From assembly GCA_905235565.1 (NCBI GenBank), contig CAJOLR010000005.1, positions 32,254 to 84,994 of the forward strand: a stretch of DNA of 52,741 nucleotides. The letters run 5' to 3'. Source of the DNA: an uncultured Bacteroidaceae bacterium. GTDB lineage: Bacteria > Bacteroidota > Bacteroidia > Bacteroidales > Bacteroidaceae. The notes under the pieces are model-generated. The model ran no database searches. It saw only the letters and a list, made by a program, of their open reading frames with translations, and was not told where the DNA came from. A program made the translations under genes and the position numbers. Positions 1 through 52,741 of the stretch are shown in pieces (within the stretch, counting starts at the first letter, position 1; every line of letters starts with the position of its first letter).

Positions 1-1482
1 AAGTTTGAGCCGGCCGAGGGTGCTCCCGCCAAGAAATCCATCAACGCAGGCGTTATCCTGTCAGGTGGCCAGGCTCCCGGCGGTCACAACGTTATAGCAG
101 GTCTGTTTGACGGACTCAAGAAACTTAACCCCGCCAACAAACTGTACGGTTTCATCCTGGGCCCCGGCGGTCTGGTTGACCACAACTATATGGAGCTCAC
201 AGCCGATATCATCGACGAGTACCGCAACACCGGCGGTTTCGATATCATCGGTTCCGGCCGTACCAAACTGGAAAAGAAGGATCAGTTCGATAAGGGTCTG
301 GAGATACTTAAAGCTCTTGACATCAAGGCTCTGGTTATCATCGGCGGTGATGATTCAAACACCAACGCCTGCGTTCTGGCCGAGTACTACAAGGCTATCG
401 GTGCAGGTGTGCAGGTTATCGGCTGCCCCAAGACCATTGACGGTGACCTCAAGAACTCCGAGATTGAGACATCTTTCGGCTTTGATACCGCTACCAAGGT
501 TTACTCAGAGATAATTGGTAACATTGAGCGCGACTGCAACTCAGCCCGCAAGTACTGGCACTTTATCAAGCTGATGGGACGTTCGGCCAGCCACGTAACC
601 CTGGAGTGCGCCCTGCAGACCCAGCCTAACATCACCCTTATCGGTGAGGAGGTTGAGGCCAAGAACCAGACTCTGGATGACATTGTGACATATATCGCTC
701 AGGTTGTTGCCGACCGTGCCGCCCGCGGCATGAACTTCGGTACCGTTCTGGTTCCCGAGGGCCTGATAGAGTTCATTCCTGCCATCAAGAAACTGATTGC
801 CGAGCTGAACGATGTCCTGGCAGCCAACCAGGCTGAGTTTGACATGATCCAGGCAGACAAGAAGATACAGTACATAGTAAGCAAGCTCTCCAGGGAGAAT
901 GCCGCAATATTCAAGAGCCTGCCCGAGAGCGTAAGCCGTCAGCTGGCACTGGAGCGTGACCCGCACGGAAACGTTCAGGTATCCCTGATCGAGACCGAGC
1001 AGCTGCTGGCCGATATGGTCGGTGTCAAGCTGGCTGAGTGGAAGAAGGAAGGCAAGTTCCTGGGCAAGTATGCCACGCAGCACCACTTCTGCGGTTACGA
1101 GGGCCGTTGCGCAGCTCCGTCAAACTTTGACGCCGACTACTGCTACAGCCTGGGTTACAACGCATCAATGCTGATCGCCGCCGGCAAGACCGGTTATATG
1201 TCATCAATAAAGAACACCGTGGCTCCTGCCGACCAGTGGGTGGCAGGCGGTATTCCTATCACCATGATGATGAATATGGAGAAGCGTAATGGTGAGATGA
1301 AGCCGGTTATCCGCAAGGCTCTGGTTGAGCTGGACGGCGCTCCATTCAAGGAGTTCATCAAGCACCGTGCAGAGTGGGCCCGCGAGACCAGTTTCGTATA
1401 TCCCGGTCCTATCCAGTACTTTGGTCCCACCGAGGTCTGCGACCAGCCTACCAAGACCCTGAAGCTGGAGCATTTGCGTTAA
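1..1482 (+). CDS. pfp: Pyrophosphate--fructose-6-phosphate 1-phosphotransferase (5'-truncated by window)
   Basis: Glycolytic enzyme that reversibly phosphorylates fructose-6-phosphate with pyrophosphate in the cytoplasm. The frame is open from base 1, so 493 residues are present and the N-terminus lies outside the window. An early GGQAPGGHN loop, the GGDDSN segment and PKTIDGDL are visible. The Asp of GGDDS and the Lys of PKTID mark the pyrophosphate-dependent rather than the ATP-dependent type. The length fits the long PFP clade of about 550 residues that is usual in Bacteroidales, so roughly 55 residues are missing. A GH25 gene follows after 12 bp and probably shares the transcript. Codon use is strongly biased (AAC, ATC, CTG), as expected for a highly expressed gene. 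Confidence 0.95.
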
Positions 1483-1494
1483 GCAAAAGGTATT

Positions 1495-2337
1495 ATGCCG
1501 GCCAACAGCAAAGGCAAGAAAACAACAAGAAAGAGGGTTTCCGTTCCAAAAAAGAAAGGACGGAAGCCCTCTTATGTTATGCCCGACTGGCTTCACTGGC
1601 TTATAACAGCCGCGATACTGGTTGTAATTTCAGTAGCGGCATATCATTTCCTTTTAAGACCATACATTTTCCGTCTCAAGCCATGTCAGGGCGCCAGGGA
1701 GTACGGAGTATGTCTGCCCTCAGGATTCCTGTATTACGGAATAGACGTGTCTCATCATCAGGGTAAGATAGATTGGGAGAGGGTGGTTGATTCATCGGTT
1801 GAGAACGGCTATCCCATCAAGTTCGTAATCATCAAGGCCACTGAGAGCGATACATTTACAGATCCTGATTATAGTGATAATATTTCAGATGCCCGTAAGG
1901 CGGGACTGGTATGCGGCGTTTATCACTTTTATGACCCCAGTACATCTCCTCAAAGACAGGCGCAGCATTTTATCAATACCGTGAAGCTCAAAAAGGGCGA
2001 CCTTGTACCGGTGATTGATGTGGAGCGTACAGGACGCTCATCGGCCGACCTGCGCCGGGACCTGCTCATTTTCATTAAGGAACTGGAGTTGAATTACGGC
2101 GTCAAGCCTATGATATATGCATCGGCCAAATTCCACCGCCGTAATCTTGGCAGTCCTGAGTTTGATGCATATCCATTCTGGGTGGCACATTATTATGTGG
2201 CCCGTCCCGTCACAGACAGGCAGTGGCGCTTTTGGCAGTTTACAGACCACTCCAGCGTTGAAGGTATAGGAGGCTACACTGATTTCAACGTGTTCCGAGG
2301 TTCTGAAGCCGATTTTGATTCACTTCGCATAAAATAG
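1495..2337 (+). CDS. Membrane-anchored GH25 lysozyme-like muramidase
   Basis: Glycoside hydrolase family 25 enzymes cleave the MurNAc-GlcNAc bond of peptidoglycan. The 280-aa protein has a very basic cytoplasmic N-terminus (residues 1-25), one membrane segment (about 35-55) and no signal-peptidase site, so it should be inner-membrane anchored and face the periplasm. The GH25 barrel starts with DVSHHQGKIDW (Asp84) and carries PVIDVE (Asp175, Glu177), the usual catalytic acidic residues. The start is supported by AAAAGG a few bases upstream and the 12-bp gap after pfp. Its role, wall remodelling or degradation of foreign peptidoglycan, cannot be told from sequence. A hairpin follows the stop at once. 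Confidence 0.9.
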   Translation: MPANSKGKKTTRKRVSVPKKKGRKPSYVMPDWLHWLITAAILVVISVAAYHFLLRPYIFRLKPCQGAREYGVCLPSGFLYYGIDVSHHQGKIDWERVVDSSVENGYPIKFVIIKATESDTFTDPDYSDNISDARKAGLVCGVYHFYDPSTSPQRQAQHFINTVKLKKGDLVPVIDVERTGRSSADLRRDLLIFIKELELNYGVKPMIYASAKFHRRNLGSPEFDAYPFWVAHYYVARPVTDRQWRFWQFTDHSSVEGIGGYTDFNVFRGSEADFDSLRIK

Positions 2338-2366
2338 TACAAAAGGGGTCTGCCCCCAATTGTGCT
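2336..2366 (+). terminator. Hairpin after the GH25 gene
   Basis: Arms AGTACAA and TTGTGCT pair (one G-T wobble), followed after an AA/AA internal loop by GGGG/CCCC. The stem overlaps the GH25 stop codon. Only a short ATTTT tract follows, so termination is likely but not certain. Confidence 0.5.
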
Positions 2367-2428
2367 ATTTTAGGGATTTTCCCCTGAACTATTAGGAAAT
2401 TTCCGTGATGCAGGTATTATTACCGTAT

Positions 2429-2436
2429 TATTTTTG
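2429..2436 (+). promoter_or_regulatory. Bacteroidetes -7 box (TATTTTTG)
   Basis: Exact TAnnTTTG match 32 bp before the ATG at 2468. It places the transcription start near 2442, inside the longer open frame that begins at 2405, so the later ATG is the real start. No good -33 TTTG is visible. Confidence 0.6.
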
Positions 2437-2467
2437 CATTGGAAACAAACCACAAAAACATACGGTT

Positions 2468-3904
2468 ATGAAAAAGTCAGTATTGTTTATGGCATTGATG
2501 GCAGTCACAATGACAGCCGGTGCACAGAGAAATGACTTGTACTCATCTGGTAAAAACAGTGGGAAGTCTTCAAGTCAGTCAACGCAGGGTTCAGCTGTGG
2601 TGACTCGTACACCTTCTTATACCGAGCCCGAAGTTACATATCAGCAGGCTGCTCCTGTAGTCAAGACAACTCCTCAGATCATAGTAGACCGTGATCCCGA
2701 TGAGTATAACCGTCGATATACCTATGGGACCAGCCAGATCCAGTACGAGGATGGCTCGATACTGGACGATGTCCCCACCGTTTATATACATGACACAATC
2801 TATGTGATTGATCCCGACTCAGGAGAGAAGAGATATGTTTATGACGATGACGGTTCATATGCCGATGGTTACCAGGATGCCGTTGAGGATTACTATCTGA
2901 CGCGTCGTCTGTACCGTTTCCGTCATTACGGCCGTTTCTATCATTCTCTGTATGATGACCTGCTTTGGGATATAGTTTACTGGGACCGTTATTTTGATGA
3001 CCGTTACTGGTACTATTCGCACACTTACTACTATGATCCCTGGTATTATGATCCCTGGTACTATGATCCCTGGTACTATGGTGGTTGGCATTACACCTCA
3101 TGGTATTACGAGCCTTATTATCACTATGGACCGGCCTATTACTATTCGGGCCCGGTAGTTGTGAATGACAGGACTTATCATTATACTCCTAACCGCAGCG
3201 TAAACGGAGGAGGTTGGGACAGGAATCTCAGCCGTACAGCATCCGGCAGGACTGCAGCATTCGGTTCAAGCAGCAACCGTAGCGTAAGTTCAGCCTCAAA
3301 TCCGGTAGCTTCCAGGTCTGTCACCACTAATGCAACTCCGGACAGAAGCGTGACAGGTACCTCTTCAAGCCGCAGCGTATCTGCATCCAGCCGCAGCGTC
3401 GGTAGCAGCAGCTCAAGTTCCAGCCGCAGCGTCGGTAACAGCAACTCAAGTTCCAGCCGCAGTGTCAGTGGCAGCAGTTCAAGCCGTTCTGTAAGCAGTG
3501 GTTCCGCCAGCAGTTCAACCCGCAGTGTTTCACAGTCTGATGGCCGTTCCACAACTTCATCATCAGCTGTAAGGAGTGTGACTCCTGCCAACTCAAGCCG
3601 TTCAAGCTCTTCAAGCTCTTCACGCTCTGTAATTAGCGGTTCAGCTTCAAGGTCAACTCAGTCCGGTACAACCTATGACCGTCCAAGCAGCACCAGCAGT
3701 TCCAGCCGCTCTGTAGGCAGCAGTTCCAGCAGTTATGTCGGCAGCAGCACCAGCAACTCCAGCAGTTATGTAGGCAGCAGTTCCAGCAGCAGCTCCAGCC
3801 GTTCTGTAGGCAGCAGCTCCAGTTTCAGTTCAGGCAGCAGCTCCAGTTTCAGTTCAGGCAGCAGTGGTTCACGTGCCGTATCAGGCAGTTCATCCAGAAG
3901 ATAA
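2468..3904 (+). CDS. Secreted low-complexity protein: Tyr/Trp-rich region followed by Ser-Arg-Val repeats
   Basis: I do not recognise a domain. The 478-aa product starts with a clear signal peptide (MKKSVLFMALMAVTMTAGAQ). Residues about 125-245 are dominated by Tyr, Trp, Asp and His and include three direct PWYYD copies. From about 245 to the end the chain is mostly Ser with SRSV/SSSS repeats. Such chains are intrinsically disordered and often sit at the cell surface or envelope, which is inference here. The repeats are coding, with varied Ser codons (AGC, TCC, TCA, AGT), so they are kept at protein level. Similar proteins in Bacteroides were once auto-named vitellogenin-like, without functional support. 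The next gene is an outer-membrane barrel 62 bp downstream. The start is set by the signal peptide and the promoter box at 2429. Confidence 0.85.
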   Translation: MKKSVLFMALMAVTMTAGAQRNDLYSSGKNSGKSSSQSTQGSAVVTRTPSYTEPEVTYQQAAPVVKTTPQIIVDRDPDEYNRRYTYGTSQIQYEDGSILDDVPTVYIHDTIYVIDPDSGEKRYVYDDDGSYADGYQDAVEDYYLTRRLYRFRHYGRFYHSLYDDLLWDIVYWDRYFDDRYWYYSHTYYYDPWYYDPWYYDPWYYGGWHYTSWYYEPYYHYGPAYYYSGPVVVNDRTYHYTPNRSVNGGGWDRNLSRTASGRTAAFGSSSNRSVSSASNPVASRSVTTNATPDRSVTGTSSSRSVSASSRSVGSSSSSSSRSVGNSNSSSSRSVSGSSSSRSVSSGSASSSTRSVSQSDGRSTTSSSAVRSVTPANSSRSSSSSSSRSVISGSASRSTQSGTTYDRPSSTSSSSRSVGSSSSSYVGSSTSNSSSYVGSSSSSSSSRSVGSSSSFSSGSSSSFSSGSSGSRAVSGSSSRR

Positions 3905-3966
3905 TTTAATCAGTACTGTAAAAGAGAACAATAAATCCAAATCAGAAACCTGTAAATACTTTAGAT

Positions 3967-5418
3967 ATGAAAACCGCAAAATACACAATTACAGCAATAG
4001 CCCTGTCAATCTGTACGGTGATAGGTGCACAGACATCATTCGATGCAGCCAAGCTGTATGAGGAGGAACTGAACGGAACAGCCCGTTATATCGGAATGGG
4101 CGGAGCAATGGGTGCCTTAGGCAGCGATCCTTCTGTGATCAGCCATAACCCTGCCGGTATCGGTACATACCATAAGAGCGATATAAATTTCTCTCTGTCA
4201 GCATTCGGTACTTCAGTAAGCACGGATCCCATGGCAACCAAAAGTAAGCCGATCTTCAATAACGGCAGGACATATTACTCACACAGCAACCCGTCAGATA
4301 TAAATATGGCTTTTGATAATTTCTCGGCCATATTCTCTGGCAGTGAATCAGGTGACAACTATTTCAACTTCGGCATTTCATACCGTAAGCTTCAGAATAT
4401 GGACCGCGATCTGGACTATGTTGATGCTTTTGATGATGCTGACGGATATGAGGTGTGGAGAGAGTATAAGGATCATCAGCGGAATAAGGTCAACTCATTT
4501 GATTTCAACATGTCATACAACCTGTCAGACAAGGTCTATATCGGTTGGACATTCGGCATCCTTTCTACGGTGACCAACTCAGAGGGTTATTTCTATGATT
4601 ACTATGCTCCAGATGTGCATCCTGATTATCCCAATGGACTGGATTATACATGTGTAGATAAGATGACAAGATCTGAGGGCGCAGGTTGGAATATGGCTTT
4701 CGGTACTATAATACGTCCGATCCCGGCACTTCGTCTGGGTGCTGCAATCAAGACCCCTACCTATTTCAATGAGAGGCTTGAGTATTCCGATTATCTGTAC
4801 GCTGTCTTGGGAGAAGCCAAGGATGGCAGCAAATTCCATAACGAAATTGATTACAAGTTCTCATCACCGTGGTCTCTTGACCTGAGCGCTGGACTGACAT
4901 TCGGCGGCAGCATGGTAAATGTAGCGTTGGGCGCTGAATATGAGAAACATTTTACAAGCCGTTCATCACTCTCGATTGGTAAAACCAAAATGCTTGATCA
5001 GGGTGCGGTAGACTATAAGGATTATTCAGTGCTAAAATCCGGCTTTGAACTGAATATCAGCAATTTCTCAATAAGGAGCGGTTTCGGATACAAGGAATCG
5101 ATGTTCAATGACGGATCATACCCTTATCTGTATGACTCTGATTTCAACGGTTGGAAGAAAGATTCTTCAGGAAATGTTGCGGAAGTGGGACGTACAGATT
5201 TCCAGATAGACCGTCTTGGCAAGACACGCTATGTTACATTCGGATTGGGATACTGCTCGACACCTGACAGCGACGGCACTCAGTTCTATGTAGACCTGGC
5301 TTATGTCAACGGGCTTAGAGGCAGTATAGTCAATGTGAATGAATACGTTGAGGATGTGGATGTAAAATATAACTATAAGACAGACAAGATCCAGTTGACC
5401 TTTGGCTGGAACTTCTAA
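3967..5418 (+). CDS. OmpP1/FadL/TodX-family outer-membrane transport protein
   Basis: 483 aa with signal peptide (MKTAKYTITAIALSICTVIGAQ). The mature start ARYIGMGGAMGALGSDPSVISHNPAGI is typical of FadL-type barrels, where this segment forms the plug, and the NPAG motif is conserved. The remainder alternates aromatic and polar residues as in a 14-strand barrel and ends in an aromatic residue (TFGWNF). FadL members take hydrophobic ligands across the outer membrane. Bacteroides homologues are often labelled hemin receptor without proof. The ligand is unknown. It lies 62 bp behind the Ser-rich secreted protein, probably on the same transcript, and ends at a strong terminator. Confidence 0.88.
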   Translation: MKTAKYTITAIALSICTVIGAQTSFDAAKLYEEELNGTARYIGMGGAMGALGSDPSVISHNPAGIGTYHKSDINFSLSAFGTSVSTDPMATKSKPIFNNGRTYYSHSNPSDINMAFDNFSAIFSGSESGDNYFNFGISYRKLQNMDRDLDYVDAFDDADGYEVWREYKDHQRNKVNSFDFNMSYNLSDKVYIGWTFGILSTVTNSEGYFYDYYAPDVHPDYPNGLDYTCVDKMTRSEGAGWNMAFGTIIRPIPALRLGAAIKTPTYFNERLEYSDYLYAVLGEAKDGSKFHNEIDYKFSSPWSLDLSAGLTFGGSMVNVALGAEYEKHFTSRSSLSIGKTKMLDQGAVDYKDYSVLKSGFELNISNFSIRSGFGYKESMFNDGSYPYLYDSDFNGWKKDSSGNVAEVGRTDFQIDRLGKTRYVTFGLGYCSTPDSDGTQFYVDLAYVNGLRGSIVNVNEYVEDVDVKYNYKTDKIQLTFGWNF

Positions 5419-5453
5419 ATAGACAGTCTGATTTTGAGATGATTTTAATTGAT

Positions 5454-5488
5454 TCCGGCTGGTCTTGGTGACCAGCCGGAGTTTTTTT
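5454..5488 (+). terminator. Strong rho-independent terminator
   Basis: A perfect 11-bp stem (TCCGGCTGGTC at 5454-5464 with GACCAGCCGGA at 5470-5480), 5-base loop, then seven T (5482-5488). It separates the FadL-type gene from the convergent oxidoreductase gene, whose stop codon lies in the T tract. Confidence 0.93.
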
Positions 5489-6455
5489 AGAATTTGCCCA
5501 GTATCCGGTCCATAACCCAGTTGGTGGGGGTGGCGCTGATGCCGTCACAACCGCACACGGACTTACCGTTCAGGTGATCTACAACAGCTTGAACCAGAGG
5601 GAACTGTACATGCTCCGGGTTAGGTATGTCAAACTCATGGCGCCCCTCGCTGTCATGGAGTGCTATGGGCTGGAATGTAAATATCGAGAAACAGATCATG
5701 CCCTTGTCACCAATCAACTCTATACGGTCTTCCTTGGCGGATTCATCGGCCACGAAACACCATGAGCCTGACCCTACCAGACCGTTCTCAAACTTGAAGC
5801 AGGCGCTTACGGTGTCCTCGGCCTGATACAGACCTGCGCGGTTGCTGCAAAGTCCGTAAGCATCGATAATGCAGCCGCAGAGTTCCTGAACCATGTCAAT
5901 CTGGTGAGGTGCCAGATCATAGAAATAACCGCCACCCGATATATCGGGAATGACGCGCCAGGGCAGGTTGGTGCTGTTGTAATCCAACTCTTTGGGTGGC
6001 TGGGCAAAACGTATCTGGACGTTTATCAGTTTACCTATGCCGGGTATAAGTTCCTTGACTTTCAGGAAATACGGAAGGTAACGGCGGTAATAGGCGACGA
6101 AACACGGCACTCCTGTCTCTCTGGAAACGCGGTTGATGCGCATGCATTCCTCGTAGCTCTGAGCCATCGGCTTTTCAATATAGACTGGCTTGCCTGCTTT
6201 CATGGCCATAACAGCGTATGTGGCGTGCGATGATGGAGGGGTGGCGATATAGAGCGCATCCACTTGAGGATCATCTATGATGTCCAATGCGTCTGTATAC
6301 CACTTAGCGATGTTATGCCTTTCTGCGTAGGAGCGTGCTTTGTTCTTATCACGGCTCATTACGGCCTCAATGGCCGATCCTTCGGCCTTTGCGAATGCAG
6401 GCCCGCTCTTCTTTTCGGTCACCTCACCGCATCCAATGAATCCCCATCTTATCAT
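5487..6455 (-). CDS. Gfo/Idh/MocA-family NAD(P)-dependent oxidoreductase
   Basis: 322-aa cytoplasmic dehydrogenase of the glucose-fructose oxidoreductase/inositol dehydrogenase family, which oxidises or epimerises sugars and cyclitols. The N-terminal Rossmann motif GFIGCGEV (residues 5-12) and the family EKP motif (Glu94-Pro96, lysine in the active site) are present. The C-terminal half is the usual alpha/beta substrate domain. There is no signal peptide. It starts 22 bp after the porin stop and is the last gene of a four-gene minus-strand unit. The substrate cannot be predicted. Confidence 0.92.
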   Translation of the reverse strand: MIRWGFIGCGEVTEKKSGPAFAKAEGSAIEAVMSRDKNKARSYAERHNIAKWYTDALDIIDDPQVDALYIATPPSSHATYAVMAMKAGKPVYIEKPMAQSYEECMRINRVSRETGVPCFVAYYRRYLPYFLKVKELIPGIGKLINVQIRFAQPPKELDYNSTNLPWRVIPDISGGGYFYDLAPHQIDMVQELCGCIIDAYGLCSNRAGLYQAEDTVSACFKFENGLVGSGSWCFVADESAKEDRIELIGDKGMICFSIFTFQPIALHDSEGRHEFDIPNPEHVQFPLVQAVVDHLNGKSVCGCDGISATPTNWVMDRILGKF

Positions 6456-6477
6456 ATCTCTGGAAAGAACTGTTGAA

Positions 6478-8577
6478 TCAATCGTAAAAAGTCCAGCTGA
6501 GTCCGAATTTGACCATGCCGGGATTTGCCGGATAACCTGGAACGATGAATGAGTCCCGATTGCTCATCTGCCCGTCATTGGCATGGTAGTAAAGGATATA
6601 GAAACGTACTCCGCGCAGGGAGCAGTTTACATATCCGGTAAGCAGGGGATAACCTCCCACCTCTTGGATACAGCCGTCATTCTGAATATGGAACATACCT
6701 ACCGCCGGACAATAGCCGGGAGCTTTGTAACGGGTAAAATAGAGGGCATTGGCTCCGACCTCCAGATGGAGTCGCTTATAATAGACGAACTTTAGGTAGA
6801 GGTCAGAGAATACGTTGAGGTCAGGCAGGGGGATAATCTTCTCGTTGCCCGATAACTGATATGTGATGTTGTTGTCCCAATGCAACGGTCCAATCCTGAA
6901 GTTCTGCTGCAGTGAGGCACTCAGTATCTGTATTGAGCCGTTGTTTTGGGCGGCAGTAATGGAATATGAAGGCTGTATTACGTTGTCGGCGTTTGTGTAT
7001 GCTCCGGCATCGTTCTTGAGATAGACGTAGTTGGCCACATTCTCAACGTCCAGCTGTAATCTTGTGCCGGTCTGCTCAATATCCAGATAACCGCCGAAAC
7101 GGGTGCGGAACTCTTTCTTGAAATCCGAGTCCCACCACGCAAATGTGGAGTGTTGGTTGGCATAGTAGAACGGCGCATCCTGAGCCGACATCTCTGCATA
7201 AGCTCCTATGCCTGTCTCCTTGCCGAACAACGGGTATTTAAGGTCAGCCTGACCAGCCAGCCTGAAGTCTCCAAGACTTGCTCCAAGTACAATGCTCTCA
7301 AAATCCGCGCTGAATGTAAGGTTATCTCCTTGAGCCTTCTCCATATGAGCTCCCAATGAGAACTTGCCCTCGCTGTAACGGCGAATATATTCACTGCCTG
7401 TGGCAAGTGTATCAGGCATATGATAGTTCTTGTATTCGTAACGTGCAAAAGCTGACAATCCTGCAAACGCCCATTTGGTGGAGCCTTCCAGAAGTGAGAG
7501 TGACAGGGTGTTGGTCAGATAGAAATTGCGCATTATGTCAACGGAATCGTTCTTAAGGAAAGAGTTGGTGTAAAAGCCCGGCCAGGTCTGGTAAAAAATG
7601 TACCTTCTCTGCAGATTGCCAATCTCTAAAGTGTGGGCCAGTTTTCCATACTCTTTCTTGTCACTGAATGTATAGATCGTATCCCCTATGCTGTCTGTGT
7701 GGTATTTGGTAATGCTGATGGAAAGCTCCTGATTGAGCATGGCCTGATGGCGTTTGAGGTTATTCCAGTTGTAGCGCAGACGGAAAGGTATATCCTCGGG
7801 TGAATAGCTCTTACGGCCTTCGGCCATTGCCTCGGGATTCTTTATGTATCTGGGATCCTGGATTCCGCCGTTTTCGGCCACTTTCATCTCGTCCCTGTTG
7901 GCGGTTGCATAGAAATGGTAGATATCGCCACGGTAGTAGGTGTAGATCCTGGCATCAAACATGGACGTGGACTGGTTTTCAAATCGACCGCGCCCCAGCA
8001 GATAATCCAGGTCAAAGCCCAGTCCTGACTTCTTGCTGAAATTGGCGGCAAAGTAACCCTTAAGATGTTCTTCGCCTGTACGACGGTTTCCGCCATTGTA
8101 GTAATCTATGCTTACATGGGGGGACTTGGTGTCAGTAAAACGGAACTGATCCGGATTCTTTATCCAGAAATCATACGGGGTGTCAAAGATAAAATCTCCA
8201 GGCTGCTCACGTTCAAAATAGATGCGTGACAGACGAGGTGAGCCCATGTTGCCCAGATGACTGTAAGTGCCCATCATGCCCTCTGTCAGATGAACGTTGT
8301 GGAATGAGTGATGCAACGTGTCCGGTTCAATGATATCGGGCAGACCTGTATTGGTGTTTATGGTCCACTGGAAATAATCCTTTGACACGGTACGTTCTAC
8401 TACAGTGGAGTCCTTATCGGGATCCATATTCATGAATCCATCCATCTTTTCACCGTTGAATCCGTCCTGATTCTGGGACAGTGTACTCTGTGCCTGAACG
8501 GAAAGGTGGAGAAACAGTAGGGCTATGACAGACGCAAATCCTGTTGTCCTGCTTTTTTTCAGGGCGAAGACCTTCAT
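6478..8577 (-). CDS. Putative outer-membrane porin (Porin_10-like)
   Basis: 699 aa. The chosen start (MKVFALKKSRTTGF) gives a proper signal peptide ending in SVQAQ and overlaps the stop of the J-domain gene by 4 bp (ATGA), so translation is probably coupled. After a linker (residues 20-60) the chain is a long run of amphipathic strands rich in Tyr, Phe and Asn. It ends in an aromatic/acidic motif (SWTFYD), as in the large barrels called putative porin in Bacteroidetes. The transported substrate is unknown. An upstream extension to 8670 is open but lies inside the preceding gene and lacks a signal-like N-terminus. Confidence 0.85.
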   Translation of the reverse strand: MKVFALKKSRTTGFASVIALLFLHLSVQAQSTLSQNQDGFNGEKMDGFMNMDPDKDSTVVERTVSKDYFQWTINTNTGLPDIIEPDTLHHSFHNVHLTEGMMGTYSHLGNMGSPRLSRIYFEREQPGDFIFDTPYDFWIKNPDQFRFTDTKSPHVSIDYYNGGNRRTGEEHLKGYFAANFSKKSGLGFDLDYLLGRGRFENQSTSMFDARIYTYYRGDIYHFYATANRDEMKVAENGGIQDPRYIKNPEAMAEGRKSYSPEDIPFRLRYNWNNLKRHQAMLNQELSISITKYHTDSIGDTIYTFSDKKEYGKLAHTLEIGNLQRRYIFYQTWPGFYTNSFLKNDSVDIMRNFYLTNTLSLSLLEGSTKWAFAGLSAFARYEYKNYHMPDTLATGSEYIRRYSEGKFSLGAHMEKAQGDNLTFSADFESIVLGASLGDFRLAGQADLKYPLFGKETGIGAYAEMSAQDAPFYYANQHSTFAWWDSDFKKEFRTRFGGYLDIEQTGTRLQLDVENVANYVYLKNDAGAYTNADNVIQPSYSITAAQNNGSIQILSASLQQNFRIGPLHWDNNITYQLSGNEKIIPLPDLNVFSDLYLKFVYYKRLHLEVGANALYFTRYKAPGYCPAVGMFHIQNDGCIQEVGGYPLLTGYVNCSLRGVRFYILYYHANDGQMSNRDSFIVPGYPANPGMVKFGLSWTFYD

Positions 8578-8987
8578 GGGATTAGTCTGAGAATGAATTC
8601 CGAAATTTTTATGAGCATAGATATGCCGCATGCCCAATAGAACGGCCCCGAACCAATAGCGCCGCTCCACTGTAATATGAATAACACCGTAGTGACTGCC
8701 GCTCCGGCAAGGAACAGCGTATTCAGGGTGTATCTGGCTTTCTGCCTGCGGTCTGTCTGTTCTGACCTGCGTACCCGTTTCACGCGTTTGCCTATCTTGC
8801 CCTTAACGTCATATAGGGCACGGCTCTCTATGTCGGAGAGTACGGTATAGGCTTGAACTATACGTTCATGCATGGGCGTACCTTCTGGGTTATCGGCAAC
8901 CAGCCGTTCATAAGCGGAACGGATCTGGACGTCCGATGCAGACGGGGCAACTCCCAGAATATTGTACAGTTCTTGGTTTGAAGACAT
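8574..8987 (-). CDS. J-domain-like membrane protein lacking the HPD motif
   Basis: 137 aa. Residues 5-62 match a DnaJ domain (LYNILGVAPSASDVQIRSAY, then a VLSD helix and RALYD). However, the HPD tripeptide that J-proteins need to stimulate Hsp70 ATPase is replaced by a VADNPEG stretch. A basic linker (KIGKRVKRVRRSEQ) leads to two hydrophobic segments (about 87-105 and 113-135). It may have lost DnaK stimulation and instead act as a membrane docking module, which is inference. It starts 5 bp after the DUF4468-like gene and overlaps the porin start. Confidence 0.8.
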   Translation of the reverse strand: MSSNQELYNILGVAPSASDVQIRSAYERLVADNPEGTPMHERIVQAYTVLSDIESRALYDVKGKIGKRVKRVRRSEQTDRRQKARYTLNTLFLAGAAVTTVLFILQWSGAIGSGPFYWACGISMLIKISEFILRLIP

Positions 8988-8992
8988 TTGGA

Positions 8993-9586
8993 TCAGATGT
9001 TACCGTTAACGGTGTCAGTTGCCCTTTTGAAGAGAACATCCTTTAGGTCGATGGTCTTGATGCGGAATTTTCCGGTACTCTTGAGGAACTTGGTCCCTTT
9101 CTTGTTGTAGGCCTCCTTGTCTGTAATCCAGTCTTCGGCAGGGAATATCTTACCGCCGCCTTCACGGCCCTCCTCATAGCGGTATTTAATATCAGTCATC
9201 TTAAGGGTGAAAGATTTTTCCTTGACCACAATTGAGAAGTTATATGAAATCTTTGACTCGTCGGCAACGAAGGCCGTACTCTTGAACACTATTGTCTGGT
9301 CCACATGGAATATGCAACGGCGCGTGGTGGCATCTTCGTTCAGGATCCTTCCGGCTTGCGCATATGGCTTGGCGAATTGGCCCTTTGCCCAGTTCAACAG
9401 CATCTCATAGCATTTGTCAGTATCCATGCCGTCAGGGAGAGGGGCGGTATATTCAAAATAGACCCGTCCGTTTTCATCCTCAGGCACAGCACCCTTGGCA
9501 TATTTCGGGTCCTGTTCATTGACACCTCTTGCAAATGAAATTGATGTCACAAGCAATCCCAGTATAGCCAGAAATATTTTTTTCAT
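8993..9586 (-). CDS. Secreted DUF4468-like protein (TBP-like fold)
   Basis: 197 aa with signal peptide (MKKIFLAILGLLVTSISFA). The body has the order typical of DUF4468 proteins of Bacteroidetes: VYFEYTAPLPDGMDTDKCYEM, a helix with NWAKGQF, then RCIFHVD, a FVADESKISYNFSIVVKEKSF strand set and KMTDIKYRY. Function is unknown; the fold is thought to be beta-sheet rich and periplasmic. The start is the ATG at 9586, preceded by AGGTGG. An upstream in-frame GTG at 9595 overlaps that ribosome-binding site and is less likely. First gene of the minus-strand unit, with a TAAATTTG box 25 bp upstream. Confidence 0.8.
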   Translation of the reverse strand: MKKIFLAILGLLVTSISFARGVNEQDPKYAKGAVPEDENGRVYFEYTAPLPDGMDTDKCYEMLLNWAKGQFAKPYAQAGRILNEDATTRRCIFHVDQTIVFKSTAFVADESKISYNFSIVVKEKSFTLKMTDIKYRYEEGREGGGKIFPAEDWITDKEAYNKKGTKFLKSTGKFRIKTIDLKDVLFKRATDTVNGNI

Positions 9587-9610
9587 AGTTTCCACCTGTT
9601 ATATATGGCA

Positions 9611-9618
9611 CAAATTTA
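9611..9618 (-). promoter_or_regulatory. Bacteroidetes -7 box (TAAATTTG) for the DUF4468-J-porin-oxidoreductase unit
   Basis: Exact TAnnTTTG on the minus strand, 25 bp before the ATG at 9586. No matching -33 element at the usual 19-20 bp. Confidence 0.6.
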
Positions 9619-9781
9619 GTGTTTTTTGCCGACAACATGAAACGTTGAACGGTATTATTGGGATAACACATCCTAATTAAACGTTAATATCGTATTGTAG
9701 AGTATTAGTGGGCCGTTTTAATAACAATTTACTCATTTGGATTATTTTTTTTCATTTTTTTTAAAAAAAGATGACCTAATC

Positions 9782-9812
9782 TTTGCAACTAATGGAATTA
9801 GTATTATTTTTG
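9782..9812 (+). promoter_or_regulatory. Full Bacteroidetes promoter of the histone-like gene
   Basis: TTTG at 9782-9785 (-33) and TATTTTTG at 9805-9812 (-7) are separated by 19 bp, an exact match to the Bacteroides consensus. The region upstream (9700-9780) is very AT-rich with T and A tracts, resembling an UP-type element. The 5' untranslated region should be about 45 nt. Confidence 0.85.
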
Positions 9813-9861
9813 CGTCAATATGGATTTTATAATCAATCAATTCATTCAATAACAAACAACT

Positions 9862-10035
9862 ATGGAGAAAATTTTGAAACAGGCTGCTGAGCTTTATGCA
9901 GCATTTGCAAAGGACGCATGCGCACAGGTTGAAAAGGGTAACAAGGCTGCCGGTACACGTGCACGCAAGGCTTCTCTCGAACTTGAGAAACTGATGAAGG
10001 AGTTCCGTAAGGCTTCTCTCGCAGCTGCAAAGTAA
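9862..10035 (+). CDS. Small histone H1-like DNA-binding protein (Hc1-like)
   Basis: 57-aa lysine/alanine-rich protein, too short for most gene finders. It begins MEKILKQAAELYAAFAKDAC and continues with EKGNKAAGTRARKASLELEK and a final EFRKASLAAAK, closely matching the short histone H1-like (Hc1 family) proteins widespread in Bacteroides. These are presumed nucleoid proteins that bind DNA through a basic amphipathic helix. It is a stand-alone gene with a consensus promoter and a strong terminator 18 bp after the stop. Codons are those of highly expressed genes (AAG, CGT, GCA). Its cellular role has not been shown here. Confidence 0.9.
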   Translation: MEKILKQAAELYAAFAKDACAQVEKGNKAAGTRARKASLELEKLMKEFRKASLAAAK

Positions 10036-10052
10036 ATTTCGGACAATTTAAT

Positions 10053-10087
10053 AAAATAGGGTGCAATTGGATGCACCCTATTTTTTT
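10053..10087 (+). terminator. Strong terminator of the histone-like gene
   Basis: Stem TAGGGTGCA (10057-10065) with TGCACCCTA (10072-10080), 6-base loop, extended by AAAA/TTTT and followed by T to 10087. Confidence 0.93.
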
Positions 10088-10102
10088 GTCCTGAATATAC
10101 TT

Positions 10103-10303
10103 TTCGGCTGCGGTGAAGCCGGACCTCCGCGACGGAGGTCCCTTCCCTTTTTTTAGTTTGCCAAGCAAACGCACTCACTCTGTCGTGGCGAGAAAAGGTG
10201 GGATAAAATCCAACCTTTTCAATTATGTAACTTCGTTCCATGATTTTTGTCGCGACCCGGGATAGCCTAAACGAGTTTAGTCTATCCTCTCGCTGCTCCA
10301 AAA
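10103..10303. repeat. Non-coding array of closely spaced hairpins
   Basis: The gap between the histone-like gene and tolC holds no credible gene but five inverted repeats. CGGCT/AGCCG lies at 10105-10121. A perfect 9-bp GGACCTCCG/CGGAGGTCC (10121-10141, 3-base loop) is followed by seven T. GTTTGC/GCAAAC is at 10156-10170. AAAAGGT/ACCTTTT encloses GGAT/ATCC (10193-10219). GGATAG/CTATCC encloses CTAAAC/GTTTAG (10260-10287). A tandem ATTCTCA motif follows (10304-10317) up to the tolC stop. It could be a palindromic intergenic repeat element, a structured RNA or stacked terminators. Confidence 0.6.
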
Positions 10304-10318
10304 ATTCTCAATTCTCAA

Positions 10319-11638
10319 TTACTCCAGGTATTGCATGATGCGGCCGGAGATCTGGAGAAGGGATATCTCACAGACTTTGGTATCATACTGGACTTGGAGG
10401 AGGCTCTCCTCGGCATCCAGAAGAGATTTCTGAGCCTCTCGCATCTCAAGTCCGGAAAGGTCGCCCAGCAGATAACGCTCCTGAGCTATCTCCATGGTTT
10501 CCTGAGCAGTCTTGAGGTTCTGCTCCTGAAGTTCCAGCAGCATCAGGTTGTTTTGGTAGGCCTGCCAGAAATCATCCAGGTTGGCGCGGAGCTGGAGCTC
10601 CAACTGATCGATGGTGATGTCGGCCGACAACTCATCCAGACGGGCGTTTCGTTCCTGCACCCGTTGCTTGCCGCTTATCAGGTTGATGCCTACTGTCGCG
10701 CCGAAGTTTGGCCCCCAGTTTGTGCGGTCTGAATAGTTGCTGTTTCCGTAAATGTTATGTGTCAGTCCGTAAGATGCGTTCAGTCGCAGATACGGATAAT
10801 TGCGGGACTGAACGGTGCGGCGGTCCATTTGAGCCAGGCTTTTATTGCTCTCGGCACGCAACAGCGACGAGTTGGTGTTCATCATATCATCATACAACGA
10901 CTCGTATTCAAGACCGGTAATAAGGTTGATGGCTGTATCGGCAGCCACATGCACGGAGCGCAGGTCCTTGTTGGACATAAGGCGGTTTATGCGTATGTTG
11001 GCCGATGCCACAGACTCATGCTGCTTAAGGCTTTTGGCACTGTCTGAATTGAAATAGACCTGCGCCTGCTGCATCTCCAGACGGGAGTTGCCACCCATGT
11101 CATAGCGCTCGCTGCTTATTCTGAGACGCTCTTTTGAGAGAGCGGCAGCATATTCCAGATTCTTCAGATGTATGGTCTGGCGAACCAGGTTATAATACTC
11201 TGTGGTCAGGTTGGCGATATAGTCCTCAAGAGCCACACGTGTCTGTATGACGCCCTGATTGTGCAACTCCTGCAAGCGGTCACGGGTGGCCTGGATGCTG
11301 AATCCGTCAAATACGGTCCATTCGGCGCGGAGCTGTGCATTCAATGTGTGGTCAAGGACATTGCGGGTAGATGTGATTGAGCCATCGGATGCAAGGGTGG
11401 CATCGCTGCTGGAGAGAGACCCTGAATAACTGCCTGTGGCACTCAGTGTGGGCGATCCGCCGGCATAGAGCCAGGAGTCGTTGTTGGAAGCCTTCTCCTC
11501 GGATATATTAACAAGCTTTATCTGATAACTCTCGTTTATGCCGGTCTCAAGGCACTCCTTTAGAGTCATTATCTGAGCCTGGGCGCTCATGCTTAGTACC
11601 AGGACTGCAACTGCACATGGGATTCTGTATGGTTTCAT
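10319..11638 (-). CDS. TolC-family outer-membrane efflux protein (RND operon)
   Basis: 439 aa with signal peptide (MKPYRIPCAVAVLVLSMSAQAQ). Two repeats of long helical, Gln/Glu/Leu-rich sequence of the OEP family are visible, separated by beta-strand segments with NYPYLRLNASYGLTH and FGATVGINLISG. This is the outer-membrane exit duct that docks on the RND pump. The ATG overlaps the stop of the RND gene by 4 bp (ATGA). It is the last gene of an MFP-RND-TolC operon. Substrates are unknown. Confidence 0.93.
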   Translation of the reverse strand: MKPYRIPCAVAVLVLSMSAQAQIMTLKECLETGINESYQIKLVNISEEKASNNDSWLYAGGSPTLSATGSYSGSLSSSDATLASDGSITSTRNVLDHTLNAQLRAEWTVFDGFSIQATRDRLQELHNQGVIQTRVALEDYIANLTTEYYNLVRQTIHLKNLEYAAALSKERLRISSERYDMGGNSRLEMQQAQVYFNSDSAKSLKQHESVASANIRINRLMSNKDLRSVHVAADTAINLITGLEYESLYDDMMNTNSSLLRAESNKSLAQMDRRTVQSRNYPYLRLNASYGLTHNIYGNSNYSDRTNWGPNFGATVGINLISGKQRVQERNARLDELSADITIDQLELQLRANLDDFWQAYQNNLMLLELQEQNLKTAQETMEIAQERYLLGDLSGLEMREAQKSLLDAEESLLQVQYDTKVCEISLLQISGRIMQYLE

Positions 11639-14600
11639 ACCTTTTTCTTCTGTGTTTTACGGTCAGTCGATATGTAGCTGTATATAGCCGGAACAACGTA
11701 TATTGTAAAGAAAGTGGAGATAAGCATTCCACCTACTACAGCAGTACCCATGGCTATACGTCCGGCGCTTCCCTCGCCGTGGGCGAACATAAGCGGCAGC
11801 AGGCCCAGCATGGTTGATGTACTGGTCATAAGGATAGGTCTCAGTCGCTGTACGGAAGCCTGGCGGATAGCCTCCGCCTTGTCAATACCGTTACCCTGTT
11901 TCTGGTTGGCGAACTCTACGATCAGGATACCGTTCTTGGCTACAAGACCTATCAGCATGATGATTCCGATTTCACTGAATATATTCATGGTCTGTCCGCC
12001 GCCACGAATGAACACCAAAGCTCCGAATACGGCCAGAGGCACAGTAATCATAACGATGAGAGGATCCTTGAAACTCTCAAACTGGGCGGCCAGCACCAGG
12101 TAGATGAGCAGCAGGGCCAGTCCGAACGCAAACAGCAGGCTGTTGGAACTCTCGCGGAAATCCTTGGACTCGCCGGTCAGGGCGGTACGGAAGGTGTCGT
12201 CAAGAGTCTCCTTGGCAATCTTGTCCATCTCATCAAGAGCCTGTCCCAAAGTATAGCCTTTTCCAAGTCCGGCCGATATGGTGGCCGATACAAAACGGTT
12301 GTAACGGTACAGACGGGGCGGGGCAATATCCTCCTTGAGGTCCACAAGGTTCTCCATCTGTATCATGTCGCCGCTTCCGCTGCGCATGTAGATGGATTTG
12401 AGCGCCTGTGTTGTGTTACGCTGCTGGCGGTTTATCTCACCTATAATATCATACTGTTTTCCGTTCATGTACAGATAACCCATGCGCTGTCCGCTCAGTC
12501 CCCACTGCAGTGTCTGCGCAATATCGCGGGTGCTTACGCCCAGCAGGTTGGCCTTCTCTCGGTTGATCGATATGCGCACTTCGGGCTTGGAGAACTTGAG
12601 GTCGGCATCGGCCATCTGGAATGCGGGGTTCTCATTCACTCGGGCCAGGAAGGTGGGCAGCACATCCTGCAGTTTCTCAATGCTGGTGGCCTGCAGTACG
12701 TAGCGCACAGGCATTCCGCCGCGGCCTCCGGCAAATGATGACTGCTGCTGCACGAACGCGCGGGCGTCGTTCTCGCGGCGTACAGCGGCGCTCAGTTTCT
12801 CAAACACCTCCATCTGAGAGTAGTTGCGCTCGTTTATGTCCTTAAGTGTAATCTGTATGTTACCGCCACCGCTCGATACGCGGGCAGTCACGAACTTGGC
12901 ATCGGGCATGAGTGAATCCACCACGTCGTTTATGCGCTCGGTGTAGTCCCGCATAAACTCGTAGGTTACGCCCTCGGGACCCTGTGTGCGGACCGTCACC
13001 TGCGAACGGTCCTCCATGGGAGCCATCTCGGACGGGGTCTTGCTCCACATCCATGCCGCAAATCCCAGTGCCACCAGCATGGAACTTAGTGCTATCCAGC
13101 GATGACGCAGTATAAAGTCCAGGCTCTTGCTGTAATAGCGGTTCATGCCTTCAAAGAATGGCTCTGACCAGGCGTAGAAACGGTTTTTCTTTTCCCTGCG
13201 CACCAGGATCTTGGTGGAGATCATCGGGGTGAATGTAAGGGCGGTAAAGGTGGATATCACTACGGCACCTGCAATGACGAATGCAAACTCACGGAACAGA
13301 CGGCCGGTCTGGCCCTCCATGAATACGATGGGCACGAATACGCACAGCAGGGTGATGGAAGTGGATATGACGGCAAACAGAATCTCCTTGGAGCCGTCTA
13401 TGCCGGCCTCACGTGGAGTCATGCCTTTCTCTATGCGGTTGTAGATGTTCTCGGTCATCACTATGGCGTCATCAACTACAAGTCCCACCGACAGTACTAC
13501 CGCCAGCATGGAGAGCACGTTGATACTGAACCCCATAAGGTACATCACAAAGAATGCTCCGATAATTGATACGGGAATGACCAGTACGGGAATCAGGGTT
13601 ACACGCCAGTCACGCAGGAACAGGAATATGATAAGTATAACCAGTATGAATGCCTCATAAAGCGTGGTCTTTACCTCGTTGATTGATGCGCGGATAAAGC
13701 GGGTGTTGTCAAAACCGTACTCGTAGCCTACATCCTCCGGGAGGTCCTTCTCCATCAGTTTCATGCGGTCATAGACGGCGTTGGCTATGTTGATGTGGTT
13801 GGCGCCGGGCTGGGGGGTGACTGCCACGCCCACCATCGGGATGCCGTTCATCTTCATGTAGCTCTTTATGTCACGCGGGCTCAGCTCGGCCTGACCTACA
13901 TCGCTGAACCTGATTACCTTGGTGCCGTCATGCTTTATTACCAGGTTGTTGAATTCCTCTGTGGTATTCATCTGGCCAAGGGTCCTGATTTCAAGCTCTG
14001 TAGTGTTACCCTCGATGGTTCCTGAAGGAAGCTCCACGTTCTCGCGGTCCAGGGCGTTCTTTACATCCATCGGAGTAATGCCGTAACCGGACATCTTTAC
14101 CGGATCCAGCCACAGGCGCATGCAGTAACGTTTTTCACCCCAAATCATCACGGAGCTTACATCCTGGATGGTCTGGAGCTGCTCCTTTACCACAAGATCA
14201 GCCAGCTCACTGAGTTCCAGCAGGGAACGCTTGTCGGAGTGGAGGGCCACCATAAGGATCGGCATGGCGTCGGCATCGGCCTTGGATACGGTGGGGGGAT
14301 CGCAGTCGCGGGGCAGCATTCGCTGGGCGCGCGATACCTTGTCACGCACATCGTTGGCGGCGGTCTCAAGGTCTACTGACAACTCAAACTCAACCGTGAT
14401 GCGGCTGCTTCCGTACTGGCTTACCGATGAGAGCGAACGGATGCCGGGGATACCGTTGATCTGCTGCTCCAGCGGCTCGGTTATCTGATTCTCGATTACT
14501 TCGGCGTTGGCACCGGGGTAGGAGGCCGATACCGATATGATGGGGTTGTCCACCGACGGGTATTCGCGTACACCCAGACTGGTGTAGCCTACCACGCCGA

Positions 14601-14670
14601 ACAGTATTATTATGAGCGCCAGCACTGTTGCCAGTACCGGGCGACGTATGCTTAGTTCTGATATGTTCAT
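11635..14670 (-). CDS. RND-family (AcrB/HAE1-type) efflux pump inner-membrane transporter
   Basis: 1011 aa, full length for the family. N-terminal MNISELSIRRPVLATVLALI is the first membrane helix. TM4 holds the paired Asp of the proton relay (GLVVDDAIVMTENIYNRIEKG, near residue 400). Two large periplasmic loops contain the typical YPGANAEVIENQITEPLEQ and DDTFRTALTGESKDF segments. The C-terminal GIIMLIGLVAKNGILIVEFAN is canonical. It exports hydrophobic or amphiphilic compounds with proton antiport. The MFP gene precedes it by 12 bp and TolC follows with an ATGA overlap. The DD motif and NGILIVEFAN point to the drug or lipid-like HAE1 branch rather than heavy metals. Confidence 0.95.
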   Translation of the reverse strand: MNISELSIRRPVLATVLALIIILFGVVGYTSLGVREYPSVDNPIISVSASYPGANAEVIENQITEPLEQQINGIPGIRSLSSVSQYGSSRITVEFELSVDLETAANDVRDKVSRAQRMLPRDCDPPTVSKADADAMPILMVALHSDKRSLLELSELADLVVKEQLQTIQDVSSVMIWGEKRYCMRLWLDPVKMSGYGITPMDVKNALDRENVELPSGTIEGNTTELEIRTLGQMNTTEEFNNLVIKHDGTKVIRFSDVGQAELSPRDIKSYMKMNGIPMVGVAVTPQPGANHINIANAVYDRMKLMEKDLPEDVGYEYGFDNTRFIRASINEVKTTLYEAFILVILIIFLFLRDWRVTLIPVLVIPVSIIGAFFVMYLMGFSINVLSMLAVVLSVGLVVDDAIVMTENIYNRIEKGMTPREAGIDGSKEILFAVISTSITLLCVFVPIVFMEGQTGRLFREFAFVIAGAVVISTFTALTFTPMISTKILVRREKKNRFYAWSEPFFEGMNRYYSKSLDFILRHRWIALSSMLVALGFAAWMWSKTPSEMAPMEDRSQVTVRTQGPEGVTYEFMRDYTERINDVVDSLMPDAKFVTARVSSGGGNIQITLKDINERNYSQMEVFEKLSAAVRRENDARAFVQQQSSFAGGRGGMPVRYVLQATSIEKLQDVLPTFLARVNENPAFQMADADLKFSKPEVRISINREKANLLGVSTRDIAQTLQWGLSGQRMGYLYMNGKQYDIIGEINRQQRNTTQALKSIYMRSGSGDMIQMENLVDLKEDIAPPRLYRYNRFVSATISAGLGKGYTLGQALDEMDKIAKETLDDTFRTALTGESKDFRESSNSLLFAFGLALLLIYLVLAAQFESFKDPLIVMITVPLAVFGALVFIRGGGQTMNIFSEIGIIMLIGLVAKNGILIVEFANQKQGNGIDKAEAIRQASVQRLRPILMTSTSTMLGLLPLMFAHGEGSAGRIAMGTAVVGGMLISTFFTIYVVPAIYSYISTDRKTQKKKV

Positions 14671-14682
14671 GAGTGCGGCAGG

Positions 14683-15768
14683 TTATTTGAGTTCAACCCT
14701 CATTCCGGTACGCAGCTGCATGGTGCCGCTGGTTATAACGGTATCGCCTACGTTGAGTCCGCTCAACACCTGTACCATGGCATCGGTACGGAGTCCCTTG
14801 ACAATCTCCTGTGGCATGGCCTTGCCGCCCTTGTACAGGAAAACCTTGTCTATACCCATCTCTGATATGATTGCCTCGCTGGGTACAGCAAGGGCGTTAT
14901 CAAATGTGCGGGTATTGAGGCTTACGCTCACGTATCGGCCCGGCACAAGCTTGCCGTCCTTGTTGTCATAAATGGCGCGGACCAGATAAGTGCGGGTGCC
15001 CTGGTCTACCTTTGAGTTGGTGGCATAGACCTGAGCGTTGTGCACCTCATCGCTGCCCTCGACCGTGAACGTGAGCTTGGCTCCGTTCTGCAGTACTCCG
15101 GCGTAGCGCTCGGGTATGGCAAACTCTACCTTGAGTTTCTCGGTGTTGGTCAGTGTGGCTATGTTGGTGTTGGGCGATGCGTAGGCTCCTACGCTCACCT
15201 GGCGCAGGCCGATTATTCCGTCAAAGGGGGCCCTGAGCTCGGTCTGGTCCAGTTTGGCGCGGCACTCCTCAATATCGGCCTGGAGTTTGTTGAAATTGGC
15301 TTCGGCATCCTGGTATGCCTCCTTACTTACCGCCTCCTTCTCGTAAAGGGCTTTCTGGCGGGCCAGACGGTCCTCGGTGGACTGATACTGTGCTTCCAGT
15401 TTCTTGAGCTGGGCCTGCAGGGGTGCGTCATTGATCTTGGCCAGAACCTGACCCTTGCGGACCTTGCTGCCCTCCTCAAAGAAAATGCCGGTAATCTTGC
15501 CCGATGTCTCAAAAGAGAGGTTTACTTCCTCGTTGGGGATGAGGCTTCCGCTTATGTTGATGCCGTCCACAAGCTCGGTGGGTTGCATCACAACATGGCG
15601 CACCAGCAATGTTTGGCCGCCGCGTCCTATAGGCGCACCTGCTGCGGGCGTCTGGCCCGGGCCTGCCGGAATGTCCTTGTTGGTTTTTGGTTTCAGATTG
15701 TAGAATCCCCATATTGCAACGCCAATTACGATGACGGCTATAAGCACCCATTTGGTTGTCTTGCTCAT
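14683..15768 (-). CDS. RND efflux periplasmic adaptor (membrane fusion protein)
   Basis: 361 aa. One N-terminal membrane anchor (residues 7-24) without lipobox. The biotinyl-lipoyl-like half-motif (SGKITGIFFEEGSKVRKGQV) is followed by a coiled-coil hairpin (about 115-180, KKLEAQYQSTEDRLARQKAL) and the second half-motif (LRAPFDGIIGLRQVSVGAY). A beta-barrel domain then ends in VQVLSGLNVGDTVITSG. The protein bridges the RND pump and TolC. First gene of the operon, with a TAAATTTG box 28 bp upstream. No regulator of this pump lies next to it. Confidence 0.94.
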   Translation of the reverse strand: MSKTTKWVLIAVIVIGVAIWGFYNLKPKTNKDIPAGPGQTPAAGAPIGRGGQTLLVRHVVMQPTELVDGINISGSLIPNEEVNLSFETSGKITGIFFEEGSKVRKGQVLAKINDAPLQAQLKKLEAQYQSTEDRLARQKALYEKEAVSKEAYQDAEANFNKLQADIEECRAKLDQTELRAPFDGIIGLRQVSVGAYASPNTNIATLTNTEKLKVEFAIPERYAGVLQNGAKLTFTVEGSDEVHNAQVYATNSKVDQGTRTYLVRAIYDNKDGKLVPGRYVSVSLNTRTFDNALAVPSEAIISEMGIDKVFLYKGGKAMPQEIVKGLRTDAMVQVLSGLNVGDTVITSGTMQLRTGMRVELK

Positions 15769-15795
15769 ATAGTTTAAGGTTGTGTCTTAAAATCG

Positions 15796-15803
15796 CAAAT
15801 TTA
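15796..15803 (-). promoter_or_regulatory. Bacteroidetes -7 box (TAAATTTG) of the RND operon
   Basis: Exact TAnnTTTG match on the minus strand in the intergenic region shared with the GH97 gene, 28 bp before the adaptor ATG. Confidence 0.6.
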
Positions 15804-15904
15804 CAGATTAGACTCCTAATTTTATTGGTGCGTACAATCTGCTTAACATTATTTAAGAAGCAAAGGGGTCGTTTCGTTTTGCGTCGTTTTTGGGAACTTT
15901 ACAT

Positions 15905-15912
15905 TATCTTTG
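15905..15912 (+). promoter_or_regulatory. Bacteroidetes -7 box (TATCTTTG) of the GH97 gene
   Basis: Exact TAnnTTTG match 23 bp before the ATG at 15935. TTTG at 15878-15881 is a possible -33, but the 23-bp spacing is long. Confidence 0.6.
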
Positions 15913-15934
15913 ACGCAAATTAACGGAAGCAATT

Positions 15935-17821
15935 ATGAGAAAAGTCTTTTTACTTGCAGTGCTTGCTTTTTCATTCCTTTGCCGGGCAGGTGCCGAGTCC
16001 ATAATCTATGAGGTAAAATCACCGGATAAAAAGATCAGTTTCAGCGTGATGTACAATTTCTATAATAACGCTGTATATAAGGTTTCGGTCGATGGCAAGG
16101 ACGTGATAGGGTGGTCCGCGTTAGGAATGACCCAGTCGGCCGATGATGTCTGCAAGGTTACGGATATACATCCTATCACCAAGAAGGTGTATATGCACAA
16201 GGGCGTGTGGAAGCCACTCTGGGGCAAGCGCACGGTCGTCAGGGATGAGTACAATTGGCGTTCGTTCGCTCTGATTTCGGCTACAGGCGTAGACAATCTG
16301 GACGTGCGGGTTTACAATGAGGGCGTAGCTTTCCGCCTGACCAGTCTGACAAACTGCTATGAACATACCAACTTCAATTTTGCCGATGACTACACCGCTT
16401 GGTTCTACAACGGCGAGCGTCATAACATCGGACCCGAGAATTTGTCCGATACAGGCGGCGAGCGTCTGCCCCTGATGACAATAAAGGCGGCCGATGACCT
16501 CTACCTTGCGTTACATGAGGCTGGTCTGAGTGCTGATGGATGGCCAATGAGACTGCAGTCCAAAAGCGGTTCGACTGAGTTCGGGGTAATACCGGAGCGG
16601 ATAGATACCGAAGGCCAATACGTTGGTGCCTGGCGTGTGCTGATGGTGGGCAAGACCCCCGGTGACCTGGTGGATTCACACCTGCTGGAACTGCTCAATC
16701 CCGAGCCGGAGGGTGATTTCAGTTGGGTGCGTCCGGGCGTTTACCTTTGGGACTGGCGTATTGACGGCGCTGTATGGGATGGCTACCGTTACGGCATGAA
16801 CTATGATTCATGGACTCGTATGATTGATTTTGCTGCCAGTCAGGGATTCCAGGGCCTGGTTCTGGATGCCAACTGGTACGGCCCCGAGTTTGAGAAGGAC
16901 TCGGACCCCACCAAGGGTGACAAGGCGCGCGATGTGCAGCGCATAATAAAATACGGAAAGGACATGGGTGTGGGCGTGTGGCTATATCTGAACGATGTGG
17001 CCGGCACCAACTATCCCATTGAGGAGACCCTGGCCCAGTATGAGGAGTGGGGTGCATCGGGAGTAAAGTACGGCTTTATGAACGGCAATCCGCAGGAGAA
17101 AAACCGCAAGACACAGGAGATTACAGCCCTGTGCGCCAAGCATCACCTGATGGTTGATTACCATGACTATCCGGTGCATCCGTTCGGACAGATGCGGACC
17201 TGGCCCAATGCCGTTACGCGTGAGTACTGCAAGGCCCAGCTGGACGGCCGTCAGATTTTCCAGCCCAAGACTTTCGTGACATCGGTCTTTGTAAATATGG
17301 TGGCAGGCCCCATAGACCAGAACAATGGATTCCTGGAGCTGCATCAGGGCCGTACCACACGTAAGGACAATAATCAGGAGGTTCCCACAACCGTAACTGG
17401 TGAGATTGCACGTACCCTTATTACCTGGTCCGGTGCAACGGTAATTCCTGATATTCCCGAGTATTATCAGAAATATCCCACGCTGCTGGAGTTCCTGAGT
17501 GCTGAGAAACAGCCTTGGCAGGAGAGCATCACTCTGGCCGGCGAGATAGGTGAGTACATTGTGATGGCCCGCCAGAACAAGGACGGCGACTGGCTGATAG
17601 GTGCCGCAACAAATGAGGAAGCCCGCACTCTGGACATTCCGCTCAGTTTCTTAGGTAGAGGCAAATACTCCGCAACCATAACTACCGATGCCGCAGATAC
17701 CCACTACCGCACTAACCGAGAGACTCTCAATGCGTTTGACCCCTTAAATGTTAACCGAAAATCATCAATCAGACTGGACCTGGCACCCGGCGGCGGAGCC
17801 TGTGTGCTGATACGCAAATAA
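15935..17821 (+). CDS. Glycoside hydrolase family 97 (secreted alpha-glycosidase)
   Basis: 628 aa with signal peptide ending near CRAGAES. The N-terminal beta-sandwich (about 20-260) and the central TIM barrel (about 270-540, entered by GYRYGMNYDSWTRMIDFA and LVLDANWYG) have the family order. HHLMVDYHDYPVHPFGQMRTWPN and a REY motif belong to the barrel, and a small C-terminal beta domain follows. Family 97 contains inverting alpha-glucosidases (SusB type) and retaining alpha-galactosidases. Where I recall the retaining type having the nucleophile Asp (KIDF), this protein reads VKYGFMNG, which argues against the retaining type. No susCD pair is adjacent. It is monocistronic, with its own promoter box and terminator. 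Confidence 0.9.
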   Translation: MRKVFLLAVLAFSFLCRAGAESIIYEVKSPDKKISFSVMYNFYNNAVYKVSVDGKDVIGWSALGMTQSADDVCKVTDIHPITKKVYMHKGVWKPLWGKRTVVRDEYNWRSFALISATGVDNLDVRVYNEGVAFRLTSLTNCYEHTNFNFADDYTAWFYNGERHNIGPENLSDTGGERLPLMTIKAADDLYLALHEAGLSADGWPMRLQSKSGSTEFGVIPERIDTEGQYVGAWRVLMVGKTPGDLVDSHLLELLNPEPEGDFSWVRPGVYLWDWRIDGAVWDGYRYGMNYDSWTRMIDFAASQGFQGLVLDANWYGPEFEKDSDPTKGDKARDVQRIIKYGKDMGVGVWLYLNDVAGTNYPIEETLAQYEEWGASGVKYGFMNGNPQEKNRKTQEITALCAKHHLMVDYHDYPVHPFGQMRTWPNAVTREYCKAQLDGRQIFQPKTFVTSVFVNMVAGPIDQNNGFLELHQGRTTRKDNNQEVPTTVTGEIARTLITWSGATVIPDIPEYYQKYPTLLEFLSAEKQPWQESITLAGEIGEYIVMARQNKDGDWLIGAATNEEARTLDIPLSFLGRGKYSATITTDAADTHYRTNRETLNAFDPLNVNRKSSIRLDLAPGGGACVLIRK

Positions 17822-17862
17822 AAAAGACGCATTCGGAAAAACGGTCCGAATGCGTCTTTTTT
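17820..17862. terminator. Bidirectional terminator between GH97 and the convergent gene
   Basis: Near-perfect 18-bp stem: A-run plus GACGCATTCGGA pairs with TCCGAATGCGTC plus T-run (17845-17862), loop AAAACGG. It works in both directions. On the minus strand it lies only 15 bp after the TGA at 17878-17880, which marks the old end of the gene described below. Confidence 0.93.
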
Positions 17863-17877
17863 GTGAAAGGTCAGAGG

Positions 17878-18762
17878 TCAAAAAACATTGTTCTGATCTA
17901 TAGCCTCTTTGGCCTTGTAGTAGGCAGCCTCATTGGCTTTCAGTTCCAAAACAACCACATCCTTTGGCAGGTTCTTGTGCATGGCTGTCATGTCAGTTGT
18001 TATTACCTTGTTGTTGTCATAGGTAATGATGACTACTTTAGCGGTGTCGTTATCCTTTTTTAAAATAGTTGTCAGTGATTATTCCAGTTTACCTCCCATG
18101 GAGAGTACAATCTGCTGCATGGCGGCCTTAACGGCTACCTTGTCCTGACCTTTGTAATCGGCCGTGTTGTCCTGGGTTACGGTCTTGTCTTTTACTGACC
18201 ATAGTTTGGCCTCATCCTTTTCCAGATCGGCAGTCTGCTCGCGGTAGTACTGGGTTGCCAGCTCCGGAGTCTGGAAAGTGTACATCATCTTGGAATCGTT
18301 GCACTCATCGCCTTTGAATTTGGAAATCCATTCCAGTTTGAATGATACGTAATCCCATGTGAGCAGTACCTCATTGCCCTTGTCCTCATATGTGGGAGCG
18401 GCAATGCCCATGAGCTGCATATATGAGCCCATAAGTCCCTGAAGACCGGCACCGCCTGTCTGAGCCTGGATTTCGGCATTGGCAGCACGTAATGAGTCGT
18501 TGTAGCGGTTGATTTCGTTGGTAGTGGCATTGAGCTCATTCAGACCTTTGTCAACCTGAGCTTCAACTGCTTTCTCGGCAGAATTGAGGGCTTTCTCAGT
18601 AGCTTTCTCGGTGGTTTGCTCCACTGATTTCTCAACAGCTTTTGTGACACCGCGTTCTGCAGCCTTTACGGCTTTGTCTGTAATGCGGTTAAGTAGTTGT
18701 GCGTTGGCTGGGGCAGTGCAGAATAATGTGGCTACCGCCAAAAGAAAAAAGGATCTTCTCAT
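17878..18762 (-). pseudogene. Secreted Lys/Ala-rich helical protein, probably cut short by an in-frame TAA
   Basis: The intact part (18079-18762, 227 aa) has a signal peptide (MRRSFFLLAVATLFCTAPANAQ) and a long Ala/Lys/Glu helix or coiled coil (residues 25-90). A C-terminal half of mixed sheet with QTPELATQYYREQTADLEKDEAKLW follows. It ends at TAA 18079-18081. The same frame then stays open for 66 more codons to TGA 17878-17880 and reads like real protein: SLTTILKKDNDTAKVVIITY, later LPKDVVVLELKANEAAYYKA. The bidirectional terminator sits just behind that second stop. A single change (CAA, AAA or GAA to TAA) would explain this. Alternatively the short form is functional. Domain and function are not recognised. 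Start at the ATG behind the TAAATTTG box. Confidence 0.65.
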
Positions 18763-18786
18763 ACGTAAGGATTGTTTGGTTTTGTG

Positions 18787-18794
18787 CAAATTTA
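18787..18794 (-). promoter_or_regulatory. Bacteroidetes -7 box (TAAATTTG)
   Basis: Exact TAnnTTTG match on the minus strand, 25 bp before the ATG at 18762, in the short divergent region. Confidence 0.6.
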
Positions 18795-18826
18795 CTCATT
18801 AATTTATAATAATTAACCATTTGTGT

Positions 18827-18834
18827 TATTTTTG
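18827..18834 (+). promoter_or_regulatory. Bacteroidetes -7 box (TATTTTTG) giving a near-leaderless start
   Basis: Exact TAnnTTTG match that ends only 9 bp before the ATG at 18843, so the transcript should begin within a few bases of the start codon. Confidence 0.5.
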
Positions 18835-18842
18835 TGGCAGAT

Positions 18843-19532
18843 ATGTCATTCAACAGATTTATCAGGGAGCTTTGTCTTCTGGGCTTTTTTGCATTGTGCC
18901 GGGGCGGAATATGGGCTCAGGGATATTTCCCGGGGCACCAGGATTTTATACTTGAGTATGTCCGCAAAGATGTGGCCGACGGCGGATTCCGTTGGAGACA
19001 CGTAGTCCGGATAAACAGCATGACAGACAATGGCGCTTACATCCGGTATACGTCAGAATCTTCTTTTACAGGGAGAAACGGGAAACCGTTATACCGTTCT
19101 GCTGTAAATGAGACTGCCATTGTGGAAAAGGTATCGGGTAATGTCAGCATGGATGTGGCGGATGTAATGGCTTCATACATAAAGGCAAGGACAGGGCTGA
19201 AGGCCAAGGGCTCAGGCGTGCTGTCGACTCTTCCGGCGGATATGCAGCCGGGAGATACACTCCCCGCCGTTTCGGCCCAGGCAAAAGTGGGACCGCTTAC
19301 TTATACTGTATTGATCAGTGAACGCAAGGTGTTGAGGAATGAAACGATTGATGTTCCTGCGGGCAGGTTTGATTGTATCGTTATATCAGAACACAAGGTG
19401 GAATCCGGTCCCGGACACAACCGCGATATAACCAATATTACATGGTACAGTAAGGGCGTAGGCTATGTCCGGCATGATACATATGTAAAAGGTAAACTGG
19501 AAACGTCAGAAATACTCCAGTCTGTCCATTGA
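18843..19532 (+). CDS. Secreted TapB/DUF3108-like protein
   Basis: 229 aa. The N-terminus (MSFNRFIRELCLLGFFALCRGGIWAQ) is a signal peptide. The rest is all-beta and follows the DUF3108/TapB-like pattern: YVRKDVADGGFRWRHVVRI, a central TLPADMQPGDTLPAV, then ETIDVPAGRFDCIVISEHKV and ITWYSKGVGYVRHDTY. Such proteins are periplasmic or outer-membrane associated, with unknown function. The GTG at 18834 is in frame but falls in the -7 box, so the ATG at 18843 is preferred. Not in an operon with its neighbours. Confidence 0.75.
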   Translation: MSFNRFIRELCLLGFFALCRGGIWAQGYFPGHQDFILEYVRKDVADGGFRWRHVVRINSMTDNGAYIRYTSESSFTGRNGKPLYRSAVNETAIVEKVSGNVSMDVADVMASYIKARTGLKAKGSGVLSTLPADMQPGDTLPAVSAQAKVGPLTYTVLISERKVLRNETIDVPAGRFDCIVISEHKVESGPGHNRDITNITWYSKGVGYVRHDTYVKGKLETSEILQSVH

Positions 19533-19596
19533 TATATTTTAACATATTTATCTCTGCATTTGAAAGCCGGACGACTGATGTTATGTCTTAGATTCC

Positions 19597-19640
19597 AAGA
19601 AACGCCCTAAGAGGTATTCCGCTTAAGGCGTTTCTTTACT
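19597..19640. terminator. Hairpin between convergent genes
   Basis: AAGAAACGCC (19597-19606) pairs with GGCGTTTCTT (19627-19636), with TAAG/CTTA continuing the stem after one mismatch. Flanked by short A/T tracts, so it probably stops transcription from both sides. Confidence 0.7.
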
Positions 19641-19649
19641 GACTGACAT

Positions 19650-20996
19650 TCAATAATACCGGTAGAACAATGCTATGCTCTCCATTCCGGCAAAGAACTG
19701 ACGTAGCAGATAACTCTCGTTCGGACTGTGTATTGTGTCGCGCTCCAGACCGAATCCCATCAGCAGCGGATCCAGCCCGAGCACTTTCTGGAACTCTGCC
19801 AGGATAGGGATGCTGCCTCCGCCGCGACTTGGAACGGGCTCGATACCGTATACCTCCTGCATGGCACGGGATGCGGCCTTATATGCATCGGATGAAATGG
19901 GTATAAGGAATCCGTCGCCGCTTTCAAACGGTGTAACCTCAACCTTTACGTAGGGTGGAGCTATGTTCAGGAAATGGTCCATAAACAACTTGGATATCTC
20001 AGCACTGGTCTGGTTTGGAACCAGACGCATGGAGATCTTGGCGTGTGCATCACTGGGCAACACTGTTTTGGCACCCTGACCCGTATAGCCGCCCCAGATT
20101 CCGCATACGTCGAGTGACGGACGTATGCCGGTGCGCTCAAGTGTGGTGTATCCTTTTTCTCCCTTGACCTCATTTATGTCAAGGAACTGCTTGTATTCGT
20201 CTATGTCAAACGGGGCGCGTGCCAGCATCCTGCGTTCATCGGGAGTCAGTTCCACTACCTTGTCATAGAATCCGGGAACCGTGATTCGGCCATCCTTGTC
20301 AATAAGCGATGAAACCATATCACAGAGTACGTTGATGGGGTTTGCCACGGCGCCTCCGTAATGGCCGGAGTGCAGATCCTTGTTGGGGCCTGTCACCTTG
20401 ACTTCAAGATATGCCAGACCGCGCATTCCGCAGTTGATTGATGGAACCTTGTCAGATATCATGGTGGTGTCTGAAACCAGGCAGATATCAGCAGCAAGAA
20501 GCTCCTTGTTTTCTCTTATGAATGCCGGAAGTGAAGGACTGCCGATTTCCTCTTCACCCTCAAAAATAAACTTTACATTATGGTTGAGCTGATGAGTCCT
20601 TGTCAGAAACTCAAAAGCCTTGATGTGCATGAACAGCTGTCCTTTGTCGTCATTTGCACCGCGACACCAGATGGCATCGTCATGGATGACAGGTTCAAAC
20701 GGGTCGGTGTTCCATTTTTCCAGAGGTTCGGGGGGTTGGACATCGTAATGTCCGTAAACCAGCACAGTCTTGAATGTCGGGTCCATTATCTTTTCGCCAT
20801 ATACTACGGGGTTACCGGCGGTCGGCATCACCTCTGCCCGGTCAGCTCCGGCTTCAAGCAGCAACTCCGCCAGACGTCCGGCGCAACGTTCCATGTCAGG
20901 TCTATGCTCCGGTTTGGCACTGATGGATGGTATTCTCAGGATGGAGAACAGTTCCTGAAAGAACCTCTCCCTGTTTTGTTCAATATACTGTTTCAT
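19650..20996 (-). CDS. M20-family metallo-dipeptidase
   Basis: 448-aa cytoplasmic di-zinc peptidase that cleaves dipeptides or short peptides. The zinc and catalytic motifs are clear: YGHYDVQP (His83, Asp85), RGANDDKG (Asp116) and FEGEEEIGS (Glu148 catalytic, Glu149 metal). A later GLRGLAYLEVKV-type lid domain and GGGSIPI near the C-terminus are also present. It is closest to the carnosinase/CNDP-like group of M20. The start is the ATG at 20996. The longer open frame to 21128 runs across the promoter box at 21039 and encodes no sensible N-terminus. No signal peptide; single-gene unit. Confidence 0.93.
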   Translation of the reverse strand: MKQYIEQNRERFFQELFSILRIPSISAKPEHRPDMERCAGRLAELLLEAGADRAEVMPTAGNPVVYGEKIMDPTFKTVLVYGHYDVQPPEPLEKWNTDPFEPVIHDDAIWCRGANDDKGQLFMHIKAFEFLTRTHQLNHNVKFIFEGEEEIGSPSLPAFIRENKELLAADICLVSDTTMISDKVPSINCGMRGLAYLEVKVTGPNKDLHSGHYGGAVANPINVLCDMVSSLIDKDGRITVPGFYDKVVELTPDERRMLARAPFDIDEYKQFLDINEVKGEKGYTTLERTGIRPSLDVCGIWGGYTGQGAKTVLPSDAHAKISMRLVPNQTSAEISKLFMDHFLNIAPPYVKVEVTPFESGDGFLIPISSDAYKAASRAMQEVYGIEPVPSRGGGSIPILAEFQKVLGLDPLLMGFGLERDTIHSPNESYLLRQFFAGMESIALFYRYY

Positions 20997-21038
20997 ATTG
21001 ATGTGAGTACTGTTATGAAGTTCAACTATTCCAAAAGT

Positions 21039-21046
21039 CAAAGTTA
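21039..21046 (-). promoter_or_regulatory. Bacteroidetes promoter of the M20 peptidase (TAACTTTG)
   Basis: Exact TAnnTTTG on the minus strand, 43 bp before the ATG. TTGG lies 19 bp upstream as a one-mismatch -33 element. Confidence 0.65.
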
Positions 21047-21189
21047 AACATCGTTTTGGAATTATCCAATTATGACATCCATGTTTATGACAATGACAGA
21101 TGGCGCTACCTTCAGCAGGCGGCGCCATCCCTTAATTACTAAACTATTGTCTTATTATCTCAAATTAATTTGGGATCGGGAAAATGTTG

Positions 21190-22512
21190 TTACAGCTCGA
21201 ATGTGCTGTTGCGGTAGAACTCCAGCAAGGCTGTGTTGAACAGGTACTCGTAGCGGTACTTGAGCACATCGGCCTGTGCTGTAACCAGGCGGTTCTTGGA
21301 CTCGTTGAACTCGGTTATGCCGGCCTTGCCGCCTTCATATTTGGCCTGCACCAGCTGAAATGATTCCTCTGCGCTTGTCTCTACCTCCCGGCTGCTTTCA
21401 TAGCGGCCTTTGGATGCCAAAGCATTATAATAAGCCTGCTGTATCTCCTTGAAGAGCTGTTTCTTTGCGTTATCCAGCTGTATCTCCTGATTCATCTTGC
21501 CCAGTTGGGCGCTGCGGACGTTGTTGCGGCTGCTGTTACGGGAGAATATGGGGATGCTCAGGTTCAGTCCTACGTGCGGGCCGAAATTGTTCTTAAGCTG
21601 GGTTCCGAATCCATCCGACTTTAATCTGGAACTTGTGTAATAGTTTGTTCCGGCACCGGCGCTAAGTGACAGAGTGGGGTAGTATCCTCCCTTGGCCACA
21701 TCGATTCCCTTTTCTGCCTGCTCCAGACGTAACTCCTCACTCTTTATTGAGGGCTTGATCTGCAGGGCATCGGCATAGATTGCTTCGGGACTGTCGGGAA
21801 CTGCAAATTCCAGCAGTTGGGTATCGGGCTCAATTATCTCAAAACCATCGGGCGAGGGGAGCTCCAGGAGTTGGGTGAGTGTAAGGATTGAAATGTTCAG
21901 GTTATTCTCCGCCTGTGTCACCGAGAGACGGCTCTGTGCCAGTGTGGCCCTTTGGGATGCCACCTCGGCGCTGCTGGCCTTGCCGATGGCTGCCAATGCG
22001 TTAAGACGCTCCACCTGCATGGAATCAATAAACACCTGATTGCGGGCAACCTCCAGTATGCTGCGGTTGTAGACAATCTGGATGAATGCCTCTGCCACCT
22101 GCACGCGGACATCGTCCTTGATACGCTCCAGGTCACTCTTGGCAGCCTCCAGGCTGAGCTGGGCCATCTCTATGTTGCCGGAAATGCGGCGGCCTGCAAA
22201 CAGGGTCATATCGGCTCCGATGCTGAATGACGTGCTGGCGGTGTTTGTGTTTGCGTATGTGTTATCGGCAGTGATACTGCGCCCGAATGACCAGTTCTGG
22301 GATGCTCCGGCCGATACTCCCGGCAGACGGTTGCTTCTTGCTGAATTGTAATCCACGTCACGGTTCTGTGCCGCGATGTCTCCCTGGCGCACCTGTATGT
22401 TGTTCTCTATTGCATATCCGATGCAACGGTCCAGCGTCCAGCCTTCATCGGCGCGGGCTTGTGCAGTCCACAGGAGTGCTGCAAGGGCTATTGTGATTTC
22501 TGCTACTTTCAT
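21190..22512 (-). CDS. TolC-family outer-membrane protein (ABC exporter operon)
   Basis: 440 aa, signal peptide (MKVAEITIALAALLWTAQARA). Typical OEP start GWTLDRCIGYAIENNIQVRQ, two long helical repeats, an FGRSITADNTYANTNT strand segment and HVGLNLSIPIFSRN in the second half. It forms the outer-membrane channel for the exporter encoded upstream. Begins 24 bp after the adaptor gene. Only an 8-bp GATGGCGC/GCGCCATC hairpin without T tract (21099-21129) lies behind it. Confidence 0.93.
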   Translation of the reverse strand: MKVAEITIALAALLWTAQARADEGWTLDRCIGYAIENNIQVRQGDIAAQNRDVDYNSARSNRLPGVSAGASQNWSFGRSITADNTYANTNTASTSFSIGADMTLFAGRRISGNIEMAQLSLEAAKSDLERIKDDVRVQVAEAFIQIVYNRSILEVARNQVFIDSMQVERLNALAAIGKASSAEVASQRATLAQSRLSVTQAENNLNISILTLTQLLELPSPDGFEIIEPDTQLLEFAVPDSPEAIYADALQIKPSIKSEELRLEQAEKGIDVAKGGYYPTLSLSAGAGTNYYTSSRLKSDGFGTQLKNNFGPHVGLNLSIPIFSRNSSRNNVRSAQLGKMNQEIQLDNAKKQLFKEIQQAYYNALASKGRYESSREVETSAEESFQLVQAKYEGGKAGITEFNESKNRLVTAQADVLKYRYEYLFNTALLEFYRNSTFEL

Positions 22513-22536
22513 AATCGGATCTTTTTGTATTATGGA

Positions 22537-23697
22537 CTATTCTTGCTCTCCGGCAGTTTCTGTCTCCTGGGATTCTGTCTCATCGGTTGTATCCGGTTCG
22601 GTCAGATCATCCTCGATGATCCGGGGACCGCGTACGATATCGCCTTCCGAGAGACCCTCCTTGACTTCGATGTTCACTCCGTCGCTGAGACCGGTTACAA
22701 TCCTGGTCTGGTTGAATGTGCCGTCTTCCTGCCTGATGTATACGTAAGCATCCTCCCTGACAAACTCCAGTGCACTCTCCGGAACACTGAGTACTCCCTC
22801 TTTCTTTTCCAGCTCTATCTGTGCATTGGCGCTGTAACCGGAGCGGATGACGTGCTCGGAATCAACCTTTACGGCAGCCTTTACCTTGAACTGGTTGGCT
22901 CCGTTGCTTTCAACGGCCTTTGGTGAGATATACTCCAGGTTGGCATCGAATGTATAATCCTTAAGGGCTCCGATGGTGATGCTCAGCGGCATTCCCTCAT
23001 AGAGCGAACCAACCTCGGTCTCATCAATTTGTCCCTCGAATATCAGGTCGTTCATATTGGCAACAGTTGCAACGGTGGTGCCGTCGTTAAGGGTGTTGGC
23101 CTGAATTACAGAGTTACCTACCTTGACCGGGATGTCAAGTATCAGACCGGTTATGGTTGAACGTATCAGGGTTGAACTTGAAGTTGCGTTCTTGGACGAT
23201 ACGCCGTCACGGATCACCTCGAGTGACTCCTGTGATGCAGCATACTCCTCTTGGGCCTGACTAAGCTGCTGCCCTACCTTCTCGTACTCCTCGGCGCTTA
23301 TGAGATTCTTTTCAAACAGGGCTTTCTCACGCTCAAAGTTTGTCTTGGCTTGTTTGAGGTTGATTTCCGATAGGCGCACGCGGCTTTGGGCGGCGGAGAG
23401 TGAATTCATGTCGGGGATTACGGTAAGACGTGCAATGACTTCACCTTGCTGCACCATCTGACCGGCCTCCTTGAATATCTCGGCTATGATTCCGTTTATC
23501 TGGGGTTTGATGTTGACCTCGTTACGCGGAACTATCTTGCCTGTAAGCACTGTTGTAAGTGCAATATCCCGTTTCCGGACAGCCAGTTCCTGATAACGGA
23601 TCTCTGCAGGCTTTGAGTTCCTGTAGAGGAAAACGAATGTTCCTACCAGCACTACCAGTACGAGTGCTATCACGATGTACTTGATTACTTTTTTCAT
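22537..23697 (-). CDS. HlyD/MacA-type periplasmic adaptor
   Basis: 386 aa. N-terminal membrane anchor (residues 5-24), lipoyl half-motif (KPQINGIIAEIFKEAGQMVQQGEV), long coiled-coil hairpin (about 85-160), second half-motif (LIRSTITGLILDIPVKVGNSV) and a beta-barrel part. The acidic, Thr-rich tail (EDDLTEPDTTDETESQETET) is an unusual, probably disordered extension. It links the MacB-like permeases to TolC. The start is the ATG at 23697; a longer frame to 23748 overlaps the permease gene. Confidence 0.93.
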   Translation of the reverse strand: MKKVIKYIVIALVLVVLVGTFVFLYRNSKPAEIRYQELAVRKRDIALTTVLTGKIVPRNEVNIKPQINGIIAEIFKEAGQMVQQGEVIARLTVIPDMNSLSAAQSRVRLSEINLKQAKTNFEREKALFEKNLISAEEYEKVGQQLSQAQEEYAASQESLEVIRDGVSSKNATSSSTLIRSTITGLILDIPVKVGNSVIQANTLNDGTTVATVANMNDLIFEGQIDETEVGSLYEGMPLSITIGALKDYTFDANLEYISPKAVESNGANQFKVKAAVKVDSEHVIRSGYSANAQIELEKKEGVLSVPESALEFVREDAYVYIRQEDGTFNQTRIVTGLSDGVNIEVKEGLSEGDIVRGPRIIEDDLTEPDTTDETESQETETAGEQE

Positions 23698-23728
23698 ATA
23701 TGTCAGTCTTTTCGTTATTTCTGTCTTT

Positions 23729-24958
23729 TTACTCGTCTCGCATCGCATCTACCGGCTTTATGGCCATTGCACGGAGAGCAGGTGCCAGCCCGGCAAGGGC
23801 TCCCAGCAATGCCAGCAGTGCTGCTGCCAGCATTGCGGTGCCGAATGATATCTGGAATGCGGCATCGGCCGAAACCTTCTCGAAGATATTGAGCAGGAAT
23901 ACTGCAAACACTATACCGGCACTTCCGGCGGCCAGCGTAAGTGCCACGCTCTCGGTTATGATCTGTGTCAGAATCTCACCAGGCATTGCACCTATGGCGC
24001 GGCGTATGCCAATCTCAATGGTTCGCTCCTTAACGGTTACCATCATGATGTTGCTGACTCCTATGCAGCCTGCCAGCAGGGTGCCCAGACCAACCAGCCA
24101 GATAAGGAAGTTGAGTCCGCGGAACAGGTTATCGACTATCATGAATATCTCCTCGGTGTTGAGTACCTGCATGGCTTCGTTGTCTTGTGGGTCATACGAG
24201 TGCTGCCGGGCCATGATGGAGCGTATACGGGGTTCCAAGGCACTGGTGTGAATTCCTCCCTTGGCGGTCAGACATATAATGTCAACAGTGTTGCCGCGGT
24301 TGTAAATGGTTGCGGCCAGTGTTTCGGGAATCATAATCGAATAACTGGAGTTGCTATTGATGCTTAAGTTGCTTGAAGACATATCCAATCCTACAATCTG
24401 GAAGTATATATCGCCGGACTTTATGTATTTGCCGCAGGGATCACCGCCTTCGGGGAATAACTGCTGGTAAATACGTCGGCCAATGACGCAGACCTTACGT
24501 TCCATAATGATATCGGTCTGGTTTATATAGCGTCCGTAACGCAACTTGGGCTGTTCTATCTTGCAGTAGTCTGCACTGACACCCTTGATGGCGGCCGATG
24601 TGGAGTGCTCTCCGTATTCTACCGTATTGCCCCATCCGCTGATCATGGGCGATACTACGTCAAGTTCGGGAATCATCTGCTTGAGTCGGTCTATGTCAGT
24701 ACGGGTAAAGTTCCAGTATCGGCCCTCCGGAAGCCCCTTGTAGGGCTTGGAAGTGTTGGAAGATATCAGGACTATGGTGTTGCTGGCAAATCCTCCGAAA
24801 TTCTCTTCCAGCAATCCTTTTATACCCTGACCGCCGCCAATCATGAACAGCAGCATAAATAGCCCCCAGAATACTCCGAATCCGGTAAGTATGGTACGGC
24901 GCCGGTTACGTGTCAGTGAATCGGCAGTCTCACGGATGGAATCTATATCGAATCTCAT
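23729..24958 (-). CDS. MacB/FtsX-type ABC transporter permease 2
   Basis: 409 aa. TM1 near residues 20-45 (RRTILTGFGVFWGLFMLLFM), a large periplasmic MacB_PCD domain (about 50-270), then three C-terminal TMs with the FtsX signature GVSNIMMVTVKERTIEIGIRRAIGA. It works with the ATPase in mechanotransmission-type export. The ATG at 24958 starts 1 bp after the stop of permease 1. An alternative in-frame start at 24982 would overlap that gene. The two permeases are diverged paralogues and probably pair as a heterodimer. Confidence 0.93.
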   Translation of the reverse strand: MRFDIDSIRETADSLTRNRRRTILTGFGVFWGLFMLLFMIGGGQGIKGLLEENFGGFASNTIVLISSNTSKPYKGLPEGRYWNFTRTDIDRLKQMIPELDVVSPMISGWGNTVEYGEHSTSAAIKGVSADYCKIEQPKLRYGRYINQTDIIMERKVCVIGRRIYQQLFPEGGDPCGKYIKSGDIYFQIVGLDMSSSNLSINSNSSYSIMIPETLAATIYNRGNTVDIICLTAKGGIHTSALEPRIRSIMARQHSYDPQDNEAMQVLNTEEIFMIVDNLFRGLNFLIWLVGLGTLLAGCIGVSNIMMVTVKERTIEIGIRRAIGAMPGEILTQIITESVALTLAAGSAGIVFAVFLLNIFEKVSADAAFQISFGTAMLAAALLALLGALAGLAPALRAMAIKPVDAMRDE

Positions 24959-24959
24959 A

Positions 24960-26228
24960 TCAGTCTGCTCTAAGTGCTTCAACGGGTCTTACGCGGGCGG
25001 CCTTGACTGCGGGGAAAAGGCCGGCTATAGTGCCTGCTATGACCAGAAGTACGGTTGATTTTATAGCCTCGCTCATACCTACAGTGGGGTTAATCAGCAG
25101 GCGGATGCTTTCTCCGAACACATTCATTGATTCCTGTCCGATGGTCTGGTCCATGATGAAGCACGCTATCATGCCCAGTACCATCCCGATGTACCCGAAA
25201 AACGCGGTTATCGCCACACTCTCGGCTATTATCAGCTTGGTGATGTTCCAGGGACCGGCGCCTATGGCCTTACGGATGCCGAACTCATGGGTGCGCTCCT
25301 TTACGGTTATGAGCATGATGTTGCTCACGCCGACCACACCGCCCAGCAGCGTAAACAGACCTACTATCCAAAGTCCTGTATTGAGTATTTTGCGCCCTTT
25401 GTTCATCTGCATGTTCTGGGTGAACTGGTTCCAGATGTAGTAGGCACTCTCGTCATTGGGGGCTGCGCTGTGACGTGCGTTGAGTATCTGCTTGAGGCGT
25501 AACTCAAATGCCTCGTTCTCGGCCTCGGTCTCCAGCCCGTTGAAAGTAAATGCTATCAGGTCCAGGTCATTGGTCATGCCGAATATTGCCCTTGCGGTGG
25601 TGTAGGGGATATAGAGATCACGGTCGTTGCGGTTCTCATCGGCATGGCGTATGCCTACTATGGTGAATATCAGATTGCCTACCTTTATCTTTTTTCCAAT
25701 CAGAGCCTGATAGTCGGTGCGGCCTTCCAGCAGGTTCCTGGCCAGCAGATGGGTTATTACAATGGCCTTACGTTTCTGAGCGATATCCATGTTGTTTATG
25801 AACCTGCCGGAGAGTACCTCTATGTGGTTCATATCGGCCTGAGCCGGGAATGTACCGTTCAGGTCCATGTCCGTGAAGTGCTTCTTTCTGTAAGTTACCG
25901 CGAATCCGCTTTTTGATACCGATGTGGTTACCTGGTCAATAATATCCGGGAACTGCCGGGCCAGAAGGGTCATATCCTGCTCGCTGAGTGACATGAACCG
26001 GCCGGTCTTGTATCCCATGTAAGGCTGTGAGGTAACGCTGGGATATATCTTCATGGTGTTGGTGGCAAATCCCTCGCTGTCCTGATTGAAGGAGTTCATC
26101 AGTCCGTTACCGGCACCCAGCAGCACTATTATCATGAAGATGCCCCATGCTACTGAGAATCCGGTCAGGCAGGTCCGCAGTTTATTGCGTCTTATGCTTT
26201 CCCATATTTCTGTTATAAGGTCGTGCAT
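24960..26228 (-). CDS. MacB/FtsX-type ABC transporter permease 1
   Basis: 422 aa with the same architecture as its neighbour: TM1 in RRNKLRTCLTGFSVAWGIFMIIVL, a periplasmic MacB_PCD domain, and FtsX segment GVSNIMLITVKERTHEFGIRKAIGA followed by two more TMs. Separated by 3 bp from the ATPase gene upstream and 1 bp from permease 2 downstream. The loop residues RHADENRNDRDLYIPYTTARAIFG are characteristic of the family. Confidence 0.93.
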   Translation of the reverse strand: MHDLITEIWESIRRNKLRTCLTGFSVAWGIFMIIVLLGAGNGLMNSFNQDSEGFATNTMKIYPSVTSQPYMGYKTGRFMSLSEQDMTLLARQFPDIIDQVTTSVSKSGFAVTYRKKHFTDMDLNGTFPAQADMNHIEVLSGRFINNMDIAQKRKAIVITHLLARNLLEGRTDYQALIGKKIKVGNLIFTIVGIRHADENRNDRDLYIPYTTARAIFGMTNDLDLIAFTFNGLETEAENEAFELRLKQILNARHSAAPNDESAYYIWNQFTQNMQMNKGRKILNTGLWIVGLFTLLGGVVGVSNIMLITVKERTHEFGIRKAIGAGPWNITKLIIAESVAITAFFGYIGMVLGMIACFIMDQTIGQESMNVFGESIRLLINPTVGMSEAIKSTVLLVIAGTIAGLFPAVKAARVRPVEALRAD

Positions 26229-26231
26229 GGC

Positions 26232-26954
26232 TTACTTCATTATGGTTGTTGTACCGAATGCCGATGAGTTGTGCTGCGTGTTGTCCTCTATCCGGTCAAT
26301 CACGCCGTCCCTGATGTGGACAATCTTATTGGTGCAGTTGGCTACTCCGCTCTCATGTGTTACCACTACGATGGTGATGCCCTCCTCGCGGTTAAGGCGG
26401 CTCAAAAGTTCCATTACCTCGACCGATGTCTTTGAGTCAAGGGCTCCGGTGGGCTCATCGGCCAGAATTATCTGAGGTCTGGTGATAAGGGCCCGGGCTA
26501 TGGCTACACGCTGTTTCTGTCCGCCCGACATTTCGTTGGGGTAGTGGGTTGCCCAGTCCTTCAGGCCCAGACGGTCCAGGTATTTCATAGCCATCTGATG
26601 ACGCTGACGGCGTCCTACGCCCTGATAGAAAAGGGGCAACTCCACATTCTCAACGGCAGTCTTGAAGGAGATGAGATTGAATGACTGGAATATGAATCCA
26701 ATCATCCGGTTGCGGTAATCGGCAGCCTGACGCTCGGAAAGATTCTTAATCAGTTTGCCGTCCAAACGGTATTCACCGGTATCATAGTTGTCAAGTATTC
26801 CTAATATATTAAGTAGTGTGGACTTACCGGAGCCCGATGCTCCCATGATTGATACAAACTCGCCGCGCTCTATTCCAAGGTTAATACCTTTGAGTACGTG
26901 AAGAGGCTGTCCACCCGTGTAGGTCTTGTTTATTTCCCTGAGATCTATCAGCAT
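26232..26954 (-). CDS. ABC transporter ATP-binding protein (MacB/LolD type)
   Basis: 240-aa ATPase. Walker A GASGSGKST (residues 38-46), signature MSGGQKQR, Walker B IILADEPTGALD and switch His in VVVTHE are intact. Sequence between Walker A and Q-loop (NILGILDNYDTGEYRLDG) is of the MacB/LolD class, which powers export from the periplasm through adaptor and TolC. First gene of a five-gene operon. The substrate could be a peptide, lipid or antimicrobial and cannot be told. Confidence 0.95.
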   Translation of the reverse strand: MLIDLREINKTYTGGQPLHVLKGINLGIERGEFVSIMGASGSGKSTLLNILGILDNYDTGEYRLDGKLIKNLSERQAADYRNRMIGFIFQSFNLISFKTAVENVELPLFYQGVGRRQRHQMAMKYLDRLGLKDWATHYPNEMSGGQKQRVAIARALITRPQIILADEPTGALDSKTSVEVMELLSRLNREEGITIVVVTHESGVANCTNKIVHIRDGVIDRIEDNTQHNSSAFGTTTIMK

Positions 26955-27007
26955 GATTTGAAAGAAGTTTTGACTATTGTTTAGTGTCTTAGTTTATTAG
27001 AATACCA

Positions 27008-27015
27008 CAAAAGTA
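27008..27015 (-). promoter_or_regulatory. Bacteroidetes promoter of the ABC exporter operon (TACTTTTG)
   Basis: Exact TAnnTTTG on the minus strand with ATTG 19 bp upstream as a one-mismatch -33; the ATG follows 54 bp downstream. Confidence 0.65.
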
Positions 27016-27149
27016 CACTGTTGTTTTGGAACTGCAATGGACTAGAGGGTAGATTAACAAAAATTTATCTTTTGTGGTTTTTTCGTAATTCTGACGTATT
27101 TATTCTTGGATTGTTAGGCGAATAATGCGGATTAGCCGTTTTTTTAAGT

Positions 27150-27157
27150 TACCTTTG
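27150..27157 (+). promoter_or_regulatory. Bacteroidetes -7 box (TACCTTTG) of the lipoprotein-protease unit
   Basis: Exact TAnnTTTG match 29 bp before the ATG at 27186. It supports this ATG over the in-frame GTG at 27168. Confidence 0.6.
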
Positions 27158-27185
27158 CATAAGAAATGTGCAATTCACTTTTTTT

Positions 27186-28979
27186 ATGAAGCCAAAATCA
27201 TTTTTCCTCGTTGCCGTGACGTGTCTGATGATACTTTCCGGCTGCAAGGATGAAAAGCCTGAGTACGGATCACCGATATCCGTTAAGGTATACGGAGTGA
27301 ACGGAAGGCTCAACCTGAAGGCGGGGCTCAAGCTGGGACTCACCGTAAGTGATCCTGTCAAAGCAGACAACGTTCCTCTGACGGTTTCATCTAACGGTTC
27401 GATAGTTCCGGATAAGGAAATAAAATGGGGCTATGACCAGTCTGAATCTTCAAGGTTTTTTGCTTACTCTCCTTATGACCCTTCCTTTACAGGACAGGAG
27501 ATTGTTACAATACAGGCTCCCGCTGACCAGAGTACTGCAGACAAACTGTTGAAGGGTAATCTGATGACAGCTGTGGCATCGGGAAATCCCAATGAATCGG
27601 CGGTTACAATGAAGCTTCAGCATGCCATGACCGCCATGACACTCGCTTTTGACAACCGTACTGGTGAAAGGATAACATCTGTGGCTGTATCGGGATTCAT
27701 GACTGAAGGAAAGCTGAATAACCTGACCGGTGTCCTGACAGCAACCGGTAACAAGCAGCTCATCACCCCGTTGCGCTCATCGGACGATGAAAACTCATTT
27801 GTTTTTATCTACATACCTCAGGATGTGACTCCGGTATACAAGGTTACCCTGTCATCGGGCAGGACTATCTCTTTCACGTTCAATAATTATTGCCACGAGA
27901 ATCCCGGACGTGTGATAAGGATGAACATAATTATTGATGAGAAGACTCCCGAGGCCAATATTCTGGATCTGGATGGAGTCAATCTCTTACAATGGACATC
28001 AAATGACCTGCCACCGTTCCAGTCGGATTATCAATACATGACCCTTTCCGAGCTTAATCAGGTGGTGCCGGATGCTAATGATGACAATTTCTTTGCTGCC
28101 TATCTTAAGAGTGTGACAGTCACTGCGGTTGACCGTACCAACCAGGATGTCTTCGGCGTGATTCTTGAGGATAAGACCAAAGCGATACATGTCTGGACAT
28201 ACCTGAATTCACAACTGAAGGTGGGAAATACCATAGTCGGTCCGGTAATGGGATATATGGACAAGCCCAGTGACGATGAGTTCCATATTTCATATTTCTA
28301 TACAAATTATGCCACCATCGGAAAAGCAGAAGAGCTTCCCTGCACAACAGGTACTTTCGGCGGCATTAAGGATAATCTTGACGATTGGGAATACCGCAGG
28401 ATGGAGTTCAAGGATGTGACTCTGAAGGAGACTTTTGAAAAGGACAGGGCTGTATTCGTTAAAAACAACACCAGCATCAGTGTCGTCTGCCCCGGCATCA
28501 GCGTCTCTCTTTCAGAGGGCGTTAGGGGCAACCTTATCGGATTCCCGGTCCGCAGCGGATCCGAAGTAATTATAATGGTTTATGACGAGAGCCAGTTTGA
28601 TTCATTCTCCAAGAATCCATCTGACGACCTGGCCATTACCCGGGCAGACGTTTACGGATGGTATGACATTTCGGATCCCGACACGGCGGTTTGTTTCATG
28701 AACGGATCTGATACTGATCTTCAGTACTCGACAAGATACTTGAGTACGGGACGCAGTATGCAGGTTGCGGATCTCCATAAAGGTGAGGTTCACTGGACCT
28801 TCCTTTATGATTGCTTAAGGAATCCGGTTGCAGGTCATATGTACACAGTAGCTTTCAATGCTACAGGTAAGACCGGCAGACAGGGATTCACAATGGAGAT
28901 GGAGTGTGTTAAGGTTGAAGAGAATACTGCCTGGCTGGTTGACAGCTCCGGCGAAACAGGTTTGGTTCTGGCATTATGA
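27186..28979 (+). CDS. Fimbrillin-like lipoprotein with two C-terminal OB-like domains
   Basis: 597 aa. Lipobox LSGC with Cys20 followed by KDE, which resembles the acidic lipoprotein surface-export signal of Bacteroidetes, so it may be exposed on the cell surface. Residues about 25-260 read like a fimbrillin (Mfa/FimA) domain (MKLQHAMTAMTLAFDNRTGERITSVAVSG is typical). Two later segments (about 285-400 and 485-597, each with VFGVILEDKT- or AWLVDSSGETGL-like strands) look like OB-fold modules found in DUF5689-type proteins. The stop overlaps the C10 protease start by 4 bp (ATGA), so the two products are made together. Possible roles are surface anchor, substrate binder or inhibitor of the protease. 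None is proved. Confidence 0.8.
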   Translation: MKPKSFFLVAVTCLMILSGCKDEKPEYGSPISVKVYGVNGRLNLKAGLKLGLTVSDPVKADNVPLTVSSNGSIVPDKEIKWGYDQSESSRFFAYSPYDPSFTGQEIVTIQAPADQSTADKLLKGNLMTAVASGNPNESAVTMKLQHAMTAMTLAFDNRTGERITSVAVSGFMTEGKLNNLTGVLTATGNKQLITPLRSSDDENSFVFIYIPQDVTPVYKVTLSSGRTISFTFNNYCHENPGRVIRMNIIIDEKTPEANILDLDGVNLLQWTSNDLPPFQSDYQYMTLSELNQVVPDANDDNFFAAYLKSVTVTAVDRTNQDVFGVILEDKTKAIHVWTYLNSQLKVGNTIVGPVMGYMDKPSDDEFHISYFYTNYATIGKAEELPCTTGTFGGIKDNLDDWEYRRMEFKDVTLKETFEKDRAVFVKNNTSISVVCPGISVSLSEGVRGNLIGFPVRSGSEVIIMVYDESQFDSFSKNPSDDLAITRADVYGWYDISDPDTAVCFMNGSDTDLQYSTRYLSTGRSMQVADLHKGEVHWTFLYDCLRNPVAGHMYTVAFNATGKTGRQGFTMEMECVKVEENTAWLVDSSGETGLVLAL

Positions 28980-30757
28980 AAAAGATATTATCATTATTGA
29001 TTGCTGCTATGGCATTGACTCAGTCCGTCAGAGCTGAATTTGTTACCCTCGAGCGTGCCGCACAGTCTGCCCGTGGATTCCTGGGTATGGCCGGCAATCC
29101 CGTGCGTGAGAACATTGCATCCCGCAGGACGGCTGGACGTAACGGTCAGGTCAATTCACCCGAATACTACGTCTTCAACAATCCTGACGGAGGTTGGATC
29201 ATCATTGCAGGAGATGACCGCGTCAATCCTGTGATAGGTTATTCCCTTGAGGGATCGTTCAGCAGTACCGATATGCCCGACAATCTCAAATGGTGGATGG
29301 ACGGTGTGGCCGAATATGTGGATATCATACGCACTTCGGATATCGTTGCCTCCGCTTCCGTAAAGGCTGCATGGGCACAGATTACCTCCGGTGTACCCGA
29401 ATCGGATAAGAAGGAGATAATTACCGCCAAATGGGATCAGACTGAACCGTTCAATAACCTGTGTCCCATTGTAACCGGTGATAACCAGCGTTCACTTACC
29501 GGTTGTGTGGCAACAGCCATGGCCATCATAATGCAGTATAACAAATGGCCGGTTCACGGAAAAGGTGTCATAGGCGGTTATACTTCCGGTTTAGGTACCT
29601 ATATTCCGGCATATTCCATAGATGAACACTATTATGACTGGGATCTGATGTCCGATGAGAATATGGTACGGGGTAAGACCTCAAATATGACATCCGATCA
29701 GATATACCAGGTGGCACGACTCATGTATGACTGTGGTGTCGCTACTGAGATGACATACAGTTATTCAGGATCCGGTACACACTCAGGGCTTGTTCCTGCA
29801 GTTCTCAAGAACAATATGTCATACTCACAATCTTTATCTTACATAACAAGGTCATCATATACTCTTGACAGTTGGTTCTCTATCTTGAAGAATGAGATTG
29901 ACAATGACCGCGTTGTCTTTTACAGTGGAGTAGACGAAAGCGGCGGACATGCATTTGTATGTGATGGGTATGATACGGGTGGCAGTATGCTTCATATCAA
30001 TTGGGGATGGGGTAATAATAATGCCAATGGCTATTATACACTGGATCTTATATTGCCCAACAGATATGGCGGTTTCCGTTTTTCGGACAAACAGGCTGCT
30101 GTCATCGGTATAGCTCCGGATACGGCCAGTGTCGTCCTGAATGCAAAATCTGCATTATCATGCATTGGTTATGATGGATTTTTCGGAATCGAGCCTATAA
30201 CGCCCACCGATATGAAATCAGGAGTCGAGGTTGAGTTCTTTATCGGATGGTTCTATAATGAAGTGGATCGTGACATGACACGTGAATTCAAGGTATGTCT
30301 TATGGACAAGGACGGAAATGTCAGACAGGAGGGTTGGCATTCGACTATAGAATTCCCGGCAAGTGACGGTTATTACTATGGGGATGAGACCGACAATGAT
30401 GTCCTTCTGGTGGATCCGGCATTGACGGATTACTTCAAGCTGTTCTATATGGATGATGACGGCGAGTGGATTCCGATGGCAGGAAACTATGATATCCTAC
30501 CTGATGTTGAAGGTATTGTCTGCGGCGTTACGCCGGATCCTGTCATTATCGTACCGGAAAACTGTGTTGCCGGAAAGAACAAGATGTCTCTGACATTAGG
30601 ATTCTCTCATGTCACATCCGTCAAATGGAGTGTCAACGGAACAGAATATGACGGAGATGAGGTTAACCTGGTTCCCGGTAGAAATGAGATACGGGCTGAT
30701 GTTGAATATTTCGATGGCTCAAGCGGCTATATCTCCCGTACTGTAATAATTGATTAA
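28976..30757 (+). CDS. Secreted C10-family cysteine protease (streptopain/interpain-like)
   Basis: 593 aa. Signal peptide (MKKILSLLIAAMALTQSVRA), inhibitory propeptide (about 21-150, with YYVFNNPDGGWIIIAGDDRVNPVIGYS), then the papain-like catalytic domain. The nucleophile is Cys177 in LTGCVATAMA, the catalytic His is His325 in GGHAFVCDGYD, and the Trp-rich HINWGWG follows. About 200 C-terminal residues form beta-rich accessory domains. Relatives are SpeB, interpain A of Prevotella and the Bfp proteases of Bacteroides. In Bacteroides, C10 genes often sit next to propeptide-like inhibitor genes; here the neighbour is a large lipoprotein instead. No sorting domain is visible at the C-terminus. 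The start is fixed by the ATGA overlap and signal peptide. Confidence 0.93.
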   Translation: MKKILSLLIAAMALTQSVRAEFVTLERAAQSARGFLGMAGNPVRENIASRRTAGRNGQVNSPEYYVFNNPDGGWIIIAGDDRVNPVIGYSLEGSFSSTDMPDNLKWWMDGVAEYVDIIRTSDIVASASVKAAWAQITSGVPESDKKEIITAKWDQTEPFNNLCPIVTGDNQRSLTGCVATAMAIIMQYNKWPVHGKGVIGGYTSGLGTYIPAYSIDEHYYDWDLMSDENMVRGKTSNMTSDQIYQVARLMYDCGVATEMTYSYSGSGTHSGLVPAVLKNNMSYSQSLSYITRSSYTLDSWFSILKNEIDNDRVVFYSGVDESGGHAFVCDGYDTGGSMLHINWGWGNNNANGYYTLDLILPNRYGGFRFSDKQAAVIGIAPDTASVVLNAKSALSCIGYDGFFGIEPITPTDMKSGVEVEFFIGWFYNEVDRDMTREFKVCLMDKDGNVRQEGWHSTIEFPASDGYYYGDETDNDVLLVDPALTDYFKLFYMDDDGEWIPMAGNYDILPDVEGIVCGVTPDPVIIVPENCVAGKNKMSLTLGFSHVTSVKWSVNGTEYDGDEVNLVPGRNEIRADVEYFDGSSGYISRTVIID

Positions 30758-30782
30758 ATTAACTAACTATCATTTATCGCTT

Positions 30783-33416
30783 ATGAAAAAGATTTCAGGT
30801 GTAATTGTCTTGGCTGCAGCAGCGCTGATGCTGTCATGCGGCGGTGGAAAGTACGAGTATCCTTTCCAGAACCCTAAGCTGAAGGTTGACAAGCGAGTAG
30901 ACAACCTTATGTCCCTGCTTACCCCCGAGGAGAAAGTGGGACTTATCATGAACAAGTCCATCTCTGTAGACCGTCTGGGTATCCCGTCCTACAACTGGTG
31001 GTCAGAGGCCTGCCACGGCGTGCGTCAGGGAGGTTACACAGTATTCCCGCAGCCTATCGGTATGGGCGCATCGTTCAACGAGCAGCTGGTTTATGACGTT
31101 TTCAGTGCAGTGTCCGATGAGGCCCGCGCCAACTGGAACCGCTCCAACCATGACATCTTCAATGTACAGATGGGTGCCAACTACGTACCCGGCAATCCCG
31201 AACTTACATTCTGGTGCCCCAACGTGAACATCTTCCGTGATCCCCGCTGGGGCCGCGGTCAGGAGGCTTACGGTGAGGATCCCTACCACATGAGCGTTCT
31301 GGGTGTAGCCAACGTAAAGGGTATGCAGGGCAATGACAAGAAGTACTACAAGACTCACGCTTGCGCCAAGCACTATGCAGTGCACAGCGGCCCTGAGAGC
31401 CAGCGTCACCGCTATGATGCAGTGGTTTCCATGCGTGACCTCTGGGAAACCTACCTGCCGGCATTCAAGGCACTTGTTGAGGAGGGTAACGTACAGGAGG
31501 TTATGTGCGCATACAACCGCTATGAGGGCGAGCCCTGCTGCGCAAGCGACCGCCTGCTCACCAACATCCTGCGTGAAAAGTGGGGTTACAAGGCAATCGT
31601 TCTGACAGACTGTGATGCCGTCAACAACTTCTTTAACCGTAACCAGCACGGTACTCACCCGGATGCAGAGACCGCATCTGTAGATGCCGTCCTGTCTGGT
31701 ACAGACCTGGAGTGCGGTAAGACATTCATGTCATTGGTCAAGGGTCTTGAGGACGGTAAGATCAATGAGGCCGATATCGACGTAGCTCTTCGCCGCGTGC
31801 TTAAGGGCCGTTTTGAACTGGGTATGTTCGATCCCGCCGAGATGCTGCCTTGGGCCAACTTCGGAGAGGACGTTATCAGCAGCGAGAAGAATGACCAGCT
31901 GGCAGTTGAGGCTGCACGTCAGGCTATGGTTCTGCTCAAGAACAACGGTGTACTGCCTTTGAGCAAGAACATAAAGAAACTGGCTGTAGTTGGTCCTAAC
32001 GCAGATGATAAGGGCATGATGAACGGTGAGTACGGCGGCAGCCCCACACAGGAGCATTCACGCTCTCTGCTGGATGGCATAAAGAAGTACTTCCCCAACA
32101 CAGAGATCGTTTATGACCGCGCCTGCGAGATCCGCAACGAGTATTATACAACTTATTACACCCAGGACATCAACGGTGGCAAGGGCCTCAAGGGTGAGTT
32201 CTGGAAGAACACCAACTTCAGCGGCGCTCCCGCTGTTACCGGTAATTATAAAGAGGCTAACTTCAGCAACTTCGGTGCCTACAACTTTGTTGAGGGCCTG
32301 GATCAGAGCGATAATATCTCAGCACGCCTGACCGGAAAGCTGGTTGCTCCTTACACCGGTGACATGAGTTACAACATCAGCTCTGACAACGGTTACAAGC
32401 TCTATGTAAACGGCCGTCTTGTTGAGGAGGCCAAGGGTAACCAGGGCGGTGGCCGTGGCGGTTTCGGCGGATTTGGTGGCCGTGGCGGTATGCAGCAGAT
32501 GAAGTCATTCAAGGTTACCAAGGGGCAGTCCTACGACATCAAGATTGAATATACCCACGCTACCGGTAATTTTGCCCGTCTGAACGCTCAGTTCTGCGTG
32601 CAGAAGATTGCCGAGTTCACCGACCTGGCTGACAAGCTGGTTGCCCAGAATGTTGAGGCAATAATTATTATAGGTGGTATCACTCCTTCTATGGAGGGTG
32701 AGGGTGGCGACAAGCCCGATATCGAGATTCCTGCAGTTCAGCAGCGCCTTATCCGTGCCATGCACGCTACCGGCAAGCCCGTCATTTTTGTTGACTGCGC
32801 AGGCTCTTGCATGGGATTCGGCTCACTCGAGGATCAGTTCGATGCCCTTATCCAGGCATGGTATCCCGGTCAGGGCGGTTCACAGGCTCTCGCCGAGATC
32901 CTGAACGGTGACTGCAACCCCAGCGCCAAGCTGCCCGTTACCTTCTACAAGAGCACCGATCAGCTTCCTGAGTTTACAGACTACTCAATGGAGGGCCGCA
33001 CATACCGTTACTTCAAGGGTGAGCCTCTCTATCCGTTCGGTTACGGTCTGAGCTACACCACTTACAAGTACGGTCAGGCTACCCTGTCAAAGGCTTCAAT
33101 GAAGAAGAACGGCAGTGTTACCATCACCATTCCGGTTACCAACACCGGCAAGCGTGAGGGTACCGAGATCGTTCAGGTATATGTCAAGAGCCTTGACAAC
33201 CCCACCGCTCCTATCAAGGGTCTGCAGGGATTCCAGCGCGTAACCCTTAAGGCAGGTGAGACCGGCAACGCCGTCATCACTCTGACCGGCAAGTCATTCC
33301 AGTACTACGACGAGAAGATTGACGAGGTTTCAACCTTCAGCGGTAAGTACAAACTCCTGTACGGCTCATCATCGGCCGATAAGGACCTGCAGTCACTTGA
33401 CTTCGAGGTGCTGTAA
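30783..33416 (+). CDS. GH3 lipoprotein beta-glycosidase with PA14 domain (copy 1)
   Basis: 877 aa. Lipobox LMLSC, no acidic surface-export signal after the Cys (GGGK follows). GH3 N-domain with the nucleophile in VLTDCDAV (Asp276). A PA14 domain (about 465-610) is inserted in the C-domain, and a fibronectin-III-like domain closes the chain (about 790-870). The PA14 insert holds a Gly/Arg/Phe loop (GGGRGGFGGFGGRGG, about 554-570). The family gives exo-acting beta-glucosidases, beta-xylosidases and alpha-arabinofuranosidases. The specificity is not certain, but the paralogue at 47.5 kb lies beside a GH43. Codons are strongly optimised. The start is the ATG with signal peptide, 25 bp after the protease stop. 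Confidence 0.94.
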   Translation: MKKISGVIVLAAAALMLSCGGGKYEYPFQNPKLKVDKRVDNLMSLLTPEEKVGLIMNKSISVDRLGIPSYNWWSEACHGVRQGGYTVFPQPIGMGASFNEQLVYDVFSAVSDEARANWNRSNHDIFNVQMGANYVPGNPELTFWCPNVNIFRDPRWGRGQEAYGEDPYHMSVLGVANVKGMQGNDKKYYKTHACAKHYAVHSGPESQRHRYDAVVSMRDLWETYLPAFKALVEEGNVQEVMCAYNRYEGEPCCASDRLLTNILREKWGYKAIVLTDCDAVNNFFNRNQHGTHPDAETASVDAVLSGTDLECGKTFMSLVKGLEDGKINEADIDVALRRVLKGRFELGMFDPAEMLPWANFGEDVISSEKNDQLAVEAARQAMVLLKNNGVLPLSKNIKKLAVVGPNADDKGMMNGEYGGSPTQEHSRSLLDGIKKYFPNTEIVYDRACEIRNEYYTTYYTQDINGGKGLKGEFWKNTNFSGAPAVTGNYKEANFSNFGAYNFVEGLDQSDNISARLTGKLVAPYTGDMSYNISSDNGYKLYVNGRLVEEAKGNQGGGRGGFGGFGGRGGMQQMKSFKVTKGQSYDIKIEYTHATGNFARLNAQFCVQKIAEFTDLADKLVAQNVEAIIIIGGITPSMEGEGGDKPDIEIPAVQQRLIRAMHATGKPVIFVDCAGSCMGFGSLEDQFDALIQAWYPGQGGSQALAEILNGDCNPSAKLPVTFYKSTDQLPEFTDYSMEGRTYRYFKGEPLYPFGYGLSYTTYKYGQATLSKASMKKNGSVTITIPVTNTGKREGTEIVQVYVKSLDNPTAPIKGLQGFQRVTLKAGETGNAVITLTGKSFQYYDEKIDEVSTFSGKYKLLYGSSSADKDLQSLDFEVL

Positions 33417-33449
33417 GCCACTGTTAACAACTAAATAATAAGGTTAAAG

Positions 33450-33485
33450 TCCCGCACAATTGCAGAAATTGTGCGGGATTTTTTT
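33450..33485 (+). terminator. Strong terminator after GH3 copy 1
   Basis: Perfect 12-bp stem TCCCGCACAATT/AATTGTGCGGGA, 5-base loop, seven T. Confidence 0.93.
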
Positions 33486-33521
33486 GCTTTCGGGGTTTTG
33501 AGGGCTTTTCTTTGCTGTGTC

Positions 33522-33537
33522 AACTAAAAGATTAGTT
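33522..33537. promoter_or_regulatory. Candidate BlaI operator overlapping its promoter
   Basis: Perfect palindrome AACTAA-AAGA-TTAGTT 7 bp before the BlaI start codon. TTTG at 33511-33514 may be the -33 element and TAGTTAGA (33533-33540) a weak -7, so the palindrome would cover the core promoter. Autoregulation by dimeric BlaI-type repressors through such dyads is known. Confidence 0.6.
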
Positions 33538-33544
33538 AGAACAA

Positions 33545-33916
33545 ATGAAAGCTTTGACCGAGAAAGAACAGATGGTAATGAGCGTGCTCTGGGAGCACAG
33601 GCATTGCGGTGTGGAGGATGTGATCAATCATCTTGATGAGCCCAAGCCGGCATACAATACCATTCTTACATTCCTTCGCATACTGGAGCAGAAGGGTTTC
33701 ATATCCTACGAGGCACAGGGCAAGAAGCACATCTACTATCCCCTTATAGAGAAAGGTGAGTACACCCGATGGACACTGACCGAGATGAAAGACAAACTCT
33801 TTAACGGGTCTGCCCGCTCTATGGTCAATACCTTTATTATGGAATCGGGTCTTAGTGACTCCGATGTACGCGAGCTTATTGAGATGTTGAACATGCTTGA
33901 AACCGCAAAGTCATGA
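33545..33916 (+). CDS. BlaI/MecI/CopY-family transcriptional repressor
   Basis: 123 aa. Winged helix-turn-helix in residues 1-70 (LTEKEQMVMSVLWEHRHCGVEDVINHL, then AYNTILTFLRILEQKGFI and the wing KKHIYYPL), followed by a dimerisation helix region. In the Bla system the repressor is cleaved after the membrane protease senses a signal. Its ATG overlaps nothing upstream, but its stop overlaps the M56 gene start (ATGA). The candidate operator lies immediately upstream. Confidence 0.93.
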   Translation: MKALTEKEQMVMSVLWEHRHCGVEDVINHLDEPKPAYNTILTFLRILEQKGFISYEAQGKKHIYYPLIEKGEYTRWTLTEMKDKLFNGSARSMVNTFIMESGLSDSDVRELIEMLNMLETAKS

Positions 33917-35217
33917 TTTACCTTATAGTATCCGCCGTATCGCTGGCCCTGATGGTGGCTGTTTACCGCCTCACTTTGAGCCGGACCACATTCCACGGTT
34001 TCAACCGTTTTGTGCTGCTGGCAACACTGGCGCTTGCTGCCGTCATTCCGCTAATGCATTTCCAGAGCATCAGCAGCAGGGCATCGGCACCAATATCATA
34101 TATGCTGGGTGAGATTATGGTTTATGCCGATGGTACATCGGGCGTAAAAAACGTGCAGGCAACGGAGTCAGGCAGCGTAAGTATATTATCGGTAATTACG
34201 GTTGTCTATCTGGCAGGATTGATATTCTGTCTCTTAAGGATTGCAATTGGCATCCTGAGTTCAGAGATTATCTGCCATCGCCGTTCCAGAACGCTGGCCG
34301 ACGGAACCCGCCTGGTTATAACCGAGCGTAACTACGCCCCGTTCAGCTGGCGTAACTGCATAGTGATTTCGCGTAAGGATTATGAGTCCAACGGTGCCAT
34401 GATTATAGCCCATGAGCAGGCGCACGTGCACCATCACCACTCGTTTGATCTAATTCTGGCCCAGCTGTTCTGTGCCGTGCAGTGGTTCAATCCCGCGGCC
34501 TGGATACTGCGCCGCAGCCTGCTGGAGGTCCATGAGTTTGAGGCCGATGCATCGGTCCTTGAGAATGGCTTTGACGGCCACCGTTATCAGATTTGTCTTG
34601 TCCGTGCTGCACTGCAGGGCAGTTTTGCGACAACTACAAATAATTTCTCAAATTGTTCAACCAAAAAAAGAATTGTTATGATGAACAGACATTCAACAAA
34701 TCCTTGGGCACGCCTGAGAGTGTTGCTCATGTTGCCGGCAGTGGCATTGTCAGTTATAGTTGCATCGGCCTGCAAACAGGATACAAACAGTGAGATGAAT
34801 TTGAAGACGCAGGATGCATCCCCTAGCAGTGTTTATTGGGATATTGAAGAATGTGAAGAATGTGAAACTGAGGAGGCCGATACATCCCAGGTGTTTATGA
34901 TAGTGGAGGAAGGACCGGAGTACCCGGGTGGTTCCGCAGCTCTGCTGGAATACCTGAGAAGTAATATACAATACCCTGAGAGATGTAAGGAAAACAAGAT
35001 TCAGGGCCGTGTGTTAATTACTTTTGTGGTCAATAAGGACGGTAGTATAGTTGAGCCGGCGGTCGTAAAGAGTGCAGGTCCCGAAGGCGTTGAACTTGAT
35101 GTTGAGGCATTAAGGGTGGTTAGTTCTATGCCAGCCTGGACTCCCGGAAAGCAGAAAGGTGAGGCTGTACGCGTCAGATTCACCGTTCCGGTTAACTTCC
35201 GTCTATCAGAAGATTAA
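33913..35217 (+). CDS. M56 (BlaR1-like) membrane metalloprotease with TonB C-terminal domain
   Basis: 434 aa. Three N-terminal TMs (about 3-20, 35-52, 92-112), then a zinc protease core with HEQAH (His167-His171) and EFEAD as third-ligand motif. A fourth TM is near 275-295 (LLMLPAVALSVIVA). The periplasmic tail has an acidic linker (EECEECETEEADTS) and a TonB-C domain (about 335-434: GGSAALLEYLRSNIQYPERC, GRVLITFVVNKDGSI). BlaR1 proper carries a penicillin-binding domain there. This form is common in Bacteroidetes and its signal is unknown. It presumably inactivates the BlaI partner. The stop codon overlaps the stop of the convergent EFR1 gene by 4 bp. Confidence 0.92.
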   Translation: MIYLIVSAVSLALMVAVYRLTLSRTTFHGFNRFVLLATLALAAVIPLMHFQSISSRASAPISYMLGEIMVYADGTSGVKNVQATESGSVSILSVITVVYLAGLIFCLLRIAIGILSSEIICHRRSRTLADGTRLVITERNYAPFSWRNCIVISRKDYESNGAMIIAHEQAHVHHHHSFDLILAQLFCAVQWFNPAAWILRRSLLEVHEFEADASVLENGFDGHRYQICLVRAALQGSFATTTNNFSNCSTKKRIVMMNRHSTNPWARLRVLLMLPAVALSVIVASACKQDTNSEMNLKTQDASPSSVYWDIEECEECETEEADTSQVFMIVEEGPEYPGGSAALLEYLRSNIQYPERCKENKIQGRVLITFVVNKDGSIVEPAVVKSAGPEGVELDVEALRVVSSMPAWTPGKQKGEAVRVRFTVPVNFRLSED

Positions 35218-35969
35218 AAGTGATACTGACCTTTGCCCCGGGTGGCGGTGCCAAAGTTGATGGCGTTCCTGGGGCATCGGTGGTAGCAGCTCATGCAATT
35301 GGTGCAATGACCGTTCCATTTGGGGCGGTCATTCTCTATTGTTATGTTCTGCAGGGGGCATTTTTTGGCGCAGATGCCGCAGCCTATGCAGGTGTCCGAT
35401 ACACGGAACTTGCGGTCGGTTATGAGCAGACCGTAGAAGAGGGGCTTGAGAATGTTTGATTTGAGGAATGTCTTGCTGCCGCGCAAACGGTCATAATTGC
35501 CTTTTGTGCGCTGCCGGATAAGGCCGATGACATCACTCAGGTTGGCTTTTGTACTGTCAATCTTGCGCTTGGCGTTCTCCGGGGTGTCCAGACTGAAACC
35601 GGGCAGGTTGATGTAGGTCTCGGGCATCCGGAATGAGAAGAATGCGTCCAACTGCAATCCCTGTTTGCTGAGGTCCTTGCAGAGATGCTCATACGTAAGA
35701 CCTGTCTGGTCTCCGCATGTGCAGGCTGCGAATATATAGGATGGTTTGCCTTTGATGCTGACCGTGCGCAGAAACTCCGATACCAGCTTGGGTACAGACC
35801 ATGAATAGACGGGAAAGACTATCCCCAGTATCTCATCGGGGCCGAATTCCAAAGCCGCTGCCTGTCGGGCGGCCTCGGGGATGAATATCATGTTGTCATC
35901 ACCGAGTTCTTTTGAAAGGGTTTCGGCCACAAAGCGGCTGTTGCCGCATCCGGAGTACCAGAGTATCAT
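35214..35969 (-). CDS. EFR1-type flavodoxin/2x[4Fe-4S] ferredoxin
   Basis: 251 aa. N-terminal flavodoxin-like domain (LWYSGCGNSRFVAETLSKEL, residues 3-22; GIVFPVYSWSVP). The C-terminal bacterial ferredoxin domain has two complete clusters: Cys194, 197, 200, 204 and Cys222, 225, 228, 232. EFR1-family proteins are electron carriers with unknown partners. Its ATG overlaps the stop of the QueH-cyclo-ligase gene by 4 bp. It could supply electrons to QueH, which needs reduction equivalents to remove the epoxide oxygen; this is inference from position only. Confidence 0.9.
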   Translation of the reverse strand: MILWYSGCGNSRFVAETLSKELGDDNMIFIPEAARQAAALEFGPDEILGIVFPVYSWSVPKLVSEFLRTVSIKGKPSYIFAACTCGDQTGLTYEHLCKDLSKQGLQLDAFFSFRMPETYINLPGFSLDTPENAKRKIDSTKANLSDVIGLIRQRTKGNYDRLRGSKTFLKSNILKPLFYGLLITDRKFRVSDTCIGCGICAKKCPLQNITIENDRPKWNGHCTNCMSCYHRCPRNAINFGTATRGKGQYHF

Positions 35970-37033
35970 ATCACAAAATCCATTTTAATGTCATTGTCAT
36001 CGGTGGGCACGCAGGGCAGTTTCTGGCAGTCAAAGCAGACTCCGGCCTTAAGTGCGTGTGGCAGCCGGGGCAGCAGACGGTCGTAGAATCCGCGGCCGCG
36101 TCCCATACGGTTTCCGGCGGTATCAAACGCGCGGCCCGGAACCAGCACCAGCGTGATGGGGCTCAGGTCTGTCACCGGCTTGCCGTCAGGCTCGGGTATT
36201 CCGAACTGCTCACCCGGGTGGAGCTTTCCGTCATACAACTTTACAATAAGGTCATCGCCCTGTATGGATGGCAGGTAGAAACGTTTGCCTAAGGCTGACC
36301 ATTTATCTATGAATGCAGGGGTCTGTACCTCATCATCCATTGACCAGTATGCCAGTATATCGGTTGCATCCTTAAACGCCTGATTCTGCTCCAGACGTTC
36401 CCAGATAGAGGCGGACTGCGCAGCTTTCTGCTCCGGAGTCATTACTGAAATGAGCCGGTGGATGCGCTGGCGGGCCTGTTTCTTGTCATCATGCATGGCC
36501 TGCATGCTATACTCGCAGCCGCAGTAGCGCTGGTTGTAGAAATCCTGTTCCTTAATAATCTGTGAGCGGCGTTCCTGCAGGCCTCCCTGGCGCCAGTTCT
36601 TATCCCAAAACGTAAGTCCCGGGAACTGGGCGGCAGCCCAATTGCCGGCCTCCACAATCTGGTCGTGGCGTTTCCATCGGCTTGAATCAAGGGTGGAGGT
36701 GAAGATGCTGAATCCGTGTTCAGATGCATATCTGGCGGCACTCAATAGGCGCATCTTAAAGCACTCCAGACAGCGCTTGCCGCGCTCGGGCTCATCTTCC
36801 AGTCCTTTTACGCAGCACTGCCATGCGGAGTGGTTATAGTCAGCATCAACTATCTCCAGCCCCAGTCCGGTTGCATAACGGTTGCACTCCTCCTTTCGGA
36901 TCAGATACTCCTCCAGAGGGTAGATGTTGGGGTTGCAATAGTAGATGGTAGGCTGCCAGCCGTTGCTTAGCATCCACTCAATGATGGCTCCGCTGCACGG
37001 CGCACAGCACGTATGTAGCAGGATGCGGTTCAT
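35966..37033 (-). CDS. Fusion of epoxyqueuosine reductase QueH and 5-formyltetrahydrofolate cyclo-ligase
   Basis: 355 aa, two enzymes in one chain. Residues 1-180 are QueH (DUF208), the non-cobalamin enzyme of the last step of queuosine tRNA modification. Cluster/metal cysteines are LLHTCCAPC (Cys9, 10, 13), RCLEC (Cys88, 91) and YCGC (Cys171, 173). Residues 183-355 are 5-formyl-THF cyclo-ligase, which makes 5,10-methenyl-THF with ATP: KKQARQRI at its start and VPGRAFDTAGNRMGRGRGFYDRLL near the end. The ATG at 37033 overlaps the Fur-family stop (ATGA), and its stop overlaps the EFR1 start. I see no linker break or stop between the domains. Confidence 0.92.
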   Translation of the reverse strand: MNRILLHTCCAPCSGAIIEWMLSNGWQPTIYYCNPNIYPLEEYLIRKEECNRYATGLGLEIVDADYNHSAWQCCVKGLEDEPERGKRCLECFKMRLLSAARYASEHGFSIFTSTLDSSRWKRHDQIVEAGNWAAAQFPGLTFWDKNWRQGGLQERRSQIIKEQDFYNQRYCGCEYSMQAMHDDKKQARQRIHRLISVMTPEQKAAQSASIWERLEQNQAFKDATDILAYWSMDDEVQTPAFIDKWSALGKRFYLPSIQGDDLIVKLYDGKLHPGEQFGIPEPDGKPVTDLSPITLVLVPGRAFDTAGNRMGRGRGFYDRLLPRLPHALKAGVCFDCQKLPCVPTDDNDIKMDFVI

Positions 37034-37473
37034 TGATGGTGGTGATGGGTATGGATAGTGTGGCCTTTGCGGATACATTCAGGGCAGATTCCCTTTGCCA
37101 TGTAGTTGATGCTCTCCACCTGGAAACCGTCAGGGTAATCCACCTGGGGTATGGGCAGCTCTTCAAGACAGAATGTGCGGTGGCACACTTCACAGTGAAA
37201 ATGCACGTGACGGTCATCATCAATCCCGCCATGGGCATGGCACAACTCGTATCGCACACCCTCGCAGCCGTCATCGATCTGATGCAGCAGATGGTTCTCC
37301 TTGAAAAGCATCAGAGTACGGAATATGCCCGACTTATCGATGGAGTCAATCTGATTCTCCAATTCTGACATAGTGACGGGGTGGTCTAACTCCGCTAATG
37401 CCTTTAGCACCAGCAACCGGTTTGCCGTCGGCTTCACTCCATGCTCAGATAATATTTTTTCAAGTTCTTCCAT
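37030..37473 (-). CDS. Fur-family metal-responsive repressor (Fur/Zur-like)
   Basis: 147 aa. Winged-helix DNA-binding half (residues 5-75: GVKPTANRLLVLKAL, SELENQIDSIDKSGIFRTLMLF), dimerisation half with HVHFHCEVC and two structural zinc CxxC pairs (Cys94/97, Cys130/133), and a His-rich tail (HTIHTHHHH). The tail and the CobW-type metallochaperone upstream favour a zinc sensor (Zur). Iron is also possible given the Fe-S protein genes downstream. First gene of the Fur-QueH/FCL-EFR1 run with ATGA overlaps. No clear -7 box was found between it and the inverted repeat upstream. Confidence 0.9.
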   Translation of the reverse strand: MEELEKILSEHGVKPTANRLLVLKALAELDHPVTMSELENQIDSIDKSGIFRTLMLFKENHLLHQIDDGCEGVRYELCHAHGGIDDDRHVHFHCEVCHRTFCLEELPIPQVDYPDGFQVESINYMAKGICPECIRKGHTIHTHHHHQ

Positions 37474-37488
37474 TTGTAGATATCTCGC

Positions 37489-37660
37489 AATAGGGACGAT
37501 TTCATCCGTGATTTTTGGTGGGTGTGGGTATAGGAAACCAAGGCTGCCCGTGGGCTTGTGAACGGGAGGGGCCCGCCGCGCAGCGGTGGGAGGGATAGCG
37601 CGTATCGCGTAGTTTCAGATACCTATACCCCAAAAAATCACGGGTGAAACCGTTCCTATT
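37489..37660. repeat. MITE-like inverted repeat between cobW-type gene and fur-type gene
   Basis: Arms at 37489-37534 and 37622-37660 are inverted copies. The outer 28 bases differ at only three positions (start AATAGG, core CCGTGATTTTT), and after a 7-base length difference both arms end in GGGTATAGG. The 87-bp centre is GC-rich and holds CCCGCCGC/GCGGTGGG and CGCG/CGCG hairpins. The right arm begins inside the TAG stop of the GTPase gene. No obvious target duplication or transposase. Confidence 0.7.
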
Positions 37661-38930
37661 CCACTAAGCATTTGTCAAGCTCCTGTTTGATGTAGGCTTT
37701 ATCCAGGTTCTGGCCGATGAATACCAGTTTCTGCATACGGTCTCCATAAGTTTCATCCCAATCTGCAGCCAGAGTGGGGTCTGAGCGTAGCATATTAGCC
37801 AGCTGGTTCTCCGGCATGGTGGCGTACCACTGACCTGCATTCTTGAGGCTCATCTGCTTGCCGGCCTGCTCAAACAGGTAGCATATGTCAAACTCATCGG
37901 TAAAGTAACACATTCCCTTGGTGCGGATAACGCCCTTGGGCCAGCGTTTGGATACGAACCAGTCAAAACGGTTCAGGTCCATGGGACGGCGTGCATAATA
38001 TACATAGGTGCCGATGCCGTATTCCTCGACCTCACCGCCTTCATGGTCATGGTGATGATGATGGTGATGCCCGTGGTCATGATGGTGGTGCTCATGCTCA
38101 TCATGCTCATCATGGTCGTCGTCATCGTCGTCGTGGTGATGGTGGTGCTCGTGTTCATCGTCATCGTCGTCGTCATCATCCTGATGTTCCAGTTCGTCAC
38201 CGCGTTTTTCGATCTCATGAATCCAAGTGGCACTGGTGGCGACCTTCTCAAAATCAAAGGCTCCGGTATTGAGTATGTTATCCAGCTCAATTTCTCCGTA
38301 ATCACACTCCAGAATACGGGCACGCGGCTGCAGGGCGCGAACCACCTTGCGGATGCGCTCCATCTCGGCGCCACTGACCTCCGAAGCTTTGTTAAGGAGT
38401 ATGATGTTGCAGAACTCTATCTGCTGGATGACCAGGTTCTCCAGGTCCTCCTCGCCAATGTTTTTCTTTACCAGGTCATCTCCGCATCCAAACTCGTCAC
38501 GGATGCGCAGGGCATCTACCACGGTTACGATGCAGTCTAACTGTGGTATTCCGTCCTTGGTATATTTCTCCTCCATGCGCGGGATGGATTCAATGGTTTG
38601 GGCTATGGGGCCGGGCTCACAGATACCGCTGGCTTCAATAACGATGTAGTCAAAACGGTGCAGTGCAATGATCTGATGCAGTTGCTCTACAAGATCCATC
38701 TTGAGCGTGCAGCATATGCATCCGTTCTGAAGTGCAACCAGGCTGTCATCCTTCAAGCCTACAACACCTCCCTGCTGGATAAGGTTGGCATCGATGTTGA
38801 CTTCGCCTATATCGTTTACTATGACTGCAAACTTTATTCCTTTGCTGTTGCTGAGAATCCTGTTAACCAGTGTGGTTTTTCCGCTGCCTAAATAACCGGT
38901 AAGCAGCAGGACCGGAGTTTTGTTTGTCAT
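37656..38930 (-). CDS. CobW/COG0523-family metallochaperone GTPase
   Basis: 424 aa. Walker A GYLGSGKTT (residues 12-20), metal-binding CxCC motif (Cys71, 73, 74 in GCICCTL), the ESIPRME-linked switch region and the G-type LNKASEV motif. A very acidic His/Asp loop (about 247-298) separates the GTPase and CobW_C domains and should bind zinc or other metals. The family delivers metals to target enzymes; several members are Zur-controlled. It is followed by the inverted repeat and the Fur-type gene, and preceded by an outer-membrane protein gene 21 bp upstream. Confidence 0.93.
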   Translation of the reverse strand: MTNKTPVLLLTGYLGSGKTTLVNRILSNSKGIKFAVIVNDIGEVNIDANLIQQGGVVGLKDDSLVALQNGCICCTLKMDLVEQLHQIIALHRFDYIVIEASGICEPGPIAQTIESIPRMEEKYTKDGIPQLDCIVTVVDALRIRDEFGCGDDLVKKNIGEEDLENLVIQQIEFCNIILLNKASEVSGAEMERIRKVVRALQPRARILECDYGEIELDNILNTGAFDFEKVATSATWIHEIEKRGDELEHQDDDDDDDDEHEHHHHHDDDDDDHDEHDEHEHHHHDHGHHHHHHHDHEGGEVEEYGIGTYVYYARRPMDLNRFDWFVSKRWPKGVIRTKGMCYFTDEFDICYLFEQAGKQMSLKNAGQWYATMPENQLANMLRSDPTLAADWDETYGDRMQKLVFIGQNLDKAYIKQELDKCLVE

Positions 38931-38951
38931 ATCGTGTCAGAGGAATCCGAA

Positions 38952-40241
38952 TCAGAACAGGTAGTTGAAACCGATGTTCGTCCAAAGCACGGTTCCGTCA
39001 TTCTCACTGAAGGGCTTGCCACCCTCAAATGAGATAACCATGTTATGATTCATTATTAGTTTTATACCTAATCCTGCAGAGTAGTGAGGTGCATATTCGT
39101 CACCGTTGTAAAGACCTGCACTCTTTTGTTCGTCAAGACGATACGGCTGAAGTATCTTGCCGGCATCAAAGAAGGGGTTGGTGGCAATCTGCCAGTTCTG
39201 GTTTATGAACTTGAAATCATATATACGCCAGCGAATCTCCGAATTGAGCATGATGAACCCGTTGCCCAACACACCGTTGCGGTTAAGTCCCCTGACCGAT
39301 GCGCTTCCGCCAACTCCTTCGGTATACATCTTACGGAAAAACATACTGTTGATGTTGTTGGTGAAATAGTAGGGAATCTCACCCCAGAGATTGGTCTGCA
39401 GCAGAGCTCGTACGGCAAATGTGACATTGTTGCCAAAAAGAGGCAGGAATTCGCTGATGCTCAGATGGAATCCAAGGTTGCTGTACCCTTCACGGTCAAT
39501 CAGGTCCGGGCTGTAGACTACCGAAGCCTCGATGTTCTGGCCTTTAGTCGGGTCACTGTCATGATTCCTGCTGTCATACACAAGGCCAGCCCTCAACTGA
39601 GTGACATTGCCTCCGTTCTTCTCATTTTCGCGGATGAGCCCATCCAGACAGTAAATGTCGTAAAGTGTCTGTTGGCCTTTATACTCCTTGAGTTCCAGCG
39701 CATCGGTGGTAATATGGTAGAAGGCAATACCTGCTGCAGCACTTAAGTTCCCGCTGATTGTCTTCCGGATACTCACCAATGCCCTGAACTGGTTGCGTGA
39801 CATGAAATTGAATCCTGACTTGGCATCATCCTTGACATCGGCACCGGGGTTCCAGGATATCAGGTCAGGGTCATACTCTTGAGCGAATCCGTTGAATCCG
39901 TAGAATCCGAACTTGGGGGCATTGAAATAGGTGATGTCAAAGAACAGCTTGCCGTCAGGGATGAGAGTCTTGAAATCTCCGTATGTACGCAGTATGCTTG
40001 ATCCTTTGGTGTATGTCGATGCTTCGATGTTTATCTTGTAGTTGTACTGTGGATAATTGGTCCCGTCCCCGTAGTTGAATATATCACAGCACAGACCGTA
40101 CTGTAAACCCAGGTCCGAGTCAAAACCTACAACAGGAAGGGGCCCGAAATTCCATCCTGTCTTAATGATCTCATTTTTCTGTGCCGGAATAGGCAAAGTT
40201 GCCGCCAGCATCAAAAACAACAATGTGAGGAATCTTTTCAT
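38952..40241 (-). CDS. Omp85/BamA-like outer-membrane barrel without POTRA domains
   Basis: 429 aa. Signal peptide (MKRFLTLLFLMLAATLPIPAQ), then a barrel of the bacterial surface antigen type. The conserved VRGLNRNG loop, an Asp-rich DSRNHDSDPTKGQNIEASV strand pair and a C-terminal Phe (FNYLF) are present. POTRA repeats are absent, so it is not BamA itself. The start is the ATG at 40241, 7 bp after the DUF3575 gene. Function unknown, possibly a small outer-membrane export or lipid pore. Gene order suggests a link with the metal genes, but this may be chance. Confidence 0.85.
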   Translation of the reverse strand: MKRFLTLLFLMLAATLPIPAQKNEIIKTGWNFGPLPVVGFDSDLGLQYGLCCDIFNYGDGTNYPQYNYKINIEASTYTKGSSILRTYGDFKTLIPDGKLFFDITYFNAPKFGFYGFNGFAQEYDPDLISWNPGADVKDDAKSGFNFMSRNQFRALVSIRKTISGNLSAAAGIAFYHITTDALELKEYKGQQTLYDIYCLDGLIRENEKNGGNVTQLRAGLVYDSRNHDSDPTKGQNIEASVVYSPDLIDREGYSNLGFHLSISEFLPLFGNNVTFAVRALLQTNLWGEIPYYFTNNINSMFFRKMYTEGVGGSASVRGLNRNGVLGNGFIMLNSEIRWRIYDFKFINQNWQIATNPFFDAGKILQPYRLDEQKSAGLYNGDEYAPHYSAGLGIKLIMNHNMVISFEGGKPFSENDGTVLWTNIGFNYLF

Positions 40242-40248
40242 GGCAATG

Positions 40249-41667
40249 TTATTTGTTCCTGACTTTCTTCTGTATGAGATCATAACTCAACGAGATACCG
40301 GCACCGGTAGGACCTAACCATCGGAAAATCATGTTACGCCTGATGAATAGTCTGGGTTCATCAAACCATGAGTAGTAATACTTTCCGGCAAATGGCGAAC
40401 CTGCATCATATGGGTCATAGAATGTTATGTATACACCTCCTTTTACAAGGAATTCCAGTTTCCATCTGGTGTCGGGATTCTTACCCAACGGTTTTACGTA
40501 ACCGTAGCCAAGTCCGCCTCCGAATCCTTCGCCCTGATAACCATGGCCGGCCTGTCGGTCAAAACATATGTCAAACAGGTTGGATCCTATGTATGCGGAC
40601 AGGTAATGGCCGGTGTGGTTGGAGTTTTTCTTGAAGTATCTGCGGCCTTCTATCTGCAGGTTCAGGATCTGGAAGTACTGGTGCTTGGATGGTACCGTAT
40701 GCCATGGGAACTCGTACTCTGCAAGCAAGGTCCAGCGTCCATGTTCGGTGGGATACAGTTCGGCCTCCACATTATATATTGGAGCCCAACCCAGATCCTT
40801 CATTGCGAACCCATAGTATGGGAGATTGGTCTTTACTGCCAGGAGCGGACGTTTCCTGAATGTCTCCGGCTCCAGTAACGTCTGGCTTTCGGGCTGTTTG
40901 CGGATAGTGTCATCCAGATTTGGCGATGTCTCTTCAACCAGCGGGATCCCGATGTCCATATCAAGTACATTGACAGGCTCTACCGTATGCAGGATATAAA
41001 TACCTGAATTACGTATTACCGGGAAATAGTATTTGGACAGATATGCATACACGTCGCCCGTCTTGGGGTTCTTTCCCAGAGAGTTTTTCAGCTTGCTCTT
41101 CTTGGATGCTATGCTGATTTCTTGGGAATCGATGATGTTAAGTATCTTGTCTATGGTGGCTTCCTCCAGGTTGGGGTCTTGGGCAACGTATTGGGCCAGA
41201 TTCTCCCAGGATTCAGTGACAGTGTTCAGGGATATCTTGTCTTTGAGGTCGGGGAAGACGCGGTACATATAGTACAGCATTACCTCTGAACGGTTCTTTG
41301 TGAGCCATTGGTTACGCTCAAGGGTACCTTCGGGCGACGATTGTGAGATTATTTCAATGGCGGCGATGTTTTCCCTGCCCAAGGAGTCTATGACCCTGTC
41401 CAGATGTAGCAGCGACAATCCGTTGTCCATGTAGGAGATGTCAAGTTTGGGATTGTTAAGCCTGAAGTGGATTTCGGTGTAGTCGGTTGCCACGTAAGCG
41501 CTGTCGGACACCGGCTTGGGAAGGATGCGTTTGACGACTGTGTCTCCAACTTGCAGCAGATTATCTGACTGGGAATGGCTTTGGGCCGAAGAAGGAACGG
41601 TCAGGAGAGCACAGAATGCCACCATCACGAATGAACGTATGAATTCAAAAACAATCCTTTTTCCCAT
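40249..41667 (-). CDS. DUF3575 protein with OmpA-like N-terminal part
   Basis: 472 aa. Signal peptide ending in VPSSAQ. Residues about 60-230 contain an OmpA-like pattern (LHLDRVIDSLGRENIAAIEIISQSSPEGT, then LTKNRSEVMLYYM), as in proteins that touch peptidoglycan. Residues about 275-465 are the DUF3575 barrel (LAVKTNLPYYGF, WTLLAEYEFPWH, GYGYVKPLG). DUF3575 genes are often found in Bacteroides fimbrial loci. No fimbrial genes are adjacent here. First gene of the unit with the Omp85-like protein; a TATCTTTG box lies 30 bp upstream. Confidence 0.85.
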   Translation of the reverse strand: MGKRIVFEFIRSFVMVAFCALLTVPSSAQSHSQSDNLLQVGDTVVKRILPKPVSDSAYVATDYTEIHFRLNNPKLDISYMDNGLSLLHLDRVIDSLGRENIAAIEIISQSSPEGTLERNQWLTKNRSEVMLYYMYRVFPDLKDKISLNTVTESWENLAQYVAQDPNLEEATIDKILNIIDSQEISIASKKSKLKNSLGKNPKTGDVYAYLSKYYFPVIRNSGIYILHTVEPVNVLDMDIGIPLVEETSPNLDDTIRKQPESQTLLEPETFRKRPLLAVKTNLPYYGFAMKDLGWAPIYNVEAELYPTEHGRWTLLAEYEFPWHTVPSKHQYFQILNLQIEGRRYFKKNSNHTGHYLSAYIGSNLFDICFDRQAGHGYQGEGFGGGLGYGYVKPLGKNPDTRWKLEFLVKGGVYITFYDPYDAGSPFAGKYYYSWFDEPRLFIRRNMIFRWLGPTGAGISLSYDLIQKKVRNK

Positions 41668-41696
41668 TTACGTTATACGCGCGCGCTGATTTTTTG

Positions 41697-41704
41697 CAAA
41701 GATA
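41697..41704 (-). promoter_or_regulatory. Bacteroidetes -7 box (TATCTTTG) of the DUF3575 unit
   Basis: Exact TAnnTTTG match on the minus strand, 30 bp before the ATG. A short alternating GC tract (41679-41687) lies in the leader. Confidence 0.6.
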
Positions 41705-41813
41705 AATATGAAGTTTCGTTTCCATATGAAAATCGTTTCAGAGTTATTAACAGGTTTTTCAACAATAATCAGGTCATTTTGTTACCTTAGAGGCCGTTTT
41801 ATTGCAATCATGT

Positions 41814-43106
41814 ATGAAAAAGCCAGAAAATAAGACAGTTGGGTTTACCAGACTGAGGCTGGTGGCCTTGGTTTTCCTGGAATATGCGGTTTGGGGGGCG
41901 TATCTCATCTCCATCGGCCGTTATCTTGCCATCGCCGGTTTGGGCAGCCAGATCAAATGGTTCTTTACCATGAACGGTTTCGTATCGCTGTTTATGCCCG
42001 CACTTGTCGGTGTGGTTGCAGACAGGTATATTCAAGGTCAGCGGCTGCTTTCGATTTGTCATGCCCTGGCTGGCCTGTTCATGCTGGGAGCCGGTTTTTA
42101 CTGTCTTAAGGCTGTGCAGGTGGAGTTCGCTCCCCTGTATTGCCTTTATTGCTTAAGTATCGTGTTCTTCATGCCTACTGTTGCCTTGACAAACTCTGTT
42201 TCATACAGCATCATAACCCGGAGTGGCGGAGATCCGGTTTCGGATTATCCTCCGATACGGCTGTTCGGTACCGTGGGCTTTATCTGCAGTATGCTTGCGG
42301 TAAACTGGATACATATCGGCGGGGTGCGAATGCAGGAGTCCTGCACACAGCTTATCCTGTCGGGGGTACTCTCGCTGGTCCTATGTCTGTACTCCCTGAC
42401 GCTTCCAGCTTGTCCCACGGGTGGGGAAAGGGCGGGAAGGAGTATGGCCGATGCGTTCGGGCTCCAGGCATTCCGCCTGTTCGGAGATGGACGTATGGCT
42501 GTTTTCCTGATTTTCTCGATACTCATGGGATCGGCCCTTCAGATAACCAACGGTTATGCCAATACTTTTCTGGGCTCGTTCTCGGCAGACCCTGCGCTGG
42601 CGGATGCTTTCGCGGTAAAAAATTCTAACGCATTGCTGTCGCTTTCGCAGGTGTCCGAGACTCTTTGTTTCCTGCTTGTCCCGTTCTGTATGAAAAGGTT
42701 CGGTATAAAGAGAGTCATGCTTCTTTCAATGACGGCCTGGGTGCTCAGGTTCGGCCTGTTCGGCCTGGGGACACCGGATATGCCGGGCGTACTGCTGTTC
42801 ATACTCAGCTGCATTCTATACGGAATAGCGTTTGATTTTTTCAATATTGCAGGCTCCCTGTATGTTGAGAAAAGTGTTGACAAGAGCATAAGGGCCAGCG
42901 CTCAGGGCCTGTTCATGATGATGTCCAACGGCATCGGCGCCACATTGGGAATGATTGGCGCGGGAGCGGTGATGGACCGTTACGTGTTTAAGTCGGCATC
43001 GGCAGACTGGAGTTCGGCATGGCTTGTGTTTGCGGCCTACATGACAGTTGTCGCTGTCCTTTTCTGTATATTCTTCAGAGAATCTGTCGATAAGAAAAAT
43101 CCTTAA
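41814..43106 (+). CDS. MFS nucleoside:H+ symporter (NupG-like)
   Basis: 430 aa, 12 membrane helices. LRLVALVFLEYAVWGAYLISIGRYL and IKWFFTMNGFVSLFMPALVGVVADRY match the start of nucleoside:H+ symporters such as NupG/XapB, and YPPIRLFGTVGFI is the conserved central loop. It imports nucleosides across the inner membrane. The start is the ATG at 41814; the TTG at 41802 is in frame but weaker. TACCTTAG (41783-41790) is a near-match to the -7 box. The stop abuts the LytTR stop with no bases between. Confidence 0.9.
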   Translation: MKKPENKTVGFTRLRLVALVFLEYAVWGAYLISIGRYLAIAGLGSQIKWFFTMNGFVSLFMPALVGVVADRYIQGQRLLSICHALAGLFMLGAGFYCLKAVQVEFAPLYCLYCLSIVFFMPTVALTNSVSYSIITRSGGDPVSDYPPIRLFGTVGFICSMLAVNWIHIGGVRMQESCTQLILSGVLSLVLCLYSLTLPACPTGGERAGRSMADAFGLQAFRLFGDGRMAVFLIFSILMGSALQITNGYANTFLGSFSADPALADAFAVKNSNALLSLSQVSETLCFLLVPFCMKRFGIKRVMLLSMTAWVLRFGLFGLGTPDMPGVLLFILSCILYGIAFDFFNIAGSLYVEKSVDKSIRASAQGLFMMMSNGIGATLGMIGAGAVMDRYVFKSASADWSSAWLVFAAYMTVVAVLFCIFFRESVDKKNP

Positions 43107-43973
43107 TTATATGGTGCGTCTGTCAAGCTGTGTGAGAATGGCTCTGTAGTAAGCCGGAGTGACCGTTATCGTCTTGTCCGACGGATGGTCTAAGGTAATG
43201 GTCAGATGGCCGTGCTCCTTGCCGTAACGAACTATCTTTGTGGTATTGACCAGGAATGACCGCCGGCACCGTTCTATGGTGGTACCGGCCAGGTCCTCCT
43301 CTATTTTCTGGGTACTGCAACGCAGCAGATAGCTTGACAGTTTCCCATCCAGGTCATAGAATATCTGAACGTAATTGTCCTGGGATTCTATATAGAATAT
43401 GGAATCCTCACTGAGTGACATCTTGTGTTTGCCCTGGCTGTCACGGAACTGGATGAGCCTGTTGCCGGACTCAATAGTCTCGCGTTTGTGGGTTACCTTG
43501 AACAGCTCCAACTCCTCTTTCTTGGCCTTGTATTGGGCGTAAATCCAGATTATCGAGTAGGGTATGGCCAATATCAGGGCTACGCACATGGGGATTCTTA
43601 TGAGCAGCTGCGGAATATCTACAGAGCCCAGTCTGAAACAGACAGAGAAGAGATAATACTCAATGGCTATTGCAAAGAATTCTGCTATATGCCAAACCAG
43701 TATCCGTCTTACCGTTACACTGTGCTCCCTGCTAAACCTGTATATCAGCAGCTTGCTGATTATCAGAGTTGAAATGGCTACGGTGTAGAACAGGGCGGTT
43801 ACTCCGGCCTGCTTGGGCGAGCTGAATCCGAACCAAGTGGTCGAGTATGCGAATGACGGCTGGTACAGGGACATGAACAGTATTGAGAATAGTGAGACAA
43901 AGATTACTGATTGTAACAGGAAACGTCTCTGAAGTACCTGCTTTGGGACTGTGTTGTAGCTGTTCTTAGTCAT
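43107..43973 (-). CDS. Membrane-bound LytTR-type transcription regulator
   Basis: 288 aa. Four membrane helices (about 18-155) and a C-terminal LytTR DNA-binding domain (about 190-285: FYIESQDNYVQIFY, RCRRSFLVNTTKIVRYG). It has no response-regulator receiver domain, so it probably senses a membrane or extracellular signal directly. The start at 43973 (MTKNSYNTV) is preferred over the longer frame to 44060, which would run into the guaA promoter. Divergent from guaA; an imperfect inverted repeat CAAAGGG/CCCTTTG lies between the two genes at 44000-44019 and might be its operator. Confidence 0.88.
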   Translation of the reverse strand: MTKNSYNTVPKQVLQRRFLLQSVIFVSLFSILFMSLYQPSFAYSTTWFGFSSPKQAGVTALFYTVAISTLIISKLLIYRFSREHSVTVRRILVWHIAEFFAIAIEYYLFSVCFRLGSVDIPQLLIRIPMCVALILAIPYSIIWIYAQYKAKKEELELFKVTHKRETIESGNRLIQFRDSQGKHKMSLSEDSIFYIESQDNYVQIFYDLDGKLSSYLLRCSTQKIEEDLAGTTIERCRRSFLVNTTKIVRYGKEHGHLTITLDHPSDKTITVTPAYYRAILTQLDRRTI

Positions 43974-43999
43974 TGCACGCGAAGGTAGTGAAAAAGTGC

Positions 44000-44019
44000 C
44001 AAAGGGGGAATTCCCTTTG
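44000..44019. promoter_or_regulatory. Inverted repeat in the lytTR/guaA divergent promoter region
   Basis: CAAAGGG (44000-44006) and CCCTTTG (44013-44019), six bases apart, 27 bp from the LytTR start and 13 bp upstream of the guaA -7 box. It is a candidate binding site; no regulator is demonstrated. Confidence 0.4.
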
Positions 44020-44031
44020 CTTCTTTTTATG

Positions 44032-44039
44032 TAATTTTG
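44032..44039 (+). promoter_or_regulatory. Bacteroidetes -7 box (TAATTTTG) of guaA
   Basis: Exact TAnnTTTG match 32 bp before the guaA ATG. No purine riboswitch-like structure is possible in the short leader. Confidence 0.6.
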
Positions 44040-44070
44040 CGCCCGGAAAACTATAACCACAATACCTCAC

Positions 44071-45591
44071 ATGCAAAAGATAATAATACTGGATTTCGGT
44101 TCCCAGACCACCCAACTCATAGGTCGCAGAATAAGGGAACTCGACACATTCTGTGAGATTCTTCCATACAATGCCTTTCCGGCTGACGATCCTGATGTAA
44201 TAGGTGTTATCCTGAGCGGCTCACCTCTCAGCGTCTATGCCGATGACGCTTTCCGGCCGGACCTTTCAGGAATCGTAGGCAAGTATCCGGTCCTGGGAAT
44301 ATGCTATGGGGCACAGTTGTTGAGCTATACATACGGAGGAAAGGTGGAGCAGGCAGGAACCCGGGAGTACGGACATGCTTCACTGGGGTACATAGATAAG
44401 GAGTGTCCGATATTCAAGGGGTTTGACGATGATTCGCAGGTCTGGATGAGTCATGGCGATTCCATCACAGCCATTCCGCAGGGCTACCGTGTGACCGCGT
44501 CTACGGAGAGCGTCAGGTATGCCGCATTCGAGAATCCCGCAAAACGCGTATGGGGAGTCCAGTTCCATCCTGAGGTAGTCCATTCCCTTCAGGGTAAGCT
44601 GCTGCTGGAAAACTTTGTGGTAGGAGTATGCGGAAGCCGCAGGGAATGGACATCGGACTCATTCATAGAAAAGACGGTAGGTGAGCTGAAGGCCGAACTT
44701 GGGAACGACAAGGTGGTACTTGGCCTGAGCGGCGGAGTGGATTCATCGGTTGCAGCGGTATTGCTCAACAAGGCAATAGGCAAGAATCTGACCTGCATAT
44801 TCGTAAACCATGGCCTTTTGCGCAAGAATGAGTTTACGGATGTATTGAATGACTATGTATGCCTTGGGCTGAACGTCAAGGGCGTGGATGCATCCGACAG
44901 GTTTTTCAGTGACCTGAAAGGGGTGACCGAACCTGAGCTGAAACGCAAGATAATAGGCCGAGATTTCATACAGGTCTTTGATGCCGAGGCATCAGGGATA
45001 GAGGATGCCAGATGGCTTGCCCAGGGTACGATATATCCGGACCGTATCGAGAGTCTCAATATAACCGGTAAGACCATCAAGAGTCATCATAATGTAGGCG
45101 GACTGCCGCAGAAGATGGGGCTCAAGCTGTGTGAACCGCTCAAATGGCTGTTCAAGGATGAGGTCCGTGCCATAGGCCGCCGATTGGGAATCCCGGAGCA
45201 TCTGATAGGCCGGCACCCTTTCCCCGGCCCAGGCCTGGCTGTGCGTATAATCGGGGAAATCACACCCGAAAAGGTTGCAGTCCTGCAGGAGGCCGATGCC
45301 ATTTTCATAAACGGCCTGCGCGAGTGGAAACTCTATGACAGGATATGGCAGGCAGGGGCAATACTCCTGGCAGACCGCACAGTTGGCGTTATGGGCGATG
45401 AACGCACATTTGACAACGCCGTTGCATTGCGCGCAGTGACCAGTGTGGATGCAATGACTGCCGATTGGGCCGAACTCCCGTATGAATTCATGCACTGGGT
45501 GAGCAATGAAATCATAAATAAGGTCAAGGGCGTGAACCGCGTATGCTATGACATATCGTCAAAGCCGCCAGCCACTATCGAGTGGGAGTGA
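44071..45591 (+). CDS. guaA: GMP synthase (glutamine-hydrolysing)
   Basis: 506-aa cytoplasmic enzyme turning XMP into GMP with ATP and glutamine. Class-I amidotransferase domain (residues 1-195) with Cys78 in GICYGAQ and the His166/Glu168 pair of FHPEV. The ATP-pyrophosphatase domain has the P-loop SGGVDSS (220-226). The GMP synthase dimerisation domain ends in PPATIEWE, the normal C-terminus. All key residues are present and the length is normal. It neighbours a nucleoside transporter, fitting purine metabolism. Confidence 0.97.
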
Positions 45592-45697
45592 CCAGCACTT
45601 TCTTCCCGTCTATTATCAGGACTCCATGGTGCGTTGCCGTACCGTCGTAGATCCGACCGTCAATGTCATGTATAACCTGACGTTCCTGCCTGTTATG
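45575..45697 (-). pseudogene. Remnant of a C-terminal sorting domain gene (antisense to the guaA end)
   Basis: On the minus strand one frame is open for about 40 codons between TAA (near 45697) and TAG (45575-45577). It reads VIHDIDGRIYDG, a short gap, then [12 protein letters not shown], which resembles the C-terminal secretion/sorting motif of Bacteroidetes exported proteins (DGR, GVYI, DGKKV). No upstream coding sequence belongs to it. It looks like the tail of a deleted secreted-protein gene. Confidence 0.5.
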
Positions 45698-45735
45698 TTA
45701 ATAAATAATTAATTAATAAGGAGAATAAATTTATT

Positions 45736-45743
45736 TATCTTTG
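45736..45743 (+). promoter_or_regulatory. Bacteroidetes -7 box (TATCTTTG) of the GH43-GH3 unit
   Basis: Exact TAnnTTTG match 28 bp before the GH43 ATG, in a very AT-rich stretch (45700-45735). Confidence 0.6.
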
Positions 45744-45770
45744 TAGTTCAATCAAAGATTTAACCAATAT

Positions 45771-47423
45771 ATGCATCTTATGAGGAATATAACTGTCATT
45801 CCCGTACTCAGGCTGGCTGCGCTGTTCGTTGCCGCCACCCTGGTTTCATGTACATCCAAGAATAAGGATAATATTATGTCTACTCCCGGTAATCCCTATC
45901 TGCCCCTTTGGGAACATATCCCGGACGGAGAGCCCTATGTTTTTGAGGATCCCGATAATCCCGGTCAGTTCCGTGTATACATCTACGGCTCACATGACAG
46001 CATGATAACCGGTTACTGCGGTCGTGAGTTGGTGGTATGGTCTGCTCCTGTAGATGACCTTATGCACTGGCGGTATGACGGTGAGATATTCAGCGTAAGC
46101 AAGAACGCCAACGGTGAGCCTCTGAGCCGGCAGGGATTGGCCGATGTACTCTATGCTCCCGACATAGCAGTCGTGAACGGTGCCGATGGAAGCAAGACCT
46201 ACTATCTCTATCCCAACAACCAGTCCGGCGGACGAAACAGTATGGTTTGCAGGAGCTCGCGTCCCGACGGACCGTTTGAGGTGTGCAACTGGAGCAGCCG
46301 TAACCCCAATGTGACAGATGGTGTCCTGGCTTTTGATCCCGCTGTTTTTGTGGATGATGACGGACGGGTGTACGGCTATTGGGGATTCGAGCACTCATAC
46401 GGTGCCGAACTCGACCCCAAGACCATGGCAACCGTAAAACCCGGAACCCGGATTGTCGAAAACATGGTATCGGGCCGCTATGATGACGGTATATTCAGTT
46501 TCTTCGAGGCTTCATCATTACGTAAAATCAAAGACAAATATGTCTTTATATACAGCCGTTTCACCAAGGACGGTGAATTCGGACTGCCGGTATCGAACTA
46601 TACCCTGGCTTATGCCTACAGTGACAATCCTCTGGGACCTTTCACATATGGAGGTACCATAATCGATGCCCGTGCCCGTGAGGTTGATGAACGGAACAAC
46701 GTATTCGCTTCGGCAACAGTTGACGGCAATACCCACGGCAGCATTTGTGAGATAAACGGACAGTGGTATGTGTTCTATCACCGTCAGACGGGAACTGACG
46801 AGTATGCCCGTCAGGCAATGGTTGCTCCCATCACCGTAAAGGTACAGGAAGGCAAGGGCGGCAAGGTCGAGATATCGGAGGGAGAATATACTTCCGAAGG
46901 TTTCGCCCTCCAGGGCCTGAATCCGCTGGAACGGCATTCAGCCGGTATCGCATGCTGGTATACAGGTCCAAGACCTGCCGTACATGAGTGGCCCAACAAC
47001 ATTTTCTACGGCTCGTATGTGGCATCTTCATACGGAACAGACAGTAAGTTTGACGCTCCGTATGATCCGGTCAACAACACCAATCAGGTAGTGAACAATA
47101 CCGACGGTTCAATTGTGGGTTACAAGTACTTCAACTTTACTGAAACCTGCGGCAGTGAGCTGACATTGAACCTTAACCTTATTCCCCTGGGGGTAGACGG
47201 GACCATAACCGTTATGGTTGACAGACCCTGGAGGTCACAGGGCGGTAAGGTTATCGGAAAGATTGGCCTTAAGTCCGATATGCCATCCGTACCCACAGAG
47301 ATGTCAGTCCGCTTACCGGAACTGTCAGCACTATCGGGCAAGCACGCAATCTATTTCCTGTTCTCGGCAGATACAAAGGAGAAATCCATCTGCTCGCTGA
47401 TTGACTTCAGATTCTCGAAATAA
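45771..47423 (+). CDS. GH43 lipoprotein (arabinofuranosidase/xylosidase type)
   Basis: 550 aa. Lipobox LVSC (Cys27). Five-blade propeller with the expected acids: PDGEP (Asp52, base), FDPAVFVDDDG (Asp189) and FFEASS (Glu246, acid). The C-terminal part (about 395-550) is beta-sandwich-like, as in CBM6-type modules (KYFNFTETCGSELTLNLNLIPLG, SICSLIDFRF). The family acts on arabinan, arabinoxylan or xylo-oligosaccharides. An alternative ATG at 45780 would remove three residues. GH3 copy 2 follows after 30 bp on the same transcript. Confidence 0.92.
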   Translation: MHLMRNITVIPVLRLAALFVAATLVSCTSKNKDNIMSTPGNPYLPLWEHIPDGEPYVFEDPDNPGQFRVYIYGSHDSMITGYCGRELVVWSAPVDDLMHWRYDGEIFSVSKNANGEPLSRQGLADVLYAPDIAVVNGADGSKTYYLYPNNQSGGRNSMVCRSSRPDGPFEVCNWSSRNPNVTDGVLAFDPAVFVDDDGRVYGYWGFEHSYGAELDPKTMATVKPGTRIVENMVSGRYDDGIFSFFEASSLRKIKDKYVFIYSRFTKDGEFGLPVSNYTLAYAYSDNPLGPFTYGGTIIDARAREVDERNNVFASATVDGNTHGSICEINGQWYVFYHRQTGTDEYARQAMVAPITVKVQEGKGGKVEISEGEYTSEGFALQGLNPLERHSAGIACWYTGPRPAVHEWPNNIFYGSYVASSYGTDSKFDAPYDPVNNTNQVVNNTDGSIVGYKYFNFTETCGSELTLNLNLIPLGVDGTITVMVDRPWRSQGGKVIGKIGLKSDMPSVPTEMSVRLPELSALSGKHAIYFLFSADTKEKSICSLIDFRFSK

Positions 47424-47453
47424 ACAAGCAATATAAATAAAACTGACCGACTT

Positions 47454-50084
47454 ATGAAAAAATCTTATTTGCTTTCATGCCTTTTGACAGCTGTAATGCT
47501 GCTACCCGGTTGCAAGGACAACAGTTACGAGTATCCGTTCCAGAATCCCAACCTTAAGGTTGACAAGAGAGTGGACAACCTGCTTTCACTCCTTACTCCA
47601 CAGGAGAAGATAGGTTTGATGATGAACGGCTCCATATCCATTGACCGTTTTGACATTCCAGCCTACAACTGGTGGAATGAGGCCTGCCACGGAATATGCT
47701 ATGATGATGTCACCGTATTCCCGCAGGTGATTGCCTTAGGTGCCACATTCGATGCCCCCCAGCAGCTGGAGATCTATACCGCCGTGTCCGATGAGGCCCG
47801 CGCTGTATGGAACACCACCAACCATCATCAGATGGGCGTTAACCAGACCAACAGCAGCATCTGGCATCAGGGACTCTCATTCTGGTGCCCCAACGTGAAC
47901 ATATTCCGTGACCCCCGCTGGGGCCGCGGTCAGGAGACTCCGGGCGAGGATCCTTATCTGAACGCCGTCATGGGTACCCAGACCGTTAAGGGTATGCAGG
48001 GCAATGACAAGAAATACCTTAAGCTGCACTCTTGCGCCAAGCACTATGCGGTTCACAGCGGACCGGAACCCCTGCGCCACCAGTTCAACGTGAGCGTATC
48101 AGGGCGTGACCTGTGGGAGACCTACCTGCCGGCATTCAAGAGCCTGGTTCAGGACGGAAACGTACAGGAAGTTATGTGCGCATATCACCGTTATGAGGAT
48201 GAGCCCTGCTGCGCCAGCGACCGTCTGCTTCAGGACATCCTGCGTAACAAGTGGGGATTCAAGGGGCTGGTAGTGACAGACTGCGGCGCCATAGGTGACT
48301 TCTTCAACACCCGCCAGCACGGCACTCACAAGGATGCCGCCAGCGCATCGGCCGATGCAATCCTTTCCGGTGCCGACATTGAGTGCGGAACCAGCTACCG
48401 TGCACTCAGCCAGGCTATGGAGCAGGGTCTCATTACCGAGGCTGATATCGATGTTAACGTTCGCCGTATCCTCAAGGCACGCTTTGAGCTGGGTATGTTT
48501 GATCCTGCCGAGAACCTGCCTTGGGCAAACCTGGGTCTGGATGACCTGAGCAGCCCCGCCCATACAGCTCTTGCCAGCAAGGCCGCCCATGAGGCAATCG
48601 TCCTGCTCAAGAACCAGAACAATATCCTGCCGCTGAGCAAGGACAAAAAGATTGCCGTGGTAGGTCCCAATGCCGATGATGCCCGCGTTATCCTGGGTAA
48701 CTACAACGGTTATCCCACAGCAGCCAATGCCAAGACCATCCTGGACGGAATCCGCGAGGCTGTTCCCGGTTCCGGGATCATTTATGAGAAGGGTTGTGAC
48801 CTGAACTCCGCTTCAATAACCACACACTATGTAGGTCAGATAAACGGCGGCAAGGGTCTGCATGCAGAGTATTACAATACCCTTGACTGGACAGGCAATG
48901 TCGTTGCCCGCGTTGACTATGACGAGCCTCTGAGCCTCAACACCACATCTCCAGCCCTGGCACGTGAGGACTGCCCCTGGGCCGAGGGTGTCAACATGAC
49001 CGGTTTCTCAGCCAAGTATACCGGCAGCTTCACTGCCGACTATACAGGTGATATGGTTTACAATGTCCGCGGAAGCTCACGCTACACATTCAAGATTAAC
49101 GGCAAGACCATTGCCGAGAATGCAGGTCAGGGCGGTGGCCGTGGCGGATTCGGAGGCTTTGGCGGATTCGGCCGTGGCGGTGCTCCTGCAACCACATTCA
49201 AGGTTGAGAAGGGCAAGACATACGATATCTCAATCGAGCTCAGCCAGCCCGAGGCCCGTTCGGCTTCATTCTCATTCGATATCTACAGCCGCGGTCCGGT
49301 TGACTTCAAGAAGGTTGTCGAGAAGGTTTCACAGGCTGATGTGATTGTAATGGTTAGCGGTATCTCATCGGACATAGAGGGTGAGGGACATGACCGTTCA
49401 TCAATTGAGCTCCCCGAGGTTCAGCAGCAGCTGCTCTCTGAGCTTGACGCTACCGGCAAGCCCATTGTTCTGGTGAACGTATCAGGCAGTGCCATAGGAT
49501 TCGGCAATGTTGAGAGCAAGTACGATGCCCTTATCCAGGCCTGGTACGGCGGTCAGGCTACCGGTCAGGCTGTAGCCGATGTGCTGTTCGGTGACTACAA
49601 TCCCGCAGGCCGTCTGCCGGTTACATTCTATACATCAACAGACCAGCTGCCCGATTTCCAGGACTACTCAATGAACAACCGTACCTACCGTTACTTCAAT
49701 GGCCAGCCCCTGTATGCTTTCGGTTACGGACTCAGCTACACCACATTCAGCTATGGTGACGCCAAGACATCGGGCAAGGCACAGAAGATGACTCTGACCG
49801 TTCCCGTTACCAATACCGGTAAGAAAGACGGCGATGAGGTAATCCAGGTCTATGTAAAGGCTCTTGACAATGCCGACGCTCCCATCAAGTCACTGGCCGG
49901 ATTCGCCCGCGTGAACATCGCTGCCGGTCAGACTCAGAACGTGACCGTTGAACTTAACAAGGACGCATTCAGCTTCTACGATGAGGCTACCGACGGTCTT
50001 AAGTTCAAGCCCGGCCGCTACCAGATAATGTATGGCGGTTCATCGCTTGACAAGGACCTTAAGAGTATAGAGGTAAAGCTTTGA
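47454..50084 (+). CDS. GH3 lipoprotein beta-glycosidase with PA14 domain (copy 2)
   Basis: 876 aa, close paralogue of the 30.8-kb GH3 gene, collinear over the full length. Lipobox LLPGC followed by KDN. The nucleophile is in VVTDCGAI (Asp276, the same position as in copy 1). The PA14 domain again has a Gly/Arg/Phe loop (about 559-575), and a fibronectin-III-like end follows. Differences cluster in the substrate loops (for example HGICYDD versus HGVRQGG), suggesting split specificity. It is preceded by GH43 at 30 bp, which points to debranching and hydrolysis of arabinoxylan- or arabinan-derived oligosaccharides. A terminator follows. Confidence 0.94.
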   Translation: MKKSYLLSCLLTAVMLLPGCKDNSYEYPFQNPNLKVDKRVDNLLSLLTPQEKIGLMMNGSISIDRFDIPAYNWWNEACHGICYDDVTVFPQVIALGATFDAPQQLEIYTAVSDEARAVWNTTNHHQMGVNQTNSSIWHQGLSFWCPNVNIFRDPRWGRGQETPGEDPYLNAVMGTQTVKGMQGNDKKYLKLHSCAKHYAVHSGPEPLRHQFNVSVSGRDLWETYLPAFKSLVQDGNVQEVMCAYHRYEDEPCCASDRLLQDILRNKWGFKGLVVTDCGAIGDFFNTRQHGTHKDAASASADAILSGADIECGTSYRALSQAMEQGLITEADIDVNVRRILKARFELGMFDPAENLPWANLGLDDLSSPAHTALASKAAHEAIVLLKNQNNILPLSKDKKIAVVGPNADDARVILGNYNGYPTAANAKTILDGIREAVPGSGIIYEKGCDLNSASITTHYVGQINGGKGLHAEYYNTLDWTGNVVARVDYDEPLSLNTTSPALAREDCPWAEGVNMTGFSAKYTGSFTADYTGDMVYNVRGSSRYTFKINGKTIAENAGQGGGRGGFGGFGGFGRGGAPATTFKVEKGKTYDISIELSQPEARSASFSFDIYSRGPVDFKKVVEKVSQADVIVMVSGISSDIEGEGHDRSSIELPEVQQQLLSELDATGKPIVLVNVSGSAIGFGNVESKYDALIQAWYGGQATGQAVADVLFGDYNPAGRLPVTFYTSTDQLPDFQDYSMNNRTYRYFNGQPLYAFGYGLSYTTFSYGDAKTSGKAQKMTLTVPVTNTGKKDGDEVIQVYVKALDNADAPIKSLAGFARVNIAAGQTQNVTVELNKDAFSFYDEATDGLKFKPGRYQIMYGGSSLDKDLKSIEVKL

Positions 50085-50094
50085 CTCTAAACAA

Positions 50095-50140
50095 ATTGGG
50101 GACGCGCCGGGAGAGTCTTTCCGCGTGTCCCCAATATTTT
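50095..50140 (+). terminator. Terminator after GH3 copy 2
   Basis: ATTGGGGACGCG pairs with CGCGTGTCCCCAAT (one 2-base bulge), then ATATTTTT. Confidence 0.85.
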
Positions 50141-50174
50141 TACACTATACCACAAGAATACTGACCAGATTGAT

Positions 50175-51425
50175 ATGAAAAGAGCGATTCTAACCTTATG
50201 CATTGTCTTGACCGCAATCGGGATTAAGGCCCAGATGGTTGATTTCCGTGGAGTGAACCATTGCGGAATCTATCCTGATGAGAACAACCTGCTTAAGGAG
50301 TGGCCCGAAGGAGGCCCCCGGAAGCTTTGGGTAGTGAATGATGCCGGAAAGGGAAACTCCAGCGCTTTGGTGAGTGACGGATTCATTTATACAGCCGGCC
50401 TTACCGAAGATGAGCAGCAGGAGCGCCTGACCTGTTACAGACTGGACGGCACACAGGTGTGGCAGGTAACCTATGGACACGCCTGGACCAAGTCTTACCA
50501 GGAGACACGTTCCACTCCGGTAATTGACGGCGACCGCCTCTATATGGTAAGCAACATGGGAGAGCTGGTCTGCCTTAACCGTGCCGACGGCAAGATTTTC
50601 TGGACCGTGGATTATTGGAACAAGTATGGCCTTACTCCCAATGACCAGGGTATATGCGAGCATCCTCTCATTGACGGGGACAAGGTCATTGTGACTACCT
50701 GCGGCAAGGAGATATGCATGGCGGCTTTCAATAAAAAGACCGGTGATGTTATCTGGGAGACCAAGGGATTCGGCGATAACGCCACCTATTTCACATCGCG
50801 TATCATAGAGTGGAACGGGCATCGGCAGGTAATAAGCGGAACCGAGATGCACATATTCGGCGTGGATCCCGAGACCGGCAGGATGATCTGGAACGACAGT
50901 CAGTGGACATCCGATCCCGCCACCAAGAGATGGCTATACTCCATGATCAACACCCCGGTGTTTTACAAGGGCAAGCTGCTGGTAAGCCTTGGCGACGGTC
51001 ACGGCTGCACCATGTATGAGATGGCCGATGACCTGTCGGGCGTAAAACTGCTCTGGAAGAACAAGGAGGTTGATTTCTACATGGGCGGAATGGTTGAGAT
51101 TGACGGAGTAATCTATGGCAGTACGGGCGATAAGCACAAATGGGCGGCCGTGGATATAGAAACGGGCAAGGTGCTCTACCATGAGCAGTGGGCCGGAGGT
51201 AAGGGACGCGGTGCACTCATCATGGCTGACGGTATGTTCTATATGTTTGATGAGCGTCGAGGCACCATGGGACTGGCACGCATCAATCCCGAGAAGCTGG
51301 ATGTGGTAAGTGAGTTCCGCATAACAGACGGCTCAGGAGCCTGTTTCTCTCACCCGACTGTCTTTGACGGAAAACTGTATGTACGTCGCGGCACAGCCCT
51401 GATGGCTTATGACATCAGGAAATAG
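50175..51425 (+). CDS. Secreted PQQ-like beta-propeller protein
   Basis: 416 aa with signal peptide (MKRAILTLCIVLTAIGIKAQ). Several PQQ-type blades with GxxxW pattern: DGTQVWQVTYG, DGKIFWTVDYW, TGDVIWETKGFG, TGRMIWNDSQW, TGKVLYHEQW. The fold is an eight-blade or similar propeller. Residues for PQQ or metal catalysis are not evident, so it may be a binding or scaffold protein. Relatives are often auto-named alcohol dehydrogenase-like or outer-membrane assembly-like; neither is supported here. It follows GH3 copy 2 behind a terminator, so it is probably a separate unit. Confidence 0.85.
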   Translation: MKRAILTLCIVLTAIGIKAQMVDFRGVNHCGIYPDENNLLKEWPEGGPRKLWVVNDAGKGNSSALVSDGFIYTAGLTEDEQQERLTCYRLDGTQVWQVTYGHAWTKSYQETRSTPVIDGDRLYMVSNMGELVCLNRADGKIFWTVDYWNKYGLTPNDQGICEHPLIDGDKVIVTTCGKEICMAAFNKKTGDVIWETKGFGDNATYFTSRIIEWNGHRQVISGTEMHIFGVDPETGRMIWNDSQWTSDPATKRWLYSMINTPVFYKGKLLVSLGDGHGCTMYEMADDLSGVKLLWKNKEVDFYMGGMVEIDGVIYGSTGDKHKWAAVDIETGKVLYHEQWAGGKGRGALIMADGMFYMFDERRGTMGLARINPEKLDVVSEFRITDGSGACFSHPTVFDGKLYVRRGTALMAYDIRK

Positions 51426-51475
51426 GATTCGTTATCTTTTGCCTCCTGTTGTTCAAGGCTGATTATGTTAAAAGA

Positions 51476-51564
51476 CAAACACGTTCTGCAAAATAATGAG
51501 CAAAACGAATGTAAACTCAGGAGAATTTCTGCATTTTGCATGCAAAATTGGCAGAACGTGTTTG
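51476..51564. repeat. Nested inverted repeats in a 313-bp intergenic region
   Basis: A perfect 14-bp pair CAAACACGTTCTGC / GCAGAACGTGTTTG (51476-51489, 51551-51564) encloses the perfect 16-bp palindrome ATTTTGCA-TGCAAAAT (51533-51548). A second TTCTGC (51527-51532) can pair with the same GCAGAA (51551-51556), so two exclusive folds are possible. No T tract follows, so it is not a standard terminator. The rest of 51426-51738 is AT-rich and I see no gene in it. Confidence 0.65.
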
Positions 51565-51738
51565 AACCACGTTGATGCAATCTGTGTTTAACATTATAAG
51601 AATTAGTAAAAAGGACGAATAATATTTTAGTAATAAAGGAAATCGGGTGCAGAATGTGCAGTTCGCGTTCGTAAAGCTTCCAAAATGTTCCCCGGATTTC
51701 GGAAATCAATTCATTTTAATGTATAACAATTTCATGTT

Positions 51739-52741
51739 ATGAAAAAATTATTACTCTTATTCGCTGCCATGTTCTTTGCAGGCAGCATGATGGCCGCTCT
51801 CTGCGACCAATACTTCATTGACTTCGATGATGTACAATATGGTTTTTTTCCCGTTGAAGGTAAGGAGAATGTCTATCGTACCGAAGAAATCCAATTCTCG
51901 GAGTCCGGCATGATTGATGAGTTCATATTGGTGAACGCTTGTGAATTCACGTATGTTGCTCCGGTTCTGCCCGCAGGATCTCCCTTCACTGTCGTTGACT
52001 ATGGTGATGATATGTATACTATTAAGGCTACCAGTCTGGGGCTCGTTGCACTGCAGATCGTTGTTTCTGCTGAGGGCGTTGAACTCTCAGTTGCCGAAGA
52101 CGCACCTGCTCCCTCTACCGTTAAGACCATCTGAAATTGATGGCATCTCCCTCGCAGAAGGTCAATACAAGATTGAGGGCGCAGGTATTCTGCTTTATCT
52201 GTCCGCATTCACGGCAAAAGAGACTGAGGTAACGGTTAATTGGAAGGGCGAGGATGTAGTCTTCACCGTTTACAATGTGAACGGAACAGAGCCGGAGATT
52301 ACCACTGCCGACCTGTACCTGCTCAACGCAAAGGCTCTTGCAGAAGACAATGCTAAGATGTTTGTTCACGCTTGGGGTGATGGTATGTCCGACCAAGAGG
52401 TAGAAATGAGCATTTTGAAAGAAGGTAATGATACCTTAGGTTTCTCTGCCAAGATCAACAAGCTCGCTGAGTACATTATCTTTGTCCGCATGAATGGTAA
52501 AGCCGAGTCCATCGACTGGTTTGAGAACTGGGGTAAGACTGATGCCTTAGACCGTTGCGCGAATGACTCCATGTACTTCCACGGTTGGACTACAGAGGAG
52601 GGAATCTTTGATGTAAAATGCGAGGCTCCGCTTACTGAGACCGTATTTACGGTAGTAGTACCTGCTGCAACGGATAGCGTATTTATTGTAGGTGACTTTA
52701 CCGACTGGAACTTTGTCAAGATGTCTCTGGTAGAAGGCGAA
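51739..52741 (+). pseudogene. Secreted carbohydrate-binding-like protein, frameshifted and 3'-truncated by the window
   Basis: The first part (51739-52134) has a signal peptide (MKKLLLLFAAMFFAGSMMAA) and a beta-rich domain, and stops at TGA 52132-52134 after STVKTI. The reading continues without gap in the +1 frame from 52133 (EIDGISLAEGQYKIEGAG) and stays open to the window end. One extra T in ATCTGAA explains it. The downstream part includes MFVHAWGDGMSDQEVEMSIL, FENWGKTDAL and finally FTVVVPAATDSVFIVGDFTDWN. The last segment resembles E-set or CBM-like modules seen in SusE/SusF-type starch-binding and secreted Prevotella proteins. True mutation or sequencing error cannot be separated here. 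Confidence 0.7.

What the first reader, a model, noticed from the sequence alone, without database searches (positions are those of the whole stretch)
35966..37473. QueH fused to 5-formyl-THF cyclo-ligase, locked into an operon with a Fur-type repressor and an EFR1 ferredoxin
Seen: one uninterrupted 355-aa frame carries all QueH cysteines and all cyclo-ligase motifs, and the three genes overlap by ATGA at both junctions. Known: QueH reduces epoxyqueuosine without cobalamin; the cyclo-ligase returns 5-formyl-THF to the folate pool. Inference: a metal-sensing repressor controls a tRNA-modification/folate enzyme and a dedicated electron donor. With the CobW-type chaperone upstream, this looks like a zinc- or iron-limitation response that spares metal-dependent steps (GTP cyclohydrolase-linked folate and queuosine synthesis).
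Basis: partly seen in the sequence, partly recalled or inferred. Interest (0 to 1): 0.7.

Follow-up and report, generated by a model that had tools for sequence, protein, structure and literature searches.

The report
QueH–cyclo-ligase fusion beside zinc-export regulator
A group of uncultured gut Bacteroidales, some from ruminant stomachs, has welded the last enzyme of a tRNA modification (queuosine) to a folate-recycling enzyme, in a gene cluster with a regulator that looks tied to pumping zinc out rather than to coping with too little zinc.

Summary
One 355-aa frame (37033..35966, minus) holds complete QueH and 5-formyl-THF cyclo-ligase (FCL) domains; a Fur-family gene precedes and an EFR1 gene follows, both by ATGA overlap. 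It is no artefact: 25 of 37 genus genomes carry it in one frame, 23 at full length, and it has one origin. No other full-length match was listed in 393 genomes of the order. It is the only QueH and FCL hit in its genomes; QueG passes its cut-off only in two genomes that lack QueH.

The 'metal limitation' reading is not supported. The Fur protein belongs to a subfamily found beside metal exporters. Its likely operator, TGCAAC-N3-GTTGCA, ends exactly 12 bp before the -7 box of a zinc-ATPase gene in 22 of 22 genes examined, own genome included, and in 63 of 93 order-wide hits: probably an activator of zinc efflux. No operator was found at the window's operon, and five species have the fusion without Fur. 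EFR1 as electron donor is plausible, untested. QueH is fused to unrelated enzymes elsewhere, so the FCL pairing may mean little.

The parts
35966..37033 (-). QueH-FCL fusion gene, 355 aa
   Evidence: 25 of 37 genus genomes (23 full length); alignment A1 of 19
36500..37033 (-). QueH domain (residues 1-178), epoxyqueuosine reductase
   Evidence: PF02677 200 bits; PDB 9dco, 7lc5, 9d86 with E up to 1.4e-21
35969..36484 (-). 5-formyl-THF cyclo-ligase domain (residues 184-355)
   Evidence: PF01812 121 bits, TIGR02727 over cut-off; PDB 1sou
37030..37473 (-). Fur-family regulator of the export-linked subfamily, 147 aa
   Evidence: PF01475 34 bits, cut-off 23.1; ligands against E. coli Zur; neighbours and tree
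35214..35969 (-). EFR1-family protein with two 4Fe-4S sites, 251 aa (flavodoxin-like N-terminal part: recalled for the family)
   Evidence: NF038196 250.6 bits, Fer4 models
37656..38930 (-). CobW/COG0523-type GTPase with long His/Asp stretch
   Evidence: PF02492, PF07683; ZigA model 342 bits, under its cut-off of 600
37489..37660 (.). dispersed palindromic repeat between CobW and Fur (arms 37489-37521 and 37628-37660)
   Evidence: 22 matches in the own genome
38952..40283 (-). Omp85-family outer-membrane protein, 21 bp before CobW
   Evidence: PF01103, NF047779 over cut-off; neighbour in relatives
40249..41667 (-). DUF3575 protein, possible first gene of the run
   Evidence: PF12099; neighbour in relatives

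Best explanation
A bifunctional protein that arose once in this genus by joining a Bacteroidales QueH to an FCL. SHOWN by sequence: intact domains, one QueH origin, purifying selection, no second QueH or FCL hit in the genomes that carry it, no QueG over cut-off there. INFERRED: the QueH part reduces epoxyqueuosine to queuosine in tRNA with its Fe-S centre; the FCL part turns 5-formyl-THF into 5,10-methenyl-THF; the join secures joint expression rather than channelling a shared substrate. EFR1 most likely hands electrons to the Fe-S centre (inferred from linkage in 24 of 26 genomes only). The Fur-family gene in front encodes a zinc-sensing regulator of an export-linked subfamily; it most likely binds TGCAAC-N3-GTTGCA and, judging by the fixed 12-bp spacing to the -7 box, activates zinc exporters when zinc is high. 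The fusion therefore sits in the operon of a zinc-excess regulator, not of a zinc-starvation response. In the window species the operon is probably read from a promoter further upstream without an operator of its own; in two relatives a perfect operator lies between a zinc-exporter-type (CDF) gene and Fur-fusion.
For: Domains. Conservation in genus. QueH tree: 23 fused rows one clade, 100/99. dN/dS median 0.092 (QueH) and 0.103 (FCL) over 45 pairs of 10 genomes. QueG over cut-off only in G001 and G028 of 37, both without QueH; QueA 37 of 37; Tgt over cut-off 34 of 37. EFR1 next to the fusion 24 of 26, also in the divergent G035 and G003. Regulator: three of the four sensing ligands recalled for E. 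coli Zur (H77, C88, H96) aligned with H64, C78, H91, and the four structural Cys kept (site roles recalled). Exporter-type genes beside 23 of 29 homologues. ZntA-like ATPase in 22 of 37 genomes, box within 2 mismatches upstream of 23 of 23 of its genes, 12 bp to TAnnTTTG in 22 of 22 examined (G019 left out, its box lies 282 bp away). Order-wide: 93 hits against 1 in the reversed control; 63 at spacing 12, 11 at 13.
Against: No operator at the window's operon: best intergenic site scores 1.6 bits against a training minimum of 22.6. No Fur hit beside the fusion in G024, G034, G017, G019, G035. ATPase and box also occur in G002 and G010, where no Fur relative was found (83% and 80% complete, fusion missing too). 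The own genome (91% complete) and G007 (97%) gave no Tgt hit, so a complete Q pathway is not shown there. Two weak QueG hits below cut-off exist, one in the fusion genome G003. A COG0523 GTPase and, in some relatives, a TonB receptor lie beside Fur; both often go with metal shortage. A canonical Fur protein represses when metal-loaded; activation is inferred from spacing alone, and binding of this protein to this palindrome from co-location alone. No experiment.
Confidence: 0.6

Rival explanations
1. One reading: a zinc- or iron-starvation regulator (classical Zur or Fur) represses the operon; on starvation the cell makes QueH-FCL, EFR1 and the CobW chaperone to spare metal-dependent folate and queuosine steps.
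For: COG0523 GTPase upstream in 17 of 29 fusion genomes; Zur-like ligands; TonB receptor gene divergent from Fur in L086; queD2 and COG0523 genes are described as Zur-regulated in other bacteria (PMC9508795 passages; PMC2770081 passage).
Against: The tree puts this Fur with the exporter-linked proteins, apart from four homologues of which three stand by TonB or CobW hits (split 99/93); boxes lie at an exporter in the same species; no operator at the window's operon.
Confidence: 0.12
2. The regulator is a repressor of the exporters whose DNA binding is relieved by metal (apo-repressor), not an activator; the fixed spacing reflects overlap with the polymerase site.
For: The palindrome covers the region where the -33 element should lie; some Zur proteins are said to bind better without zinc (PMC8000910 passage).
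Against: An almost invariant 12 bp over many families is tighter than a repressor needs; neither half-site TTG lies 19-21 bp from the -7 box at the exporters (gaps 25 and 15; promoter consensus recalled).
Confidence: 0.25
3. The fusion and its neighbourhood have no functional logic: Bacteroidales QueH fuses by read-through to whatever gene lies next to it, and the Fur-fusion-EFR1 order is a local accident kept by descent in one genus.
For: QueH is also fused to a biotin/lipoate-ligase-type domain (L031, L034), a cytidylyltransferase-like domain (L035) and an RpiB-type domain (L136); 0 of 71 unfused QueH loci have FCL, EFR1 or CobW within the fetched flanks; every whole-genome fusion found comes from one genus, and the 9 named fusion loci have titles that fit it.
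Against: The 4-base EFR1 overlap is kept in 21 of 24 pairs while fusion sequences diverged to 47-55% identity; both domains under purifying selection.
Confidence: 0.3
4. The QueH part has lost its role and acts on another substrate, the protein being essentially an FCL with a metal-binding appendage.
For: No Tgt hit in the own genome or in G007; Asp13 of the solved QueH is Cys here.
Against: Tgt over cut-off in 34 of 37 and QueA in 37 of 37 genomes; QueG over cut-off only where QueH is missing; the cysteines of CC, RC..C and YCGC are invariant in the 19 fusions aligned.
Confidence: 0.05

Closest known systems
QueH epoxyqueuosine reductase (PF02677; PDB 7lc5)
   Same: full-length domain, cysteine motifs, present where QueG is not
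   Different: C-terminally fused to FCL; CCAPC in place of CCAPD; next to an EFR1 gene
5-formyltetrahydrofolate cyclo-ligase (MTHFS, TIGR02727; PDB 1sou, 3hxt)
   Same: full-length domain with the PGRAFD and GRGRGFYDR stretches
   Different: normally a free-standing enzyme; here the C-terminal half of a fusion and the only copy hit
Zur (E. coli Zur, PDB 4mtd; Streptomyces Zur as activator of zitB, PMC11077047; P. aeruginosa Zur activating czcR, PMC9827704)
   Same: Fur fold, zinc-type ligands, palindromic operator; those Zurs also drive zinc export
   Different: a separate Bacteroidales subfamily beside exporters, with a fixed operator-promoter spacing; another clade with TonB/CobW neighbours exists
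EFR1 family ferredoxin (NF038196)
   Same: full-length match over cut-off
   Different: link to QueH not seen outside this genus in the loci
COG0523/CobW metallochaperone GTPases (ZigA-like)
   Same: nucleotide-binding and C-terminal domains, His-rich insert
   Different: below the ZigA cut-off; stands by an export-type regulator

Membership tests
QueH | full-length PF02677 over gathering score | tested here: met
   residues 4-178, 200 bits
QueH | conserved cysteines of the Fe-S/metal site | tested here: met
   which residues bind metal is recalled; Asp13 replaced by Cys
QueH | takes the place of QueG next to Tgt and QueA | tested here: met
   over 37 genus genomes; but Tgt not found in the own assembly
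QueH | reduces epoxyqueuosine | not testable with these tools
   needs enzyme assay
5-formyl-THF cyclo-ligase | full-length model over cut-off | tested here: met
5-formyl-THF cyclo-ligase | ATP-dependent conversion of 5-formyl-THF | not testable with these tools
   needs enzyme assay
Zur (zinc uptake regulator) | structural Cys4 and sensing ligands | tested here: met
   C94 C97 C130 C133; H64 C78 H91; the E. coli E111 is not kept, an invariant C102 lies nearby (site roles recalled)
Zur (zinc uptake regulator) | operators and neighbours at zinc uptake genes | tested here: not met
   exporters instead; a TonB receptor of unknown substrate beside Fur in L086
Zur acting as activator of zinc export | operator at exporter promoters at a constant place | tested here: met
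Zur acting as activator of zinc export | zinc-dependent activation | not testable with these tools
   needs expression data
EFR1 ferredoxin | NF038196 over cut-off, two 4Fe-4S sites | tested here: met
ZigA metallochaperone | NF038288 over cut-off | tested here: not met
   342 against 600 bits

The most novel reading that the evidence does not exclude
Bacteroidales possess a second, export-type Zur that activates zinc exporters from a rigidly placed operator, and in this genus its operon carries the only queuosine-finishing enzyme, welded to a folate-recycling enzyme and given its own electron donor, so that zinc excess sets tRNA modification and one-carbon recycling together.
Probability: 0.15. 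Interest if true: 0.75.

Novelty: new variant of a known kind. Interest (0 to 1): 0.5.

Why it matters
The electron donor of QueH is, to my knowledge (recalled), unsettled; an overlapping EFR1 gene gives a concrete candidate to test. The fusion makes a testable link between queuosine and one-carbon folate. The side result may matter more: a palindrome at one fixed distance from exporter promoters across many Bacteroidales families predicts how these gut and rumen bacteria sense zinc excess, with a Fur-family protein rather than ZntR or CzrA types.

Tried and rejected
Assembly artefact: rejected, genomes of different projects share the frame. Pseudogene or relic domain: rejected by dN/dS. QueH beside an unfused FCL: 0 of 71. 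The box searched in the window: the closest match, at 47499 (2 mismatches, 19.3 bits), is the signal-peptide/lipobox start of a GH3 gene; one at 36871 (3 mismatches) lies inside the QueH frame; both set aside. Many genus hits of the type TTGCAAAAACGTTGCAA look like ends of insertion elements (several near contig ends) and were not counted as operators; I did not prove that. The CobW-Fur spacer as a special control element: not supported, it is a dispersed repeat. Structure prediction of the fusion from 19 close sequences was mediocre (pLDDT 70.0, pTM 0.48) and was not used. In the FCL tree the label needs two changes: G003, itself a fusion, was left unlabelled, and one long standalone row (L258) joins G003 and G035; I read this as one origin, with that reservation. 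For the QueH tree I gave 24 of the 71 named unfused loci and all 29 of L021-L049. In one search two of 54 given loci (E. coli Zur and the own genome's other Fur) gave no row. Loci L240-L244 and L247-L249 were fetched and not examined. Paper searches: QueH with cyclo-ligase (0 papers); Zur, Bacteroides, zinc, COG0523 (0); Fur family, zinc, Bacteroidetes, P-type ATPase, regulon (2); Fur family, zinc efflux, Bacteroidetes, czcA, palindrome (1); Zur with B. thetaiotaomicron (10); EFR1 with ferredoxin and flavodoxin (1). By title none reports this fusion or this regulator; apart from the papers cited with their calls I saw listings only, and the library holds open-licence papers only.
Full report
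WHAT IS THERE. The minus-strand frame 37033..35966 encodes 355 aa with QueH (PF02677, residues 4-178, 200 bits) and 5-formyl-THF cyclo-ligase (PF01812, residues 184-355, 121 bits; TIGR02727 over cut-off). Both halves find solved relatives: QueH chains (7lc5, 9dco, 9d86) and MTHFS chains (1sou and others). Fur (37473..37030) ends in the ATGA that starts the fusion, and the fusion ends in the ATGA that starts EFR1 (35969..35214). Upstream on the same strand lie CobW (38930..37656), an Omp85-family gene and a DUF3575 gene; downstream a BlaI/BlaR-like pair converges on EFR1.

THE FUSION IS REAL AND LOCAL. Of 37 genomes of the genus, 23 match the fusion full length in one frame and 2 nearly so (G006 with the last 57 residues in another frame, G012 with residues 1-310 matched); 2 more show both domains in one frame cut by a contig end (G029, G003); 1 has broken frames (G023); 1 ends inside QueH (G004); 3 have QueH unfused (G025 and G030 with FCL on another contig, G032 QueH only); 2 have FCL only (G001, G028); 3 have neither (G002, G010, G014). 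In 393 genomes of the order, the only full-length match listed was the own genome (weak end of the list cut). Among those 71, none has an FCL, EFR1 or CobW hit in the fetched flanks (up to 10 kb, less where contigs end); one has a Fur hit 7 kb away. In the QueH tree the 23 fused rows are one clade (100/99); the FCL tree is compatible apart from one long standalone row. dN/dS medians are 0.092 and 0.103 (45 pairs of 10 genomes each).

WHAT THE QueH HALF DOES. QueG is over its cut-off in 2 of 37 genus genomes, G001 and G028; two more weak hits, in G030 and the fusion genome G003, are far below it. G001 and G028 are among the 5 without QueH. QueA is over cut-off in 37 of 37, Tgt in 34 of 37. The own genome and G007 gave no Tgt hit, G010 a partial one; I take this as assembly loss but cannot show it. 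So in most of these genomes the fusion is the only enzyme hit for the last step to queuosine. Two of two QueG genomes falling among five without QueH is a small sample (chance about 0.015 by my own count).

FUSION PARTNERS VARY. Four other QueH proteins with long frames were scanned: two carry a C-terminal biotin/lipoate-ligase-type domain, one an N-terminal cytidylyltransferase-like domain, one a C-terminal RpiB-type domain. QueH in Bacteroidales therefore joins readily to unrelated enzymes. This weakens any argument from the FCL partner to a shared pathway.

EFR1. It stands next to the fusion in 24 of 26 genomes where this could be judged (no hit in G017 and G019; contig ends in G012, G029, G004), with the 4-base overlap in 21 of 24. 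It is present in the divergent G035 and G003, in G035 without Fur. It is thus the steadier partner, and its two 4Fe-4S sites fit a reductant for an Fe-S reductase. That is inference; no EFR1 hit was seen beside unfused QueH (29 loci with 1.5 kb flanks; 71 loci).

THE FUR GENE. It precedes the fusion in 23 of 28 assessable genomes; there is no hit in G024 (where a stretch that by eye resembles its C-terminus is left before QueH), G034, G017, G019 and G035. In G019 and G003 the closest relative lies elsewhere in the genome. Aligned with E. coli Zur it keeps the four structural cysteines and H64, C78, H91 at the places of H77, C88, H96; the place of E111 is not kept, while C102 is invariant (roles of the E. 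coli residues recalled). The own genome has only one other Fur-family hit, beside what by eye is purA.

IT BELONGS TO AN EXPORT-LINKED SUBFAMILY. Among 29 homologue loci of the order with up to 1.5 kb flanks, 15 have a ZntA-like P-type ATPase, 1 a CDF transporter, 5 an RND pump, 1 an outer-membrane efflux protein and 1 an adaptor protein; in 6 I saw none of these (ATPase and CDF by phmmer; the RND pumps of L076 and L077 confirmed with Pfam, the other three by likeness to these; of the 6, the largest or another large neighbouring frame was scanned, one each). A palindrome recurs there and also in the fusion-bearing species. The ATPase (TIGR01512 523 bits, cut-off 313.5; CPC motif) was found in 22 of 37 genus genomes, the own one included. 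Upstream of 23 of 23 of its genes lies a site within 2 mismatches of TTGCAAC-N3-GTTGCAA. In the 22 genes examined for spacing (G019 left out because its site is 282 bp away), the core ends exactly 12 bp before TAnnTTTG. The CDF side in G031 and G029 shows the same 12 bp; the Fur side there has 8 bp to a weaker TATCTTCG, with a half-site TTG at 21 bp, the usual -33 distance (my reading of the sequences; promoter consensus recalled). Against a simple picture: G002 and G010 have ATPase and box but gave no Fur hit; both are incomplete and lack the fusion hit too. G015 and G031 have the Fur but no such ATPase hit.

ORDER-WIDE TEST. The pattern TGCAAC-N3-GTTGCA-N{4,24}-TAnnTTTG gave 93 hits in 69 of 393 genomes against 1 for the reversed control. 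Spacing 12 accounts for 63, spacing 13 for 11, the other 19 allowed spacings together for 19 (the 93 are not independent, since related genomes share sites). Of the 30 loci fetched, 8 have a hit to the P-type ATPase, 10 to the RND pump and 1 to the CDF transporter in the 1.5 kb flanks. Four others (L284, L287, L292, L294; spacing 16-17, centres ATT, AAT, ATT, ATA) stand by a more distant Fur (52-56 bits), three of them with a TonB (25-26 bits, weak) or CobW hit. A tree of 52 Fur proteins parts these four from the 48 others, all fusion-side ones included, at 99/93 (L284 is a long branch). I read this as two zinc regulators with like half-sites, one perhaps for uptake, one for export; the uptake side rests on four loci. 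The fixed spacing and the lack of a -33 element at the right distance point to activation at the exporters. Known parallels: Streptomyces Zur activates zitB (PMC11077047, passages), P. aeruginosa Zur activates czcR (PMC9827704, abstract), Xanthomonas Zur activates metal efflux (PMC8000910, passages).

IS THE FUSION CONTROLLED BY IT? In G031 and G029 a perfect site lies between the CDF gene and Fur-fusion. In the window no intergenic site of the operon exceeds 1.6 bits, against a minimum of 22.6 in the training set of 26 sites, which all have the exact core; no site within 3 mismatches lies between genes of the operon. So here the fusion most likely shares a message with the regulator without being its target. 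The spacer between CobW and Fur is a dispersed palindromic repeat, with 22 matches in the own genome and matches in 21 of the 24 genus genomes examined, none in the 14 others; in G016, G026 and G033 CobW and Fur run into each other without it.

WHY METAL AND QUEUOSINE MIGHT STILL MEET. E. coli without Q is more resistant to nickel and cobalt and more sensitive to cadmium, and QueH is listed as iron-dependent (PMC9508795, passages). COG0523 proteins take part in zinc and cobalt flow beyond plain starvation (PMC11340326, abstract). An Fe-S enzyme exposed to zinc or cadmium excess would be at risk, which would give a reason to travel with an export regulator. This is conjecture.

VERDICT. Observation confirmed; interpretation partly supported, with the direction of the metal response most likely the other way round. 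New variant of known kinds: a QueH fusion and an export-linked Zur relative, neither of which I found described within the searches named in Tried and rejected.

Noticed in passing
window 37489-37660; 22 matches in the own genome: A palindromic repeat of 120-180 bp, with matches in 21 of 24 genus genomes examined and none in 14 other genomes of the order, sits between CobW and Fur here and at the same place in G009, G013 and G022.
   Followed up: partly
own genome G000:C2:40102-40136 (locus L273), also L229: A His-rich ZntA-like ATPase gene with the palindrome 12 bp before its -7 box: the likely real target of the window's Fur protein.
   Followed up: yes
L031, L034, L035, L136: Other QueH fusions in Bacteroidales: with biotin/lipoate-ligase-type, cytidylyltransferase-like and RpiB-type domains.
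   Followed up: partly
L284, L287, L292, L294: A second Fur clade, three of the four beside a TonB or CobW hit, with TGCAAC-ATT/AAT/ATA-GTTGCA sites at spacing 16-17, apart from the export-linked clade.
   Followed up: partly
genomes G001 and G028: Same genus, yet QueG in place of QueH, with a standalone FCL: exchange of one epoxyqueuosine reductase for the other within a genus.
   Followed up: partly
genomes G025, G030, G032 (loci L180, L175, L179): Unfused QueH on a very long branch away from the other Bacteroidales QueH of the tree, found in the same genus.
   Followed up: no
window 30750..33416 and 47454..50084: Two genes whose proteins begin very much alike, about 14 kb apart; the second is a glycoside hydrolase family 3 protein, the first was not scanned.
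   Followed up: no
window 33545..35217: BlaI/BlaR-like pair whose second protein ends in a TonB C-terminal domain; it overlaps the 3' end of the EFR1 gene by 4 bases on the other strand and recurs beside the cluster in several relatives.
   Followed up: no
TTGCAAAAACGTTGCAA-type hits, for example G011:C21:38589: A recurrent imperfect palindrome in the genus, several copies near contig ends, that looks like the end of an insertion element and mimics the operator.
   Followed up: no
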